The notes below the pieces were generated by a model. That model searched no databases. It was not told the DNA's origin and worked only from the letters and a program-made list of their open reading frames with translations. Below are positions 1 to 64,000 of a stretch of DNA of 64,000 nt, one piece after another. How positions within the stretch are numbered: position 1 is the first letter of the stretch; each line of letters begins with the position of its first letter. The translations under genes were made by a program, and so were the position numbers. Source of the DNA: Cyanobium sp. FGCU6 (GTDB lineage: Bacteria; Cyanobacteriota; Cyanobacteriia; PCC-6307; Cyanobiaceae); contig JANWUR010000001.1 in the NCBI GenBank assembly GCA_024958655.1, positions 310,001 to 374,000 on the forward strand, read 5' to 3'.

Positions 1-559
1 GCCAGCGGTCGTTCATGTCGTAGTCGTACCACGCTTCGGCGCCGTCGAACCCCAGCGCTGCCGCCGCGGCGATCAGGCGGGCATGGGAGAGGCGGTAGCG
101 GGCGGGGTGGGCGAGCAGGGCCAGGCCTCCCGCCCGGCGGATCGCCGCCACCACGGCTTCGGCCAGGAGGCCGGGACCGAACAGGGAATGGCCCCGCAGA
201 TACGGCAGCAGGGTCGGATGGTCCGCGTTGAAGCCAAGCGCCAGCACATGCACCAGGCAGCCCTCCAGCAGGGCACTGATCTCCACCCCCCGCCAGAGCA
301 TCGGCACGGGGTGTCCTGCTGCGGCTGCCTGCTCGAACGCCTGTTGCACGGGCGCGTAGGAGGCCAGGCTGTGGTGATCGGTCACGGCAAGGTGCTCCAG
401 CCCGATAGCCAGGGCCTGCTCCGCCATCCGTTCGGGTGTGAGGCTGCCGTCGCTGGCGGTGGTGTGGCAGTGGAAGTTGAGCTGACCCGGGCAGCTGCCA
501 CGCCCCACTCCAGCCAGCACATGGGCCAGAGGATGGGCCCGGGCTTCAGGCCGCAGCAC
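1..559 (-). CDS. PHP-domain phosphoesterase, C-terminus cut by the window edge
   Basis: About 186 codons are visible. The PHP metal-site motifs are in place: FHCHTTASDG near residues 29-38, TDHHS at 60-64 and GVEIS about 30 residues later. This is the pattern of the TrpH/YciV family of PHP proteins, which are metal-dependent phosphoesterases or nucleases acting on nucleotides or RNA ends. The start is a GTG at 557-559, overlapping the end of hemJ by 14 bases, so the two are probably co-translated. A slightly later GTG at residue 14 is also possible. The substrate cannot be told from the sequence. The rest of the gene lies to the left of base 1. Confidence 0.8.
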   Translation of the reverse strand, partial: MLRPEARAHPLAHVLAGVGRGSCPGQLNFHCHTTASDGSLTPERMAEQALAIGLEHLAVTDHHSLASYAPVQQAFEQAAAAGHPVPMLWRGVEISALLEGCLVHVLALGFNADHPTLLPYLRGHSLFGPGLLAEAVVAAIRRAGGLALLAHPARYRLSHARLIAAAAALGFDGAEAWYDYDMNDRW

Positions 560-1190
560 CGTCCGTGCCCCCCGCGGTGCCAGCCGTTGCCGCCAGCCGC
601 TCGCCCCGCAGCCGCCGCCAGCGGGCATAGAACTGGATCGAGGCGGCCATGAACACCACGAGCGCCACCAGGAACCAGGTGGCCGCGCCGGTCGGGAACT
701 GGCCTTTGAACACCACCAGCATCACCACCGCCACCAGCAGCAGGGTGGGCAGTTCGTTGAGGGCCCGCAGCTGCTTGGGACTCCAGCGGCAGCTTCCCGC
801 CGCCAGCTGGCCCATCAGCCGGTAGCAGAAGGCGTGGTAGGCCAGCAGCAGCACCACCAGGGCCAGCTTGGCGTGCATCCATCCCTGGTGCAGCCAGGCG
901 GGATTCACCACCAGCAGACCCACCGCCATCGTCACCGCCACCACCATGCCGGGGGTGGTGATGATGTTGGCCAGGCGCCGCTCCATCAGCTGGTACTGCT
1001 GCTGAAAGGCCTCCCGCAGGGGCGGGGCCAGGTCCTCGGCCTCGCGGTGGTAGATGAACAGCCGCACCAGATAGAAGAGGCCCGCAAACCACACCACCAC
1101 GCCCACGATGTGGAGGGTCTTGAACCAGAGGTAGGCCTCCGGGGGCCAGCCTGCGGCGGGGAAGGTAAGGGCAGCGACCGGAACCGACAT
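546..1190 (-). CDS. hemJ: Protoporphyrinogen IX oxidase HemJ
   Basis: A 214-residue membrane protein with four or five hydrophobic helices. It matches the HemJ family, which oxidises protoporphyrinogen IX to protoporphyrin IX in the branch feeding haem and chlorophyll. The N-terminal helix carries the conserved histidine region (WFKTLHIVGVVVWFAGLFY), followed by LVRLFIYH and a MERRL stretch. A second conserved segment, GWMHAKLALV, follows in the middle. Length fits the cyanobacterial family. It is followed with overlap by the PHP gene and sits 30 bases after a small secreted protein gene, so it probably belongs to the minus-strand run beginning at the flavin reductase. Confidence 0.93.
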   Translation of the reverse strand: MSVPVAALTFPAAGWPPEAYLWFKTLHIVGVVVWFAGLFYLVRLFIYHREAEDLAPPLREAFQQQYQLMERRLANIITTPGMVVAVTMAVGLLVVNPAWLHQGWMHAKLALVVLLLAYHAFCYRLMGQLAAGSCRWSPKQLRALNELPTLLLVAVVMLVVFKGQFPTGAATWFLVALVVFMAASIQFYARWRRLRGERLAATAGTAGGTDGAAA

Positions 1191-1220
1191 CCGCTCCCCG
1201 GACGAACGATGACGTTCAAA

Positions 1221-1541
1221 TTAGGTCGCGAGTCGGCAGGCCCGCCGTGCCAGGGCGGCCGCGTAGCCGCGCTCCACAGTGCCGGAGAGGGGACTGATGC
1301 GGCCGTCGCGGCAATCCACCGTGATCCGCTCGCGGTGGCCCAGCTGATCCTCGATCCGCAGGCGCAGCTGCCAGGCATGCTCGGTGCTGCGCTGAATGCC
1401 ATCGGCGCACACCGGTCCCACGCACAGCCCCGGGGCCGCCACCGCCGGCAGAACCGGCAGCCAGGCCATCGCCATCAGCGCCAGCGACCCGAAGAGGGCA
1501 GCCAGCCGTGGCCGGCGGCGAAGGGGGACTGGAGGGAGCAC
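1221..1541 (-). CDS. Small secreted or lipid-anchorless conserved protein
   Basis: Unrecognised product of about 106 residues when begun at the GTG at 1539-1541; an ATG at 1610 would add 23 residues before the signal peptide. The N-terminus looks like a Sec signal: arginines (LRRRPRL), a hydrophobic core (LAALFGSLALMAMAWLPV) and an Ala-x-Ala-like end. The mature part is small and has four cysteines (CVGPVCADG, VDCRDG, ARRACRL), which suggests disulfides outside the cytoplasm. It lies between uvrC and hemJ on the same strand. I infer a periplasmic or lumenal protein but cannot give a function. Confidence 0.6.
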   Translation of the reverse strand: MLPPVPLRRRPRLAALFGSLALMAMAWLPVLPAVAAPGLCVGPVCADGIQRSTEHAWQLRLRIEDQLGHRERITVDCRDGRISPLSGTVERGYAAALARRACRLAT

Positions 1542-3675
1542 GGCCGCGCGGGCTGCATCGCCCTCGCATCCTCCCCGATCACGGCCGCACGGGCGGATGT
1601 GTCGACGCACACTCCCATCAATCCCCGGCAGCGATGGGACTCAGTCTGCTCCGGCCCCCACCAGCACGTCGGCCGAGGCCTCGCTCTCCCCATCCGCCTC
1701 GGGATGGAAGTACTCCCACACCTGGCGGGCCAGGGCCGGGCCCATGCCGGGGGCCTCGGCGATCCGCTCCACGCTCGCCAGCTGGATCGCGTCGATCGAG
1801 CGGAAATGGGCGAGCAGGTCGCGCACCCGCTTGGGCCCCAGGCCGGGGATCTCGCTGAGCCGCGAGCGCTTCATCCGCTCGCCCCGCTGCTGGCGGTGGA
1901 AGCTCACGGCAAAGCGGTGGGCCTCGTCGCGCAGCCGCCGCAGCAGCTGCACCCCCAGCTGGTCGGCTTCGGTGTCGAGCGGCTGCTTCGCTCCCGGCAG
2001 GAACACCTCCTCCCGCTGCTTGGCCAGGGAGCACACCACCAGCTCCTCGTGAAGGTTCAGCTCCCGCAGGGCCTCCATCACCGCCGAAAGCTGACCCTTG
2101 CCTCCATCGATCATCACCACATCCGGCCAGTCGTTCAGGCCGCCGGTGTGCAGGGTGCTGCCGGCGGCGCGGCGCACCTCGCCCAGATCCACCCCGCTGG
2201 CCTTGGCCTGGGCCCAGCGGCGGAAGCGGCGGCGGATCACCTCGGCCATCGCCATGAAGTCGTCGGAGTGGCCGGCCTGGATCGCGCTGCTGCGGATCCT
2301 GTACTTGCGGTAATGCTGCTTGGCGGGCAGGCCGTCGACGAAGACCACCTGGGACGCCACGGCGTCACTGCCCTGGATGTGACTGATGTCGTAGCCCTCG
2401 ATCCGCCGTGGGGGCTGCACCAGTTCCAGGATCTGGGCCAGATCCTCCGTGGCCAGCTGGTGTTGCTCAGCCGTGCGCTGGGCCCGCTGCAGCTCGTAGC
2501 CGGCATTGCGCTCCACCAGGTCGATCAGCTCCGCCTTCTGCTGCCGGCGGGGCACCGCGATCTTCACCTTGCGGCCCCGCCGCTCCGCCAGCCACTCGCC
2601 GATCAGCTCCTGCTGGGGCAGGGAGTGCTGCAGCAGCAGCTCCGGCGGGACCTCCACCGGCTCCACCTGGCTGTAGTGCTCCTCCACCACCCGCTGGAGG
2701 ATGCGGCCGGGATCCTCCGCCACCCCCTCCCCGGCCACGGCATCGGCGGTGAAGCCCAGCCGGCCCACGAGCTTGCCGGCCCGCATCTGGAACAGCTGCA
2801 CCGCCGCCAGGCGACCGTCGCTGGCGAGCGCGATCACATCGCGGCTCACCGAGCTGTCGCCCAGGCTCATCTTCTGGTCGGCGGTGAGTGCGTCGAGACC
2901 CTGGAGCTGGTCGCGCACCCGGGCCGCCGCCTCGAAATCGAGCCGCTCCGCATACCGCCCCATCTGCTCGCGCAGCAGCTCGATCAGCTCCTCGTTGCGC
3001 CCCTGGAACACCATCGCCACCTGGCGCAGGGTGCGGTGGTAGTCGTCCGAGGAGATCTTCTCCTGGCACACCCCGGGACAGCGGCCGATGTCGTAGTTGA
3101 GGCAGGTGCGGTCGCGATGGAGCGGCAGGGGCCGCTGGCGTAGCGGGAACACCCGCTTCACCAGGCCCAGGGTGCGGCGCAGCAGGCCCACATCCACGTA
3201 GGGACCGTAGAAGCGATCGAGGGGGGAGCGGAAGCGGCGGCGGCGGGTGATGAAGATGCGCGGGTAGGCCTCGCTCCAGGTGATGCAGAGATAGGGGTAT
3301 TTCTTGTCGTCCTTCAGCAGCACGTTGAAATGCGGCTGATGGTTCTTGATCAGGTTCGACTCCAGCGCCAGCGCCTCGGCTTCGCTGTCGGTGACGATGA
3401 ACTCGATCTCGCACACCTGCCGCACCATCAGGGCGATGCGCGGGCTGTGGCCGTGGCCGGAGCCGCTCTGGAAGTAGCTGCGCACGCGGTGGCGCAGCAC
3501 CTTGGCCTTGCCGATGTAGAGGATGCGGTCGTCGGCGTCGCGCATCAGGTAGCAGCCCGGCTCTGCGGGCACGTCCTTCAGGCGCTGGCGCAGGCGCTCC
3601 GGCTGGAGCAGCAGCGGCCGGGCGGCGGCACCGGCCGGATCGGCATGGGTGGGACGGTCGATCGGCCCTGCCCCC

Positions 3676-4762
<1,087 letters not shown>

Positions 4763-4763
4763 C

Positions 4764-5720
4764 ATGTCAGAGGTACGCATCACCGTTCTCGACCAGCTGG
4801 ACCAGCTCGAGGACATCGTCCTGGACGGCAGTCGCATCCCGTTCAGCGGCGGGCGCCTCGTCAACGAGCAGGACGCCATCGAGGTGATGGATGCGCTGAG
4901 GGAGTCGCTGCCGAGCCAGATCACCCAGGCTGACGAGCTGATCCGCCAGCGCGACAGCTTCGTGGAGAAGGCCCGCCAGCAGGCCGACGAGATCGTTTCC
5001 GCCGCCCGTCGTGAGCGCGAGCAACTGATCGCCACCGCCTCGATCCGCCATGAAGCGGAGCGGCATGTGGCCGAGATGCGGGAGCAGACCCGCCTGCAGT
5101 GCGAGCAGATGATCGGCCAGGCGCGTCAGCAGGCCGCCCAGACAGAGCAGGAGCTGCAAAGCCGCATGGCCCAGCTCGAGCAGCAGTTCGCCGTGCGTCG
5201 TCAGCAGCTCGAGCAGGAAGCCCAGACCAGGCGCCAGCAGCTGGAGGCCGAGGCGGCCGAGCGCAACCGGGTGCTGGTGGAGCAACACGAGCGCAGTCGG
5301 CAGCAGGCGATGCAGGAGCTGGAAACCATCCGCCAGGAGGGTCTGCGGGTGCAGCGCGACAGCCAGGTGGAAGCCGAGCGCCTGCACAACGACGCCCTCC
5401 AGTTCCGCCAGCAGACCCAGCAGCAGTGCGATGCCCTGATCGCCCGCAGCCGTCAGGAGGCGGCGGCGGTACAGGAAGGAGCCAACCGCTATGCCGAGCA
5501 GGTGCTCGGTGAACTCGAGGGCCGTCTCAAGGAGCTCAGCCAGGTGGTGCTGGGGGGCCGCCGCGAGCTGGTGCGGATGCAGAACCCTGAGGCTCCCAAC
5601 GCCGCCGTCGTGCCCCTCGGTGAGGCCGCCGCCAACGGTCTTCCCCAGATCGAGCCGATGAACCGGGCGCGCCGGGCCGCCGGACGGCTGCGTCGTGCCA
5701 CCCGCGGTCTTGCCAGCTGA
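4764..5720 (+). CDS. DivIVA/Cdv3-like coiled-coil protein
   Basis: A 318-residue, very Gln/Glu/Arg-rich protein. The first 50 residues form a short ordered region (VLDQLDQLEDIVLDGSRIPF, then LVNEQDAIEVMDALRESLP). From about residue 55 to 275 it is predicted to be nearly continuous coiled coil, and the C-terminus is basic (RARRAAGRLRRATRGLAS). The N-terminal pattern resembles cyanobacterial DivIVA-type proteins such as Cdv3, which act in cell division, although database entries for this family are often labelled ATP synthase B-like. It has no membrane segment, so an ATP synthase b subunit is unlikely. It follows coaD by one base and ends before a strong terminator. Confidence 0.6.
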   Translation: MSEVRITVLDQLDQLEDIVLDGSRIPFSGGRLVNEQDAIEVMDALRESLPSQITQADELIRQRDSFVEKARQQADEIVSAARREREQLIATASIRHEAERHVAEMREQTRLQCEQMIGQARQQAAQTEQELQSRMAQLEQQFAVRRQQLEQEAQTRRQQLEAEAAERNRVLVEQHERSRQQAMQELETIRQEGLRVQRDSQVEAERLHNDALQFRQQTQQQCDALIARSRQEAAAVQEGANRYAEQVLGELEGRLKELSQVVLGGRRELVRMQNPEAPNAAVVPLGEAAANGLPQIEPMNRARRAAGRLRRATRGLAS

Positions 5721-5750
5721 TCCGCAGGCCTTCCCCGGCCGATCCAAGCC

Positions 5751-5787
5751 AAAGCCCCCGGAATTGTTCGGTTCCGGGGGCTTTGTT
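5751..5787 (+). terminator. Intrinsic terminator after the coaD / coiled-coil pair
   Basis: A 13-base inverted repeat (5751-5763 with 5772-5784, AAAGCCCCCGGAA and its complement) encloses the loop TTGTTCGG and runs into a short T-rich stretch. It lies between two convergent genes. Because both flanks are A/T at the stem base it could work in both directions, but the T-rich side favours the plus strand. Confidence 0.85.
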
Positions 5788-5821
5788 GTGATGCTTTTGC
5801 GTTCAGGTTGCCTGGGCCTGT

Positions 5822-7153
5822 TCAGTAGGCCTGGGCGCCGGCACAGAGGGACACATCCTGCACCTGGCGCAGCACCCGGCCGATGGTGGCATTGGGGGCG
5901 GCGGCACCATTCGAGATCGCACTGAAGTACCGGGGACCGTCGCTGGTGAGGACCAGGCCGCTGATGGAGCGCACACCGGTGAGGGTGCCTGTTTTCGCGT
6001 ACACCTGGCCGTCGAGGCTGGTGCCCTTGAACAGGTTGCGCAGGGTGCCGCGCTGGCCGGCGATCGCCATCGACCCCACATAGTTCCGCCTGTAGGGATG
6101 TTGATCCATCCGCAGCAGGAGGGCGGTGAGGAAGCGGCTGGTGAGCCGATTGCCGCGATCGAGGCCGCTGCCGTCGTGGATCACCACCCCATCGAGCGGA
6201 AGCCCCTGGCTGTTGAGCCAGCTCCACTCACGCCGGGTGGCTTCGCTCAGATCCCAGGAGTCGGCTGCGGTGCGCAGCAATACCTCAGCAGTGAAATTGT
6301 GGCTCTCGGTGTTGGCCAGGCTCAGCAGCCCGTGCATCGAAATCGAGGGCTCCTCGTGCAGCAGCAGCGCATCGGGCGGCAGCGGGGTACGCGACGACAC
6401 CAGCCGCAGCTGGGCGTTGCCACCCTGCTGGCTGATGGCACGCTTCATCAGGGTCTGGAGGCGTGAGGGGGGATTGCTCACCGCCTCCTCGATCGCGTTG
6501 CTGGTGACGGCGAGACGGGTGATCGGAGCTCCGTAGGAATAGGCGCGGTCGGCGTAGTTCCAGCCCTGGGGCCACCAGGCCTGGGCCGGTTCCTCCGCCA
6601 GTTCCATCTGAACCGCGGTGCCGATCGCGCCGCTGCTGCCACCCGAGTTCAGGGCCAGGCGGGCGAAACGCTGCAGATGGGGAAGAGCCAGGTCGGGGTC
6701 CCCCTGGCCGGTGAGCCGCAGGGTGCCGTCAGGGAGGCGCCACAGCTGGGTGGCCAGGCGATGGTCAGGGCCGAGGCGGTCGAGGGCGAAGGCGGTGCTC
6801 ACCAGCTTCTGGTTCGAAGCGGGAACCCGCGGCCGCGTGCCGTTCAGATCGGCCAGAAGTCGGCCGCTGGGGTCGGCCACCGAGATGCTCCAGGCAAAGC
6901 TCTCGTCGCCCACTACACTGGCAACCCGCTGCTGAAGGGCAGGGCAGCTGATCTGGCTCTGCAACCTGGGCAGGGCGTTCGGGGCCGGCAGCTCCGGCAG
7001 GGCCGCCAGCGGCACCGGCCGCAGGCCGCGACTGGGGGGCAGGGCCGGAGCTCCCAGGACGGGGGCCGGGGAGGTCAGCGCCGCCACCGGCACCAGGGTC
7101 AGGCTGCCACCCAGGAGCAACGAAGCCAGCCGGGCGGGGGACGAGAGGCGCAT
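5822..7153 (-). CDS. dacB: D-alanyl-D-alanine carboxypeptidase / PBP4 family
   Basis: Low-molecular-weight class C penicillin-binding protein that trims or opens peptide cross-links in peptidoglycan. It has an N-terminal signal sequence (LASLLLGGSLTLVPVAALT) followed by a Pro/Ala-rich linker. The catalytic SxxK is SNQK at residues 113-116, the PBP4-type DGSGLDRGN stands for the second motif region, and the KTG triad is near residue 387. At 443 residues it is a typical PBP4. It is the last gene of the minus-strand run dapF, cysteine desulfurase, DUF1995, DUF4330, dacB, only 3 bases after DUF4330. It should act in the periplasm. Confidence 0.92.
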   Translation of the reverse strand: MRLSSPARLASLLLGGSLTLVPVAALTSPAPVLGAPALPPSRGLRPVPLAALPELPAPNALPRLQSQISCPALQQRVASVVGDESFAWSISVADPSGRLLADLNGTRPRVPASNQKLVSTAFALDRLGPDHRLATQLWRLPDGTLRLTGQGDPDLALPHLQRFARLALNSGGSSGAIGTAVQMELAEEPAQAWWPQGWNYADRAYSYGAPITRLAVTSNAIEEAVSNPPSRLQTLMKRAISQQGGNAQLRLVSSRTPLPPDALLLHEEPSISMHGLLSLANTESHNFTAEVLLRTAADSWDLSEATRREWSWLNSQGLPLDGVVIHDGSGLDRGNRLTSRFLTALLLRMDQHPYRRNYVGSMAIAGQRGTLRNLFKGTSLDGQVYAKTGTLTGVRSISGLVLTSDGPRYFSAISNGAAAPNATIGRVLRQVQDVSLCAGAQAY

Positions 7154-7156
7154 GGG

Positions 7157-7681
7157 TCAGATGGCTCCGAGCTTGAGGTCGGTGACGCTGCCGCCAAAGC
7201 GGTAGGTGGAACCCTCGAGTTCCACCGGAGCGCCGATCTTGATCGCCTGGTTGCCGAACACCAGGCCCTCCTTGGTCTTGCGGCCCTGACCCTCGAGGAT
7301 GAAGCGGGCATCGAAGCTGCCGAAAGTCTTCTGGTTGGGGTCGGGAGCGCTCACCACCCTGCCATCGGGGGTGAGGGTGGAGATGCGGCGCTCGAGGGGG
7401 AGGATCCGCCGGATTGCGACCGAGCCGTGGGGCTGGTTGCGGATCACGATCTGCACCTTGCCGTCGGCTTCGGCACTGCGCAGCAGGCCCGCCGAATCGG
7501 CCGAGGGCACTCCGCGCACGTCGACCGTGACGGTGACGGGCTGCAGGGCACCGGTGGCACGGGCCACGGCGCCGCTGAGTTTCGGCGACCAGATCACCCC
7601 ACCGAACGCCAGAACCACGGCAGCGGCAGCGCCGAGATCCACCAGGCTCCAGGAGCGAGAGGGGGAGGCAGGTTTCGCCAT
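7157..7681 (-). CDS. DUF4330 family membrane-anchored protein
   Basis: A 174-residue protein with one N-terminal membrane helix (LVDLGAAAAVVLAFGGVIW) and a beta-rich domain behind it. The layout 'NLLDLG-type anchor, then VxVxVRGV' matches the cyanobacterial DUF4330 family, whose function is not known. The soluble part should face the periplasm or lumen. It is followed after 3 bases by dacB, so an envelope role is a fair guess but only that. Confidence 0.75.
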   Translation of the reverse strand: MAKPASPSRSWSLVDLGAAAAVVLAFGGVIWSPKLSGAVARATGALQPVTVTVDVRGVPSADSAGLLRSAEADGKVQIVIRNQPHGSVAIRRILPLERRISTLTPDGRVVSAPDPNQKTFGSFDARFILEGQGRKTKEGLVFGNQAIKIGAPVELEGSTYRFGGSVTDLKLGAI

Positions 7682-7740
7682 AGGTCAACCAAGGTCCGCG
7701 AAGTGTACGCAGGAGAACCCGGCTGCACCAGCCCCGCGCC

Positions 7741-8439
7741 CTACTTCTGCAGGCCCTCGATCAGATCGCCCAGGGCGCGGAGGTTGGCCCCCAGCCCGGG
7801 TTCCGCTCCCCCCGCCAGGGCGCGTTCCTGCTCCTCGCCGTCGGGGCGCCGCTCGAAGCTGGCCACCGGGCGGAACCCGTCGGGATCCAGCCGGTAGAGC
7901 TCCCATTCGCCCGGATGCGCGCGGCGGAGGGCGCTGCCCCCCTGGGGCACCAGGGCATAGGCGCTCTGCCACTGGGAGAGGAAGCCACGGCGCCGCTGCC
8001 GGGCCACGCTGCCGATCCCCACCGCCGCATCCTCGAGGGAGGGATTGAGCAGCACCACCGGCCCCCGGTGCCCCTCACAGAGTGCCTCCACCTGCTCGTA
8101 CTCGGTCTGGGCGGGAGCCACCAGGATCAGCAGATCGGCTGTGGCCGCGTCCGGTCCCTGGGCCTGGCGGCGGCGTTCGTCGCCGTAGCTGCCGAGAGCT
8201 TCAGCCAGCTGGGGCGCGTCCCGCCGGGCCAGGGCCGCCGCGCCGGCGTCGGGGAACAGCAGGCGCAGCGCCGGACGGTCCGTCCGCAGCTCCTCGGCCA
8301 GTCGCAGGGCGACCGGCAGCAGCCGGAGCCCCTCGAAGCGCAGCTCCGTGGTCCAGCGGCCGTTGGGATCCGCCGCCAGGGCCGAGCGCAGCGCCAGCCG
8401 CAGTTGCTGTTCGGCGGCGTGCAGATCGGCGGGAAGCAT
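7741..8439 (-). CDS. DUF1995 (LPA3-like) protein
   Basis: A 232-residue soluble protein of the DUF1995 family found in cyanobacteria and chloroplasts; the plant member LPA3 helps photosystem II assembly. The N-terminal helical part (LPADLHAAEQQLRLALRSAL) leads to a Rossmann-like core: ELRFEGLRLLPVALRLAEEL, LRLLFPDAGAAALARRD, ADLLILVAPAQTEYEQVE and GPVVLLNPSLEDAAVGIGS. The FLSQWQSAYALVPQGG motif near the C-terminus is typical. No catalytic site is evident. It lies 26 bases after the cysteine desulfurase. Whether it shares the plant function is inference. Confidence 0.8.
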   Translation of the reverse strand: MLPADLHAAEQQLRLALRSALAADPNGRWTTELRFEGLRLLPVALRLAEELRTDRPALRLLFPDAGAAALARRDAPQLAEALGSYGDERRRQAQGPDAATADLLILVAPAQTEYEQVEALCEGHRGPVVLLNPSLEDAAVGIGSVARQRRRGFLSQWQSAYALVPQGGSALRRAHPGEWELYRLDPDGFRPVASFERRPDGEEQERALAGGAEPGLGANLRALGDLIEGLQK

Positions 8440-8465
8440 GGGCAGGTGGCAATCCGAAGCGGACC

Positions 8466-9656
8466 CTACCCCTGCTCCTCCACCTCCCGGCGGGCCGCCG
8501 CCAGGTCGGCCGGCAAGGGCTCCAGATCGGCGGGGGTATGCCAGGAGCCGAGGCTGATCCGCAGGCCGGAGCCGGCCGTCGCCGGATCGAAACCCATCGC
8601 CGCCAGCATCGGACTGGCGCCGGCAGCGGAGCCGCTGCGGCAGGCCGATCCGCTGCTCACCGCCCAGCCCCGGCGGGCCAGGGCCCGCACCAGGTCCCGG
8701 CCGGGCAGGGGACGGCCGCGGGAGCTCGTCATCGCCAGGGCGATGTGGTGGGGCAGGCGACCCGGCGATTGGGCCGGTAACGGGCCGAGCAGGGCGGTTC
8801 CCTCCAGGGCCAGCAGCCGCTCCAGCAGTTCGTCGCGGACGGCGGCGATGGGATCCTCGCCGCCGGAGCAGCGGGCCGTGGCCTCCTCAAGGGCGGTGGC
8901 GAAGCCCACCGCCAGGGCCACCGGCTCGGTGCCGCCCCGCAGGCCGCCCTCCTGGCTGCCGGCGATGGGCGGTTCGAGCGTGAGGCCGGATCGCACCAGC
9001 AGGGCGCCGATGCCGCGTGGCCCCTCGAGCTTGTGGGCGGTGCAGCTGAGCAGATCCACCGGCAGCCGCCCGAACGCCACCGGGCGATGGCCCACCACCT
9101 GCACCGCGTCCACGTGCAGGAGCACCCCAGAGGCGCGGCAGAGCTCACCGATCGCCTCGATCGGCTGCAGGGTGCCGACTTCGCTCTGGCCCCAGATCAG
9201 CGACACCAGCCGGGTGGGCGGCGCCAGCAGCGGGAGGAGGGCCTCCAGGTCGACCACACCGCGCCGGTCGACGGGAACCACCATCACGGTCCAGCCGCTG
9301 CGCCGCAGCCGCTCGGCGGCGGCCACGGTGGCGGGATGTTCCACCGCGGAGATCAACAGGCGGCCTGGCGGCAGGCCGGCGCTTGCTCCGAGCAGGGCCA
9401 GATGAATGGCTTCGCTGGCCCCGGAGACGAACACCAGCCGTCCGCCGCCCAGCTCAAGCAGATCGGCCAGCCGCTGGCGGCTTCGCTCCAGGGCAGCCGC
9501 CGCCGCCAGGCCGGGACCGTGAAGGCTGGAGGGGTTCGCCCAGGCGGTGGCCCAGGCCTCCTCCATCGCTGCCCGCACCGCCGCGGAGGGCGGGGTGGTG
9601 GCGCAGGTGTCGAGATAGCGGGCCAGGCCCGCCGGTTCATCCGGGGAAGCCGGCAT
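8466..9656 (-). CDS. Cysteine desulfurase (NifS/IscS type)
   Basis: PLP enzyme that removes sulfur from cysteine as an enzyme persulfide for Fe-S cluster or other sulfur carriers. The 396-residue product has YLDTCATTPPS at the N-terminus, the cofactor lysine in CTAHKLEGPRG (K209) and the active cysteine in SSGSACRSGS (about C339), the loop arrangement of the group I (IscS/NifS) enzymes. The ATG at 9654-9656 gives the usual N-terminus and overlaps the end of dapF by 20 bases. Cyanobacteria usually carry several paralogues, so I do not assign iscS or nifS. Its coupling to a DapF with a Cys-rich tail is notable. Confidence 0.92.
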   Translation of the reverse strand: MPASPDEPAGLARYLDTCATTPPSAAVRAAMEEAWATAWANPSSLHGPGLAAAAALERSRQRLADLLELGGGRLVFVSGASEAIHLALLGASAGLPPGRLLISAVEHPATVAAAERLRRSGWTVMVVPVDRRGVVDLEALLPLLAPPTRLVSLIWGQSEVGTLQPIEAIGELCRASGVLLHVDAVQVVGHRPVAFGRLPVDLLSCTAHKLEGPRGIGALLVRSGLTLEPPIAGSQEGGLRGGTEPVALAVGFATALEEATARCSGGEDPIAAVRDELLERLLALEGTALLGPLPAQSPGRLPHHIALAMTSSRGRPLPGRDLVRALARRGWAVSSGSACRSGSAAGASPMLAAMGFDPATAGSGLRISLGSWHTPADLEPLPADLAAARREVEEQG

Positions 9657-10770
9657 CGCGCTCGAACCGGGCCCGGGTGCGGGATTCGAAGGAGTCGCTG
9701 GCGATCGTGACCAGCTCATCGAGGGAGCGCTGCTCCAGCAGGGCGGCGACGGCGGCCCGGGCGGCGGCACTGGGGCAGGCCTCCGGCCGCACACAGCCGC
9801 TCACGCAGGCGGCGGCGCAATCGATGGCCTCGGTGGCGGCCGGACCGGCCGGTTCGCCGGCGGCGGCCGGGGGGGCGGAGGGCTGGGCAGGGGCGATGGG
9901 CGCGGGGCCCGGCGCCAGCACCCCCTCAAACACCACCTCAGCGGGTCCGCTCATGAACACCGGGCCCTCCGCCCCATCCCACTCGATCTCCAGCGGACCA
10001 CCGGGCAGATCGATCCGGGCACGGCCAGCGCTGAGGCCGAGGCGATGGCAGGCCACCAGGGTGGCGCAGGCGCCGGTGCCGCAGGCCAGGGTGGGCCCGG
10101 CCCCCCGCTCCCACACCCGCATCACCAGGTGGTCGGGCGCCAGCACCTGCACGACATGCACGTTGGTGCGCGCCGGGAAGGCGTCGTGGTTCTCCAGCAG
10201 CGGGCCGAGATGCTCCAGATCGATGGCCGCCACATCGTCGACGGGGAGCACCACATGGGGATTGCCCATGCCGGCGGCGGCCACCGTCAGCCAGTGCCCC
10301 TCCACCTCCAGCTCGCCCTGGGGCAGGCCGGCAGGCCCGATCGGCAGGTTGGTGGGAACAGCGGCGGGATCGAGGAACGGGGGTCCCATGTCGACCCGGA
10401 TCAGTCCCTCGGGGCGAAGCTCCGGCACGATCCGGCCCGCGAGGGTCTCCACCTGCCAGGTGCGACCCGGAGCCGCTCCCTCCTGATCCGCCAGGAAGCG
10501 GGCCAGGCAGCGGATGCCGTTGCCGCACATCTCGGGTTCGCTGCCATCGGCGTTGAAGATGCGCATCCGCAGTTCACCGCCCTCCCGGGGAGGCAGAGCC
10601 AGGATCACACCATCACCCCCCACACCGAAGCGGCGGTCACAGAGGCGCTGAACGGTGGCCGCGTCCAGACCCAGGGGTGCGGAACCATCCGCCTCCTCCG
10701 GGGCGAGGTGCCGGCCATCGATGACGAGGAAGTCATTTCCCAGGCCCTGAATCTTGCTGAAGCGGAGCAC
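9637..10770 (-). CDS. dapF: Diaminopimelate epimerase with Cys-rich C-terminal extension
   Basis: DapF converts LL- to meso-diaminopimelate for lysine and peptidoglycan. Residues 1 to about 286 are a complete epimerase: KIQGLGNDFLVIDG at the start, the first catalytic cysteine in PEMCGNGIRCLARF and the second in LACGTGACATLVAC. The start is GTG at 10768-10770, the only suitable codon before the first motif. Unlike normal DapF (about 275-285 residues) the frame goes on for about 91 residues: a Pro/Ala linker, then C-x3-C-x3-C-x5-C at residues 318-332 and a helical SLDELVTIASDSFESRTRARF segment. It runs into the cysteine desulfurase start with a 20-base overlap. Confidence 0.93.
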   Translation of the reverse strand: MLRFSKIQGLGNDFLVIDGRHLAPEEADGSAPLGLDAATVQRLCDRRFGVGGDGVILALPPREGGELRMRIFNADGSEPEMCGNGIRCLARFLADQEGAAPGRTWQVETLAGRIVPELRPEGLIRVDMGPPFLDPAAVPTNLPIGPAGLPQGELEVEGHWLTVAAAGMGNPHVVLPVDDVAAIDLEHLGPLLENHDAFPARTNVHVVQVLAPDHLVMRVWERGAGPTLACGTGACATLVACHRLGLSAGRARIDLPGGPLEIEWDGAEGPVFMSGPAEVVFEGVLAPGPAPIAPAQPSAPPAAAGEPAGPAATEAIDCAAACVSGCVRPEACPSAAARAAVAALLEQRSLDELVTIASDSFESRTRARFERDAGFPG

Positions 10771-10800
10771 CGTTCCAAGATGGAAGGACAGCCCGATCCT

Positions 10801-11040
10801 ATGCAGAGCTTCTTCGAGCGGCGGGGCCCCCGCCTCGACACCAGCCTCCCCAGCGTCCGCCACGTGCAGGACCTGATCCGCAACCGCACGATGGTGCAGG
10901 TGGTGATGGTGAGCGGTCAGGAACTGGAAGGAACGGTGCGCTGGCAGGACAACGACTTCCTGGCCCTGCGGCAGGACGCCAGCCTGCCCCTGGTGCTGCT
11001 CAACCGCAACGCCATCACGCTGCTGCGGGCCCTGCCCTGA
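10801..11040 (+). CDS. hfq: RNA-binding protein Hfq, cyanobacterial type
   Basis: A 79-residue Sm-like protein. LPSVRHVQDLIRNRTMVQVVMVSGQELEGTVRWQDNDFLAL shows the cyanobacterial Sm1 pattern, and LLNRNAITLLRAL is the Sm2 region. In Synechocystis the Hfq protein lacks the usual sRNA-binding residues and works with type IV pili in motility and uptake; a similar role here is an inference. The ATG at 10801 matches family length; an in-frame ATG at 10780 would add seven residues. It diverges from dapF, whose GTG is only 30 bases away, and hfq next to dapF is a known cyanobacterial arrangement. Confidence 0.85.
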   Translation: MQSFFERRGPRLDTSLPSVRHVQDLIRNRTMVQVVMVSGQELEGTVRWQDNDFLALRQDASLPLVLLNRNAITLLRALP

Positions 11041-11097
11041 TCCCGTCCCGCAGGGCGTATGGCACAGTCTGGCGGGTGACCCGGTCAGCGAAAGCCC

Positions 11098-13698
11098 GTG
11101 AGCGAACCCGCCCGCTACCGCCCCCAGGCGATCGAGCAGCCCTGGCAGCGGCGATGGCAGGAGGAAGAGCGCCACCACACGCCCGAGAGCGGTGAAGGTG
11201 AGCCCTACTACGCCCTCTCGATGTTTCCCTATCCCTCGGGGAACCTGCATATGGGCCATGTGCGCAACTATGTGATCACCGATGTGATCGCTCGGGTGCA
11301 GCGGATGCGCGGCCGGCGGGTGCTGCACCCGATGGGCTGGGATGCTTTCGGCCTGCCGGCGGAGAATGCCGCGATCGAGCGGGGCGTGGACCCCGGCGCC
11401 TGGACCGACCGCAACATCGCTGCGATGCGCTCCCAGCTGCAGCGGCTGGGTCTGTCGATCGACTGGAAGCGGGAGGTGGCCACCTGCCATGCGGACTACT
11501 ACCGCTGGACCCAGTGGCTGTTCCTGCAGTTCCTGGAGGCCGGCCTGGCCTATCGCCGCGAAGCCACGGTGAACTGGGATCCGGTGGACCAGACGGTCCT
11601 GGCCAACGAGCAGGTGGACGGCGAGGGCCGCTCCTGGCGGAGCGGCGCGCTGGTGGAGAAGCGCCAGCTGCGCCAGTGGTTCCTGAAGATCACCGCCTAC
11701 GCCGACCAGCTGCTCGACGATCTCGATCAGCTCCAGGGCTGGCCGGAGCGGGTGCGCACGATGCAGGCCAACTGGATCGGCCGCAGCAGCGGCGCCGAGC
11801 TGCGCTTCCCGGTGCTCACTGCCGCCGGCGAGCCCACCGGCGAAACGATCCCGGTGTTCACCACCCGCGCCGACACGATCCACGGCGCCAGCTACGTGGT
11901 GCTGGCCCCCGAGCATCCCCGGGTCGCCGCCCTCACCACCCCTGAACATCAGGTATCGGTGGAGGCGTTCTGCGATCTGGTGAGCCGCCAGAGCGAGCAG
12001 GAGCGCATCGCCGAAGACCGGCCCAAGCGAGGGGTGCCGCTCGGCACCTCGGTGCGCAATCCCGCCAGCGGCGAGGTGCTGCCCCTGTGGATCGCCGACT
12101 ACGTGCTGGCCGAGTACGGCACCGGCGCGGTGATGGGCGTGCCGGCGCACGACCAGCGCGACTTCGTGTTCGCCCGCCAGTACGAACTGCCGGTGCGGCA
12201 GGTGATCATCCCTGAGGGTTCCGACGAGCACGCCTTCGAGGGTGGCGCCTGGACCGAGCCGGGGGTGCTGATCCACTCCGGCCCCTTCGATGGCCTCACC
12301 AGCGCAGCGGCCCGTAAGGCCATCGCCGCCGCTGCCGCCGAACAGGGCTGGGGCGAGGAGCGCATCCAGTACCGCCTGCGCGACTGGCTGATCTCCCGCC
12401 AGCGGTACTGGGGCTGCCCGATCCCGGTGATCCACTGTGACGCCTGTGGCGTGGTGCCGGTTCCGGCCGAGCAGTTGCCGGTGGAGCTCCCCCGCGACGT
12501 GGCCTTCAGCGGCAAGGGCGCCTCACCGCTCGCCCAGCTGGAGAGCTGGGTGAACGTGACCTGCCCCTGCTGCGGCAAGCAGGCCCGGCGGGAGACCGAC
12601 ACGATGGACACCTTCATGTGCTCCAGCTGGTATTTCCTGCGCTACAGCGATCCGACCAGCACCACCCTTCCCTTCGGCCGTGCGGCGGTGGATTCCTGGC
12701 TGCCGGTGAACCAGTACGTCGGCGGCATCGAGCACGCGATCCTGCACCTGCTGTACGCGCGCTTCTTCACCAAGGTGCTGCGCGACCGCAACCTGCTCGG
12801 CTTCGACGAACCCTTCAGCCGCCTGCTCACCCAGGGGATGGTGCAGGGCATCACCTACAAGAACCCCCACACCGGCCGCTACATCGCCCCCACCGAGGTC
12901 AGCGATCCCTGCGACCCCCGCGATCCGGTCACCGGCGAGGTGCTGGAGGTGTTCTACGAGAAGATGTCGAAGTCGAAGCACAACGGCGTTGATCCGGCCG
13001 TGGTGATCGATCGCTACGGCGCCGACACGGCGCGGATGTTCATCCTGTTCAAGGCCCCGCCGGAAAAGGATCTGGAATGGGACGATGCCGACGTGGAGGG
13101 GCAGTTCCGCTTCCTGCAGCGGCTCTGGCGCCTGGTGGAGGGGGTCCTGGCGCAGGGGATCTCCCTGGCAGCGGGTTCGCCGGCGATCGACCCAGCCGCC
13201 CTCTCTGAGGGTGAACGGGAGCTGCGTCGGGCTGTGCACGGCGCGATCACCGCGATCGACGACGACCTGAGCGACGGCCACTACCAGTTCAATACCGCCG
13301 TGTCGGAGCTGATGAAGCTCAGCAACGCCATGGCCGCGCACCTGGAGGCCGCCTCGCAACCGGTGGCGCTCGAGGCCCTGCGGACCTTGCTGCTGCTGCT
13401 GGCACCCTTCGCCCCCCATCTGGCGGAGGAGCTGTGGCACCGTCTCAGCGGTGGGGGAAGCGTACACGGCCAGCGCTGGCCGGTGGCTGACGCCACGGCG
13501 CTGGTGCAGGACACCGTGCCGCTGGTGATCCAGGTGAAGGGCAAGGTTCGCGGGCAGCTCGACGTGCCCGCCGATGCCGATCGGGCCACGCTGGAGAAAC
13601 TGGCGCTCGCGAGCGAGGTGGCCGCCCGCTGGCTGGAGGGCCGCGCCCCCAGCCGGGTGATCGTGGTGCCGGGCAAGCTGGTGAACCTGGTTCCCTGA
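11098..13698 (+). CDS. leuS: Leucyl-tRNA synthetase
   Basis: Class I synthetase of 866 residues, the bacterial LeuRS length. The HIGH element is [11 protein letters not shown] near residue 51, the editing (CP1) domain has [20 protein letters not shown] and the [15 protein letters not shown] loop, and KMSKS is present as [10 protein letters not shown] near residue 622. The zinc-like cluster with CDACG and CPCCGK is intact, and the C-terminal domain ([15 protein letters not shown]) is complete. The start is GTG at 11098, just downstream of hfq on the same strand (57 bases), so hfq and leuS may share transcripts. Confidence 0.97.
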
Positions 13699-13702
13699 AT
13701 CC

Positions 13703-13718
13703 CCGGGCCTGGGCCCGG
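13703..13718. terminator. GC-rich hairpin between convergent leuS and pgi
   Basis: CCGGGC and GCCCGG flank CTGG directly after the leuS stop. There is no T-run, so it is a weak candidate terminator or a simple GC palindrome. The rest of the 69-base gap shows nothing clear. Confidence 0.3.
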
Positions 13719-13767
13719 ATCGGATCATGTCCGCAAAGAAACGGAAGCCTGGGCGGGCCCTGTGGTT

Positions 13768-15369
13768 TCAGGATCGCTGGAAACGCAGGGATTCCGGCCT
13801 GCCCCAGTCGCCTTCGGCGCTGTAGCCGCGGGCGTTGGCGCAGAGGTAGCGAAGGTTCCAGAACACCGGCTCCGGGCTCGGCAGCTCCAGGGCTGCGGCG
13901 ATCGTCTCGAGATCCCGGGGGGTGCCGTCGGCGAGCAGGGCGCCGATCCGCCCCTGGATGTCCAGGATCCCGGCGGCGGCCTTCTTGCCCGCCTCCACCC
14001 CGGGCTGGTCGTAGGCGTTGATGTTCACCAGCTCGGCGTACAGCCCCACCGCCCGCTCGAACAGGGCGATCAGCACCCCCAGGGCCGCCGCATCGAAGCG
14101 GCGCAGACAGATCGAGAGGCTCTGGCGGCCGCCTTCACTGAGGGCGGCGCGGGTGCCCTGGAGGAATCCCTCGAGGAAATCCCCGGGGTGCTCGCCATCG
14201 ATCGCCGGCACCTCGGCGGGGTCGTCGAGGGCCTCGATGAACACCACGAAGAAGTTGTCGATGCCATCGCGCAGCTGTTGCACATAGGCGTGCTGGTCGG
14301 TGGAGCCCTTGTTGCCGTACACCGCCAGTCCCTGGTGCACCACAGCACCGGTGCGGTCGAGCCGCTTGCCCAGCGACTCCATCACCAGCTGCTGCAGGTA
14401 GCGGCTGAACACCTCCAACCGGTCGCGATAGGGAAGCACCACCATGTCGCGGCGGCCCTGGCCATCGCCGGCGGCATGCCAGGCGGCGGCCAGCAGGGCG
14501 GCGGGGTTGCGGCGCAGGTCGGGCACCCGGGTGAGGGCATCCATGCGGGCGGCACCGGCGAGGAAGCCGCGCAGATCCACGCCCGACAGAGCCGCGGGAA
14601 GCAGGCCCACGGCGCTGGTGATGCTGGTGCGGCCACCCACCCAGTCGAACATGTCGAAGCGAGCCAGCCAGCCCTGGCCCTCGGCCAGGCGGTCGAGCTG
14701 ACTGCCGTTCATCGTGATCGCCACCGCCTGGCCGGCCCAGCTGCCGCCTGCTGCCTCCAGGCGGGCCCGCGCCTGCTCCATCCCCAGCCGCGGCTCCGGC
14801 GTTCCGCCCGACTTGCTCACCACCACCACCAGGGTGGTGCGCAGCCGCTCAGCGAGCAGCGAGAGGATGCGATGGATCCCCTGAGGATCGACATTGTCGA
14901 GGAAATGGAACGGCAGGCCCTCCCCCTGGCCGCCGAGGGCACGCAGGATCAGCAGGGGGCCGAGCCCCGAGCCGCCGATACCGATCCAGAGCACATCGGT
15001 GAAGGCGCCACCGCCGGGTGCGCTGATCCGCCCCGCCCTCACATCCGTGCCGAAGGCTTCCAGCCGATCCACCTCAGTGGCGATGTGGGCGCCGGCGGTG
15101 GGATCGGGCGCCAGCTCAGGAGCCCTCAGCCAGTAATGGCCCACCTGACGCTGCTCGTCAGGATTGGCGATCGCCCCGGCCTCCAGACCCTCCATCGCGG
15201 CAAAAGCCCGGGCGAATGAGGGTGTGAGCGTCTCGAGGTGGTGCTGCTCCAGACCCATCCGGCTCACGTCGAGCCAGACCCCCAGGGGTTCGTCGTACCA
15301 GAGCAGACCGCGGAAGCGCTGCCAGAGGCTGGCGGGATCGTGGCCGTTCAGGGGAGGGAGCGAGGACAT
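13768..15369 (-). CDS. pgi: Glucose-6-phosphate isomerase
   Basis: Interconverts glucose-6-phosphate and fructose-6-phosphate in glycolysis, gluconeogenesis and the oxidative pentose phosphate shunt. The 533-residue product is of the cyanobacterial/Bacillus-like branch: WIGIGGSGLGPLLILRAL, the sugar-phosphate loop VVVVSKSGGTPEP, the FDMFDWVGGRTSITSAVGLLP signature and the NKGSTDQHAYVQQLRDG catalytic stretch. The ATG at 15367-15369 gives the normal N-terminus; the frame remains open upstream without homology. It converges on leuS and diverges from the next gene. Confidence 0.96.
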   Translation of the reverse strand: MSSLPPLNGHDPASLWQRFRGLLWYDEPLGVWLDVSRMGLEQHHLETLTPSFARAFAAMEGLEAGAIANPDEQRQVGHYWLRAPELAPDPTAGAHIATEVDRLEAFGTDVRAGRISAPGGGAFTDVLWIGIGGSGLGPLLILRALGGQGEGLPFHFLDNVDPQGIHRILSLLAERLRTTLVVVVSKSGGTPEPRLGMEQARARLEAAGGSWAGQAVAITMNGSQLDRLAEGQGWLARFDMFDWVGGRTSITSAVGLLPAALSGVDLRGFLAGAARMDALTRVPDLRRNPAALLAAAWHAAGDGQGRRDMVVLPYRDRLEVFSRYLQQLVMESLGKRLDRTGAVVHQGLAVYGNKGSTDQHAYVQQLRDGIDNFFVVFIEALDDPAEVPAIDGEHPGDFLEGFLQGTRAALSEGGRQSLSICLRRFDAAALGVLIALFERAVGLYAELVNINAYDQPGVEAGKKAAAGILDIQGRIGALLADGTPRDLETIAAALELPSPEPVFWNLRYLCANARGYSAEGDWGRPESLRFQRS

Positions 15370-15511
15370 GCGTGCGGAGGACGGCCGCCGGTTGGCGTGG
15401 AAACCGTATCCAGGCAAACCAGACCAAGGGCCGCGGAACGGCCGGCCCGGCGGCCGGCTGTGTGGGCCAGCCCACAGACCGAACCGTGCCGGGACTCGAC
15501 AGCAGGCAATC

Positions 15512-16417
15512 ATGCGAGAGACTGTTAAAGATTCCTTTCGGTTGGTCAACGACCCGGTGATCCATTCCTTCTGGACCACCCTCCGCAGGCCCGCTCAGGC
15601 TCGGGTCCGCCATCGCAGCCCCTCCGTACGTCCCGTGTTTGCCGGGAGCCTTGCCTTGGCTGCAGCTCTTGCTGCCTTCGGGCTGGGGCGATCTCAGCCA
15701 CCGCTTCTGGTCACCGACCCCGGCCTGATCGACGCCACCACCCGCCATGGCACTCCCACCGAAGGTGCCCGCCCCGATCCGATCGATTTCACGGAGGAAG
15801 AGCTGCAGGAGCTCAATCGTCGCTTCGGCGTGCATGGCCCCCAGTCGCCCCTGGCCCAGCTGTTCACCGAAGGACTGGATCAGCTCCAGCCCCTGCGGAA
15901 TCACACCCTGGCTCGCCTCGAGGCACTGCGGCCGGTGATTCTCAGCGAATCAGCCCGCCACTCGATCAACCCGATGCTGGTGACGGCGGTGCTGTTCGAT
16001 GAACTCCAGCACGTGAAGCCAGGTGAAAATGTGCCGATCGTGGCCCGCTCCGGTCTGTTCCAGACCCATGGGCCTGCCCAGCTCAGCGTCGGTGAGATGG
16101 TGAAGCAGGGTCTGCTCTCCCCCGATGCAGCGCCCGAGGAGGTGGATCAGGCCCGCCTCCAGTTGCTGGATCCTGACCACAACGTTCAACTGCTGGTCGG
16201 CAAGTTCGCCCGCCTGGCGACGGCCCTGGGGCTCCCGCGCGGACGCTCCCTGATGGCCAGCCGATCGCCTCGCGACGCCAAGGCGATCGCCACCCTCGCC
16301 TATCTGCACAACGGCAAGCTCGATTACCCCGGCAGGATCCTGCGCTACATGCAGGATCCTGAGCTGCATGCCCTGCTCTACGGCGAGCGTCGCCCCCTGA
16401 CCAGCCCGCTGATCTGA
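15512..16417 (+). CDS. Membrane-anchored lysozyme-like protein (lytic transglycosylase-like)
   Basis: A 301-residue protein with one N-terminal hydrophobic segment (PVFAGSLALAAALAAFGLG, about residues 41-60) that serves as signal or anchor. The exported part contains ILSESARHSINPMLVTAVLFDELQH, then GLFQTHGPAQLSVGEMVKQG, and later AIATLAYLHNGKLDYPGRIL. This spacing resembles the goose-lysozyme/Slt fold: a catalytic Glu at the end of a helix, a GxAQ-type motif and a Tyr/Asn motif. By that reading E of FDELQH would be catalytic. It may cleave peptidoglycan, but the match is by pattern only. Confidence 0.55.
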   Translation: MRETVKDSFRLVNDPVIHSFWTTLRRPAQARVRHRSPSVRPVFAGSLALAAALAAFGLGRSQPPLLVTDPGLIDATTRHGTPTEGARPDPIDFTEEELQELNRRFGVHGPQSPLAQLFTEGLDQLQPLRNHTLARLEALRPVILSESARHSINPMLVTAVLFDELQHVKPGENVPIVARSGLFQTHGPAQLSVGEMVKQGLLSPDAAPEEVDQARLQLLDPDHNVQLLVGKFARLATALGLPRGRSLMASRSPRDAKAIATLAYLHNGKLDYPGRILRYMQDPELHALLYGERRPLTSPLI

Positions 16418-16459
16418 GGCCGCTCCCTGCGCTGAGCTGGCAGGCGCTCTTCAACTCCC

Positions 16460-17332
16460 TCAGCAGCGGATGCCGAGGGCCTGGAGCCTCAGGCCGAGCC
16501 TCGCCCAGTCGAAGCTGCGTGGATCGGCCCGTTCGCCGTTGAGATCCACGTGGCGATGGGTGGTGATCTGGCGCGGTTCGATCGGGAAGCGCCGCATCCA
16601 GTCGGCCAGCACAACCGCCGTGGCGTCGTACTGGGCCTCGCTATAGCCGCTGTGTTGCGGTTCCGCGTCCTCGCCGTCGACGGGTGTTTCGAGGCTGAGG
16701 TGAAGGGCGAAGTTGTTGATCGATCCCCCCACCCTGGGGTTGGTGACCACCCAGCGGCCGTCGAAGGCGGAATTGCCGGCGCCGAACGCCCGATCCTCGG
16801 GGGCCACGGTCTCCACGATCTCGCCCCGCTCGCCGATGAGGGTGTGGTAGCTCACCTGGTCTTCATCGCGGGGATGGGGGGTGACGAAGGTGTTGAGGGC
16901 CGAGCGCAAGCCGAAGACGGTCTCATGCAGCACCACCACCCGGGGGGTGGGATCGACGGGATTGCCGAAGGTGTCGGAGCGGAAGCGTTGACCGTAGTTG
17001 CTGGGGTCGATCCTCACCCGCATCCGCCGCTGCTCGAGGGTGGCGGCCAGGGCCTGCATCCGCTGGACGAGTGCGGGATCGGGAGCTGGGCAGCGCCCGG
17101 CCAGGGGCGTGAGCCAGCGGGACTGCTCGGGAGGAGACGGGGCCGGTCGGCGCGGCTTCTCCTGCAGCGGCCTGGCCTGGCGCACCTCCTCGAGGATGTC
17201 GAGCAGGGAGGGACGGCCGCCGGCGTTGCCCGGGCTGGCCACCAGATCCCGCGCCAGCCATGCCAGACCACCGATGCTGAGCACCCCAGCACCGGCACAG
17301 GCGAGCAGCAGGGGACGCAGGTGCTCGTTCAA
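16460..17332 (-). CDS. N-acetylmuramoyl-L-alanine amidase (Ami_2 type)
   Basis: A 290-residue membrane-anchored protein. The N-terminal helix (LLLACAGAGVLSIGGLAWLA) is followed by a Pro-rich linker and an amidase_2 domain with the zinc pattern VVVLHETVFG, then VSYHTLIGERGEIVE and ITTHRHVDLNGERADPRSFDW. This family cleaves the bond between MurNAc and the stem peptide. The start is TTG at 17330-17332, overlapping the M61 peptidase stop as TTGA, which implies translational coupling. Longer in-frame starts exist but would lie antisense-free inside the peptidase gene and add a non-homologous stretch. Confidence 0.85.
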   Translation of the reverse strand: MNEHLRPLLLACAGAGVLSIGGLAWLARDLVASPGNAGGRPSLLDILEEVRQARPLQEKPRRPAPSPPEQSRWLTPLAGRCPAPDPALVQRMQALAATLEQRRMRVRIDPSNYGQRFRSDTFGNPVDPTPRVVVLHETVFGLRSALNTFVTPHPRDEDQVSYHTLIGERGEIVETVAPEDRAFGAGNSAFDGRWVVTNPRVGGSINNFALHLSLETPVDGEDAEPQHSGYSEAQYDATAVVLADWMRRFPIEPRQITTHRHVDLNGERADPRSFDWARLGLRLQALGIRC

Positions 17333-19068
17333 GGATCCAGCCTCCCCCAGCGCTGGCGGCGCTCCAAGGCGGTGGCCGGTGCCTGCGGATCCGCCACCAG
17401 CCGCCAGCGCTCCACCTGTGGAATCGTTGGCTGCAGGTGGCACTGGCGCACCCGCCCGTCGCGGCAGAAGAGCACCTCCAGCGGCTCGGGCGACTCCCCA
17501 TCCGAGCCAGGGGCGAGATGGACATCGTCGTCGCACCGCAGGCGGCGACCATCAAGGGCCAGCAACTCGTCGCCCACCTGCAGACCCGCCCGCTCGGCCG
17601 GGCCATTCCGCCGCACACGCCGCAGCTGCAGCCCGGCCGGTGTGGCCTCCAGCAGCCAACCCGCCTCTGCCTGGCGGGACACATCCGCCTCCAGCCGCAG
17701 GCCCACATCCGCCAGGTAGCCATCCAGATCCGGATCATCGGTGCCTGTGAGCCAGTCGGAGAGCAGCCCGTCGAGATCGGGGGCGGCCGCTGTGAACGCC
17801 TGCCGAAGATCCTCCTCGCTGTAGCCCCGCCGCCAGCGGCCATGGCTGTGCCAGAGGCGCTGCAGCACGGCCCCGAGCCAGGAACCGTGGCGGCGCAGGT
17901 GCAGGTCGAGCGCCAGGGCCACCACGGCACCCTTGAGGTAGTAGCTCACCTGATTGTCGGGCGCGTGGGCATCGGCGCGGTAGAGCTTCACCCAGGCCTC
18001 CTGGCTGCTCTCTCGCAGGCTCTGCACCCGGCGACCTGGCGTGAGGCGGTAGCGGCTGAGGTCGGCGCCCAGGTCGTCCAGCAGGTCGGCCTCCGTGCCC
18101 AACCCGGCAGCGAAGGGCAGAAGGGTGTCGAAGTAGCTGGTGAGCCCTTCGGCGAACCAGAGGGTGGGAACGATCGTGGGCCGGTCGTAGTCGATCGGGC
18201 TGAGGGGGGCCGGTCTCAGCCGGCGCACATTCCACTGGTGCAGGTATTCATGGGCCACCAGCTGCAGCAGCTTGCGGCGACCCTCGGGCTTGGCGAGGGC
18301 CGTGCGCCCGAACACCAGCACGCTGGCGTGGTCGTGCTCCAGGCCGCCATAGCCCTGTTCCGATAGCTGCTGGATGAACAGGTAGGCAGGGGAGGCCGGA
18401 GTCTCCACGCCCATCAACCGACAGCAGGCCAGGCATACCCGTTCCACATCCGCCAGCCAGGCGGGGTCGCTGGCGGGCAGGTCGCCGCCGCGGGTGACCC
18501 AGCGGTGGGGCACCCCCGCCACGGAGAAGGTGTGGCAGGGATGGGGGCCCGCCTCCACCGGTGTGTCGATCAGCGCGTCGTAATCGGCGGCCCGCCAACC
18601 GCCGTGCTCCGCCTCTGGAAGGGCCAGGAAGGGCTGCCAACCCGGAGGCAGGCGCAGTTCGAGGCGATGGGGCTGCCAGCGCAGACCCTCCACCAGCAGC
18701 GCCACACCCGCCAGGGCCAGAAAGCCATGGTCGCCACCCAGTTCGCAGGTGCGCACACTGGCCTCGGTGGCCAGGATCCTCCAGTGAGCCTCCACCGGTG
18801 CGCAATCCGGGAGCTCCGCCGCCCACGCGGCCACTTCGAGCCGTTTCAAGGGCACGGGTCGGCCCGACTGGTGCACCTCAAGCCCTTCCAGGCGGCTCAC
18901 ATAATCCCGGATCAGATAGGACCCGGGGGTCCAGGCAGGCAGGCGCAGCACCAGCCGATGCTGGGGCGGTGTGAAACGGAGGCACGCCTGAACGAGGTGG
19001 GTGTTGGGTGCGGTGAGGTCGAGGAGCAGACAGGGCTCCGGCACCCCGGCGGCATCGCGTTCAGGCAC
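17329..19068 (-). CDS. M61 family metallopeptidase with PDZ domain
   Basis: A 579-residue aminopeptidase of the glycyl-aminopeptidase (M61) family. The N-terminal beta domain has the family's LRLPAWTPGSYLIRDY motif. GYGGLEH and the zinc motif HEYLHQWN (near residue 270) with the third ligand in WFAEGLTSYF make the catalytic site. A PDZ domain follows (RVRRNGPAERAGLQVGDELLALDG). No signal peptide is visible, so it is probably cytoplasmic. It sits 11 bases after the DUF1257 gene and overlaps the amidase by four bases. Confidence 0.9.
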   Translation of the reverse strand: MPERDAAGVPEPCLLLDLTAPNTHLVQACLRFTPPQHRLVLRLPAWTPGSYLIRDYVSRLEGLEVHQSGRPVPLKRLEVAAWAAELPDCAPVEAHWRILATEASVRTCELGGDHGFLALAGVALLVEGLRWQPHRLELRLPPGWQPFLALPEAEHGGWRAADYDALIDTPVEAGPHPCHTFSVAGVPHRWVTRGGDLPASDPAWLADVERVCLACCRLMGVETPASPAYLFIQQLSEQGYGGLEHDHASVLVFGRTALAKPEGRRKLLQLVAHEYLHQWNVRRLRPAPLSPIDYDRPTIVPTLWFAEGLTSYFDTLLPFAAGLGTEADLLDDLGADLSRYRLTPGRRVQSLRESSQEAWVKLYRADAHAPDNQVSYYLKGAVVALALDLHLRRHGSWLGAVLQRLWHSHGRWRRGYSEEDLRQAFTAAAPDLDGLLSDWLTGTDDPDLDGYLADVGLRLEADVSRQAEAGWLLEATPAGLQLRRVRRNGPAERAGLQVGDELLALDGRRLRCDDDVHLAPGSDGESPEPLEVLFCRDGRVRQCHLQPTIPQVERWRLVADPQAPATALERRQRWGRLDP

Positions 19069-19079
19069 GGAGTCGGCAC

Positions 19080-19433
19080 TCAGGCATGAACGTCGAGCAC
19101 CGCACCGGGAAGCTGTTCGGCCGCCTCTGCAAGCGCATGGCGGGCCGCATAGGCCCGGGTGATGCGGCCCAGCAGGGTCTGGAGGGAGTTGGAGGCGGCG
19201 ATGCGCTGCAGATCGCCCACCAGCGCCAGGCTGCCGTCGGCCTGACGACCCCAGCCCAGGTGGCGGCCCCGTCCCATGGCCACCTGCACCTCCACGCTCA
19301 CGGCTTCACCACCGAATCCCGCCAGTGTGCCTCCGCGCCTGGGCTGGAGTCCGAGGGAGCGGAGGCTGAGCTCCAGGCAGTCGGCGTCCTTCAGGACGGT
19401 TGGCAGGATGGAGAGGTGGGACACCGGTGCCAT
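19080..19433 (-). CDS. DUF1257 / Ycf35-like protein
   Basis: A protein of about 117 residues resembling the DUF1257/Ycf35 family conserved in cyanobacteria and plastids: it opens with MAPVSHLSILPTVLKDADCLELSLRSLGL and later has VQVAMGRGRHLGWGRQADGSLALVGDL. Function is unknown. Starts at 19433 or two codons earlier at 19439 are both ATG; in each case the start codon region overlaps that of purN on the other strand. It is the first gene of the run DUF1257, M61 peptidase, amidase. Confidence 0.8.
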   Translation of the reverse strand: MAPVSHLSILPTVLKDADCLELSLRSLGLQPRRGGTLAGFGGEAVSVEVQVAMGRGRHLGWGRQADGSLALVGDLQRIAASNSLQTLLGRITRAYAARHALAEAAEQLPGAVLDVHA

Positions 19434-20097
19434 GGCCATTGCGGCAGACCCTAGCGATCCAGGGGCCGGCGTCCAGTGGCCGTTGCCACCGCCGTGCGCT
19501 GATCCGGGGCCGAGGCTGCGGCTGGGGGTGATGGCCTCCGGCCACGGCAGCAATTTCGAGGCGTTGGTGGCCGCCTGCCGGGACGGCCGGCTGGCCGCAG
19601 AGGTGGAGCTGCTGGTGGTGAACAACGAGGGCTGCGGCGCCGAGGAACGGGCCCGGCGGCTGGGGGTGCCCTGCCGCCTGCTCGATCATCGCCGCTTCGA
19701 TGGCCGCGAGGCGCTCGACCGGGCCCTGATCGCCGCGTTCCGGCAGGCGGCGGTGGATCTGGTGGTGATGGCGGGTTGGATGAGGATCGTGACGCCGCTG
19801 CTGATCGAGGCCTTTCCCGGGCGCCTGGTGAACATCCACCCCTCGCTGCTGCCGAGCTTCCGCGGCGTGGATGCCATCGGCCAGGCCCTGGCGGCGGGTG
19901 TGACTCTGGCAGGGTGCACGGCCCACCTGGTGGCCCCGGAGGTGGACGCCGGACCGATCCTCGTGCAGGCGGCGGTGCCGGTGCTTGCCGGCGACGATGT
20001 CGACTCCCTGGCCGAGCGGATCCACCGCCAGGAGCACCGCATCCTGCCGCTGGCGGTGCAGCTGGCGGCTGAGCGCCTCAGAGACTCTCAGGGATAG
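19432..20097 (+). CDS. purN: Phosphoribosylglycinamide formyltransferase
   Basis: PurN formylates GAR with 10-formyl-tetrahydrofolate in purine synthesis. The 221-residue frame from ATG 19432 has LRLGVMASGHGSNFEALV, the folate-site VVMAGWMRIVTPLL, the catalytic NIHPSLLPSFRGVDAIGQALAAGV with its Asn-His pair, and the conserved Asp in VAPEVDAGPILVQ. About 30 residues precede the domain; a later non-ATG start near the LRLGV segment would give the classical length and cannot be excluded. The gene overlaps argC by 10 bases at its 3' end. Confidence 0.93.
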   Translation: MAIAADPSDPGAGVQWPLPPPCADPGPRLRLGVMASGHGSNFEALVAACRDGRLAAEVELLVVNNEGCGAEERARRLGVPCRLLDHRRFDGREALDRALIAAFRQAAVDLVVMAGWMRIVTPLLIEAFPGRLVNIHPSLLPSFRGVDAIGQALAAGVTLAGCTAHLVAPEVDAGPILVQAAVPVLAGDDVDSLAERIHRQEHRILPLAVQLAAERLRDSQG

Positions 20098-21152
20098 AAC
20101 GGCAACAGCGGCAGACCGGTGCCCGCCTCCAGGCCAGCCATCAGGTTGAGGCACTGCACGCCCTGGCCCGCCTGGCCCTTCACCAGGTTGTCGATCGCGC
20201 TCATCACGATCAGCTGGCCGGTGCGCTTGTCCACCTGCACCGACAACAGGCAGCGGTTGGTCTGGCGCACCCACTTGGTGGAGGGGTAGGTGCCCACCGG
20301 CAGCACCTCCACGCTGGGGCGATCGCGATAGGCGGCCCGCAGCAGGGTGGTGCAGTCGTCGGCGGTGAGGCCCGGATCGCGCAGGCGGGCGTAGACGGTG
20401 GCCAGCAGCCCGCGCACCATCGGCATCAGATGGGGCGTGAACTGCAGCTGGATCGGCTGTCCCGCCACCCGGCCGGCCAGCTGTTCGATCTCGCTGGTGT
20501 GGCGATGGCCGACCACCCCGTAAGGAGCCACGGCTTCGGCCGCCTCCGCCAGCAGCAGGTGTTCCTTGGCGGCCCGGCCGCCGCCGCTGGTGCCGGTCTT
20601 GGCATCGATCACGATGCCGCGCGTTTCGATCAGGCCCTGCTTGAGAAAGGGCACCAGGGCCAGCAGGCTCGCGGTGGGGAAGCACCCTGGCGCCGCCACC
20701 AGGCGGGCGGAGCGGATCGCCTCCTCCTCCCACTCCACCAGGCCGTAAACAGCCTCGGCGCAGAGATCCTGGTCGCTGCGGGGCACCTGCCGGGCCTCAG
20801 CGGCGTACACCTCCTGCCACTGGGCCAGGGAGCGGTAGCGGTAGTCGGCGGAGAGATCCACCACCTTCACCCCCCGCTCCAGCAGCGGCGGCACCAGGCC
20901 GGCGGCCAGCCCGTTGGGCAGGCTCAGCACCGCCAGGTCGGCGGCGGCGGCGATCTCCCCGGCATCGGGCCTGCGCACCACCGGATCCCCCTCCAGAGGC
21001 AGGAAGGGCACCAGTTCGCTCCAGCGCTTGCCGCTGCTGCGCTCGCCCCCCAGGAACGTCACTGAGAACGCAGGGTGGCCCTGGAGCAGGCGCAGGGTCT
21101 GCAGCCCTCCGTAACCACTGGCACCGATCACCGCGACGCGCTTGCCTGCCAT
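20088..21152 (-). CDS. argC: N-acetyl-gamma-glutamyl-phosphate reductase
   Basis: Third enzyme of arginine synthesis, reducing N-acetylglutamyl phosphate with NADPH. The 354-residue product begins MAGKRVAVIGASGYGGLQTLRLL (nucleotide-binding GxSGYxG), carries the catalytic cysteine in VAAPGCFPTASLLALVP and the conserved histidine in GHRHTSEIEQLAG. FTPHLMPMVRGLLATVY is the dimer/active-site segment. Length is typical. It converges on purN with a 10-base overlap and diverges from ribBA. Confidence 0.97.
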   Translation of the reverse strand: MAGKRVAVIGASGYGGLQTLRLLQGHPAFSVTFLGGERSSGKRWSELVPFLPLEGDPVVRRPDAGEIAAAADLAVLSLPNGLAAGLVPPLLERGVKVVDLSADYRYRSLAQWQEVYAAEARQVPRSDQDLCAEAVYGLVEWEEEAIRSARLVAAPGCFPTASLLALVPFLKQGLIETRGIVIDAKTGTSGGGRAAKEHLLLAEAAEAVAPYGVVGHRHTSEIEQLAGRVAGQPIQLQFTPHLMPMVRGLLATVYARLRDPGLTADDCTTLLRAAYRDRPSVEVLPVGTYPSTKWVRQTNRCLLSVQVDKRTGQLIVMSAIDNLVKGQAGQGVQCLNLMAGLEAGTGLPLLPFYP

Positions 21153-21250
21153 GCCGAAGCAACGGGAACGGGTGATCGTACCGGGCTCTATAAAGAGAGA
21201 TTGCGGGGCCTGCGCCAGAGGGCCGCTCCCGCCCTCTGCCGTCGCTTCCC

Positions 21251-22993
21251 TTGACTCTGCTCTCCTCCTCCCCCCGCGATGGCGCCGGTGCGGTGCCCCA
21301 GGAGCCGGCGCCGATCCGCTTCGATGCGGTGGCCGATGCTCTCGCCGCGATCCGCAACGGCGAATCGATCGTCGTGGTCGACGACGAGAACCGCGAGAAC
21401 GAAGGCGATCTGATCTGTGCCGCCCAGTTCGCCACGCCCCAGCAGATCAACTTCATGGCCACCGAGGCCCGGGGCCTGATCTGCCTGGCGATGGAGGGCC
21501 AGCGCCTCGATGCCCTCGATCTGCCGCTGATGGTGGATCGCAACACCGACAGCAACCAGACCGCCTTCACGGTGAGCGTGGACGCCGGTCCGGAGAACGG
21601 CGTCAGCACGGGGATTTCTGCCGAGGATCGGGCCCGCACGATCCAGGTGGCCATCCATCCGGACACCCGACCGATCGATCTGCGCCGCCCCGGTCACATC
21701 TTCCCCCTGCGGGCCCGGGAGGGAGGGGTGCTCAAGCGAGCCGGCCACACCGAAGCCGCCGTGGATCTGGCCCGCCTCGCCGGCCTCTATCCCGCCGGGG
21801 TGATCTGCGAGATCCAGAACGCCGACGGTTCGATGGCCCGGTTGCCGCAGCTGGTCAACTACGCCCGCCACCACGGGTTGCGGTTGATCTCGATCGCCGA
21901 TCTGATCCGCTACCGCCTGGACACCGAGCGCTTCGTGCGCCGTCAGGCGGAGGCGAGTCTGCCCAGCACCTTCGGCCAGTTCCGGGCGATCGGCTATCGC
22001 AATGAGCTCGATGGCAGCGAGCACGTGGCGATCGTGAAGGGCTACCCGGAGCGAGCCGATGGGCCGGTGCTGGTGCGGGTGCACTCCGAATGCCTCACCG
22101 GTGACGCCTTCGGCTCCCTGCGCTGCGACTGCCGGCCTCAGCTGGAAGCGGCCCTGCGGATGATCGAGGCGGCCGGTGAGGGTGTGGTGGTGTACCTGCG
22201 CCAGGAAGGCCGGGGCATCGGTCTGATCAACAAGCTCAAGGCCTACGGCCTGCAGGACGGCGGCCTGGACACGGTGGAGGCCAATGAACGGCTGGGCTTC
22301 CCGGCCGATCTGCGCAACTACGGCGTGGGTGCCCAGATCCTCAGCGATCTGGGCGTTCACCGGCTGCGGCTGATCACCAACAACCCCCGCAAGATCGCCG
22401 GCCTCGGCGGCTATGGCCTGCAGGTGGAAGACCGCATTCCCCTGGTGATGGACGCCGGCACCCACAACGCCGAGTACCTGCGGGTGAAGCGCACCAAGCT
22501 GGGCCACCTGATGGAGGAGTCGGCCCACGGGGTGACCGCGGTGCTGGGCTGGCAGGGCGCGGGAACGGATACGGAGGTGGCCGAACACTTCGAGGCCCTG
22601 CGGCGCTGGGCAGCGGCGGCGGGCCTGCTGCTGGAGCGGGAGGAGCATCCGCGGCTGCTGGCGCTGCTGGGTCAGCCCCGGCTCACCCTGCTGCTGGGGG
22701 CGCGGAAGGAGCGCCAGCTCCGGGCCGTCGACCTGGCCGGTGCGCTGATGGCCATGGCCCGCTGGAATCACACGCGGTCGGTGAGCCTGCTGCTGGCGCC
22801 GGATGCCCAGCGGCGCAGCCACCCCAGCGGCGACCTGGAAGCCGAGGTGCGGCCGTTCGCCGATCTCGATGCCGTCACGGCTGGCGGTGGCGCTCCGAAC
22901 ACCGGCGAATCCCCTGCCTGCCCGCTGCTCCAGCTGGCGCCAGGGGCCTTCATCGTCTGGCAGCAGAGCGAGGGGGTGCCGGCAGCCGCCTGA
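21251..22993 (+). CDS. ribBA: Bifunctional DHBP synthase / GTP cyclohydrolase II
   Basis: Makes both riboflavin precursors. Residues about 20-225 are the RibB half ([37 protein letters not shown]). Residues about 230-400 are RibA, with the zinc motif [34 protein letters not shown] and [13 protein letters not shown] further 150 or so residues form the C-terminal extension seen in cyanobacterial RibBA, of unknown role. The start is TTG at 21251, chosen because it directly precedes the conserved N-terminus and no ATG is near. I see no FMN riboswitch in the 98 bases between this gene and argC. Confidence 0.95.
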
Positions 22994-23031
22994 ACCCCCC
23001 ACCCTCACCCTCAGACCAGGAGGGTCAGCGT

Positions 23032-23472
23032 TCAGTCCTGGATCGTCACCTTGTTGATGCGGCTGCCGTTGCGCAGAGCCAGCACCACATCGGTGTTGCC
23101 GGTCTGACCGAACACGGTGTGAACACCGTCGAGGTGGGGCTGGGGCCCGTGGCACAGGAAGAACTGGCTGCCACCGGTGTCGCGGCCGGCATGGGCCATC
23201 GACAGGGAGCCCGCCACGTGTTTGCGGGCGTTGATCTCGCAGGGAATCGTGTAGCCGGGCCCACCGGTGCCGGCGATGCCGCGCGCACCCTCGCGGCTGT
23301 TGGGGCAGCCGCCCTGGGCCATGAAACCATCGATCACCCGGTGAAAGGCCAGGCCGTCGTAGAAGCCATCCTTCGCCAGCTTGACGAAGTTGGCCACCGT
23401 GCCGGGGGCATCGGCATCGAACAGCTCCAGTTCGATGCTGCCGGCATCGGTGTCCATCACGGCTCTGGTCAC
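23032..23472 (-). CDS. Cyclophilin-type peptidyl-prolyl isomerase
   Basis: A 146-residue single-domain cyclophilin without signal peptide, so cytoplasmic. Visible motifs are [23 protein letters not shown] (catalytic Arg in FHRVI), [23 protein letters not shown] and [11 protein letters not shown]. It accelerates proline isomerisation during folding. It converges on ribBA and diverges from mtnP (88 bases between starts). Confidence 0.95.
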
Positions 23473-23560
23473 GGCGGGGGAGAAGAACGACGCCGCAATC
23501 TAGGCAGCGGCGTTGCCCCCGGTCAGATGCGGTAGGAAGGGTGCCGCACCCCCCTCCACC

Positions 23561-24481
23561 ATGGCCGCCAGCCCCAGCCTCGACCTCGCCGATGCCCGTC
23601 TTGGGGTGCTCGGCGGCAGCGGGCTCTATGCCATGCAGGGTCTGGAGGAGGTCAGGGAACTGGAGATCGACACCCCCTTCGGCACCCCCTCCGACACCCT
23701 GCGCGTGGGTCGGATCGGCGATCTGGAGGTGGTGTTCCTGGCCCGCCACGGGCGCCACCACACCCTCACCCCCACCGAGGTGCCCTACCGGGCGAATCTT
23801 TGGGCGATGCGCTCCCTCGGTGTGCGCTGGATCCTTTCCGCCTCCGCCGTGGGCTCGCTGCAGGAGGGCGTGCGCCCGCTGGACATGCTGATCCCCGATC
23901 AGTTCATCGACCGCACCCATCAGCGGCCGCTCACCTTCTTCGGCGAGGGTGCCGTGGCCCATGTAGGGGTGGCCGATCCCTTCTGCCCGGTGCTCTCCGC
24001 TCTGCTGGGCGATGCCACCCGGCCCCTGATGCCCGGCGGCCGCCAGCTGCACCAGGGCGGCACCTATCTCTGCATGGAGGGGCCGGCCTTCTCCACCCGT
24101 GCCGAATCCGAGCTTTACCGCAGCTGGGGTTGCGATGTGATCGGCATGACCAACCACAGCGAGGCCCGGCTGGCGCGGGAGGCGGAGATCGCCTACGCCA
24201 CTCTGGCCATGGTCACCGACTACGACTGCTGGCACAGCGATCACGACGCCGTGACGGTGGAGATGGTGATCGAGAACCTCCAGGCCAACGCCGCCCTCGC
24301 CCAGCAGGTGATCCGTGCCGCTGCGGAGAAGGTTGCGGAACGGCGCCCGGCCAGCGCTTCCCATCACGCCCTACGCCACGCGCTGATGACCCCGCCCGAG
24401 CGGGTGCCGCACCTCACCCGCCGGCGGATCGATCTGTTCACCGCCACCTACTGGGGCGCCTACGAAACGGCCGAGTCCTGA
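23561..24481 (+). CDS. mtnP: S-methyl-5'-thioadenosine phosphorylase
   Basis: Phosphorolyses methylthioadenosine, a by-product of polyamine synthesis, to adenine and methylthioribose-1-phosphate. The 306-residue protein shows LGVLGGSGLYAMQGL, the phosphate-binding FLARHGRHHTLTPTEVPYRANLWA, the TYLCMEGPAFSTRAESELYRSWGCDVIGMT purine-site block and YDCWHSDHDAV. These fit the MTAP rather than PNP branch (Asp in the TDYDCW segment). The ATG at 23561 gives normal length. It overlaps murQ by 22 bases at the 3' end. Confidence 0.94.
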   Translation: MAASPSLDLADARLGVLGGSGLYAMQGLEEVRELEIDTPFGTPSDTLRVGRIGDLEVVFLARHGRHHTLTPTEVPYRANLWAMRSLGVRWILSASAVGSLQEGVRPLDMLIPDQFIDRTHQRPLTFFGEGAVAHVGVADPFCPVLSALLGDATRPLMPGGRQLHQGGTYLCMEGPAFSTRAESELYRSWGCDVIGMTNHSEARLAREAEIAYATLAMVTDYDCWHSDHDAVTVEMVIENLQANAALAQQVIRAAAEKVAERRPASASHHALRHALMTPPERVPHLTRRRIDLFTATYWGAYETAES

Positions 24482-25446
24482 GCGTCGGGCTCCTGAGGCG
24501 GTTCAGCCTCAGCCTGCGGCCGGAGCTCGGCGCCGAGGGCTGCCAGGGTGGGCCGCAGGGCCGGGCCGTGGCTGGCGAGAGCGGCGGTGGCGGCCTCGAC
24601 ATCGAGCCCGGTGGCGGCCAGCAGCAGGGCCAGCTTCACCGAACCGCCGGCCTGGCTCAGCAGCTCGGCACCCCGATCCCGCGACACCCCGGCCAGATCG
24701 CGCAGGATGCGCAGGGCCCGGTCTTCGAGCTTGCTGTTGGTGACCGCCACATCCACCATGCGGTTGCCGTGCACCTTGCCCAGCCGCACCATCACCCCGG
24801 TGGAGAGGATGTTGAGGGCCATCTTGGTGGCGGTGCCCGCCTTCAGCCGGGTGGAGCCGGTGAGCAGTTCGGGGCCGGTGAGCAGACGGATGTCGATGGC
24901 ACAGGGCATCGGCGCCTGCCCGGCCGGTACGCAGGCCATGGCGATCGCCAGGGCGCCGATCGCACGGGCATGGCTCAGGCCGCCGAGCACATAGGGGGTG
25001 GTGCCGCCGGCGGCGATGCCCACCAGGGCATCGCCGGGGCCGAATCCGCGCTGCTCCAGGTCGGTCCGACCGGCATCGAAAAGATCCTCCAGACCCTCCG
25101 AACTGCGCAGCAGGGCTGGGGCTCCGCCCGCCAGCAGCCCCTGCACCAGCTCCGGCGGCGAGCAGAAGGTGGGCGGGCACTCCGCCGCATCGAGCACCCC
25201 GAGCCGGCCGGAGGTGCCAGCCCCCAGATAGAACAGCCGCCCGCCGGCCCGAAGGCGCTCGCTGATGGCCTCGATCGCTTCCGCCAGGGCGGGGGCGGCG
25301 GCGGCGACTGCCCGCTGCGGCTCCAGGTCGTTCGCGCAGAACAGGGCCACCAGGGCGGGGGTGTCGAGGCAGTCGAGCGACTCGCTGCGGGGATTGGGCC
25401 GCTCGGTGAGCAGATGGCCGCGGTCGACGCCGGCGGAATCGATCAC
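24460..25446 (-). CDS. murQ: N-acetylmuramic acid 6-phosphate etherase
   Basis: MurQ splits the lactyl ether of MurNAc-6-phosphate to GlcNAc-6-phosphate during cell-wall recycling. The SIS domain shows FYLGAGTSGRLGVLDAAECPPTF, the active glutamate region RSSEGLEDLFDAG, GIAAGGTTPYVLGGLSHA and VTNSKLEDRALRILRDLAG; length is 328 residues. The start is GTG at 25444-25446, overlapping the DUF3110 stop as GTGA. It is the last gene of the run dnaK, dnaJ, DUF3110, murQ. No MurNAc transporter is in this window. Confidence 0.94.
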   Translation of the reverse strand: MIDSAGVDRGHLLTERPNPRSESLDCLDTPALVALFCANDLEPQRAVAAAAPALAEAIEAISERLRAGGRLFYLGAGTSGRLGVLDAAECPPTFCSPPELVQGLLAGGAPALLRSSEGLEDLFDAGRTDLEQRGFGPGDALVGIAAGGTTPYVLGGLSHARAIGALAIAMACVPAGQAPMPCAIDIRLLTGPELLTGSTRLKAGTATKMALNILSTGVMVRLGKVHGNRMVDVAVTNSKLEDRALRILRDLAGVSRDRGAELLSQAGGSVKLALLLAATGLDVEAATAALASHGPALRPTLAALGAELRPQAEAEPPQEPDAQDSAVS

Positions 25447-25895
25447 AGCAGGCCCTCCAACCGACGGCGGAAGGCCTCCAGTTCCGGATCCTGGCCCTGG
25501 CCGGCCGCCGTGTCTGCCTCGCTCCGGCTGGCGTCCTCCTCCTGTTCGCGCCAATGCGTCACATCCATGTTGCGTTCGGGTGGCGCAATCAGCAGCCGGT
25601 CCTCGTCGCTGCGGGGGAGGAAGCCGGCCGGCACGAAGCGAGCCTCGTAGCCGGCCTGCGCGCAGAACCCCTCCAGTTCCTCCCGGTCCAGGGCCTCGAC
25701 CGTGGGCACGGGAAAATCCTGGGCCTCGAGCAGGCCGGCGTAGCGCTCGGCATCGTCGGGGTCTTCGAACAGCAGCACCACCGTCTGGCCGCTGATCTCA
25801 AGCGAGTGGATGCCCTCCTGGTCGCTGCCGGCATCAAACAGAAGAACGTGCACCGTTCGGGAAGGAGGCTCGCTGGCGGGCACCTTGGCATTCAC
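25443..25895 (-). CDS. DUF3110 domain protein
   Basis: A roughly 150-residue acidic protein begun at the GTG at 25893-25895 (VNAKVP...); an ATG at 25994 would overlap the dnaJ gene by 80 bases. The core VHVLLFDAGSDQEGIHSLEI, TVVLLFEDPDDAERYAGLLEAQDFP and VPAGFLPRSDEDRLLIAPPERN matches the cyanobacterial/plastid DUF3110 family, function unknown. The C-terminus is a charged tail (FRRRLEGLL at the end). It is translationally coupled to murQ by a GTGA overlap. Confidence 0.8.
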   Translation of the reverse strand: MNAKVPASEPPSRTVHVLLFDAGSDQEGIHSLEISGQTVVLLFEDPDDAERYAGLLEAQDFPVPTVEALDREELEGFCAQAGYEARFVPAGFLPRSDEDRLLIAPPERNMDVTHWREQEEDASRSEADTAAGQGQDPELEAFRRRLEGLL

Positions 25896-25914
25896 TGGGC
25901 TGCGCCTCAGTGTG

Positions 25915-26874
25915 TCACCCGTCGTCCGGCCTGTCCTCCTGCTGCTCGTCGTCGAGTTCCTGCAGGCGGCGATAGAGGGCCTCACGCGCTTCATCGAGAC
26001 CGTCGGGCACCACGATCCTCACCTCCACCAGCTGATCGCCGCGGCGATCGCCCGCAGCGATGCCGCGCTCGCGCAGGCGCAGCAGCCGGCCGCTCGAAGA
26101 CCCTCTGGGCACCCGCAGCCGCACCGGGCCCTCGAGTGTGGGCACTACCCGCTGGCAGCCCAGGGCCGCCTCGGCGGGCGAGATCTCCAGCAGGTAGTGC
26201 ACCCGCAGACCATCCACCCGCAGACCCTCGGCCGTGCGCACCCGCAGCTGGAGAAAGTGATCGCCCCCGCCCGGGGTGACGCCGGCCAGGCGCAGGCGCC
26301 AGCCATCGCCGGCCATCGGCGGGGTCCACACCTCCACCACGGTGCCGTCCCGCAGCGTGAGTTCCACCCGGGTGCCGGCCACCGCCTGCTCGGGCGTGAG
26401 CAGCACGGTGGTCTCCACGTCGCTGGCCGCGGGCACGGGCGGCGGCGGCGGCGGAGAAGCCGTCACATCTCCGGCACGATCGTGAGCCGGTTCACGCTCC
26501 AGGGGTTCCTCGAGGTCCTCCTCGGTGGATGTCCCCCGTTCCGGGGCGGAACGTCGCGGGCGGGGAACCTCCCCGAACAGGCGCTCGAGATAGTCCTCGA
26601 AGGGGGGGAAGCCGCTGGCGAAGGGATCGGTATCGACCGCCTGATCCACCGGCTCCTCGCCGGCCTCCCACGCCCGCCGCCGCCGCGGATCGGAGAGCAC
26701 CGCATAGGCCTCGTTGACCTGCTTGAAGCGCTCCTCGGCCACCGGATCGTTGCCGTTGAGGTCGGGATGCCAGCGGCGGGCCTGCTGCCGGAACGCCCGC
26801 TTCAGGCTGGCGGGATCGGCACCGGGCTCCAGGCCGAGGACCTGCCAGTAATCGACCGTGGCGAGGGGAGACAA
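25915..26874 (-). CDS. dnaJ: J-domain co-chaperone (CbpA-like, no zinc finger)
   Basis: A 319-residue J protein. The N-terminal J domain is clear: VDYWQVLGLEPGADPASLKRAFRQ with HPD in ARRWHPDLNG and FKQVNEAYAVLSDP. It then has a Glu/Pro-rich linker instead of a Cys zinc finger, followed by two C-terminal beta domains (LTPEQAVAGTRVELTLRDG, RVHYLLEISPAEAALGCQ). That is the CbpA-like type. It stimulates a DnaK ATPase and lies 48 bases downstream of dnaK, so the two are likely partners, as in the dnaK3-dnaJ pair of Synechocystis. Confidence 0.92.
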   Translation of the reverse strand: MSPLATVDYWQVLGLEPGADPASLKRAFRQQARRWHPDLNGNDPVAEERFKQVNEAYAVLSDPRRRRAWEAGEEPVDQAVDTDPFASGFPPFEDYLERLFGEVPRPRRSAPERGTSTEEDLEEPLEREPAHDRAGDVTASPPPPPPVPAASDVETTVLLTPEQAVAGTRVELTLRDGTVVEVWTPPMAGDGWRLRLAGVTPGGGDHFLQLRVRTAEGLRVDGLRVHYLLEISPAEAALGCQRVVPTLEGPVRLRVPRGSSSGRLLRLRERGIAAGDRRGDQLVEVRIVVPDGLDEAREALYRRLQELDDEQQEDRPDDG

Positions 26875-26922
26875 GGGACGCGGGCGGTGCTGGGGATCGA
26901 CGGGGACGCGGACAGCTGGGGA

Positions 26923-29160
26923 TCAGGAGGCCCAGGGATCGTCGTCGGGCTGTGCAGGACGGGAGGCCCGACTGCCGGAGGGCTCCAGGTCAGTGCCCGA
27001 TCGGGCAACGTAGCGGGGTTCGTCGTCGAACTCGGCTTGATCGCCGCCTGAGCCGTTCTGCCTGCGAGGCGGGCTGTCCTGGCGCGACCAGGTGTCGTTG
27101 CGGCTCCAGTCATCGTCGACCTCGCGGCTCACCCTGGGCTCGCGGGGCTGCCAGCGGTCGGACTCCTCGCTGCGGCGGCTGTCCCAGCGGTCGCCGCCGT
27201 AGGGGGAGCGTGCAGGCGTGGCCCAGGGGTCGCCGCTGCGCGCCCGGTCGCGCTCCCAGTCGTCCCAGTCGTCTTCAGCGAACAGCTCGTCCTTGAGCGA
27301 TCCGAGGGTGTTCTTCAACCCCTGCAAGGGGCCCGCCTCGGCGCGCCGCTCGCTCAGCAGCCGGCGGTTGAGGCCGAACAGGGCCTCCTGCAACTGACTC
27401 ACCGACAGTTCCAGGCCGACGACGTCATCGCCGGCGAGCAGGTCCTGCACATCGCGCAGGGCCAGCTCCACCGAACGCTGCTGCCGCTCAGCTCCATAGG
27501 GGCCCAGCTCCAGGGCGGCATCCCGCAGGCGACGTTCCGCCTGGGCCACCAGGGTCTGGGCCTTGTTGCGGCGATCCACATCGGCGCGCCGGCGCCGATC
27601 CTCGGTCGCCTTGCGCTCGGCCTCCTCAAGCAGCCCCTGGATCTCCTCCTCGCTGAGGTTCGAGCCGCCCTGGATCGTCACGCTCTGCTGGCGGCCGGTG
27701 GTGCGGTCGGTGGCGGACACCTGCAGCAGGCCATTGGCGTCGATGTCGAACGACACCTGCACCTGCGGCACGCCGCGGGGGGCGGGCGGGATGCCGGAGA
27801 GGCGGAAGCGCCCGAGCGACTTGTTGCCCTCGGCCATCTGCCGCTCGCCCTGGAGCACATGGATCTCCACCGAGTTCTGGTTCGCCTCGGAGGTGCTGAA
27901 CACGTCGCTGCGGCGCACGGGGATCGGGGTGTTGCGCGGAATCAGCACCTTCATCACCCCACCGATCGTCTCCAGCCCCAGGGAGAGGGGGGTGACGTCG
28001 TTGAGCATCAGGTCGCGCAGCTCACCGGTGATGATCCCGGCCTGCACCGCTGCACCGATCGCCACCACCTCATCGGGGTTCACCGACTGGCAGGGCTCGC
28101 GGGGTATCAGGGTGCGCACCATCTCCTGCACCATCGGCATGCGGGTGGATCCCCCCACCAGCACCACGTCGTCGATGTCGTCGGCGGTGAAGCCCGAATC
28201 CCTCAGGGCCCGCTGCACGGGACGCAGCAGGCGATCGAGCAGGTCGGGGCAGAGCCCCTCGAAGATGCGGCGCTCGAGGGTGGTTTCGATATGGAGCGGA
28301 CCGGCATCGGCCGTGGCGATGAACGGCAGCGAGATCGGCGTGCTGGTGACGCCGCTGAGCTCGATCTTGGCCTTCTCCGCCGCTTCGGTGAGACGCTGCA
28401 GCGCCTGGCGGTCGCGGCGCAGGTCGATGCCGTGCTCCGTGGCGAAGGCATCAGCCACCCAGTCAACGATCCGGCGATCCCAGTCGTTGCCGCCGAGCTG
28501 GGTGTCACCGCTGGTGGCCTTCACATCGAAGACACCGTTGGCGATCCGCAGCACGGACACGTCGAAGGTGCCGCCGCCAAGATCAAACACCAGCACCCGC
28601 TTCACGGCGCTGCGGTCGAAGCCGTAGGCCAGCGCCGCGGCGGTGGGCTCGTTGAGGATCCGCTCCACGGTGATCCCCGCCAGCCGGCCGGCATCGCGGG
28701 TGGCCTGGCGCTGCGCGTCGTCGAAGTAGGCGGGCACGGTGATCACGGCCGCCTCAACCGGCTCGCCCAGGTAGGTGGCGGCATCGTCCACCAGCTTGCG
28801 CAGGATGCTGGCCACCAGTTCCTCAGGGGCGTACTCCCGTTCGGTGGTCGGGCACACCACCCGCACATTGCCCTGGTCGTTGGCCCGCACCGTATAGGGA
28901 ACGCCGAGGCTCCCCTCGTCGAGTTCGTCCCAGCTGCGGCCCACGAACCGTTTGAGGTTGGCGAAGGTGTTGCGGGGGTTGAGCACCAGCTGGCGCCGCG
29001 CCAGCTGACCCACCAGCAGCTCGCGTTCGCGGCTGAAGCCCACCACCGAAGGTGTGGTGCGACCGCCTTCGGCACTGGCGATCACCTGGGGCCGGCCGCC
29101 CTCGAGCACGGCCACCACCGAATTGGTGGTACCGAGGTCGATTCCGACAATCCGCCCCAT
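26923..29160 (-). CDS. dnaK: Hsp70 chaperone DnaK, DnaK3-like with long acidic Trp-rich tail
   Basis: A 745-residue Hsp70. The nucleotide domain has [33 protein letters not shown] and [14 protein letters not shown]; the substrate domain follows ([18 protein letters not shown]). ATG 29160 is preferred to the ATG two codons upstream. After about residue 630 comes a disordered tail of some 116 residues, rich in Asp, Arg, Ser and Trp. Cyanobacteria have several DnaKs; the long tail and adjacent dnaJ fit DnaK3, a thylakoid-associated form, but DnaK1 remains possible. Confidence 0.93.
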
Positions 29161-29203
29161 GAACACGCGTTCGATCGCACCAAGCTACCGGGCGCGATCG
29201 TTC

Positions 29204-29221
29204 CTTAAACAGCGCTTCACC
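29204..29221 (+). promoter_or_regulatory. Candidate Pho box upstream of pstC
   Basis: CTTAAAC at 29204-29210 and CTTCACC at 29215-29221 are two imperfect direct repeats spaced by four bases, that is one every 11 bases. This is the layout of PhoB/SphR binding sites and resembles the cyanobacterial CTTAACC-type repeat. A CTAAAT element at 29242-29247 could be the -10. It lies about 95 bases before the pstC start. Confidence 0.5.
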
Positions 29222-29315
29222 ATCAAGGCAAGGGCGGCTCCCTAAATTCCTGCCAGAGGGCCTCCGCATCGACGCCCCGCCTCCCTGAGCGTCTCCGAGC
29301 CCTTCCGCCATCCCC

Positions 29316-30278
29316 ATGACCAGCGACGTCGCGATCCCCAGGGCTGATGCCTTCACCCTGAGACGCCGCCCGGCCTCCGAACGGCTTCTCGACATCGGCT
29401 TCCGCCAGCTCACCATCTCCCTGGCCGCCCTGGTGGGGCTTGTGCTGCTGGCCATCGTGCTCACGGTGTTCCATGGCTCCCAGGAGGCCATGGCCACGTT
29501 CGGCCTGAAGTTCCTCACCACCTCCTCCTGGGACCCGGTGAACGGCACCTACGGCGCCTTCACCGCCATCTACGGAACCCTGGTGTCGTCGCTGCTCTCG
29601 CTGCTGATCGCCGTACCACTCGGGGTGGGCACAGCGATCTTCATCACCGAGAACCTGATTCCCAAGATCCTTCGTGACGCCATCGGTCTGATGGTGGAAC
29701 TTCTGGCCGCCATCCCCTCCGTGGTGCTCGGCCTGTGGGCCATCTTTGTGATGGAACCTTTCCTGCGCCCCTTCCTCAATTTCCTTCATCAGTCCCTGGG
29801 CTGGATTCCCCTCTTCTCAACGCCGGCACAGGGTCCGGGAATGGCGCCGGCCGTGCTGATCCTGGTGGTCATGGTGCTGCCGATCATCACCGCCATCTCG
29901 CGCGATGCCCTCAACCAGGTTCCCGATGAGCTTCGTCAGGGGGCCTACGGGGTGGGCACCACCCGCTGGGGTGCCCTGTTCAGCATCATCCTGCCGGCGG
30001 CCGTGTCCTCCATCACCGGCGGCGTGATGCTGGCCCTGGGTCGGGCCATGGGCGAAACCATGGCCGTCACCATGATCATCGGCAACGCTCTCAACTTCAG
30101 CTTCTCCCTGCTCGCCCCCGCCAACACGATCGCCTCGATGCTTGCCAACCAGTTCGGAGAAGCCGACGGCATCCAGGTGTCTGCCCTGATGTATGCCGCG
30201 CTGATCCTGATGCTGCTCACCTTCACCGTGAACGTGCTTGCCCAGTGGGTGGTGCGCCGTCTGAGCCTTCGCTACTGA
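29316..30278 (+). CDS. pstC: Phosphate ABC transporter permease PstC
   Basis: One of the two inner-membrane permeases of the high-affinity phosphate transporter. The 320-residue protein has about six hydrophobic helices. The segment GTYGAFTAIYGTLVSSLLSL and the inner-membrane coupling loop (QVPDELRQGAYGVGTTRW) are typical, as is LGRAMGETMAVTMIIGNAL. The start ATG at 29316 gives a normal cytosolic N-terminus. It is first in pstC-pstA-pstB and is preceded by a candidate Pho box. No phosphate-binding protein (PstS) is adjacent. Confidence 0.96.
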   Translation: MTSDVAIPRADAFTLRRRPASERLLDIGFRQLTISLAALVGLVLLAIVLTVFHGSQEAMATFGLKFLTTSSWDPVNGTYGAFTAIYGTLVSSLLSLLIAVPLGVGTAIFITENLIPKILRDAIGLMVELLAAIPSVVLGLWAIFVMEPFLRPFLNFLHQSLGWIPLFSTPAQGPGMAPAVLILVVMVLPIITAISRDALNQVPDELRQGAYGVGTTRWGALFSIILPAAVSSITGGVMLALGRAMGETMAVTMIIGNALNFSFSLLAPANTIASMLANQFGEADGIQVSALMYAALILMLLTFTVNVLAQWVVRRLSLRY

Positions 30279-30279
30279 G

Positions 30280-31203
30280 ATGACCCGTACCCAGACCCTG
30301 GCTCCGAAGCCCTCGCAGGGATTCCCCTCCAGGGAGGGCAAGTCGATGCTGTTCGACCCCAGCCTTCCCCGCAACCGCATCAACAAGCTCTGCACAACCG
30401 TGGCCGGCACGTTCGCCACCATCGCCGTGCTGCCCCTGCTGCTGGTGCTGCTCTACGTGCTCTGGAACGGTGGCCGCCTGATCAGCCCCCAGTTGTTCAC
30501 CCAGCTTCCCCCTGCCCCCGGCATGGAGGGAGGTGGCATCGGCAACGCCATCATCGGCACGATCATCGTGACCGCGATCGCCAGCCTGATCGCCCTGCCG
30601 GTGGGCGTGGGCGGTGGCATCTATCTCTCCGAATATTCGCGGTCCGGCTGGTTCGCCCAGGCCGTGCGTTTTGCCAACGACGTGCTAGCTGGGGTGCCTT
30701 CGATCATCAGCGGCGTTTTCGTGTACGGCCTGATCGTGGCCACCCGCCTGTTCTTCAACCAGAGTTACAGCGCCATGGCGGGGGGCATTGCCCTTGCGGT
30801 TCTGATGCTGCCCACCGTGATCAAGACCACGGATGAGGGCCTGAAGCTGGTGCCACAGGAGCTGCGCTGGGGCTCTTACGGCGTGGGGGCCTCCCGCTTC
30901 GTGACGATCACCCGGGTGATCCTTCCGGCAGCCTTCACGCCCATCGCCACCGGTGCGGTGCTGGCGATCGCCCGTGCCGCAGGGGAGACGGCTCCCCTGA
31001 TCTTCACCGCCCTGTTCTCCCCCTTCTGGCCGGAGGGCATCTTCAACCCGATCGCCACCATGTCGGTGCTGATCTTCAACTTCGCGATCATGCCCTATGA
31101 GGCCCAGAACGCCCTGGCCTGGACTGCCTCCTTCGTGCTGGTGGTCATGATCCTGGGTGCCAATCTGCTGGCCCGCTGGATCGCACGAGCGGCCCGCCCC
31201 TGA
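30280..31203 (+). CDS. pstA: Phosphate ABC transporter permease PstA
   Basis: Partner permease of PstC, 307 residues, beginning one base after the pstC stop. Five to six membrane helices are visible; family marks are [35 protein letters not shown] (early), [18 protein letters not shown] (coupling loop) and [18 protein letters not shown]. An internal ATG at residue 23 ([11 protein letters not shown]) could be the true start, which would give a shorter cytosolic N-terminus more like other PstA proteins. Confidence 0.95.
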
Positions 31204-31259
31204 ACTTCACAGAGCTTCCGAGCCCCCCTTTCCGTTCCCGCAGCTACCTCCAGCGTCCG

Positions 31260-32078
31260 ATGTCCTCCCCCGTTTCCGCCCCAGCCCCCACGGCCACCGA
31301 TACGGCCTGCATGTCGCTGGAGAACGTCACCATCTCCTATGGCAGCTTTGAGGCCGTCCGCAACGTGCATCTTGAGCTGCCCAAGGCCAGGGTCACGGCC
31401 TTCATCGGCCCTTCGGGCTGCGGCAAGTCCACCGTCCTGCGGGCCCTGAACCGCATGAACGACCTGATCCCCGGGTGCAGCCTGAAGGGTCGGGTGGTGT
31501 TCGACGGCCACGACATCTACCACCCGAAGGTGGATCCGGTGGAGGTCCGCCGGCGGATCGGCATGGTGTTCCAGAAGCCCAATCCCTTCCCCAAAACCAT
31601 TTACGAGAACATCGCTTTCGGCGCCCGCATCAACGGGTACAGGGGCGACATGGACGAACTGGTGGAGCGCTCCCTGCGCAAGGCGGCCGTGTGGGACGAG
31701 TGCAAGGACAAACTGCAGGAGAGTGGCTTTTCCCTCTCCGGGGGCCAGCAGCAACGCCTCTGCATCGCCCGAGCCATCGCCACCGAGCCCGAGGTGATCC
31801 TGATGGATGAGCCCTGCTCGGCGCTTGACCCGATCTCCACCCTGAAGATCGAGGAAACGATGCACGAGCTCAAGCGCAACTACACGATCATCATCGTGAC
31901 CCACAACATGCAGCAGGCGGTGCGGGTGGCCGACATGACCGCCTTCTTCAATGCCGAAGCCGTGGAGGGCGGCAGCGGCAAGGTGGGCTACCTGGGGGAA
32001 TTCGCGGAGACCGAGGTGATCTTCAATTCGCCGGTCCAGCAGTCGACCCTCGATTACGTCAGCGGCCGCTTCGGCTGA
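31260..32078 (+). CDS. pstB: Phosphate ABC transporter ATP-binding protein PstB
   Basis: Energises PstCA. The 272-residue ATPase has Walker [10 protein letters not shown], the Q-loop region [21 protein letters not shown], the signature [15 protein letters not shown], Walker B VILMDEP and the switch histidine in [17 protein letters not shown]. The PNPFPKTI loop and [15 protein letters not shown] are PstB-specific. It lies 56 bases after pstA, within the same probable operon. The end is followed by a short gap and then the terminator of the opposing tRNA gene. Confidence 0.97.
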
Positions 32079-32176
32079 GCATTGCACCGAACTCCTTTCT
32101 GGTTCTTCCGGTGTTGTCCAGACATTGGGACCTATCAACGCGTCTTGTGCGCCAGAGCCAGATCGTTCCGTGGGCC

Positions 32177-32201
32177 AAAAAAAACCGGCCCGAAGGCCGG
32201 T
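32177..32201 (-). terminator. Intrinsic terminator of tRNA-Ser
   Basis: Read on the minus strand: ACCGGCC (32201-32195), loop TTCG, GGCCGGT, then a run of eight T from the A-tract at 32177-32184. A stable UUCG tetraloop hairpin with a perfect T-tract, seven bases after the tRNA 3' end. It also faces pstB on the other strand. Confidence 0.92.
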
Positions 32202-32208
32202 AGGTGAA

Positions 32209-32295
32209 CGGAGAGGGAGGGATTCGAACCCTCGATAGAGTTACCCCTATACAGCATTTCCAGTGCTGCGCCTTCGACCACTCGGCCACCTCTCC
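32209..32295 (-). tRNA. tRNA-Ser (anticodon GGA)
   Basis: An 87-base class II tRNA. The acceptor stem pairs GGAGAGG at the 5' end with CCTCTCC at the 3' end, with discriminator G and no encoded CCA. The D-arm has GGCCGAGTGGTCGAAGGC, the anticodon arm GCAGCACTGGAAATGCTGT presents GGA, and the long variable arm is followed by GGTTCGAATCC, the T-loop. It reads UCC and UCU serine codons. A weak TACATT element at 32319-32324 could be its -10. Its terminator follows directly. Confidence 0.95.
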
Positions 32296-32354
32296 AGCGG
32301 CAAAATGGGGCAAGTGCGAATGTAGCAGGGGACCAGCCCCACACCCTTGGCCCG

Positions 32355-32723
32355 ATGACCCGCTCCTTTCCGATCACCGTTCACTGGCGCCAGGCCGGTC
32401 GGGTGATCCGCCACGACGTTCCCGAAGGGGAGTACATCCTGCGCAGCTTCGAACAGCAGGGCGATCCGCTGCCGTTCAGCTGCCGCAACGGCTGCTGCAC
32501 TGCCTGCGCCGTGCGGGTGCTCGAGGGCCGCATCGATCAGAGCGAAGCCCTCGGCCTCTCGCGTGAGCTCCGGAGCAGAGGCTACGGCCTTCTCTGTGTG
32601 GCCCGGGCCGATGGCCCCCTGGTGGTGGAGACCCAGGACGAGGACGAGGTCTACGACCTTCAGTTCGGCCGCTTCTTCGGCCGTGGCAAGGTGCGACCCG
32701 GTCTGCCCCTCGACGACGAATGA
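32355..32723 (+). CDS. [2Fe-2S] ferredoxin, plant-type
   Basis: A 122-residue ferredoxin. The cluster ligands are in SCRNGCCTACAVRVLEG (C-x4-C-x2-C, with one extra Cys) and the fourth in GLLCVARADGPL, the plant-type pattern. The C-terminal extension after the last cysteine (DEVYDLQFGRFFGRGKVRPG) is longer than in photosynthetic PetF, so it is one of the divergent ferredoxins with an unknown partner. The stop overlaps the start of the next gene as ATGA, so the ferredoxin and the phosphatase are likely co-translated. Confidence 0.9.
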   Translation: MTRSFPITVHWRQAGRVIRHDVPEGEYILRSFEQQGDPLPFSCRNGCCTACAVRVLEGRIDQSEALGLSRELRSRGYGLLCVARADGPLVVETQDEDEVYDLQFGRFFGRGKVRPGLPLDDE

Positions 32724-33622
32724 GCACGCTCCCCACCACCAACGAAGCGAGTGCTGCGTCCGATGCCGCCCTGGCGGGCAGTGGGCTGACTCAGGCGGAG
32801 ATCGAGCGGCTCACCGCCGTGGCCCGCCGGGCCGCTGAGGCCGGCGCCGATCCCCTGCGCCGTCTGTTCGGCCAGCTGGAGCGGATCCGGGCCAAGGGTG
32901 TGGCCGGCAACCTCGTGACGGAGGCCGACGAGGCGGCCGAGGCCGCTGTGCTGGCGGTGCTGGAGCAGGAGACCCCGGGCTGGGGCGTGCTGGCGGAGGA
33001 GAGCGGCCGACGGGCCGGCAGCGGTGATCTGGAGTGGTGTGTCGATCCCCTCGACGGCACCACCAACTACGCCCACGGCTATCCCTTCTTCGCCACCTCC
33101 GTGGGCCTCACCTGGCGCGGAATCCCGCTGCTGGGAGCCCTGGCGCTGCCGGTGATGCAGGAGCTCTACTGGGCGGCGCCCGGGCTGGGCAGCTGGTGCA
33201 ACGACACCCGGCTGCAGGTGACCGGCTGCGACCGGCTCGCTGATGCCTTGCTGGCTACCGGCTTCGGCTACGACCGCACCGAACGGCGCGACAACAACTA
33301 CGCCGAGTTCGCCTGGTTCACCCACCGCACCCACGGTGTGCGCCGCGCAGGGGCTGCCGCGGTGGATCTGGCCCACGTGGCGGCGGGCCGCCTGGATGGC
33401 TACTGGGAGCGGGGCCTGTCCCCCTGGGATCTGGCCTGCGGCGTGGTGCTGGTGGAGCAGGCCGGCGGTCTGGTCTGCTCCTACGAGGGCCGGCCGCTCA
33501 CGCTCGGCGAGGGCCGGGTGATCGCCGCCGCTCCCGGCCTGTGCCAGGCCCTGATCGACGGCCTGGCCGCCTGCCACCCCCTGCCCGGTGCCGCCTACGG
33601 AGCCCCGGAACTCGACGACTGA
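32720..33622 (+). CDS. Inositol monophosphatase family protein
   Basis: Mg-dependent phosphatase of the IMPase/CysQ superfamily, 300 residues. The metal site is NLVTEADEAAE, LAEESGRRAG and VDPLDGTTNYAHGYPFF, with the second Asp in WERGLSPWDLACGVVLV. It could hydrolyse myo-inositol monophosphate, histidinol phosphate or another sugar phosphate. Its direct neighbour is hisZ, so a histidinol-phosphatase (HisN) role is attractive, since that activity often belongs to this family; this is inference. It overlaps the ferredoxin gene by four bases. Confidence 0.9.
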   Translation: MSTLPTTNEASAASDAALAGSGLTQAEIERLTAVARRAAEAGADPLRRLFGQLERIRAKGVAGNLVTEADEAAEAAVLAVLEQETPGWGVLAEESGRRAGSGDLEWCVDPLDGTTNYAHGYPFFATSVGLTWRGIPLLGALALPVMQELYWAAPGLGSWCNDTRLQVTGCDRLADALLATGFGYDRTERRDNNYAEFAWFTHRTHGVRRAGAAAVDLAHVAAGRLDGYWERGLSPWDLACGVVLVEQAGGLVCSYEGRPLTLGEGRVIAAAPGLCQALIDGLAACHPLPGAAYGAPELDD

Positions 33623-33681
33623 ACGATCCACAGGATCCAGATCCATAGGATCGGCCCGCGCCCCCGCCCGTTCCCCTCCGC

Positions 33682-34860
33682 ATGGCCCTGCAACCCGCCG
33701 CCGGCGCCCGAGACCTCCATCCCCGGGAGGTGGACAGCAACCGGCGTCTGTGCGATCAGCTGGCGGAGGTGTACCGGCTCTGGGGGTATCAGGAGGTGGC
33801 ACCACCCACCATCGAGCGGCTCGACACCCTCGAGGCCGGCGGAGCGATCGACGCCAACGCCCTGATCCGACTGGCGGCGGGTGAACCGCTGGGTCTGCGG
33901 CCGGAGCTCACCGCCTCGATCGCCCGGGCCGCCGGCACCCGCCTGGCGGCCCGGCCCCGGCCGCTGCGGCTGTGGGCCTGCGGTTCGATCTACCGCTCGG
34001 TGGCGGGTGAAGGTGGCGGCCGGCGGATCAGCGAGGAGCTGCAGAGCGGCGTGGAACTGCTGGGGGTGCCGTCAGCAGCGGCCGATGGTGAGCTGATGCA
34101 CCTGCTGCTGGCGGCGGCCGCCACCCTGGGCCTGCGCCGCGAGCATGCACCAACCCTGCTGGTGGGCCACCATGGCCTGCTCGACCGACTGCTGGAGGAG
34201 GTGCCCACACTCCAACGGCCAGCGGTACGCCGGGCCCTCACCGATCTCGATGCCCTCGCCCTGACCGCGCTGCCGCTGCCGGAGGCCCTGCGCCGCCGCC
34301 TCGCCGCCCTGCTGGCCCTGCGGGGCGAGCCCGCCGCGGTGCTCTACCAGCTGGAGCAGTGGCTCGGGCCGGTGGACCTGCTCGACAGCCTGGCAGCCAC
34401 CCTGGAGGGCGTCGCCGATGCCTGCCGGGCTCAGGGGTTGAGGCTGCAGCTGGATCCAACCTTCCAACCCCACTTCGACCTCTACGACGGCCTCGTGCTG
34501 AAGCTGGTCTGCCAGGGTGCCGACGCTCCGGTGGCGATCGCCAGCGGCGGCCGCTACGACGCCCTGGTGGGCCGGTTCAGCAGCGATCCGGAACGGGCGG
34601 CGGGAACGGGTTTCGCCTTCGCCGTGGAGACGATCCGTGAACTGCTCGATGCCCACACGGCCCAGGAGAGTGCCCCAGGACCCTGGTTGGTGGCTGCCAC
34701 CGCCGCAGCCGGCCTGCGGGCGGCCCTGGGTCGCATGGCGGAGCTGCACGCCGGCGGCGAGGCGGCAGAGCTGTGCGTCGAAGCCTGTCCCGACAGGGCC
34801 ACTGCCGAGGAGCGGGCGCGGGAGCGGGGCTGCCGCGGGGCCCAGTGGATCGCTGCCTAG
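33682..34860 (+). CDS. hisZ: ATP phosphoribosyltransferase regulatory subunit HisZ
   Basis: HisZ is a HisRS-like protein that pairs with short-form HisG to make the first enzyme of histidine synthesis. The 392-residue product has the class II synthetase core: GARDLHPREVDSNRRLCDQL, LGLRPELTASIARAAG, RLWACGSIYRSV, and IASGGRYDALVGRFSSDPERAAGTGFAFAVE. It lacks the HisRS C-terminal anticodon domain in recognisable form and has a weakly conserved tail. It lies 59 bases after the inositol-phosphatase gene. The start ATG at 33682 is clear. Confidence 0.92.
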   Translation: MALQPAAGARDLHPREVDSNRRLCDQLAEVYRLWGYQEVAPPTIERLDTLEAGGAIDANALIRLAAGEPLGLRPELTASIARAAGTRLAARPRPLRLWACGSIYRSVAGEGGGRRISEELQSGVELLGVPSAAADGELMHLLLAAAATLGLRREHAPTLLVGHHGLLDRLLEEVPTLQRPAVRRALTDLDALALTALPLPEALRRRLAALLALRGEPAAVLYQLEQWLGPVDLLDSLAATLEGVADACRAQGLRLQLDPTFQPHFDLYDGLVLKLVCQGADAPVAIASGGRYDALVGRFSSDPERAAGTGFAFAVETIRELLDAHTAQESAPGPWLVAATAAAGLRAALGRMAELHAGGEAAELCVEACPDRATAEERARERGCRGAQWIAA

Positions 34861-34886
34861 GATCCGCCGGCTGCTCACGTTTCGCC

Positions 34887-35111
34887 ATGGCGCACACGAT
34901 CGTCACCGATGTCTGCGAAGGGGTGGCGGATTGCGTGGATGCCTGCCCAGTGGCCTGCATCCATCCCGGCGCTGGCGCCAATCGCAAGGGCACGGCCTAC
35001 TACTGGATCGATTTCGACACCTGCATCGACTGCGGCATCTGCCTGCAGGTGTGTCCGGTGGCGGGGGCGATCCTGCCGGAGGAACGCGGCGACCTTCAGC
35101 GCAACGGCTGA
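34887..35111 (+). CDS. 4Fe-4S ferredoxin (bacterial type, one full and one altered site)
   Basis: A 74-residue iron-sulfur protein starting at ATG 34887. The first half has CEGVADCVDACPVACI (C-x5-C-x3-CP), and the second has CIDCGICLQVCPVAGAI, a complete C-x2-C-x2-C-x3-CP motif. The altered first spacing resembles 7Fe/8Fe ferredoxins, so the protein may carry [3Fe-4S] plus [4Fe-4S] clusters. Electron partner unknown. It lies 26 bases after hisZ and 117 bases before htpG. Confidence 0.9.
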   Translation: MAHTIVTDVCEGVADCVDACPVACIHPGAGANRKGTAYYWIDFDTCIDCGICLQVCPVAGAILPEERGDLQRNG

Positions 35112-35126
35112 GGGCGGGCTGCCCTT

Positions 35127-35156
35127 CCCCGCACTCCGCTCCCCTGGAGTTCGGGG
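35127..35156 (+). terminator. Hairpin after the 4Fe-4S ferredoxin gene
   Basis: CCCCG-C-ACTCC pairs with GGAGT-T-CGGGG around GCTCCCCT, with one mismatch. There is no T-run after it, so it may be a weak terminator, an attenuator or an RNA-stability element ahead of htpG. Confidence 0.4.
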
Positions 35157-35228
35157 ACCCCACCACCGCCGGCGTTGAAGCCCCGGCCAGCGCACCCCTA
35201 GGGTTTGAGCGCCATCAAGTGCGATGCC

Positions 35229-37148
35229 ATGCCGGTGCTGGAAGAGCAGGGTCAGATCCAGATCCACACCGAAAACATCTTTCCGATCATCAAGAAGGCC
35301 GTCTACAGCGGCCATGAAGTGTTCCTGCGGGAACTCGTGAGCAACGGCGTCGATGCGATCGCCAAGCGGCGCATGGCGGCCATGGGCGGGGACTGCAGCG
35401 AAGGGCCGGAGGGAGCGATCCAGATCCGCATCGATCGCGAAGCCAACACTCTCACCATCTCCGACAACGGTATCGGCATGAATGCCGATGAGGTGAAGCG
35501 CTACATCAATCAGGTGGCCTTCTCCAGCGCCGAGGAGTTCCTGGAGAAGTACAAGAGCGAAAATGATGCGATCATCGGCCATTTCGGCCTGGGCTTCTAC
35601 TCCAGCTTCATGGTGGCCCGCGAAGTGGAACTGGTGACCCTCAGTGCCCGCGAGGGCAGCGAGGCCTTGCGCTGGACCTGCGATGGCTCCCCAAGCTTCC
35701 GGCTTGAGGCAGCCGAGCGCAGCGAGCCCGGCACCGACGTGATCCTGCACCTGATGGAGGAGGAGCTCGAGTATCTCGAGCCCTCGCGCATCCGCACGCT
35801 CATCACCACCTACTGCGACTTCCTGCCGGTGGCGGTGCAGCTCGACGGCGAGACCGTGAACAAGCGCCAGGCTCCCTGGCGCCAGTCGCCACGCGAGCTC
35901 ACCGACAACGACTACATCGAGCTCTATCGCTATCTCTATCCCTTCCAGGGGGATCCCCTGCTGTGGGTGCACCTGAACACCGACTATCCCTACACCCTGC
36001 AGGGCATTCTCTACTTCCCGAAGATCACCGGCCGCGCCGACTGGGAGAAGGGGGAGATCCGCCTGTACTGCAACCAGGTGTTCGTCAGCGACTCGATCAA
36101 GGAGGTGGTGCCCCGCTACCTGCTCCCCCTCCGCGGCGTGATCGACTCGCCCGACATCCCGCTGAATGTGAGCCGCTCGGCCCTGCAGACCGACCGGCGC
36201 GTGCGCTCGATCGGCGGCTTCGTGGCCAAGAAGGTGGGCGATCGCCTCAAGGAGCTCCAGCGCGACGATCCCCGCCGCTACGCCGAGATCTGGGACTCGC
36301 TGGCGCCCTTCATCAAGATCGGCGCCATGGAAGACGACAAGTTCGCCGACCAGGTGGCCGATCTCATCCTGTTCGGCACCACCGCTCCAGCTCAGGAGGG
36401 CGGTGAGGCGGAACTGGCCAGCCCCGATCCGGTGGCCTGCGGCGAGCGCGCCTATACCACCCTGTCCGGCTACCGCAGCCGGCTCGAGGCGGGCAAGGAC
36501 AACCGCATTCTTTACTGCACCGATGAGGCCGGCCAGGCCGGGGCGCTGGCCCTGTGGAAGTCTCAGGGCGCCGAGGTGCTTCTGGCCGACACCCTGATCG
36601 ATTCCCAGTTCATTCCCTGGCTGGAGCACCGCCACGGTGAACTGAAGTTCCAGCGGGTGGACGCCGAGCTCGACGACAGCCTCCAGGAGAAGGAGAGCGA
36701 ACTCACCGACGCCGAGGGCAAGGACGCGGGCGAGAAGTTGCGTGTGCTGTTCCGCAGTGCCCTGGCCAACGACAAGGTCACGGTGCAGGTGCAGTCGCTC
36801 AAGGGGGAGAACGCCCCGGCGGCCCTGATCCTCCTGCCGGAGCAGATGCGCCGCCTCAACGACATGGGCGCGCTGATGGAGCAGCGGCTGCCGGGTCTGC
36901 CGGAGCACCACGTGCTGCTGGTGAACCGCCGCCATCCCCTGGTGGAGGGTCTGCGCAAACTCTCGGAGGGCTCGGTGCTCACCGCCGGCGGGGGTGCTTC
37001 CCCCAGCCAGCAGCTCGCCACCGAGCTGGGCCGCCACCTCTACGAGATGGCTCGCCTGGCGGTGGGAGGGCTCGAGCCCAATGAGCTGGCCGGCTTCCAG
37101 CAGCGCAGCTGCGATCTGATGGGCCGCCTGATGGAGCGGGGTCTCTGA
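35229..37148 (+). CDS. htpG: Hsp90 chaperone HtpG
   Basis: A 639-residue Hsp90. The GHKL ATP site is LRELVSNGVDAIAKRR, ISDNGIGMNADEVKRYINQVAFSSAEEF and GHFGLGFYSSFMVA. The middle domain has GILYFPKITGRADWEKGEIRLYCNQVFVSD and the catalytic-arginine region LNVSRSALQTDRRVRSI. The C-terminal dimerisation domain is complete. NGVDA replaces the usual NASDA. ATG 35229 is chosen over an upstream TTG at 35205. In cyanobacteria HtpG helps phycobilisome and thermal stress tolerance. Confidence 0.96.
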   Translation: MPVLEEQGQIQIHTENIFPIIKKAVYSGHEVFLRELVSNGVDAIAKRRMAAMGGDCSEGPEGAIQIRIDREANTLTISDNGIGMNADEVKRYINQVAFSSAEEFLEKYKSENDAIIGHFGLGFYSSFMVAREVELVTLSAREGSEALRWTCDGSPSFRLEAAERSEPGTDVILHLMEEELEYLEPSRIRTLITTYCDFLPVAVQLDGETVNKRQAPWRQSPRELTDNDYIELYRYLYPFQGDPLLWVHLNTDYPYTLQGILYFPKITGRADWEKGEIRLYCNQVFVSDSIKEVVPRYLLPLRGVIDSPDIPLNVSRSALQTDRRVRSIGGFVAKKVGDRLKELQRDDPRRYAEIWDSLAPFIKIGAMEDDKFADQVADLILFGTTAPAQEGGEAELASPDPVACGERAYTTLSGYRSRLEAGKDNRILYCTDEAGQAGALALWKSQGAEVLLADTLIDSQFIPWLEHRHGELKFQRVDAELDDSLQEKESELTDAEGKDAGEKLRVLFRSALANDKVTVQVQSLKGENAPAALILLPEQMRRLNDMGALMEQRLPGLPEHHVLLVNRRHPLVEGLRKLSEGSVLTAGGGASPSQQLATELGRHLYEMARLAVGGLEPNELAGFQQRSCDLMGRLMERGL

Positions 37149-37159
37149 GGGCGACCCGC

Positions 37160-37196
37160 AGGTGCCGGACCGCGGCCGCACCGGGTTACGGCACCT
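37160..37196. repeat. Inverted repeat in the htpG-ggtB gap
   Basis: AGGTGCCG at 37160-37167 pairs with CGGCACCT at 37189-37196, leaving a 21-base GC-rich loop. No T-tract follows, so it is not a standard terminator; it may still end htpG transcription or be an operator. A TTGACG at 37201-37206 just after could be part of the promoter of the ggt genes. Confidence 0.35.
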
Positions 37197-37249
37197 CCGG
37201 TTGACGGCGGAGCGGAGCGGGCTTAGGGAGGGGAGGATCCACCCCCACC

Positions 37250-38551
37250 ATGCCGCCGCTCCCCCCCGTGCCACGGTTCCTGCGGCGTCTGCTCACGGTG
37301 CTGGCCGCCGCGCTGCTGCTGCTGCTCCTGCCGGCCGCGGCGCGCGAGGCCTCCTCCGCTTCGGCGGAGATCACGGTGAGGGTGCTCCTGCCGGCTCCCT
37401 TCCACGACGCCACCACGCGCGAACTGCCGCAGTTCCACCGCGATCACCCCGGGGTGAACCTCGAACTCGTGCGCGGGCCGCTCGACACCGACGCGATCCA
37501 GGATCTCGCCATCGGCAGCCTGCTGCTCGGCGATACCCCCTTCGACATCATGATGATGGATGTCAGCTGGATGCCGCTGTTCACGGCGGCCGGCTGGCTA
37601 TCCCCTCTGGAGCCCTACCTGGGTGCGGGCATGCTCGCGGCGATGGAGCCCGGCGCCCGTCCGGGAAACAGCTTCGATGGCCATCTCTGGCGCATGCCTT
37701 ACAGCGGTGACACCGGTCTGCTCTTCTGGCGCACCGACCTGATGCCGCTGCCGCCCCGCACCACCGACGAGCTGGTGCGGATCTCCCGCGACCTGCAGCG
37801 ATCGGGGCGCGTCCGCTGGGGATACCTCTGGCAGGGTCGTCAGTATGAGGGTCTGAGCTGCGTGATGCTCGAGGTGATCCATGCCTTCGGGGGGCGATGG
37901 TGGAACCCCGCCAGCGGCCGCACCGAGCTCGACCGGCCGTCGGCGCTGCAGGCGGCCCGCTGGCTCGAGGACCTCGTGAAGGAGGGGATCACCCCTCCCT
38001 CGGTGGCCGGTTTCGCCGAGAACGAGGCCCTGCAGCAGTTCGCGGCGGGTGAGGCCGCCTTCCTGCGCAACTGGCCCTACGCCTGGAAGGTGATCGAGAA
38101 CGGCGGTGGACCGGTGGTCGGTCATGTCGGCGTGGCGCCGGTCGTGGTGGCCCCGGGGCAGGAGGCGGGTGGGACCCTCGGCACCTGGGGCTTCTCGCTG
38201 CTCCGCGGCAGCGCTCACCCCCGGGAGGCGGCGGAAGCGATCCGCTGGCTCACGGGGCCGGAGATGCAGCGCAGCCTGGCCCTGAATGAGGGTTATGCCC
38301 CCACCTGGACCGCTCTCTACGAGGACGAGGCCCTGCAGAAGGGCGCGCCGCTGCTGGCGGTGCAGCGCCAGGCGCTTGCCGCCGGGCCGCTGCTGCGGCC
38401 CCCGACTCCGCTCTACGCCCAGCTCAGCGACGTGATGCAGCGCCAGGCCAACGCGATGATCACCGGTCAGAGCGATGCCGTCAGCGCCATGAGCGCGGCC
38501 CAGGCGCGCAGCGACGCCCTGATTCGGGCGATGACGGGGACCCCCCGATGA
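37250..38551 (+). CDS. ggtB: ABC transporter substrate-binding protein, GgtB-like
   Basis: Family 1 sugar-binding protein of 433 residues with a clear signal peptide (RFLRRLLTVLAAALLLLLLP). It has PFDIMMMDVSWMPLFTAAGWLSPLEPYLGA, PYSGDTGLLFWRTDLM and FAENEALQQFAAGEAAFLRNWPYAWKV, matching trehalose/maltose/glucosylglycerol binders. Order of genes (binding protein, two permeases, ATPase) and similarity to cyanobacterial GgtB suggest uptake of glucosylglycerol, sucrose or trehalose for osmoprotection. Substrate is inferred. It starts the ggtBCDA run. Confidence 0.85.
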   Translation: MPPLPPVPRFLRRLLTVLAAALLLLLLPAAAREASSASAEITVRVLLPAPFHDATTRELPQFHRDHPGVNLELVRGPLDTDAIQDLAIGSLLLGDTPFDIMMMDVSWMPLFTAAGWLSPLEPYLGAGMLAAMEPGARPGNSFDGHLWRMPYSGDTGLLFWRTDLMPLPPRTTDELVRISRDLQRSGRVRWGYLWQGRQYEGLSCVMLEVIHAFGGRWWNPASGRTELDRPSALQAARWLEDLVKEGITPPSVAGFAENEALQQFAAGEAAFLRNWPYAWKVIENGGGPVVGHVGVAPVVVAPGQEAGGTLGTWGFSLLRGSAHPREAAEAIRWLTGPEMQRSLALNEGYAPTWTALYEDEALQKGAPLLAVQRQALAAGPLLRPPTPLYAQLSDVMQRQANAMITGQSDAVSAMSAAQARSDALIRAMTGTPR

Positions 38552-39423
38552 TCCCGCTCCTCGCCGTCGATCTGCTGCTGATGCTCCCGGCCCTGCTGCT
38601 GCTGGGGGTGGTGTTCCTGCTGCCGCTGCTGCGCGACGCCTGGCTCAGCCTTCATGCCAGCACGGTGGTCACCGGGCTGATGGCGGTGCCCAACGGGGCT
38701 GCCAACTGGTGGCGGCTGTTCGACGATGCCCGCTTTCGCCAGGATGCGTTCCAGACCGTGCGCTTCACAGGCGTTTCCGTGGCTCTGGAGCTGGTGCTGG
38801 GGCTCGGGCTGGCCCTGCTGCTGCATCGCCCCGGCCGTGGCCGGGCCCTGCTCCGGGCGCTGGTGCTGCTGCCCTGGGCCCTGCCCACCACCGTGATGGC
38901 GCTGGGATGGCGCTGGATCCTCAACGATCCCCACGGCCCGCTCAACGGGTTGCTCCAGGCGGTCGGCCTGCCCACCTTTGGCTTTCTCACCACACCTTCC
39001 ACCACCTGGCTGGCCGTGGTGGTGGCCGATGTCTGGAAGACGACCCCCTTCGTGGCGCTGCTGCTGCTGGCCGGTCTGCAGTCGATTCCTGTGGACCTGG
39101 TGGAGGCCCTTCAGCTCGAGGGTGCCGGACGGCTGACGATCCTGCGGCGTCTCACCCTGCCCCTGCTCGCTCCCTGGATCGCCCTGGCTCTGCTGTTCCG
39201 CATCGCCCAGTCCCTCGGTGTGTTCGATCTGATCCAGGTGCTCACCGGCGGCGGCCCCGCCGGCAGCACCGAGAGCCTGGCGATGTATGCCTACCGCCAG
39301 TCCCTGCGCTTCCTCGACTTCGGATACGGTGCCACCGTGCTCATGGCCACCTTCCTGTTGCTATTGCTGCCGGGGGTGATCTGGCTGCTCCTGCAGAACC
39401 GGCTGCCCCGGAGAACTGCATGA
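38548..39423 (+). CDS. ggtC: Sugar ABC transporter permease, GgtC-like
   Basis: A 291-residue MalF-type permease with six hydrophobic helices. The coupling EAA loop is VEALQLEGAGRLTILRRLTLPLL and the ILTGGGPAGSTESLAMYAY stretch after FDLIQVLTGG is characteristic of binding-protein-dependent sugar permeases. It overlaps ggtB by four bases (ATGA) and is followed by ggtD with another ATGA overlap, so the genes are translationally coupled. Confidence 0.88.
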   Translation: MIPLLAVDLLLMLPALLLLGVVFLLPLLRDAWLSLHASTVVTGLMAVPNGAANWWRLFDDARFRQDAFQTVRFTGVSVALELVLGLGLALLLHRPGRGRALLRALVLLPWALPTTVMALGWRWILNDPHGPLNGLLQAVGLPTFGFLTTPSTTWLAVVVADVWKTTPFVALLLLAGLQSIPVDLVEALQLEGAGRLTILRRLTLPLLAPWIALALLFRIAQSLGVFDLIQVLTGGGPAGSTESLAMYAYRQSLRFLDFGYGATVLMATFLLLLLPGVIWLLLQNRLPRRTA

Positions 39424-40211
39424 GAGCGCTGGTTCTGCTCTGGAGTCTCGGCCCCCTGCTCTGGCAGCTGCGCACGTCGCTGTTGCCACCGGATGCGCTG
39501 GTGGGGCAGGGCCCGACCGCCTGGACCCTGGAGAACTACCGCCTGGTGCTCAGCGGCGATCCGCCGCTGTGGGCGTCGCTGCGCAACAGCGGCCTGGTTG
39601 GACTGGGCACCACGCTCCTCACCCTGTCCCTGGCCCTGCCCTGTGCCTACGCCCTCCAGCGGCACCGCGCCGGTCTGCTGGGCTGGGGCGTGGGCGCTGT
39701 TCTGCTCGCCGCCTCCCTGTTCCCCACCGTGCTGCTGTTCCTCGGACTGCTGGAGATGGCCCGCAGCCTCCATCTGGCCAACAGCCTCACCGCCCTCTGT
39801 CTGCCCTACACCGCCCTGGCGCTGCCGCTGGCGATCCTGATCCTGCGCGCGGCGATCGCCGCGCTTCCCCCGGAGCTGGAGGACGCCGCCCGGCTTGAGG
39901 GGCTGGCGCTGGGTCAGCGTCTGCGCTCGGTGCTGCTGCCGCTGCTGGCGCCGGCCCTGGCCTCCACCGCCATCCTCACCTTCCTGGCGAGCTGGAACGA
40001 GTATCCGATCGCCCTCACCTGGATCAGCCGGGTCGACCGGCTGACCCTGCCCACCGCCATGGCCCGCCTGGCCGGATCGTCGGTGTTCACGGTTCCCTAT
40101 GGAGCCTTCGCCGCCGCCACGGTGCTCGGCAGCCTCCCCCTGCTGCTGCTGGTGCTGGTCGCGCAGCGCTGGATCATCAGCGGTCTCACCCAGGGAGCCG
40201 TGAAGGGATGA
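39420..40211 (+). CDS. ggtD: Sugar ABC transporter permease, GgtD-like
   Basis: A 263-residue MalG-type permease with five or six helices. The conserved loop is LEDAARLEGLALGQRLRSVLLPLL, and the C-terminal SWNEYPIALTW motif is the usual MalG pattern. ATG 39420 overlaps the ggtC stop as ATGA. Its N-terminus is short (no long cytosolic tail), and the same holds for the GgtD homologues of other picocyanobacteria as far as I recall. It ends with an ATGA overlap into the ATPase gene. Confidence 0.88.
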   Translation: MRALVLLWSLGPLLWQLRTSLLPPDALVGQGPTAWTLENYRLVLSGDPPLWASLRNSGLVGLGTTLLTLSLALPCAYALQRHRAGLLGWGVGAVLLAASLFPTVLLFLGLLEMARSLHLANSLTALCLPYTALALPLAILILRAAIAALPPELEDAARLEGLALGQRLRSVLLPLLAPALASTAILTFLASWNEYPIALTWISRVDRLTLPTAMARLAGSSVFTVPYGAFAAATVLGSLPLLLLVLVAQRWIISGLTQGAVKG

Positions 40212-41227
40212 GCGGTCTGCAGCTGCAGCAGCTGAGCCGACGCTGCGGCGATCGCCTGGTGCTCGAGCACCTCGACCTGGCGGTGGCTCCGGGCGAGTGT
40301 CTGGCGCTGCTGGGTCCGAGCGGTTGCGGCAAGACCACCACGCTGCGGCTCGTGGCCGGGCTGGATCCCTGCTCGGGCGGCCGGATCCTGCTCAACGGTG
40401 AGGACATCACCGCCCGGCCCGCCGGTGAACGGGAGGTGGCGATGGTGTTCCAGAGCTACGCGCTCTTTCCCCATCTCGATGTGGGCGAGAACCTGGCGCT
40501 CGGCCTTCGCAGCCGCGGCATCCCGCGGGCGGAGCGCGACCGTCGGATTGCGTCCGTGCTCGAACTCCTGCAGCTGACGGCGCTGGTGCGGCGGCGGCCT
40601 GCCCAGCTCTCGGGCGGTCAGCGCCAGCGGGTGGCCCTGGCACGGGCGCTTCTGCGTCAGCCCCGGATCGTGCTGCTCGACGAGCCGATGAGCAACCTCG
40701 ATGCCAGGCTGCGGGAGGAGTTGCGGCCGGAGCTGCGCCGTCTTCTCTGCGGGGGTGAACCCCCGGTGCTGTACGTCACGCACGACCAGCAGGAGGCGAT
40801 GGGGATGGCCGATCGGATCGCGGTGCTCCAGGCGGGCCGGCTCGAGCAGGTGGGAGGGGTGCGGGAGCTCTACACCGACCCCGCCAGCCGCTTCGTGGCC
40901 GATTTCCTCGGCCGTCCAGCGATCAACTGGCTGCCGGGTCGCGATGGCACGGCGCTGGGCCTGCGGCCGGAACATCTGCGTCCCCGGCCGGAGGGAGGCC
41001 TGCAGGCCCGCCCCGAACGGCGGGAGTGGTGGGGCCACCAGCAGCTTCTCTGGCTCGAGACCCCCCGGGGCACCTTGCGCATGCTGCTCCCCGAGGGCGC
41101 GGAGGCCGGAGCCGAAGGGCTGCGGGTGGGTTGGCGGGCGGCCGATGAGCTCTGGTTCGATGCGGCGGGCCAGCGGCTCAGCGCTGAGGGGCCGTGGCGA
41201 CAGGGGCTGGAATCCGGAGCTGTTTGA
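40208..41227 (+). CDS. ggtA: Sugar ABC transporter ATP-binding protein, GgtA-like
   Basis: A 339-residue MalK/UgpC-type ATPase: Walker [10 protein letters not shown], the Q-loop [18 protein letters not shown], signature [18 protein letters not shown], Walker [18 protein letters not shown] and switch His in [20 protein letters not shown]. After the ATPase core there is a MalK-like regulatory TOBE domain with the [11 protein letters not shown] block. In Synechocystis ggtA is unlinked from ggtBCD; here all four are contiguous, overlapping each other by four bases. Confidence 0.9.
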
Positions 41228-41280
41228 TACGATCGCCCACTGGGTTCCGGCCCAGCATTCCTAGCGTCAGGTTGTTCGTC

Positions 41281-41517
41281 ATGTCCCGGGTTTGTCAGCT
41301 CACCGGCAAGCGCGCCAACAACGGGATGGCCGTCAGCCACTCCCATGTGCGCACCAAGAAACTTCAGCAGGTGAATCTGCAGGAGCGGCGTCTGTGGTGG
41401 GCGGAAGGCAACCGCTTCATCAAGCTGCGCGTCTCCACCCGTGCCCTCAAGACCATTCAGAAGAAGGGCCTGGGCGCCTATGCCAAGCAGCTGGGCATCG
41501 ATCTGGCGCGCATCTGA
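41281..41517 (+). CDS. rpmB: 50S ribosomal protein L28
   Basis: A 78-residue L28: [20 protein letters not shown] at the N-terminus, [19 protein letters not shown] and [18 protein letters not shown]. It lacks the zinc cysteine pair apart from the single CQLTG. The 53-base gap after ggtA contains no clear promoter beyond a TACGAT near 41227-41232 that could act as a -10. The start ATG at 41281 matches family length; the frame is open further upstream inside the ggtA tail. Confidence 0.96.
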
Positions 41518-41562
41518 ATCAGGGCTTCGTTACCGTCAGGCGACTTTGTGCCTCACGGCGCC

Positions 41563-42132
41563 ATGACGGCAGCTCCCGCCAGTCGCCGCTCCGTGCTGAA
41601 GGGGCTGGTTCTGGCCTCTTCGGCACTGTTGTTCCAGCCCCGGTCCGCATGGGCCCTCGGTGGCCTGCTCCCGGAGGTCGATCAGGCTGCACCACCCTTC
41701 CGCCTGCCTGGGGTGGCACCAGAGCCTGGCGGCATCGCCGAGGTTCAGCTCGGCCTCGAAGACTTCAGCGGCCGCTGGCTGGTTCTCTATTTTTATCCGC
41801 GTGATTTCACCAGCGGTTGCACGCTTGAGGCCCGCGGCTTCCAGAACGATCTCAGCCGCTTTGGTGCCCATAACGCCGCGGTCGTGGGCGTGAGCGCCGA
41901 CGACGGCGACTCCCACGCCTCTTTCTGCGACAGCGAGGGGCTTGCCTTTCCCTTGCTCTCCGACAGTGGCGGCAGCGTGAGCAGGGCCTACGGATCCTGG
42001 ATTCCCCCCTTTTCCCAGCGTCACACCTTTTTGATTGATCCCCAGGGAACTCTGCGGGCCGTATGGACAGCCGTGCGGCCCGCAGGGCACAGCCAGGAGG
42101 TGCTGGCAGAACTCCAGCGCCTGCAGGGGTGA
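41563..42132 (+). CDS. Peroxiredoxin Q/Bcp-type with Tat signal
   Basis: A 189-residue thiol peroxidase. The N-terminus has a twin-arginine signal (ASRRSVLKGLVLASSALLF) with an AWA-type cleavage site before residue 32. The mature domain shows FYPRDFTSGCTLEARGFQND, in which the peroxidatic cysteine is in SGCT, and VVGVSADDGDSHASFCD, whose Cys is a likely resolving partner. It probably detoxifies peroxides in the periplasm or thylakoid lumen. GTG at 41548 adds five residues; ATG 41563 fits the signal best. Confidence 0.88.
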   Translation: MTAAPASRRSVLKGLVLASSALLFQPRSAWALGGLLPEVDQAAPPFRLPGVAPEPGGIAEVQLGLEDFSGRWLVLYFYPRDFTSGCTLEARGFQNDLSRFGAHNAAVVGVSADDGDSHASFCDSEGLAFPLLSDSGGSVSRAYGSWIPPFSQRHTFLIDPQGTLRAVWTAVRPAGHSQEVLAELQRLQG

Positions 42133-42134
42133 CC

Positions 42135-43046
42135 ATGAACCTGCGCGAGCAGGCCACCCTTCGGATCCCCCGCCGGCGGATTCTCACCCTGCTGCCTGCC
42201 GCCCTCGGCAGCGTCGCCCTTCAGACCCTCGGCCGGGGGCGCGCCGCTGGTGTTGCCGGCAGCGAGGCGAGTCTCCATGTTCTCGCGACCGCCGACAGCG
42301 GCAGCGGCGACCCCAACCAGCGGGCGGTGGGCCTGCAGATGGGGGCGGTGCACCGTCGCGATCCGGTGGATCTGGTGCTGATGGGCGGCGACAACATCTA
42401 CCCGAGTGGCGATCTCGCCCTGGTGGAGGCCACCTTCAACCGGCCCTACCGCGAGCTGCTGGCGGCCGGGGTGCCGTTCCACGCGGTGCTCGGCAACCAC
42501 GACATCCGCACCGGCAACGGCAATCCCCAGGTGGCCTATCCACCCTTCGGCATGAAGGGGCGTTGGTACAGCCTGCGCCGCGGTCCGGTGGCCTTCTTCC
42601 TGCTCGACACCAACGTCAATGCCCCCTGGCAGCACCAGCTGCCCTGGCTCAAACGCGAACTGGCCGCCAGCGACGCCCCCTGGAAGGTGGTGGTGGGCCA
42701 TCACCCCCTCTACTCCTCGGGCCTCTACGGCAATGACCCAGCCGCCATCGCCCGGCTGGCCCCCCTGTTCCGCCGCCACGGCGTGCAGCTTTACATCAAC
42801 GGCCACGACCACAACTACGAGCGCTCGAAACCCCTGCAGGGCACCACCTATCTCACGGTGGGCGGCGGTGGGGCCACGCTGCGGCCGGTGAAGGCCGAGG
42901 CCCAATCGGCCCGGGCGCTGAGCGTGCACAGTTTCGCCGAGCTGCTGGTGCAGGGCGAGCGGCTCACCATCACCGCCTGGGATCTCAATGGCAGTCGCAT
43001 CGACAGCGCGGTGCTCAACCCAGCCGGCGCAGTGGTTCCAGGGTGA
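42135..43046 (+). CDS. Tat-exported metallophosphoesterase (purple acid phosphatase-like)
   Basis: A 303-residue dimetal phosphoesterase starting at ATG 42135, two bases after the peroxiredoxin stop. The N-terminus reads as a twin-arginine signal (RIPRRRILTLLPAALGSVALQ). The metallophosphoesterase blocks are all there: TADSGSGD, VLMGGDNIYPSGD, VLGNHDIRTGN, VVGHHPLYSSG and INGHDHNYERSKP. It resembles purple acid phosphatases, so it may release phosphate from organic phosphates outside the cytoplasm. It overlaps csaB by 32 bases tail to tail. Confidence 0.88.
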   Translation: MNLREQATLRIPRRRILTLLPAALGSVALQTLGRGRAAGVAGSEASLHVLATADSGSGDPNQRAVGLQMGAVHRRDPVDLVLMGGDNIYPSGDLALVEATFNRPYRELLAAGVPFHAVLGNHDIRTGNGNPQVAYPPFGMKGRWYSLRRGPVAFFLLDTNVNAPWQHQLPWLKRELAASDAPWKVVVGHHPLYSSGLYGNDPAAIARLAPLFRRHGVQLYINGHDHNYERSKPLQGTTYLTVGGGGATLRPVKAEAQSARALSVHSFAELLVQGERLTITAWDLNGSRIDSAVLNPAGAVVPG

Positions 43047-44088
43047 GCCGGTGCGCGGCGGCTCCCTCTCGCAGGGCTGCCAGTCGCTGCGGCGGGGGGG
43101 GGTGATCAAGAACGGCCCGCCATTCGGTGGCGATGGATGGGGGTGGCGGCAGGGCCAGGTCGTGGCAGGGACAGCCGATCCCTTCGGCGGCAGAGGCCAC
43201 CTTGGGGTCGTAGCTGAGGGCGGCGCAGGGGCTGCCGCTCTGGGCCGCCAGGATCAGGCCATGCAGGCGCATCGCCAGCACCAGGCCGGCGCCGGCGAAG
43301 GTGGCCATCGCTCCCTCCAGGTCGGGAGCAGGAAGGGCGCGGCTGCGCTCCCGCAGATCGCTCGGCAGCAGCCCGGCGGCGCCAAGCCGCTCGAGCAGGC
43401 CGCAGTCCTGCTCGCCATGGAAGGGCAGCCAGAGCACGGGCCGCTCGGCCTGGCGGGCCAGGGCCGCCACCGCCTCCAGCCAGGGCCGCCAACCCTCCGG
43501 TTCGAGGGCCGCCACCGGCCGCCAGCAGAGCACGATCGGCCCGCCGCTGCCCGTCCAGGCCCGGGGCGCCACAGCCCAGACCGGATCGCTGCCCAGCCGG
43601 CCGTCGATGCCCCAGCTGCGGGCGAGGGCGGCGGAGGCCGGATCGCGCCAGCTGATGGCGGTGGCCATCGCCAGCAGCGAACGCGTCAGCAGGCGGCTGC
43701 GCCGCCGCCGCAGCGGACCGAGCCCCTGCCCCCACAGCAGCACCGGCAGACGCCGCAGGCGGGCCGCGGTGATCAGGGCGCCGTAATACACGAGGCTGAG
43801 GAAGCTGGTGCTGTCCTGCAGCAGGCTGCCGCCGCCGAGCACGAGGGCTTCACAGCCGACCAGCGCCTTCAGCACGGCTGTCAAATGGCGCCGATCCACG
43901 GTGGCCACCGGGAAGGCCGCCTCCACCGCCTGCCGATCGGCGGCGGTGACAACCGGTTCCACACCCGCCGGCAACTGGCTGAGCAGCACCTGCAGAAGGG
44001 CATCATCGCCGAGATTGTGCTCGCCGTAGTACCCGCACAGCAGCACCTTCGGCCGAGGCGACTGCGGCGATGCGGGGCGGGCGATCAC
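43015..44088 (-). CDS. csaB: Polysaccharide pyruvyl transferase (CsaB-like)
   Basis: A 357-residue enzyme of the polysaccharide pyruvyl transferase family, which adds pyruvate ketals to cell-wall polymers so S-layer proteins can bind. It shows LLCGYYGEHNLGDDALLQVLL, EALVLGGGSLLQDSTSFLSLVYYG and LLWGQGLGPL in the first half, and VLAMRLHGLILAAQSGSPCAALSYDPKV in the second. The GT-B-like fold is intact. In cyanobacteria CsaB is widespread even where the S-layer link is unproven. Confidence 0.9.
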   Translation of the reverse strand: MIARPASPQSPRPKVLLCGYYGEHNLGDDALLQVLLSQLPAGVEPVVTAADRQAVEAAFPVATVDRRHLTAVLKALVGCEALVLGGGSLLQDSTSFLSLVYYGALITAARLRRLPVLLWGQGLGPLRRRRSRLLTRSLLAMATAISWRDPASAALARSWGIDGRLGSDPVWAVAPRAWTGSGGPIVLCWRPVAALEPEGWRPWLEAVAALARQAERPVLWLPFHGEQDCGLLERLGAAGLLPSDLRERSRALPAPDLEGAMATFAGAGLVLAMRLHGLILAAQSGSPCAALSYDPKVASAAEGIGCPCHDLALPPPPSIATEWRAVLDHPPPPQRLAALREGAAAHRLTLEPLRRLG

Positions 44089-44167
44089 AGAGGCGGAACA
44101 GATGCGGCGGAGCCTACGGCCCCCCAGCGGCCTCCCTGACTAGATTCAGCCGGCCCAGCCCTCCACC

Positions 44168-44485
44168 ATGCACGCCCTCTCCCTGGCCACCTGGTGGATT
44201 CACATCACCTCGGTGCTCGAGTGGGTGCTGGCGATGGCAGCGGTGGCGGCGTTCGGTCGTCGGCGCGGCGAACCGGCCTGGCGCTGGCTGGCACTGGCGA
44301 TGCTGCCGGCCCTGGTGAGTGCCATGGCGGCCTGCACCTGGCACCTGTTCGATAACAGCGAGGCTCTGCGGGGCCTGGTGGTGCTGCAGGCCGGTTGCAC
44401 CGTCGCCGGCAACCTGGCCCTGGCGGCCGCCACCTTCCATCTGCTGCGTCTGCAGCGTCGCAGCGCCGCAGAGCCCCAGGCATGA
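44168..44485 (+). CDS. DUF2499 membrane protein (Ycf49-like)
   Basis: A 105-residue protein with three membrane helices: ATWWIHITSVLEWVLAMAAV, LALAMLPALVSAMAACTWHLF, and GLVVLQAGCTVAGNLALAAATF. WIHITSVLEW and TWHLFDN are family hallmarks of DUF2499/Ycf49-like proteins, found in cyanobacteria and chloroplasts; function unknown. It overlaps the following DUF3593 gene as ATGA. Confidence 0.85.
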   Translation: MHALSLATWWIHITSVLEWVLAMAAVAAFGRRRGEPAWRWLALAMLPALVSAMAACTWHLFDNSEALRGLVVLQAGCTVAGNLALAAATFHLLRLQRRSAAEPQA

Positions 44486-44808
44486 ACGACGCCCTGCTGA
44501 GCCTGCTGCAACGGCTGGCGGCCTTCGACCCGGCGCCGCTGTTCGTGCTGTCCCTGATCCCCTACCTGGCCTTCCTCTGGTGGGCGCGGCAGGTGCGGGC
44601 CTTCCCGCGGCTGGCCCTGCGCGGCTTCGAACTCACCCTGGTGTTCGTGGCGGCCACGATCGTGGCGGCGGTGATCGCCCAGAACCGCTATGGCCGTCAG
44701 CTGGCCGACGTGGACCCGCTGCACGGGGGCGCCGAGGCCCTGCTCACCCTCAGCAACGTGCTGGTGATGGTGGGCTTCCTCAGCCGCGAACGCGACCCCC
44801 ATCCGTGA
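44482..44808 (+). CDS. DUF3593 membrane protein
   Basis: A 108-residue protein with three helices (LFVLSLIPYLAFLWWARQV, LTLVFVAATIVAAVIAQ, LTLSNVLVMVGFL). It matches the DUF3593 family, which in cyanobacteria is usually next to DUF2499; both also occur as plant chloroplast proteins. The pairing and four-base overlap suggest a small membrane complex. Its own stop overlaps the GTG of the channel gene (GTGA), so three genes are coupled. Confidence 0.82.
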   Translation: MNDALLSLLQRLAAFDPAPLFVLSLIPYLAFLWWARQVRAFPRLALRGFELTLVFVAATIVAAVIAQNRYGRQLADVDPLHGGAEALLTLSNVLVMVGFLSRERDPHP

Positions 44809-45974
44809 GCCGCCCCTGGGCCCTGGTGGTGCTGACTGCCGCAGGGCTCGGCCCGGTTCTGCTGCCGCCCGCGACTGCCACAGCCGTGCCGACAGACACT
44901 CCGGGCGCCGTTCTCCGCGTGGGGGTGGTGGAGGGTTCGCCTCCCTGCAGCGATCGCCGCGATGGTGTCTGGCAGGGACTGGCCCCTGAGCTCTGGAACC
45001 GGATCGCCAGCCGCGAGTCGCTCGCCTTCCGCCTCAGCGCCTGGCCGTCCACCACCGACGTGCTCGAGGCCACCCGCGCGGGGGTGATCGACGTGGCGGT
45101 GGGCTGCATCAACGTGTCGCCCGAGCGGCTGCTGCGCTACCGCTTCTCGCTGCCGTTCCAGGAAGATGGCCTGGCGGTGCTGGTGCTGCGCACCCCCCTC
45201 GATCTGGGGCGGGCCTTCCTTGGTGCCCTGATCGGCCCGGGCCTGCTCCAGCTGCTGGGCGGCTATCTGCTGGCCACGGCCCTGCTCACCGTCCTCACCT
45301 GGCGGGTCGAGCACTACGGCGAGCGTCCCGAAACCCAGCGAAACGGCAGGCTGCGAACCGGCGGCAAGCTGTTCCAGGTGCTGGCGACCGGTCCGGGCGG
45401 CAACGCGATCGTGGAGACCAACCGGGGCAATGTGATCGTGATCGCCGCTTACCTGGTGCGCATCGTCGCCGCCTCCCTTCTGGTGGGCTTCCTCACCGTG
45501 CGCGTGGTGGACGAAACGCAGGGGCGGGCCCGGGGACGGATCCGCGATCTCACCGATCTGGAGGGTCTGCGGGTGGCGGTACGGCGGGGAAGCATCAGCG
45601 AGACCCTGATCCGCGAGCTCAACCGGGCTGCGCCGCCCGGGCGGGCGATCCGGCCGGTGCCGATCGGGACCATCGTCGAGGCCCTGCCGCTGTTGGATCA
45701 GAACCGCGCCGATGCCTTGCTCGGCGACGAGTTGCAGCTCGCCTGGCTGGTGCGCACCGGCCGCTCCGGAGGCGGGTTGCCGCTGCTGGCGCTGCGGGGG
45801 ATCCGGCCGGAATCCCAGGCCTTCGCCTTCGCCCCCTCCCTGCCGGAAGCCACGGCCGAGCGGATCGACCAGGCGATCAGCTCACTGAAACGCAGCGGCG
45901 TGGTGGGCGAGGTGAGGGCGGCCACGATCCAGCCGCCGGCAACCGCAAGGGATGGGGAAGGTGAACAACGGTGA
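44805..45974 (+). CDS. GluR0-type ionotropic glutamate receptor-like channel
   Basis: A 389-residue protein with GluR0 topology. A signal peptide (residues 1-27) leads to ligand lobe S1 (about 34-130, with GSPPCSDRRDGVWQGLAPEL). Helix M1 spans about 138-167, a pore loop about 186-205, M2 about 208-234, and lobe S2 about 245-371 (DLEGLRVAVRRGSISETLIREL, ALLGDELQLAWLV). GluR0 of Synechocystis has TVGYGD at the filter; here the equivalent place reads LATGPGGN. The domain order argues for an amino-acid-gated channel or receptor. GTG at 44805 overlaps the upstream stop. Confidence 0.7.
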   Translation: MSRPWALVVLTAAGLGPVLLPPATATAVPTDTPGAVLRVGVVEGSPPCSDRRDGVWQGLAPELWNRIASRESLAFRLSAWPSTTDVLEATRAGVIDVAVGCINVSPERLLRYRFSLPFQEDGLAVLVLRTPLDLGRAFLGALIGPGLLQLLGGYLLATALLTVLTWRVEHYGERPETQRNGRLRTGGKLFQVLATGPGGNAIVETNRGNVIVIAAYLVRIVAASLLVGFLTVRVVDETQGRARGRIRDLTDLEGLRVAVRRGSISETLIRELNRAAPPGRAIRPVPIGTIVEALPLLDQNRADALLGDELQLAWLVRTGRSGGGLPLLALRGIRPESQAFAFAPSLPEATAERIDQAISSLKRSGVVGEVRAATIQPPATARDGEGEQR

Positions 45975-46030
45975 ACGAGCCGGCTGGCCCATCGCCACTC
46001 CCCGGAAGATGGGGCGTCGGCTCCCGATTC

Positions 46031-46288
46031 ATGATCGCTCCCCTCCTGGCCCTGGCTCCCGCCACCGTCACCTGGTCGCCGAAGGTGGGCCTGGTGATGA
46101 TCGTCTGCAACGTCATCGCCATCGCCATCGGCAAGGCCACCATCCAGAAGCCCAATGAAGGGCTGAAGCTTCCCAGCGCCAACCTCTTCGGCGGCTTCAG
46201 CCACGGCGCCATGCTCGGCACCACCGCCCTCGGCCACATCCTCGGCATGGGCGCCATCCAGGGCCTTGCTTCCCGCGGCGTTCTCTGA
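46031..46288 (+). CDS. psaK: Photosystem I subunit PsaK
   Basis: An 85-residue thylakoid protein. It has two membrane helices, VGLVMIVCNVIAIAIGKATI and ALGHILGMGAIQGLA, joined by the PsaK loop KPNEGLKLPSANLFGGFSHGA. PsaK sits at the edge of photosystem I and helps attach antenna complexes. ATG 46031 gives the normal processed N-terminus (MIAPLLALAPATVTWSP); a GTG at 45971 would overlap the channel gene. It lies 56 bases after the channel gene. Confidence 0.93.
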   Translation: MIAPLLALAPATVTWSPKVGLVMIVCNVIAIAIGKATIQKPNEGLKLPSANLFGGFSHGAMLGTTALGHILGMGAIQGLASRGVL

Positions 46289-46311
46289 TCCAGAGGTCTC
46301 GCACGCTCCTT

Positions 46312-46345
46312 GGCTCACCTTCTCCCTCGCGGGGGAGAGTGAGCC
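46312..46345. terminator. Strong hairpin between convergent psaK and the oxidoreductase gene
   Basis: GGCTCAC (46312-46318) pairs with GTGAGCC (46339-46345), and inside it TCTCCC pairs with GGGAGA around TCGCGG, with a two-base bulge on one side. There is no T-run, but the position between two stops (46288 and 46355) suggests it ends transcription both ways. Confidence 0.55.
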
Positions 46346-46354
46346 GGCGTGCCG

Positions 46355-47608
46355 TCACCTCCAGCCGAGAAGGTAAGGAACGGCTCGCAGTCCATAGCGC
46401 TCGAACCGGTAAGCGAACAGCAGGGCCGAGAGGTCTTCCGCTGTGCAAGTCTCCAGACCCTGCAGCAGGGCGTTGAGGCGCCTGTCGGCGGCAGGGCTGC
46501 GAAGTCCGAGCCAGGTGCGACGGGCCAGACGGCCGCTGAGACTCCAGCGCCATCCCAGGGCCCGGCGCAGATCGGCCGGGTAGCCACGCAACGCATCCGA
46601 TCCGCCGGCTTGATCGAGGGCGCGAAGCAGGAGCGGTGCCAGCACCCGACTGCTGGTGAGGGCATGGCGGATCCCTTCTCCGCCCAGCAGATTGGCGGTG
46701 CTCACCGCATCGCCCAGGGCCAGCAGGCGGCCACGGCGATGGGGCTCCCGCCGGTGGACGCGGCTGCGGATCAGGCCGCCATGGCGATCCAGCACCCGCA
46801 GCGACTGCCGTTGCTCTGCCGTGAACAGTCGCTCCAGCACGGAGCGCAGTTCCGCGGCCAGCGGCCGTTGCGCCCGCCCACCATCCGCCAGACGGCAGAC
46901 ACCGATCTTCAGCCGGCCGGGCTGCATGGGGAAGACCCAGCCGTAGCCCTGCCCCACCCAGTCGCTGCCAAGGCAGAAGGCGAGCTGATCAGCCCAGTCC
47001 TGCCAGAGGTTCGGGGGCGCCTCCACCAGCCACTCGCAGCCCACGCCGCTCACCAGGGGATCCCGGCCGGCCGGTGCCTCACCGATCAGGGCCCGCTGCT
47101 GGCCGGTGGCATCCACCACCCACTCGCTCACAACGTCCAGCACGGCGCCGCTGCGGTCCCGCAGGCGGGTGCGTAAGCCCTGTCCCTCGGGCCTGCAAGC
47201 GATCGCGCGCAGGCCCAGAGTCAGCCGTCCTCCCCACGCCTGGCACTCCTGGACCAACCAGCGACGCAGGGCTGCGAAGTCGAGCACCACACCCATGGTG
47301 CCGCTGCCCCGCCATTGCCGCCGGCGCTCCCCCGGGCCGATCAGCTGCCACTGGCTCCAGCGGGCCGCCGCCACCCGAGCGGGAAGTCCGAAGCGATCCA
47401 TCGTGGCCAGCGGCAAGGCCGCACTGCTGAAGGCCGCGTGGGAGAGATCGGTCAGCTGGTCCACCAGCAGCACATCCACGTCGGCCATCGCCAGCTGACG
47501 AGCCAGGTCGGCACCCGCCGGGCCGGCGCCCACCACCAGCACCCGGCAGTCGAGGCGGGAGGGGAGGGTACAGCTGGGACTGGCGGGAAAGGGGGAGGCC
47601 TCCGGCAA
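46355..47608 (-). CDS. FAD-dependent oxidoreductase, geranylgeranyl-reductase-like
   Basis: A 417-residue flavoprotein of the PHBH/GGR-like class. The N-terminal Rossmann motif is VLVVGAGPAGADLARQLAMADVDVLLVDQ. GYGWVFPMQPGRLKIGV is the GGR-type middle motif, and LALGDAVSTANLLGGEGIRHALTSSRV is the second FAD-binding block. It starts six bases after dxs, the entry enzyme of isoprenoid synthesis, which supports work on an isoprenoid or pigment; however chlP itself is not this length variant, so the substrate remains unknown. Confidence 0.8.
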   Translation of the reverse strand: MPEASPFPASPSCTLPSRLDCRVLVVGAGPAGADLARQLAMADVDVLLVDQLTDLSHAAFSSAALPLATMDRFGLPARVAAARWSQWQLIGPGERRRQWRGSGTMGVVLDFAALRRWLVQECQAWGGRLTLGLRAIACRPEGQGLRTRLRDRSGAVLDVVSEWVVDATGQQRALIGEAPAGRDPLVSGVGCEWLVEAPPNLWQDWADQLAFCLGSDWVGQGYGWVFPMQPGRLKIGVCRLADGGRAQRPLAAELRSVLERLFTAEQRQSLRVLDRHGGLIRSRVHRREPHRRGRLLALGDAVSTANLLGGEGIRHALTSSRVLAPLLLRALDQAGGSDALRGYPADLRRALGWRWSLSGRLARRTWLGLRSPAADRRLNALLQGLETCTAEDLSALLFAYRFERYGLRAVPYLLGWR

Positions 47609-47614
47609 GGGGCC

Positions 47615-49534
47615 TCAGACGGCGAGGGCCCGTTGCGGCTGAAGCCCGGCGCTGCGACCGAAGCGCTCAAGGATGCGGTCGGCCATCTGGGCCGGGGTGA
47701 GGCCCAGGCTCTGCTTGCTCTGCTCGGGACTGGCGTGATCGACCAGCAGATCGGGGATGCCCAGCCGCAGGACCGGCACCAGCACCTCGTGATCCACCAG
47801 GGTTTCCACCACGGCGGCACCGAAACCGCCGGCCAGGGCACCCTCCTCCATGGTCACCACCCGGCCGATGCGGCGGGCCAGCGGAAGGATCAGTGCCTCA
47901 TCCAGGGGCCGCAGGAAGCGGGCGTTGACCACAGCAGCCCGCAGACCCTTCTCCTGCAGCAGCCCGGCGGTGGCCAGGGCTGGCATCACCATCGAGCCGT
48001 AGGCCACGATCAGCAGGTCGTCGCCGTCGGTGAGCTGCTCGCCCCGGCCGATCTCCAGGGGCTGCCAGCCCTCCTCCATCAGCGGCACGCCTTCACCTTC
48101 ACCGCGGGGGAAGCGGATGGCACAGGGGCCGTCGTGGGCGATCGCCGTGACGAGCATGCGCTGGAGCTCGGCCTCGTCCTTCGGCGCCATCACGGTGAAG
48201 TTCGGCACCGCCCGCAGATAGCTGATGTCGTACTGGCCCTGGTGGGTGGGGCCATCAGCCCCCACGATCCCGGCCCGGTCGAGCACGAAGGTGACCGGCA
48301 GATTCTGAATGCCCACGTCGTGGATCAGCTGGTCGTAGGCCCGCTGCAGGAAGGTGCTGTAGATCGCCACCACCGGGCGCAGACCCTCGCAGGCCATGCC
48401 CGCCGCCATGGTGACGGCGTGCTGCTCGGCGATGCCCACATCGAAGTACTGCTTCGGCAGGGCTTTCTCCAGCAGGTCGAGACCGGTGCCGGTGGCCATG
48501 GCGGCGGTGATGCCCACCACCTTTGGATCCTGCTCGCAGATCTTGACCAGGGTCTGGCCGAAAACCTTGCTCCAGCTGGGGGGCTTGGGCTTGCTGGAGG
48601 GGTAGGCCTTGCCCGTGGCGAGGTCGAAGGCCGACTGGGCGTGGTAGCCCACCTGATCGGCCTCGGCGTAGGGATAGCCCTTGCCCTTGGTGGTGGCCAC
48701 GTGCACCAGCACCGGCCCCTCTTCGCGGTGGGCCGCCTGGAACGTGCGCACCATCGCCGGGATGTCGTGGCCGTCGATCGGGCCCATGTAGGTGAAGCCC
48801 AGCTCCTCGAACACGGCGCCCACCTTGGGCACCGCCAGACGCTTCATGCTCTCCTTGAGGGTCTTGAGCTCGGGGGGGAGCTCGCCATGCAGGAAAGGCA
48901 GGTGCTTCACCGCTTCCTCGGCACTGCCGGAGAGGAACTGCACGGGCTTGCTCAGCCGCATGCGGTTGAGATGGGTGGAGAGGGCTCCCACCGGCGGGCT
49001 GATCGACATGTCGTTGTCGTTCAGCACCACCAGCAGCCTGGTGTGCGGCAGGTGGCCGGCATGGTTGATCGCCTCGAGGGCCATGCCGCCGGTGAGGGCG
49101 CCGTCGCCGATCACGGCGACGCAATGGAAGTCTTCGCCGCGGGCGTCGCGGGCCAGGGCCATGCCCAGGGCCGCTGAAATGCTGGTGGAGGCGTGGCCGG
49201 CGCCGAAGTGATCGAAGCGGCTCTCGCAGCGCTTGAGATAGCCAGCCACGCCGCCCTTCTGCCGGAGGGTGTCGAAGTCCTTCCAGCGGCCGGTGACGAG
49301 CTTGTGGGGGTAGGCCTGGTGGCCCACATCCCACACCACCCGGTCGCGGTCGAGATCGAGGGTTTGGTAGAGGGCGAGGGTGAGCTCCACCACTCCCAGT
49401 CCGGGCCCCAGGTGGCCGCCGCTGGTGGACACCACCTCAAGGTGACGTTCGCGGATCTGGCGGGCGATCGACTCGAGCTCGGCGGTGCTCAGGCCATGCA
49501 GCTGGTTCGGGTGGGTCAGCTCACTCAGATGCAT
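47615..49534 (-). CDS. dxs: 1-deoxy-D-xylulose-5-phosphate synthase
   Basis: ThDP enzyme that condenses pyruvate and glyceraldehyde-3-phosphate in the first step of the MEP pathway, feeding carotenoids, phytol and quinones. The 639-residue protein has the ThDP motif [18 protein letters not shown] with [12 protein letters not shown], the transketolase middle domain ([21 protein letters not shown]) and a complete C-terminal domain. [23 protein letters not shown] at the N-terminus fixes the start at 49534. It is followed by the oxidoreductase gene after six bases. Confidence 0.97.
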
Positions 49535-49649
49535 GCCCGTTTCGGCTCTGAAGAGGCCAATCTACGGCGTGTGTCCCGGCGAACGGCGGCAAGGGCGACC
49601 ATTCCGCCGCTGCACACGGGTTGCGAGAGTGGGTCAACGACGTGTGGCC

Positions 49650-51260
49650 ATGAGTCAGGACGACCGCATCCACCCATGCCCCGTGGCCAGCCCCTACCTG
49701 CAGCGCATCCTGCGGGCGCGGGTGTACGACGTGGCGATCGAGTCGCCCCTCGATCCGGCCCCCAACCTCTCCCGCCGCCTGGGCAACCGCGTGCTGCTCA
49801 AGCGCGAGGACCTGCAGCCGGTGTTCAGCTTCAAGCTGCGCGGCGCCTACAATCGCATGGTCGGCCTGGCGCCGGAGGAGCTGCGCCGGGGCGTGATCGC
49901 CGCCAGCGCCGGCAACCACGCCCAGGGGGTGGCCCTGGCGGCCCAGAAGCTGGGCTGCACGGCGGTGATCGTGATGCCCGTCACCACGCCGGCGATGAAG
50001 GTGCGGGCGGTGGCCGCCCGCGGCGCCGAGGTGGTGCTCCATGGCGACACCTACGACGAGGCCCAGGCCGAGGCCCGGCGGCTGGAGCAGGCCCGCGGTC
50101 TCACCTTCATTCACCCCTTCGATGATCCCGACGTGATCGCCGGCCAGGGCACCATCGCCCTGGAGATCCTGCGCCAGTGCTCGGAGCCGCCCCATGCCAT
50201 CTATGTGGCGGTGGGGGGCGGCGGCCTGATCGCCGGCATCGCCGCCTACGTGAAGAGCCTCTGGCCCGAGGTGGAGGTGGTGGGGGTGGAGCCGGTGGAT
50301 GCCGATGCCATGACCCGCTCGCTGGCGGCCGGCGAGCGGGTGAGGTTGGAGCAGGTGGGCCTGTTCGCCGATGGCGTCGCCGTGCGCCAGGTGGGCGAAC
50401 TCACCTTCGAACTGGCCCGGCGGCACGTGGATCGCATGGTCACCGTGGACACCGACGCCATCTGCGCGGCGATCAAGGACGTGTTCGAGGACACCCGCTC
50501 GATCCTCGAACCGGCCGGCGCCCTGGCGGTGGCCGGCATGAAGCAGGACGTGCAGGCCAGGGGACTGCGCGACCGCACGCTGGTGGCGGTGGCCTGCGGC
50601 GCGAACATGAACTTCGATCGGCTGCTGTTCGTGGCCGAGCGGGCCGAACTCGGCGAAGACCGCGAAGCCCTGCTGGCGGTGGAGATCCCGGAGGAACCCG
50701 GCAGCCTGCGGCGCTTCTGCGATCTGCTTGGCCAGCGCAGCCTCACGGAGTTCAGCTACCGGCTGGCGGACCCGCGGCTGGCCCACATCTTCGTGGGCGT
50801 GCAGATCAGCGGCCGCGACGACACCGCCCGGCTGATGGCCGACCTGCAGGCCGGCGGCTTCCCCTGCCTCGACCTCTCCGGCAATGAACTGGCCAAGCTC
50901 CACCTCTGCCACATGGTGGGGGGCCGCCTGCCGGCCAGTGCCGGCGCCGCCCTGGAGCAGGGGGAGGAGCGGCTCTACCGCTTCGAGTTCCCGGAGCGCC
51001 CCGGGGCCCTGATGGCCTTCGTGAGCGCCCTGCACCCCAACTGGAACATCAGCATCTTCCACTACCGCAACCACGGGGCCGACGTGGGGCGGATCGTGGT
51101 GGGGGTCCAGGTGCCGCCCGCCGAGATCGACGACTGGCGGGCCTTCCTCGCGGAGCTGCCCTATCAGTGGTGCGAGGAGACCGACAACCCCGCCTACCGG
51201 CTGTTCCTCGGCCAGATGGACCCTTCCCTGCCGGCCATCACCGCGCTGGTGTCGGCCTGA
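49650..51260 (+). CDS. ilvA: Threonine ammonia-lyase, biosynthetic
   Basis: Converts threonine to 2-oxobutanoate, the committed step to isoleucine. The 536-residue protein has the PLP lysine in VFSFKLRGAYNRM, ASAGNHAQGVALAA, the phosphate-binding VGGGGLIAGIAAYVK and a regulatory C-terminal half with two ACT-like repeats (EIPEEPGSLRRFCDLLGQRS and EFPERPGALMAFVSALHP), indicating feedback control by isoleucine and valine. ATG 49650 matches family length. It diverges from dxs with 115 bases between starts. Confidence 0.96.
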   Translation: MSQDDRIHPCPVASPYLQRILRARVYDVAIESPLDPAPNLSRRLGNRVLLKREDLQPVFSFKLRGAYNRMVGLAPEELRRGVIAASAGNHAQGVALAAQKLGCTAVIVMPVTTPAMKVRAVAARGAEVVLHGDTYDEAQAEARRLEQARGLTFIHPFDDPDVIAGQGTIALEILRQCSEPPHAIYVAVGGGGLIAGIAAYVKSLWPEVEVVGVEPVDADAMTRSLAAGERVRLEQVGLFADGVAVRQVGELTFELARRHVDRMVTVDTDAICAAIKDVFEDTRSILEPAGALAVAGMKQDVQARGLRDRTLVAVACGANMNFDRLLFVAERAELGEDREALLAVEIPEEPGSLRRFCDLLGQRSLTEFSYRLADPRLAHIFVGVQISGRDDTARLMADLQAGGFPCLDLSGNELAKLHLCHMVGGRLPASAGAALEQGEERLYRFEFPERPGALMAFVSALHPNWNISIFHYRNHGADVGRIVVGVQVPPAEIDDWRAFLAELPYQWCEETDNPAYRLFLGQMDPSLPAITALVSA

Positions 51261-51303
51261 GGACTGCGATACCTTGCCCTTTGCCTCTCGGCGGCATCCG
51301 GCC

Positions 51304-51861
51304 ATGTCCAGCCCCGATCCAGCGGAAGCCGATCCCGCCGGCGGCGCGGCGGCCCTGCCGGCGATGGCCGGCCTCTCGCTGCCGGCGCGCATGGAGGCGA
51401 TCCTCTATCTCAAGGGCCGGCCCCTGGGGCTGGGCGAGCTGGCGGAGATCGCCGGCATCGATCGGGAACAGGCGGAGGTGGGCCTGATCACCCTGATGGC
51501 CGACTACGCGCATCGCGACACAGCCCTGGAGATCCGCCAGGAGGGCCAGACCTACAGCCTGCAGCTGCGCGAGAGCCTGGGGGATCTGGTGCAGAACCTG
51601 CTGCCGGTGGATCTGTCCACCGCCACCCTGCGCACCCTCGCCACCATCGCCCTCAAGCGCCGGATCCTGCAGTCGGAGCTGGTGGAGCTGCGCGGTTCGG
51701 GCGCCTACGACCACATCAAGGAGCTCCTGGCCCAGAACTTCATCGAGCGCAAGCGCCAGAGCGAGGGACGCTCCTACTGGCTGAGCCTGAGCGAGAAGTT
51801 TCATCGCACCTTCGCCGTTCAGGCCGACGACCTGCCGAATCCCGGGCGTCGGGCGGCCTGA
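51304..51861 (+). CDS. scpB: Segregation and condensation protein ScpB
   Basis: ScpB dimers join ScpA and SMC in chromosome segregation. The 185-residue protein has two winged-helix domains: LPARMEAILYLKGRPLGLGELAEIAG and ATLRTLATIALKRRILQSELVELRGSGAYDHIKELL, the most conserved ScpB segment. The first ATG at 51304 was chosen; an upstream ATG at 51274 would add ten residues. It follows ilvA by 43 bases. Confidence 0.92.
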   Translation: MSSPDPAEADPAGGAAALPAMAGLSLPARMEAILYLKGRPLGLGELAEIAGIDREQAEVGLITLMADYAHRDTALEIRQEGQTYSLQLRESLGDLVQNLLPVDLSTATLRTLATIALKRRILQSELVELRGSGAYDHIKELLAQNFIERKRQSEGRSYWLSLSEKFHRTFAVQADDLPNPGRRAA

Positions 51862-51920
51862 GCCGGGTGCCTCCTGCATAGAGTCGGTAGGTCTGTCCTC
51901 TGCCGGATCCGGCATCGTCC

Positions 51921-52211
51921 ATGGCCATCGTCGCCTTCCTGCTTCAGGTGCTGGCCCAGACCCTGAGCATCTACCTGCTGGTGCTGCTGGTGCGGGTGCT
52001 GCTGAGCTGGTTCCCCAACCTCGACTGGAGCAACCCGCTCCTTTCGGGCGTGAGTGCGATCACCGATCCTTATCTCAATGCCTTCCGCGGCCTGATCCCC
52101 CCGGTGGGCGGCCTGGATCTCTCGGCGCTTGTGGCCTTTCTGGCCCTGCAACTCACCCAGAGCCTGCTGACCGGCGCCAGTGCCAGCCTTATGGCCGGCG
52201 TGGCCTACTGA
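51921..52211 (+). CDS. YggT family membrane protein (Ycf19-like)
   Basis: A 96-residue protein with two hydrophobic helices: LSIYLLVLLVRVLLSWFPNL and LVAFLALQLTQSLL. The motif RVLLSWFPNLDWSNPLLSGVSAITDPYLNAFRGLIPPVGGLDLS is the YggT/Ycf19 signature. The family works in membrane organisation and, in plastids, thylakoid or nucleoid arrangement; in cyanobacteria the function is not settled. Its last seven bases overlap the end of the opposing gene. Confidence 0.88.
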   Translation: MAIVAFLLQVLAQTLSIYLLVLLVRVLLSWFPNLDWSNPLLSGVSAITDPYLNAFRGLIPPVGGLDLSALVAFLALQLTQSLLTGASASLMAGVAY

Positions 52212-52738
52212 AGAGGCTCCAGGGGAGCAGGGGCGAGGGCCTGCTCCAGCGGCAGCAGTTCCTCCCCCTCCGCCGCGCGCGTGCGCACCGGTGAGGAAAA
52301 GCCCCGGGCGCGGGCCTTGCTGATCCGGAACGGGCCGGGGGTGCCGGCGGGCACCGCCAGCCGCAGGGCGAAGGCCGAGCGGCCGGGCGGCACATCGCCG
52401 ATGCTGCCGACGCGGCTGCGGTTGGGCAGGACCGGCTCGCCACTGGCATCAAGGATCAGGGCGAACACGTCGGTGTCGACCACCGGCCGGCGACCCGGGT
52501 TCTCCACCACTCCGCGGAGGGCGAAGCAGCTGGCTCCCCCCGGTCCCCGGCGCCCCTCCTGGCTGCCCACATCGCTGGCGGGGCAGGGTTCCAGCCGCAC
52601 GTCACTCACGGTGAGAGTGGCGGCCCGGGCCTGGAGGGGGTGACCGAGCAGCAGCAGCAGGCTGCAGACGACCCCTGCGAAGGTGCGCCCCAGGCCTGAC
52701 GCCCACCGATCCACACGCTTCCTCTGCACCTGGATCAC
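52205..52738 (-). CDS. Conserved secreted protein of unknown function
   Basis: A 177-residue protein with a signal peptide (LGRTFAGVVCSLLLLLGHPLQARA). The mature part begins ATLTVSDVRLEPCPASD and contains RGVVENPGRRPVVDTDVFALILDASGEPV and VPPGRSAFALRLAVPAGTPGPF, the rhythm of an immunoglobulin-like FxLYD/DUF beta sandwich. Two cysteines may form a disulfide. No enzyme motif is visible. It overlaps the MazG-like gene by four bases (ATGA). Confidence 0.65.
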   Translation of the reverse strand: MIQVQRKRVDRWASGLGRTFAGVVCSLLLLLGHPLQARAATLTVSDVRLEPCPASDVGSQEGRRGPGGASCFALRGVVENPGRRPVVDTDVFALILDASGEPVLPNRSRVGSIGDVPPGRSAFALRLAVPAGTPGPFRISKARARGFSSPVRTRAAEGEELLPLEQALAPAPLEPLQ

Positions 52739-53064
52739 CGCCGGTCGCCGCTGCCTCCGATCACGTTACGGGCGGCGCGGCTGGCGAGTTTCTCCAGGTT
52801 GGCGGCGGCGACGTCCGCGAGGTCGAGGTCCAGCTCGGTGGCGAGCTGGGCCACGTACCAGAGCACATCGCCCAGCTCCAGCCGCAGGTCATCGCGTACG
52901 GCGTCATCGAAGCGGCCTTCGCCATCGCGCAGCACCTTCTTCACCTTGTCAGCCACCTCGCCGGCCTCCCCGCACAATCCCAGGGTCGGATAGATGGGAT
53001 TGGCGCCTGCATCCGGATAGCGGGCCGTCTCACGCGAACGCTGCTGGTAGGCCCTTAAGTCCAT
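52735..53064 (-). CDS. MazG-like nucleotide pyrophosphohydrolase
   Basis: A 109-residue all-alpha NTP pyrophosphatase of the MazG-related superfamily. The catalytic pattern is LGLCGEAGEVADKVKKVLRDGEG and LRLELGDVLWYVAQLATELDLDL, with the ExxE...ExxD metal ligands. It hydrolyses (d)NTPs to monophosphates and may clean up non-canonical nucleotides. It starts 59 bases from pyk on the opposite strand, and overlaps the secreted protein gene as ATGA. Confidence 0.88.
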   Translation of the reverse strand: MDLRAYQQRSRETARYPDAGANPIYPTLGLCGEAGEVADKVKKVLRDGEGRFDDAVRDDLRLELGDVLWYVAQLATELDLDLADVAAANLEKLASRAARNVIGGSGDRR

Positions 53065-53123
53065 GGGAAGCCGGTGAGGGAAGGCTCCGGATGGTAGTTT
53101 CCGGCCCAGTGCTCGACGCTCCG

Positions 53124-54908
53124 ATGGCCATTATCGATCTCATGCGTCGCACGAAGATCGTCGCCACGATCGGCCCCGCCACCGAATCGCCCGAGATGCT
53201 GCGCCGCCTGATCGAGGCGGGCGCCACCACCTTCCGGCTGAACTTCTCCCACGGCGACCACGCCGACCACGCCGCCCGGATCGCCACCATCCGCCAGGTG
53301 GCCCACGAACTGGGCGTTCACATCGGCATCCTCCAGGACCTTCAGGGGCCGAAGATCCGCCTGGGCCGCTTCGATGGCGGGCCGATCACCCTCGCCTCCG
53401 GCGATCCCTTCACCCTCACCTCCCGGGAGGTGGCCTGCAATCGGAGCATCGCCACCGTCACCTACGGACGACTGGCCGAGGAGGTGACCAGCGGCAGCCG
53501 CATCCTTCTCGATGACGGCCGGGTGGAAATGGAAGTGGCCGAGGTGGACCTTCCCAGCCAGAGCCTCCACTGCCGCGTCACCGTCGGAGGTGTGCTCTCC
53601 AACAACAAGGGCGTCAACTTCCCGGACGTGCAGCTTTCGATCCGGGCCCTCACCGATAAGGACCGCAGCGACCTGGCCTTCGGCCTGAAGCAGGGGGTGG
53701 ATTGGGTGGCCCTGAGCTTCGTGCGCAATCCCTCCGATATGCAGGAGATCCGCGAGCTGATCCGCAGCCACGGTTTCAGCACCCCCGTGGTGGCCAAGAT
53801 CGAGAAGTTCGAGGCGATCGACGCCATCGACGCGATCCTGCCCCTGTGCGATGGGGTGATGGTGGCCCGCGGCGACCTGGGGGTGGAGATGCCGGCGGAG
53901 GAGGTGCCGCTGCTGCAGAAGGACCTGATCCGCAAGGCCAACAGCCTCGGCATCCCGGTGATCACCGCCACCCAGATGCTCGACTCGATGGTGTCGTGTC
54001 CCAGGCCCACCCGGGCGGAGGTGAGCGACGTGGCCAACGCGATCCTCGACGGCACCGATGCCGTGATGCTCTCCAACGAAAGCGCCGTGGGCGACTATCC
54101 GGTGGAGGCAGTCGCCACGATGGCCCAGATCGCCCGCCGCATCGAGCGCGACTACCCCCGCCGCGTGCTCGACAGCCACATGGCCACCACCATTCCCAAC
54201 GCCATCTGCCAGGCGGTGAGCAGCATCGCCCGCCAGCTGAACGCGGCGGCGATCCTCCCCCTCACCAAAACGGGCTCCACGGCCCGCAGCGTCAGCAAGT
54301 TCCGCCCCAGCACACCGATCCTGGCGATCACCAGCGATGTCGATGTCGCCCGACAGCTGCAGTTGGTGTGGGGGGTGAATCCTCTGGTGATCCAGGAGCA
54401 GAGCAGCAGCGGCCGCACCTTCAGCGTGGCGATGGGCGAAGCCCAGGCGATGGGCCTGCTGCACGACGGCGACCTGGTGGTGCAGACCGCCGGGACTCTG
54501 GAGGGGGTCAGCGGTTCCACCGATCTGGTGAAGGTGGGGATCGTGTCGGCCGTGCTCGGCCGCGGCACCGGCATCGGCGCCGGATCCGTGAGCGGGAGGG
54601 TGCGGCTCGCCAGTTCGCCGGAGGAGGCGTCACGGCTGCAGAGCGGCGAGATCCTGGTGGTGCGTGAAACCAGCGCCGCCTACCTGGAGGCGATCCGCAA
54701 GGCGCGCGGAGTGATCGCCGAGGAGGATGGCCGTCAGAGCCACGCGGCGGTGATCGCCGAGCGCCTCGGGGTGCCGGTGATCGTGGGGGTGGCCAATGCC
54801 ACCGTCGACCTGCGCCAGGGGGAGATCGTCACCCTGGAGCTGCAGGAGGGCCTGGTGCATCGCGGAGCCCGTGGCGAGGACGCCGGCGCGCGGACGTCGG
54901 CGGGCTGA
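53124..54908 (+). CDS. pyk: Pyruvate kinase with C-terminal PEP-utiliser-like domain
   Basis: Forms pyruvate and ATP in the last glycolytic step. The 594-residue protein has RRTKIVATIGPATESPEMLR, FSHGDHADHAARI, VARGDLGVEMPAEEVPLLQK and TATQMLDSM, plus the allosteric C domain. It is longer than the 470-residue E. coli type because a histidine-containing phosphotransfer-like domain follows (residues about 510-590, with EDGRQSHAAVIAERLGVPVIVG), the Bacillus/cyanobacterial form. ATG 53124 gives MAIIDLMRRT, the usual N-terminus. Confidence 0.96.
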   Translation: MAIIDLMRRTKIVATIGPATESPEMLRRLIEAGATTFRLNFSHGDHADHAARIATIRQVAHELGVHIGILQDLQGPKIRLGRFDGGPITLASGDPFTLTSREVACNRSIATVTYGRLAEEVTSGSRILLDDGRVEMEVAEVDLPSQSLHCRVTVGGVLSNNKGVNFPDVQLSIRALTDKDRSDLAFGLKQGVDWVALSFVRNPSDMQEIRELIRSHGFSTPVVAKIEKFEAIDAIDAILPLCDGVMVARGDLGVEMPAEEVPLLQKDLIRKANSLGIPVITATQMLDSMVSCPRPTRAEVSDVANAILDGTDAVMLSNESAVGDYPVEAVATMAQIARRIERDYPRRVLDSHMATTIPNAICQAVSSIARQLNAAAILPLTKTGSTARSVSKFRPSTPILAITSDVDVARQLQLVWGVNPLVIQEQSSSGRTFSVAMGEAQAMGLLHDGDLVVQTAGTLEGVSGSTDLVKVGIVSAVLGRGTGIGAGSVSGRVRLASSPEEASRLQSGEILVVRETSAAYLEAIRKARGVIAEEDGRQSHAAVIAERLGVPVIVGVANATVDLRQGEIVTLELQEGLVHRGARGEDAGARTSAG

Positions 54909-54950
54909 GCCGCCGCCCTAGAACGAAAGCGCCCGCCCGCTCTCCCCACG

Positions 54951-56180
54951 ATGGCCCCCAAGCTGCCGCTGCGCGACACCGTGGGCATGGCGATTGAAAC
55001 GCTGCGAGCCAACCGCATGCGCAGCCTGCTCACCATGCTCGGCATCGTGATCGGCAACGCCTCGGTCATCAGCCTGGTGGGCGTGGGCAATGGCGCGCGC
55101 AACCTCGCGGAGGGGCAGCTCAGCACGCTCGGGGCCAACGTGTTGTTTGTGTTCCCCGGCACCAACGACACCCGGCGCCAGGGGATCGAGGTGCCCAAGA
55201 CCCTGGTGCTTGAGGATGCGCGGGCGATTGCCGAGCAGGTGCCGTCGGTGCGGCGGGTTGCGCCCCAGATCACCTTGAACGAGGTGGTGCAGGCAGGGGC
55301 CAACAGCAAGTCGGTCACGGTGACCGGGGTGACGCCGGAGTTCCTGGAGGTGCGGCGCTTTGAGCTCGCCCAGGGGCGCTTCTTCAGCGACGCCGAACTG
55401 CGGGGCGCCCGCAACGTCGTGGTGATCGGTCCCGACCTGCGCGACAAGCTCATGCCCTCGGGCGAGGCGGTGGGTCGCAACCTGCGGATCCGCGATCAGA
55501 GCTTCGAGATCATCGGCGTGATGGCCCCGAAGGGGGCGGTGTTCGGCGCCAACCAGGACGAGGTCGCCTACGTGCCTCTGCCGACGATGGTGAGCCGGCT
55601 GAGCGGAAGGGATCCCACCTATGGGGTGAGCCTCAGCCTGATCAGTGTGGAGGCCCGCGACGAGAACAGCACCGGCGCAGCGGAGTTTCAGATTGGCAAC
55701 CTGCTGCGTCGCCGGCACCAGTTGCTGCGCGAAGACGACTTCGTGGTGCGCTCCCAGAAGGACGCCCTCACGATCGTGGGCTCGATCACCGGCGGCCTGA
55801 CCCTGATGCTTGGGGCGATCGGAGCGGTGTCGCTGCTGGTGGGCGGCATCGGCATCATGAACATCATGCTGGTATCGGTGAGCGAACGCACCTCGGAGAT
55901 CGGTCTGCGCAAGGCCCTCGGTGCCCGCAGCAGCGACGTGATGCTGCAGTTCCTGGTGGAATCGCTGGTGCTGTCGAGCCTGGGGGGCGCGGTGGGCAGC
56001 GCCATCGGCCTGGGTGCCGTGGCGATCGTGGCGGCGGTGACGCCGCTGCCGGCGGCGGTGGGCACCGGCACCGTGCTTGTCACGGTGCTGCTTTCAGGAT
56101 CGATCGGCCTGTTCTTCGGCGTGGTGCCGGCGCGGCGGGCGGCCCAGCTGGATCCGATCGTGGCGCTGCGCAGCTTGTAA
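54951..56180 (+). CDS. MacB/FtsX-type ABC transporter permease
   Basis: A 409-residue permease. It has an N-terminal helix (RSLLTMLGIVIGNASVISLVGVG), a large periplasmic MacB-core domain (about residues 50-260), then three C-terminal helices including LLVGGIGIMNIMLVSVSERTSEIGLRKALGA, the FtsX domain signature. No ATPase is fused or adjacent, so an ATP-binding partner must be encoded elsewhere. Family members export lipoproteins, macrolides or heterocyst glycolipids (DevC-like). It follows pyk by 42 bases. Confidence 0.9.
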   Translation: MAPKLPLRDTVGMAIETLRANRMRSLLTMLGIVIGNASVISLVGVGNGARNLAEGQLSTLGANVLFVFPGTNDTRRQGIEVPKTLVLEDARAIAEQVPSVRRVAPQITLNEVVQAGANSKSVTVTGVTPEFLEVRRFELAQGRFFSDAELRGARNVVVIGPDLRDKLMPSGEAVGRNLRIRDQSFEIIGVMAPKGAVFGANQDEVAYVPLPTMVSRLSGRDPTYGVSLSLISVEARDENSTGAAEFQIGNLLRRRHQLLREDDFVVRSQKDALTIVGSITGGLTLMLGAIGAVSLLVGGIGIMNIMLVSVSERTSEIGLRKALGARSSDVMLQFLVESLVLSSLGGAVGSAIGLGAVAIVAAVTPLPAAVGTGTVLVTVLLSGSIGLFFGVVPARRAAQLDPIVALRSL

Positions 56181-56251
56181 TCCCGGCAACAGGAAAAAAA
56201 CCTTAAGGACGTCAAAGCGTCGCGATGGTCACCGATTGCCCACAGGTCTAG

Positions 56252-56581
56252 ATGGCTTCATGGGTGTTCCCTGAGATTGGAACGGTTTTGGACCTGCTCG
56301 ACTGCGGCTATCGCAATTCCACAGATCGCATGGTGATCGTGCGCTGCTGCGGGCCGAGCGCGTTTTACCTCGAGCGGGTGGTCTTTCCCTTCGAGCTCCT
56401 GAGCTTCCACTGCCCACCGGGCAGCGATGTGGAGATCTGGACCCACGGGCTGGGGGGGCCCGAGTTGCTGGAGACCTTCCGGGCCCAGGAGCTCTGCCTG
56501 GAGAGCTCCACCCCACCGGTGGCCGAACTGGCGCTCGAGGGGGTGCAGCGGCAGGAGAATCCCTGGCTGGAAGCCAGCTGA
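56252..56581 (+). CDS. DUF1830 protein
   Basis: A 109-residue soluble protein of the cyanobacterial DUF1830 family, function unknown. The signature DCGYRNSTDRMVIVRCCG is followed by FYLERVVFPFELLSFHCPPGSDVEIWTHGLGGPELLE, rich in aromatic residues. There are five cysteines, including the CC pair in RCCG. It begins 71 bases after the MacB-like gene and ends 69 bases before ftsH, without a clear terminator. Confidence 0.85.
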   Translation: MASWVFPEIGTVLDLLDCGYRNSTDRMVIVRCCGPSAFYLERVVFPFELLSFHCPPGSDVEIWTHGLGGPELLETFRAQELCLESSTPPVAELALEGVQRQENPWLEAS

Positions 56582-56650
56582 ATTCAGGGAGCCTGGGAGG
56601 GCGCGACAGCCGGCGGGACGCCTTTACACTCAGTTAAAAACCGGCATCCC

Positions 56651-58576
<1,926 letters not shown>

Positions 58577-58597
58577 AGGCAAGTGAGTGAGTTTCAT

Positions 58598-58622
58598 GGG
58601 GGGCTTTTGCCCCCCTTTTTTT
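58598..58622 (+). terminator. Intrinsic terminator of ftsH
   Basis: GGGGGGC (58598-58604), loop TTTT, GCCCCCC (58609-58615), followed by seven T (58616-58622). It begins 21 bases after the ftsH stop. A perfect seven-pair GC stem and T-run; on the opposite strand no T-run follows, so DUF2256 transcripts need another end. Confidence 0.95.
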
Positions 58623-58641
58623 GTGGCGCGCTCACCCGTGC

Positions 58642-58824
58642 TCAGCGCGAGTTGCGGCAGCGCTCCGAGCAATACAGCACCTCGTCCCAGACCGTCGCCC
58701 ACTTGCGCCGCCATGAAAAAGGCCTGCCACAGACAGGACAGACCTTGGAGGGGCGCTGGCTGGGGGGAAGACCGCGGCCGCCGGGACGGGGGGATCCGTT
58801 CCTCGGCCCACGACGACGGGACAT
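58642..58824 (-). CDS. DUF2256 small zinc-ribbon-like protein
   Basis: A 60-residue basic protein with a treble-clef-like Cys pattern: [29 protein letters not shown], that is C-x2-C-x19-C-x3-C, the DUF2256 signature. This probably binds zinc. The N-terminal half is Arg/Pro/Gly-rich and disordered. The family is of unknown function but widely conserved. It lies ten bases after clpP on the same strand. Confidence 0.85.
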
Positions 58825-58834
58825 GGCGCCGGGC

Positions 58835-59425
58835 TCAGACCGGGCGGATCGGTCGCTTCTCGATCACCTTGTCGATCAGGCCGTAGGCCACGGCTTCGGA
58901 AGGCGACATGAAGAAATCGCGGTCGGTGTCCTCCTCAACGCGGCTGAGGGGCTGGCCGGTGCGGTCGGCGAGTTCACCGTTGAGCTTCTTCTTCAGATAG
59001 AGGATCTCATCGGCCTGGATGCGGATGTCGCTGGCCTGGCCACGGGCACCGCCCAGGGGCTGGTGAATCATGATGCGCGAATGGGTGAGGCTGCTGCGCT
59101 TGCCCTTGGCACCTGCGCAGAGCAGGAAGGCGCCCATGGAGGCGGCCAGGCCCACGCACACGGTCTGCACATCGGGCTTGATGTGCTGCATGGTGTCGAA
59201 GATGCCGAGGCCGTCGTACACCGAACCTCCCGGGGAGTTGATGTACAGGAAGATGTCTTTTTCGGGGTCTTCGGCCTCGAGGAACAGCAGCTGCGCCACC
59301 ACGCGATTGGCCGATTCGGCCGTCACCGGTTCGCCAAGGAAGATGATGCGTTCGCGCAACAGGCGGGAGTAGATGTCGAACGCCCTCTCTCCCCTGCCCG
59401 ACTCTTCGATGACAATCGGGATCAT
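58835..59425 (-). CDS. clpP: ATP-dependent Clp protease proteolytic subunit
   Basis: A 196-residue ClpP serine peptidase. The catalytic triad is visible: Ser in [19 protein letters not shown], His in [15 protein letters not shown] and Asp in [19 protein letters not shown]. The N-terminal [23 protein letters not shown] is standard, which fixes ATG at 59423-59425. Cyanobacteria have three ClpPs and a ClpR; the intact triad shows this is a ClpP, but which one is not certain. It converges on ftsH via the DUF2256 gene. Confidence 0.95.
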
Positions 59426-59533
59426 GGGCGGTCTGCAGGAAGCTGGAGCGGATCCTACTGAGAACCGAGAGGCCGGTCCGTTCGGGACTCCGCCCTGCAG
59501 CGCTAGGGTCGCAGGACACCCCTTTCTCCCCTC

Positions 59534-60250
59534 GTGAGCGTCGCCCTCACCGTCGCCGACAGCAAGCGCGCCTTCCACGCCGCCTTCCCTTACCTGATCA
59601 GTCCGATCTATCGACGGATGGTCGACGAGCTGCTGGTGGAGCTGCATCTGCTCAGCCACCAGAAGGGTTTTCAGGCCGATCCCCTGTTCGCCACCGGGCT
59701 GATCCAGGTGTTCGATGCCTTCTCCCGCGGCTACCGGCCCGAGCAGCAGCGTGAACCGCTGCTGGCGGCCCTCTGCTCGGCCTCTGGTTTCGATGCGGCC
59801 GAGCTGCGTCGGCAGCGGGATGCGGCGATCGCGGCACTCGGCCCTCACGAGGTGGCGGAGGTGAAGCAGTGGGTCGAGCGCCAGGGTGAGGGGGCCCCGG
59901 AACCGCTGGCCAGTGCCCTGGCCTCGATCCGCCGGCCCGATTTCCACTACTCCCGCCTGATGGCGGTGGGCCTGCTCAGCCTGCTGGAGGAGGCCCGCGG
60001 CGCCGATGCGATGGACCCGCAGGAGCTGCGCAGCTACGCCCACGACCTTGGTGCCGCGATGGGTCTGCTGCGGGATCGGGTGGACAAGGACCTGGGTCTC
60101 TATGCCACCAACCTGGAGAAGCTGGCCCAGGCCGTGGAACTGATGGAGGAAACGGTGGCGGCCGAACGGCGGCGGCGTGAGCGGCAGCTGGAGGAGAAGG
60201 CCACCCCGCCTGTCAACGGGACACCCGAAGGGCTCCCGTCAGCCGGCTGA
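59534..60250 (+). CDS. thf1: Photosystem II biogenesis protein Psb29 / Thf1
   Basis: A 238-residue mostly helical protein matching Psb29/THF1: [60 protein letters not shown] and [18 protein letters not shown]. In Synechocystis Psb29 binds the FtsH2/FtsH3 complex and helps D1 turnover. It starts with GTG at 59534, diverging from clpP. The final part is a charged coiled coil ([13 protein letters not shown]). It overlaps the opposing petN-operon gene by 38 bases at its 3' end. Confidence 0.92.
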
Positions 60251-61637
60251 TCGGCTGGCTCGGGCCCTTCACCCCAGGAAGGGGTCGGGCTCGGGTGGCC
60301 AGTTGGTCGGCGCGGCGCACCAGCGCCGGCATCTCCATCGGCAGCAGGCCCAGGTCGTCGAGGGCCCGGGGCCGGGCCCGCAGCAGCACCTCACCCGCCA
60401 GGGGCCGCTCGGAGGATCCCGGTGGGATCGCCGTCAGTGCGGGGGGCACGGGCCCGAGGAACAGCAGCAGCTGGGCTTCCTTCCCGGTGGCGGGGATCCA
60501 GCGCCAGCCGCCCACCACCACACCGTCCTGTCGGCGCCAGGTGGCGCCATCGACGGGGGGAACCACGCTCGCCGCCGCCGCCGCCTTCTTCGCGGCTTCG
60601 GGCGCCGGCGAAGGTGCGGGTCTGGTGGGGGTGGAAGGTTCGCTGCCGTCCTTGAGGCCCTGCTCCTGCAGCGCCTTCGACACGCCTGCCAGCACGGGCA
60701 GCCAGGGCGCCCGACCGCGCGGGGCGATCAGCTGCAGCTCGAGCGAAGCCTGATACGGACCGCTGGTGCGTGGCCGCAGCCTCAGCCGAAAGGCAGAGTC
60801 GCGCAGCAGGGACAGCCGATCGGCGGTGATGCCATAGCGCCGGGCCAGGGGATCACGGATCAGTTCGCGGGCCAGCAACCCCTGCAGCAGGGAATCGAGG
60901 CTGCCGCCGCGGATCTCCAGCAGCTGATCCGTGGGAAGGGGCGCGAAGCTCTCGGAGGCCGCGGCTGACGGGGCGACCTCAGGGGCGGCCAGCACGCCGT
61001 CGACAGCGGCTGCTTCGCCCTCCCAGATCAGACCGTCAGCCTCGAGGGAGAGGCTGAGGCAACCGGCCTGGAAGGGCTGGAGCAGGGGGGCCAGCGGGCC
61101 CACGATCACCCCCAGACCGCTGGGGCTCCAGTACACCGCCTGCTCCTTCTGAATCAGTCGCAGGCAGCGACGCTGCAGCCCCCGGCTGGGCCGCTTGCCG
61201 GGCCTCAGGCGATCGAGCAGCAGCTGGCGGGAGAGCGGATCGGGGGAGAAGACCACCAGATCACCCACGCGCACCGCTCCAGCCGGCAAGGGGGCACCTG
61301 CAGGCAGCGGCGGCAGCGAGGCGGCGGGCAGGGCCAGATAGGGGGCGCCATCGGCGTGGGACCCCCAGAACTGCCACCAGGGACGCCGCTGCTGCCTCCA
61401 GAGGCGGTCGGCCAGGGGCTTGCCCATCCGCTCCAGCCAGAGCGGAGGGGTGGGGCGTTGCGGACTGGCGGCAAAGCTCTGCAACAGGCTCGCCGTGTCC
61501 ATCAGCTGGTCCAGTCCCACGGCCTGGGGCCTGGGGAGACGGAGCAGGGCGGCGGCCGGTCCGAGCAGCAGGAGCGCGATCACCGTTGTGGTGATCGGCA
61601 GGGGCGGGCGCCGCCAGCCCCGAGGCCATGGGATCAC
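60213..61637 (-). CDS. Membrane-anchored protein of unknown function, petN operon
   Basis: A 474-residue protein that I do not recognise. It begins at GTG 61635-61637, overlapping the previous stop as GTGA, and has one N-terminal helix ([18 protein letters not shown]). The rest is a beta/alpha mix with no catalytic motif: [74 protein letters not shown]. An Ala/Pro/Lys-rich linker splits it near residue 350. The topology suggests a lumenal or periplasmic domain. An ATG at 61685 would lie inside the previous gene. Confidence 0.6.
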
Positions 61638-61774
61638 GGGCGACGGGGCGATTCCTGGGCCTTGCGACGCCGACGATCGCGCCACTCGACGGTGGAGAGA
61701 TAGAGCACACCGCCGCTCACGAAGACGAGCAGCACGGTGGCCAGACCCGCCAGCACGGTGTTGGCGTCGAGCAC
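61634..61774 (-). CDS. Small single-helix membrane protein downstream of petN
   Basis: A 46-residue protein begun at the GTG at 61772-61774, five bases after the petN stop. It has one hydrophobic helix (VLAGLATVLLVFVSGGVLYL) and a basic C-terminus ([16 protein letters not shown]) predicted to stay in the cytoplasm. The helix length and charge fit a small photosynthetic membrane subunit or assembly factor, but I do not know a matching family. It overlaps the next gene as GTGA. Below the usual length for gene calls, so easily missed. Confidence 0.55.
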   Translation of the reverse strand: MLDANTVLAGLATVLLVFVSGGVLYLSTVEWRDRRRRKAQESPRRP

Positions 61775-61778
61775 GGGA

Positions 61779-61880
61779 TCAGAAGGGCAGCACGTTGTCG
61801 CCGCCGCGACCCCACACCACCATGGCGATCGAGAAGGTGAAGATGGCTGCCAGGGAAGCCCAGCCCAGGGTGATCAGCAT
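61779..61880 (-). CDS. petN: Cytochrome b6f complex subunit VIII PetN
   Basis: A 33-residue single-helix protein: [20 protein letters not shown] then VWGRGGDN. This matches picocyanobacterial PetN, needed to assemble the b6f complex. The stop is the TGA at 61779-61781. It starts a run of three genes (PetN, the 46-residue protein, the 474-residue protein) on the minus strand. Upstream, 58 bases separate it from clpS on the other strand. Confidence 0.9.
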
Positions 61881-61938
61881 CGGAAGCGGAAGCGGTCGGC
61901 CGCACTTTACCTAGGCTGCGGTCCTGGTCAGGCTCGTG

Positions 61939-62253
61939 ATGACGATCCTCTCTTCCCCGCGGGCCACCGCCTCCTCACCGGTCCAGGCGCCCGAGAAGGC
62001 GCGGGTGCGCCAGCCCTACCCCCAGTGCCGCGTCATCGTCCTCGACGACGACGTGAACACCTTTCAGCATGTGGTGGAGTGCCTGGTGCGGCATCTGCCG
62101 GGCATGAACCCCGACCGGGCCTGGGAGCTGGCCCACCGCATCGATGGCGAGGGGTCGGCGGTGGTGTGGAGCGGTCCGCAGGAGCAGGCCGAGCACTACC
62201 ACCAGCTGCTGGCCAGCGAGGGGTTGACGATGGCACCGCTCGAGCGGATCTAG
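61939..62253 (+). CDS. clpS: ClpS adaptor protein
   Basis: A 104-residue adaptor that hands N-degron substrates to ClpC-ClpP. It has the ClpS core: YPQCRVIVLDDDVNTFQHVVECLVRHLPGMNPDRAWELAHRID and EQAEHYHQLLASEGLTMAPLE. The DDDVNTF segment is the substrate-pocket motif. ATG 61939 is chosen over a GTG one codon before. It sits near clpP and ftsH, fitting a local proteolysis theme. Confidence 0.92.
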   Translation: MTILSSPRATASSPVQAPEKARVRQPYPQCRVIVLDDDVNTFQHVVECLVRHLPGMNPDRAWELAHRIDGEGSAVVWSGPQEQAEHYHQLLASEGLTMAPLERI

Positions 62254-62263
62254 GGAGGCCGCC

Positions 62264-62539
62264 ATGGGGCGGGTGGTGATCACCCACAGCACCTACCTCG
62301 ACGGCCTGATCGCCCTGCTGCGGCGCCTGGCGCGGGAGGAGGGGATCGAGACGATCACGCCGGCGGTGATCGGTCGGGTGCGGGGCAGGAGCCAGGGACT
62401 TCGGCTGCGGGTGTCGGCGCCGATCACGGGCGGCCACAAGCTGGTGGCACGCCAGGGCACCAGCGTGCAGGAGGTGTTCGTGATCACCCGTTGGAGCCGT
62501 GAGCAGCTGCAGCTCTGGCTGGATCGCCAGGCCCGCTGA
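62264..62539 (+). CDS. DUF2103 protein
   Basis: A 91-residue basic protein starting at ATG 62264, ten bases after clpS. GRVVITHSTYLDGLIALLRRLAREEGIETITPAVIGRVRGRSQGLRLRVSAPI fits the DUF2103 family, annotated as predicted metal-binding. Function unknown. With clpS it forms a two-gene plus-strand unit. Confidence 0.85.
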   Translation: MGRVVITHSTYLDGLIALLRRLAREEGIETITPAVIGRVRGRSQGLRLRVSAPITGGHKLVARQGTSVQEVFVITRWSREQLQLWLDRQAR

Positions 62540-62552
62540 GGGGCCTGGGGCC

Positions 62553-62753
62553 CTGCTGGGTTGGGAACAGGAAAGGGGTTGGACCACCATGCCGTCTTGC
62601 CCCAGTGTTCGACCTGGAAGAACCAGAAGGGGGGTCAGGGGCGGGGCGTCGTTTCCGGCTCGAGGCCGGTCTACGTTGCCGTCGCTGAAGACCCCCCATG
62701 TCGAAGAGGGAGTCAGATCAGAAAACTGTGAAAGGCAGTCACCAACACAGCAG
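62553..62753. ncRNA. Candidate structured RNA between DUF2103 and purK (possible 6S RNA, ssaA)
   Basis: About 200 bases lie between two stops and can fold end to end. CTGCTGGGTTGG (62553-62564) pairs with CCAACACAGCAG (62742-62753) with one mismatch. Inside, TTCGAC (62608-62613) pairs with GTCGAA (62700-62705), GGGGGGTC (62629-62636) with GACCCCCC (62690-62697), and CCGGC/GCCGG closes a hairpin at 62655-62669. A closing stem, a wide internal bubble and a long GC arm is the 6S RNA layout, and cyanobacterial 6S genes lie beside purK in known genomes. Either strand can fold this way, so orientation is open. Confidence 0.4.
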
Positions 62754-62765
62754 TCCGGGGAAACT

Positions 62766-64000
62766 CTAAGGGAACTCGAGGGTTTTTTCGTCGAGCGGCA
62801 GCGGCCAGATCGTGCGGACTTCCGCCAGTCTCCTCTCCATCTCCAGGGCCCGCTCCTCGGCGCTGCGCCCTTCAAGCGCGAGGGTGAGGTGGCCGAGCTT
62901 GCGGCCTGGGCTCGATCCCTGCTTGTCATACCAATGGAGATGGGCGCCGGGCAGGGCAGCCAACCGACGGAGGCGATCGGCATGCTCGGAGTCGCTGCAG
63001 GGCAGGCCGAGCAGGTTCACCATCAGCGCCCCGGGCCAGATCGGGTCGGTGAGGCCCATCGGCAGGCCGGCCACCAGGCGCACCTGCTGGGCGAACTGGC
63101 TGCAGCGGCAGGCCTCGATCGTGTAGTGGCCGGAGTTGTGGGTGCGGGGCGCCAGCTCGTTCACCTGCAGCCCGGCGGGGCCATAGAAGAACTCGATCGA
63201 CAGCACCCCTACGTAGTCGAGGGCGGTGAGCAGGGAGGCGGCCACGTTGCGGGCGAAGGCTTCCACCGCATGGTTCACCGGTGCCGGGAACAGCACCCAG
63301 TCGCACACCTGGCGGTGCTGGTGGGTCTGCACCAGAGGGAAGCAGGCCACGCTGCCCTCCCGGTCGCGACAGGCGGTGAGCGCCAGCTCGCAGTGGAAGG
63401 CCACCTGCTCCTCGAGGATCCAGTGGGCCGGATCCACCTGCGCCAGCAGCGCCTCGAGGGCGGTCTGATCCACCAGGGGCCGGGTGCCCTTGCCGTCGTA
63501 GCCGCCGCGCACGGCCTTGGCCATCAGCGGGAAGCGGAAGCCCTCCGGAAGATGGGGTCCTGGCCCCGGGTCGGCAGGGAGCGGCGGCGGGTAGGCCGGC
63601 CGGTCGCCGCCCGCCTGGCCCTTTCCGCCGGTTGCTGCCGGGGCGACGGGGGGCTCGAGCACCACCGCCAGGGGAATCCAGCGGGGGCAGGGAAGGTTCA
63701 GGGCATCGAGCAGCTCCCGCTGGCTGCGCTTGTCGACCAGCGGGCGCAGGGCGTCGAGGGAGGGCAGGAAGCGCACGCCGGCCTGGGCGAGCGGTTCGAG
63801 GGCCTCGATCGGAATCCACTCGTTCTCGAAGCTGATGGCCGCGCAGCGGCGGGCCAGCTCGGCGGTGCCGGCGGGGTCGTCCACCGCGGCCACCACCTGG
63901 CCGCTGGCAAAGGCGAGGGCCGGATCGTCGGCGCCAGGGGTCTGCACCTGCAGCCCCACGCCGAGCGTGCGGGCGGCCTCCCCCAGCATGCGGGCCAGCT
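62766..64000 (-). CDS. purK: N5-carboxyaminoimidazole ribonucleotide synthase, N-terminus cut by window edge
   Basis: PurK carboxylates AIR with bicarbonate and ATP in purine synthesis. At least 411 codons are visible, running past the right edge; the first residues shown, LARMLGEAARTLGV, lie just after the usual GxGQ motif. The ATP-grasp core is clear: FPLMAKAVRGGYDGKGTRPLVD, WILEEQVAFHCELAL, LDYVGVLSIEFFYGPAGLQVNELAPRTHNSGHYTIEACRCSQF and HLHWYDKQGSSPGRKLGHL. A Pro/Gly-rich insert (about 30 residues after WIPLAVVLEPPVAP) is longer than in most PurK. Confidence 0.93.
   Translation of the reverse strand, partial: LARMLGEAARTLGVGLQVQTPGADDPALAFASGQVVAAVDDPAGTAELARRCAAISFENEWIPIEALEPLAQAGVRFLPSLDALRPLVDKRSQRELLDALNLPCPRWIPLAVVLEPPVAPAATGGKGQAGGDRPAYPPPLPADPGPGPHLPEGFRFPLMAKAVRGGYDGKGTRPLVDQTALEALLAQVDPAHWILEEQVAFHCELALTACRDREGSVACFPLVQTHQHRQVCDWVLFPAPVNHAVEAFARNVAASLLTALDYVGVLSIEFFYGPAGLQVNELAPRTHNSGHYTIEACRCSQFAQQVRLVAGLPMGLTDPIWPGALMVNLLGLPCSDSEHADRLRRLAALPGAHLHWYDKQGSSPGRKLGHLTLALEGRSAEERALEMERRLAEVRTIWPLPLDEKTLEFP

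Follow-up and report, generated by a model that had tools for sequence, protein, structure and literature searches.

The window, the whole 64,000-nucleotide stretch of the Cyanobium sp. FGCU6 genome that was analysed, carries on its forward strand the genes for DUF2499, DUF3593, a protein of the ionotropic glutamate receptor (iGluR) type, here called pGluR, and psaK (Table 1). The pGluR reading frame runs from GTG 44805 to the TGA ending at 45974 and encodes 389 amino acids with an N-terminus that, by eye, resembles a signal peptide; the Pfam domain SBP_bac_3 matches residues 37-366 across the membrane insert (E 8.8e-12). DUF2499 and DUF3593 are joined by an ATGA overlap, DUF3593 and pGluR by a GTGA overlap at 44805, and psaK starts with the ATG at 46031, 56 bases past the pGluR stop; coordinates, overlaps and gap are as the first-pass annotation of this DNA, made from the letters, had given them. 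The TIGR03049 match begins at residue 25 of the psaK reading from GTG 45971. DUF2499 corresponds to Ycf49, which is plastid-encoded in some algae and described, in the available parts of the sources, as of unknown function (PMC3999925, PMC4603697). Pfam assigned other neighbours to a metallophosphatase, a polysaccharide pyruvyl transferase, an FAD oxidoreductase and a DXP synthase. The genome possesses a single pGluR-type gene, recovered as one protein match and as one family-profile match at E 1e-8.

Table 1. Genes, protein segments, residues and leader elements at the pGluR locus, in window coordinates.
Feature	Position	Strand	Basis
DUF2499 (Ycf49) membrane protein, first gene of the cluster	44168..44485	+	Pfam PF10693, E 2.2e-34
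DUF3593 membrane protein	44482..44808	+	Pfam PF12159, E 1.5e-34
pGluR, iGluR-type receptor, S1-M1-P-M2-S2, TGPGGN filter	44805..45974	+	Pfam SBP_bac_3, AF2 model, fold and profile matches
S1 half of ligand-binding domain, residues 36-130	44910..45194	+	AF2 model; VIA-align to 1ii5, Z 28.1 over residues 32-376
Cys48, specific to the clade, candidate disulfide partner of Cys101	44946..44948	+	66/66 clade rows, 0/23 outside
Cys101, specific to the clade, candidate disulfide partner of Cys48	45105..45107	+	66/66 clade rows, 0/23 outside
Arg108, aligns with GluR0 S1 arginine for ligand alpha-carboxylate	45126..45128	+	89/89 rows; role from the available part of PMC2950845
M1 helix, residues 145-168	45237..45308	+	AF2 model
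Pore helix, residues 182-195	45348..45389	+	AF2, block pLDDT 92-97; membrane-domain-only model agrees
Filter T195-G-P-G-G-N200	45387..45404	+	53-row clade: G196 53, P197 48, G198 53, N200 48
M2 pore-lining helix, residues 206-240	45420..45524	+	AF2 model
Arg219, filter Thr +24, M2 gating-hinge position	45459..45461	+	Arg 63, His 3 of 66 clade rows
S2 half of ligand-binding domain, residues 246-375	45540..45929	+	AF2 model; VIA-align
Asp308, aligns with GluR0 S2 aspartate for ligand alpha-amino group	45726..45728	+	66 clade rows: 60 Asp, 3 Glu, 3 Asn; role from the available part of PMC2950845
Degenerate copy of psaK leader element 1 (TGAACAAGTCTTAAG in relatives)	45961..45977	+	Comparison with relatives
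psaK leader element 2, CCCGGAAGATGGGGCGTCGGC	46001..46021	+	Comparison with relatives
psaK	46031..46288	+	NCBIfam TIGR03049, 119.7 bits (cut-off 67.95); Pfam PSI_PSAK, E 3.3e-15

The full-length monomer modelled with AlphaFold2 (AF2) on the 89-row alignment A2 reached a mean pLDDT of 89.8 and a pTM of 0.80 and shows helices at residues 131-142, 145-168 (M1) and 182-195 (pore), followed by a three-residue coil, a short helix at 199-202 and M2 at 206-240. These helices lie between the two halves of the ligand-binding domain, and the family profile aligns the plant receptor GLR3.4 (E 2.2e-9, residues 63-356) and NR2B (E 6.4e-9, residues 77-354) through the membrane region, which confirms the order S1-M1-P-loop-M2-S2. 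In comparisons of the model with VIA-align 2 the GluR0 ligand core 1ii5 stands at the top (Z 28.1, rmsd 2.0, 219 residues), tied with glutamine-binding proteins, and the Nostoc GluR0 structure 2pyy scores Z 27.6; the fold of the GluR0 ligand-binding domain is thus present in the model. The best sequence match in the PDB by family-profile search is 2pyy (E 2.1e-20), and Foldseek pairs the model with chains of iGluRs in which the membrane domain is present, 7qhb_B for example (TMq 0.60, 385 columns). The membrane domain modelled on its own (residues 129-246, 83-row alignment A3, pLDDT 85.0, pTM 0.73) found MlotiK1 as its top Foldseek match at TMq 0.73, with weak E-values throughout (best 0.47, none at 0.001); 48 of the 50 Foldseek rows listed for it are P-loop channel chains by description, and VIA-align gave Z values up to 10.0, to 3beh. 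The M1-pore helix-filter-M2 fold of P-loop channels is therefore found in the monomer model as a fold, at these weak E-values. Model, fold matches and profile alignment together bear out the domain order that the first-pass annotation had read, and one of the outcomes that it had named against itself, homologues of periplasmic binding proteins with unrelated membrane segments, did not occur.

Of 122 candidate rows, 89 were retained in alignment A2, the others having been dropped by hand as near copies, and the tree of these 89 rows was built with a quick method, the program warning of long branches at some deep joins. One branch (SH-aLRT 100) has 66 rows on one side, all of which possess Cys48 and Cys101, and 23 on the other, which possess neither; counted over all 126 aligned rows, both cysteines occur in 83 and neither in 43, one of these with a gap at position 48. 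The 66-row clade comprises 48 rows with TGPG[GST]N filters (GPG rows; five of them differ at the first letter as SGPGTN), five rows with TGSGDD or TGEGDA that branch from among the GPG rows, and 13 deeper-branching rows whose loops are of the MGTGIYK, LNDGID and IGPSPL types. The 23 outside rows read TVGYGD or TFGYGD in 17 cases (K+ rows; L105 and L200 read TVGYGD), LATQAD/E in four and LVGGADN in two.

A scan of genome contigs recovered 27 loci. Going by their titles, 26 belong to cyanobacteria (Cyanobium, Synechococcus, Aphanothece, Vulcanococcus and MAGs); the remaining one, L053, is a short match, and its MAG is recorded as Acidobacteria. A search of 400 genomes from the window's family gave a match at E 1e-8 in 150, proteins of the K+ type among them, and 71, counted by hand and with the window's own genome included, carry a strong relative (E 3.1e-82 or better), so that an artefact of sequencing or gene calling at this one locus was rejected. 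The gene is broken in some genomes and absent from many, which makes pGluR a dispensable gene. One pattern scan of viral contigs found no phage-borne copies. Two further candidate gene links did not hold as conserved ones: the position after glnA occurs in a single lineage (L049/L154) and the link to a DUF389 gene is limited to L030, L031, L034, L062, L065 and L071.

With respect to ion selection, pGluR lacks a TVGYGD-type potassium filter and reads TGPGGN, which faces TVGYGD without gaps and at equal length, with 13 residues from the Thr to the conserved Gly in GPG and K+ rows alike (Ala at this +13 place in one of 17 K+ rows) and the hinge position at +24 in both. The motif G-P-G-x-N occurs in 48 of the 53 rows of the window's clade and is therefore neither chance nor local decay; the alignment of the pore over homologues, a check that the first-pass annotation had itself proposed, makes the filter change a trait of the clade. 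G208 and R219, as well as the two filter glycines, are invariant in these 53 rows, Q191 is found in 48 and R184 in 49, and in the five exceptional rows Q191, P197 and N200 shift together, to T/E/A in four and to A/S/D in one. Since these same-clade rows read TGEGDA or TGSGDD, whether the Gly-Tyr-Gly core counts as lost, as the annotation puts it, hinges on the alignment chosen; its observations of an absent potassium filter, an unchanged length and an Asp replaced by Asn stand. Outside the clade, position 219 is Ser, Gly, Thr or Ala in 23 of 23 rows; within it, L202 has His by column count. The +24 position corresponds to KcsA G99, MthK G83 and NaK G87, and the -4/+5 positions, Gln191 and Asn200 in pGluR, to the KcsA E71-D80 pair.

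That TGPGGN nevertheless is an unusual potassium-selective filter is the least probable of the readings considered: pGluR retains Thr195 and its distance to Gly208, but in the ungapped register a Pro takes the place of the first Gly of GYG and an Asn that of the Asp, and the mean net charge of residues 184-204 is +1.67 in GPG rows against -0.24 in K+ rows. The same stretch carries -0.50 in the LATQAD rows (n=4) and -1.40 in the acidic-filter rows (n=5). Over residues 182-232 the GPG rows average +4.60 (3 to 6, n=48) and the K+ rows +1.47 (-1 to 2, n=17), with +0.50 for the LATQAD rows (n=4) and +1.80 for the acidic-filter rows (n=5), the comparison groups of five acidic, four LATQAD-type and two GGADN rows being small. 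The positive shift of the pore derives from Arg184, Arg207 and the missing filter Asp; the net charge of M2 is nearly equal in both sets, because Arg219 of the GPG rows, which lies further in, is offset by an Arg that K+ rows carry next to the Gly. As S1 (-0.38 in GPG versus -6.18 in K+ rows) and S2 (+1.69 versus -2.47) are less negative too, the shift is not specific for the pore. It fits a pore that disfavours cations, without singling one out, and the five acidic rows retain Arg219.

The ratio pN/pS, determined on 26 independent pairs from the 53-row clade as defined from the tree, is lowest in M2 (0.274, bootstrap 0.163-0.380), followed by pore helix plus filter (0.352, 0.247-0.452), S1 (0.381, 0.271-0.494), S2 (0.461), M1 (0.462) and the M1-pore loop (0.688); without residues 194-200, the pore helix reaches 0.469, no better than S2. 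Mean column entropy follows the same trend, with 1.18 for M2, 1.17 for pore helix plus filter, 1.24 for S1, 1.65 for S2, 1.49 for M1 and 2.84 for the M1-pore loop, and 1.43 for the pore helix once residues 194-200 are taken out. Constraint on M2 and the filter is thus at least as strong as on the ligand-binding halves, with bootstrap ranges that overlap, a pattern which speaks against a decayed pore while falling short of proving conduction. These values also bear on the suggestion that pGluR is a ligand-binding receptor with a non-conducting membrane part, M1-P-M2 serving as an anchor or as a signal relay to a partner, perhaps DUF2499/DUF3593. Such a receptor would agree with the lack of any known cation filter, the Arg at the M2 hinge position, the overlaps with two genes for uncharacterised membrane proteins and a pore helix which, outside the filter, is not more constrained than S2. 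On the other hand, filter and M2 are no less constrained than the ligand-binding halves, the filter residues of the clade change jointly (TGPGSN, TGSGDD, TGEGDA), and 21 of the 27 scan loci have no DUF2499, DUF3593 or psaK in the fetched DNA, which in L041, L050 and L052 starts 610 bases or fewer upstream and in L053 ends just past the match. The 'receptor without a working channel' of the first-pass annotation is consequently less supported, the difference in constraint lying within the bootstrap ranges, and it is considered unlikely, although it retains real weight.

Both ligand-site residues of the GluR0 type are present in pGluR, the Arg being found in 89 of 89 rows and the Asp in 82, and the aligned Arg and Asp are named as glutamate-binding in prokaryotic iGluRs in the available part of PMC2950845. 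At position 307 most clade rows have Ala or Gly, and 19 of 23 outside rows have Phe or Tyr. Residue 260, Arg in 48 and Lys in five of the 53 clade rows and Val or Ile in 19 of 23 outside rows, aligns with a lysine of GlnBP that presumably contacts the ligand. The likeliest guess for the ligand is an amino acid like Glu or Gln. By alignment with GlnH, Cys48 and Cys101 sit in two loops that flank the pocket; this clade-specific pair probably forms a disulfide which would fix or redox-tune S1. The resemblance of S1/S2 to GlnH-type binding proteins, and the gene's place after glnA in one lineage, could also suggest a membrane-anchored amino acid-binding protein that feeds an ABC importer. This is very unlikely, as M1-P-M2 splits the binding domain in the way seen in iGluRs, the membrane part is predicted to have the fold of a P-loop pore and the seven Pfam-tested neighbours include no ABC component.

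The genomic setting was assessed in 151 family genomes, 136 of them with DUF3593 and 137 with psaK, each of the two genes being present in 95 of 95 good genomes (extra psaK copies in G072, G112 and G159 were left aside; a second copy in G137 was kept as a separate entry). DUF3593 and psaK lie close together on the same strand in 135 of the 136 genomes with both, the other one having them on two contigs. The gap between them measures 71-179 bases (median 104) in 126 genomes and 1179-1691 bases in nine, and in all nine, which belong to six genera, a strong pGluR fills it; pGluR is a lineage-specific insertion into the near-universal DUF2499-DUF3593-psaK cluster. By its adjacency on the same strand, it is a candidate member of the psaK operon. 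All four genes occur in 18 of the 33 strong-family loci (L153-L185), with one further locus cut by the contig end, and in six of the 27 scan loci. On a tree of 52 rows, L181 with its contig of 3075 bases being left out, the gene order changes its state at least six times and the full order is found in 20 rows. A single old insertion here, with the gene later moved or lost several times, would seem a simpler history than independent insertions into one spot.

In relatives, psaK is preceded by TGAACAAGTCTTAAG, about 25 unconserved bases and CCCGGAAGATGGGGCGTCG. Of 151 genomes, 38 from 11 genera contain one copy each of the combined pattern, which is absent from the reversed control; all 38 matches lie 18-40 bases before the psaK match, seven with and 31 without pGluR in front. 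Among the leaders examined the motif is missing from two of 46, in a set where L131 and L174 gave no psaK start and where starts were picked by rule, a few of them too far downstream. The stop codon of pGluR lies inside this pattern in several of the genomes that carry the gene. The window and L028, from Cyanobium sp. FGCU52, have kept the second half of the pattern, their first half being degenerate, and no exact match occurs in the genome of the window. RNAalifold on 20 psaK leaders, with the first row badly aligned, gave three pairs at -0.98 kcal/mol and Rfam only sub-threshold matches, upon which an RNA structure was rejected; the near-fixed spacing suggests a promoter or protein site rather than an RNA fold. 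A promoter and terminator scan of 44000-46500 gave no match and was uninformative. Conservation of the leader suggests that psaK in relatives may have its own promoter or leader and, at a guess, the window's lineage relies more on read-through into psaK.

These findings limit the idea that pGluR shares its regulation with photosystem I, which it would adjust via PsaK in the role of a lumenal or periplasmic sensor. The insertion between DUF3593 and psaK in nine of 136 genomes, and the loci with all four genes, speak for it, but among the 26 strong-pGluR genomes of the 151, 16 keep DUF3593 and psaK adjacent and place pGluR elsewhere, and the conserved leader mostly stands before psaK where pGluR is absent. 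Co-regulation is therefore judged improbable to a high degree. The adjacency from which the first-pass annotation had derived a coupling to psaK is real; the coupling itself was overstated, pGluR being a guest in a few genomes and psaK of relatives being equipped with a leader of its own.

Cumulatively, the reading that is favoured, with a confidence slightly better than even for the whole, is that pGluR is an amino acid-gated iGluR-type channel from which potassium selectivity has gone. It builds on the predicted fold, the conservation, the filter change and the gene order; tetramer, ligand, gating, ion, disulfide and membrane are predicted from these. The periplasmic two-lobed domain would bind a small amino acid, with Arg108 holding the carboxylate, Asp308 the amine and the basic residue 260 the side chain, and closure of the lobes would tug on M1 and M2 and open a tetrameric P-loop pore, the pore loop of which would enter from the cytoplasmic side. 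The pore would be a rebuilt one, with TGPGGN in place of TVGYGD, the Gln191-Asn200 pair, Arg219 at the M2 hinge and Arg184 and Arg207 at the ends of the loop, so that potassium selection is not expected; the most likely conductance would be ligand-gated and weakly selective or anion-preferring. Replacement of Asp308 by Glu or Asn in six of 66 rows counts against the favoured reading, as do the weak E-values for the membrane domain, the overlapping bootstrap ranges, the charge shift outside the pore and the dispensability of the gene, and the acidic filters that occur together with Arg219 in the five nested rows fit anion selectivity poorly.

A bolder proposal is a Glu/Gln-gated anion channel on the potassium channel/iGluR scaffold, with a neutral GPGGN filter, Arg at the pore mouth and at the M2 hinge, gating redox-tuned by Cys48-Cys101 in the oxidising periplasm or thylakoid lumen, production together with PsaK and a TGEGD sub-lineage reverted to cations; in this complete form it is decidedly unlikely. 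If GPG passes anions, the pore would be, to our knowledge and within searches that were not exhaustive, the first anion-passing one in this scaffold. The TGEGD sub-lineage, if its reversion is true, would constitute a natural selectivity series. The clade with no potassium filter offers in TGPGxN, TGSGDD, TGEGDA, MGTGIYK, LNDGID and IGPSPL a series for P-loop ion choice, and pGluR would be a periplasmic amino acid sensor in picocyanobacteria, in some of them beside a photosystem I gene.

GluR0 of Synechocystis (slr1257) is, in the available part of the source, a plasma membrane potassium channel with periplasmic termini that affects volume at high KCl (PMC13099474). With GluR0 and Group 1, pGluR shares S1-M1-P-M2-S2, the ligand Arg and Asp, the fold of the ligand-binding domain and the pore register, but it differs in having TGPG[GST]N instead of TVGYGD, Arg at the M2 hinge and two S1 cysteines. 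In the accessible text of PMC2950845, 12 of 22 channel-type prokaryotic iGluRs have a potassium filter and 10 do not, and Group 2 has, in its wording, a P region without a recognised filter in the same topology as pGluR. Rows taken as Group 2-like have LATQAD/E, two residues shorter, and lack Cys48 and Cys101, unlike pGluR. We take 2pyy, from Nostoc punctiforme, to belong to Group 2. The LATQAD/E rows fall outside the 66-row clade (SH-aLRT 100), in a tree that holds none of the sequences of PMC2950845 itself.

A prokaryotic iGluR without a potassium filter is thus already described as a kind (PMC2950845). A search by title, not exhaustive, returned no description of the GPG filter, the Cys clade or the psaK insertion. 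As far as searched, the Cys clade, the GPG filter with its variants and the site before psaK are new. Like eukaryotic iGluRs (AMPA, NMDA and plant GLR), pGluR combines the folds of ligand-binding and membrane domain with a non-potassium P-loop, but it has no amino-terminal domain, no third membrane helix past S2 and another filter. The predicted fold of the membrane domain is that of MlotiK1, Kv, KcsA and NaK; an inverted topology is expected, as reported for GluR0 in the available part of PMC13099474, and neither a GYG nor a GDG filter is present. With the picocyanobacterial psaK cluster (DUF2499/ycf49-DUF3593-psaK), finally, the locus shares genes and order and differs by the insertion of pGluR.

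Upstream of psaK lies a conserved leader in two parts, TGAACAAGTYTTAMG followed after about 25 nt by GAAGATG, and this pattern, which was recovered in 38 of the 151 Cyanobiaceae genomes scanned, occurs exactly once in each of them and always immediately upstream of psaK. A second, more distant psaK copy is located at another site in four genomes of a single genus (G072, G112, G137 and G159).

The psaK leader region and deeper paralogues of the receptor clade with Cys48 and Cys101 (Cys clade)
Feature	Position or loci	Strand	Remark
psaK leader region	window 45961-46021	+	first half degenerate in window
Deeper Cys-clade paralogues	L202, L207, L212; L187, L188; L086, L186, L189-L192, L194, L199		

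The receptor gene itself is disrupted by stops or frame changes at L019, L024 and L026 (genome G022), at L052 and on G160:C19, and is undergoing loss in some lineages. Among relocated receptor genes, one group (L031, L030, L034, L062, L065 and L071) is followed 3' by a gene for a DUF389 membrane protein. In one lineage whose receptor carries a TGSGDD filter (L049:4222-7113 and L154), the glutamine synthetase gene glnA is located directly upstream, a position that gives a hint of glutamate or glutamine as the ligand. A partial receptor match of 50% identity derives from a metagenome-assembled genome labelled Acidobacteria (L053), perhaps a mis-binned cyanobacterial contig.

The pore loop varies further, with LNDGID, IGPSPL and MGTGIYK-like sequences in the deeper paralogues of the Cys clade. 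The LVGGADN filter (L205, L211) belongs to a separate pGluR branch outside this clade. As some genomes (G114 and G162) encode a deeper paralogue alongside a receptor with the GPG filter, mixed tetramers are conceivable.
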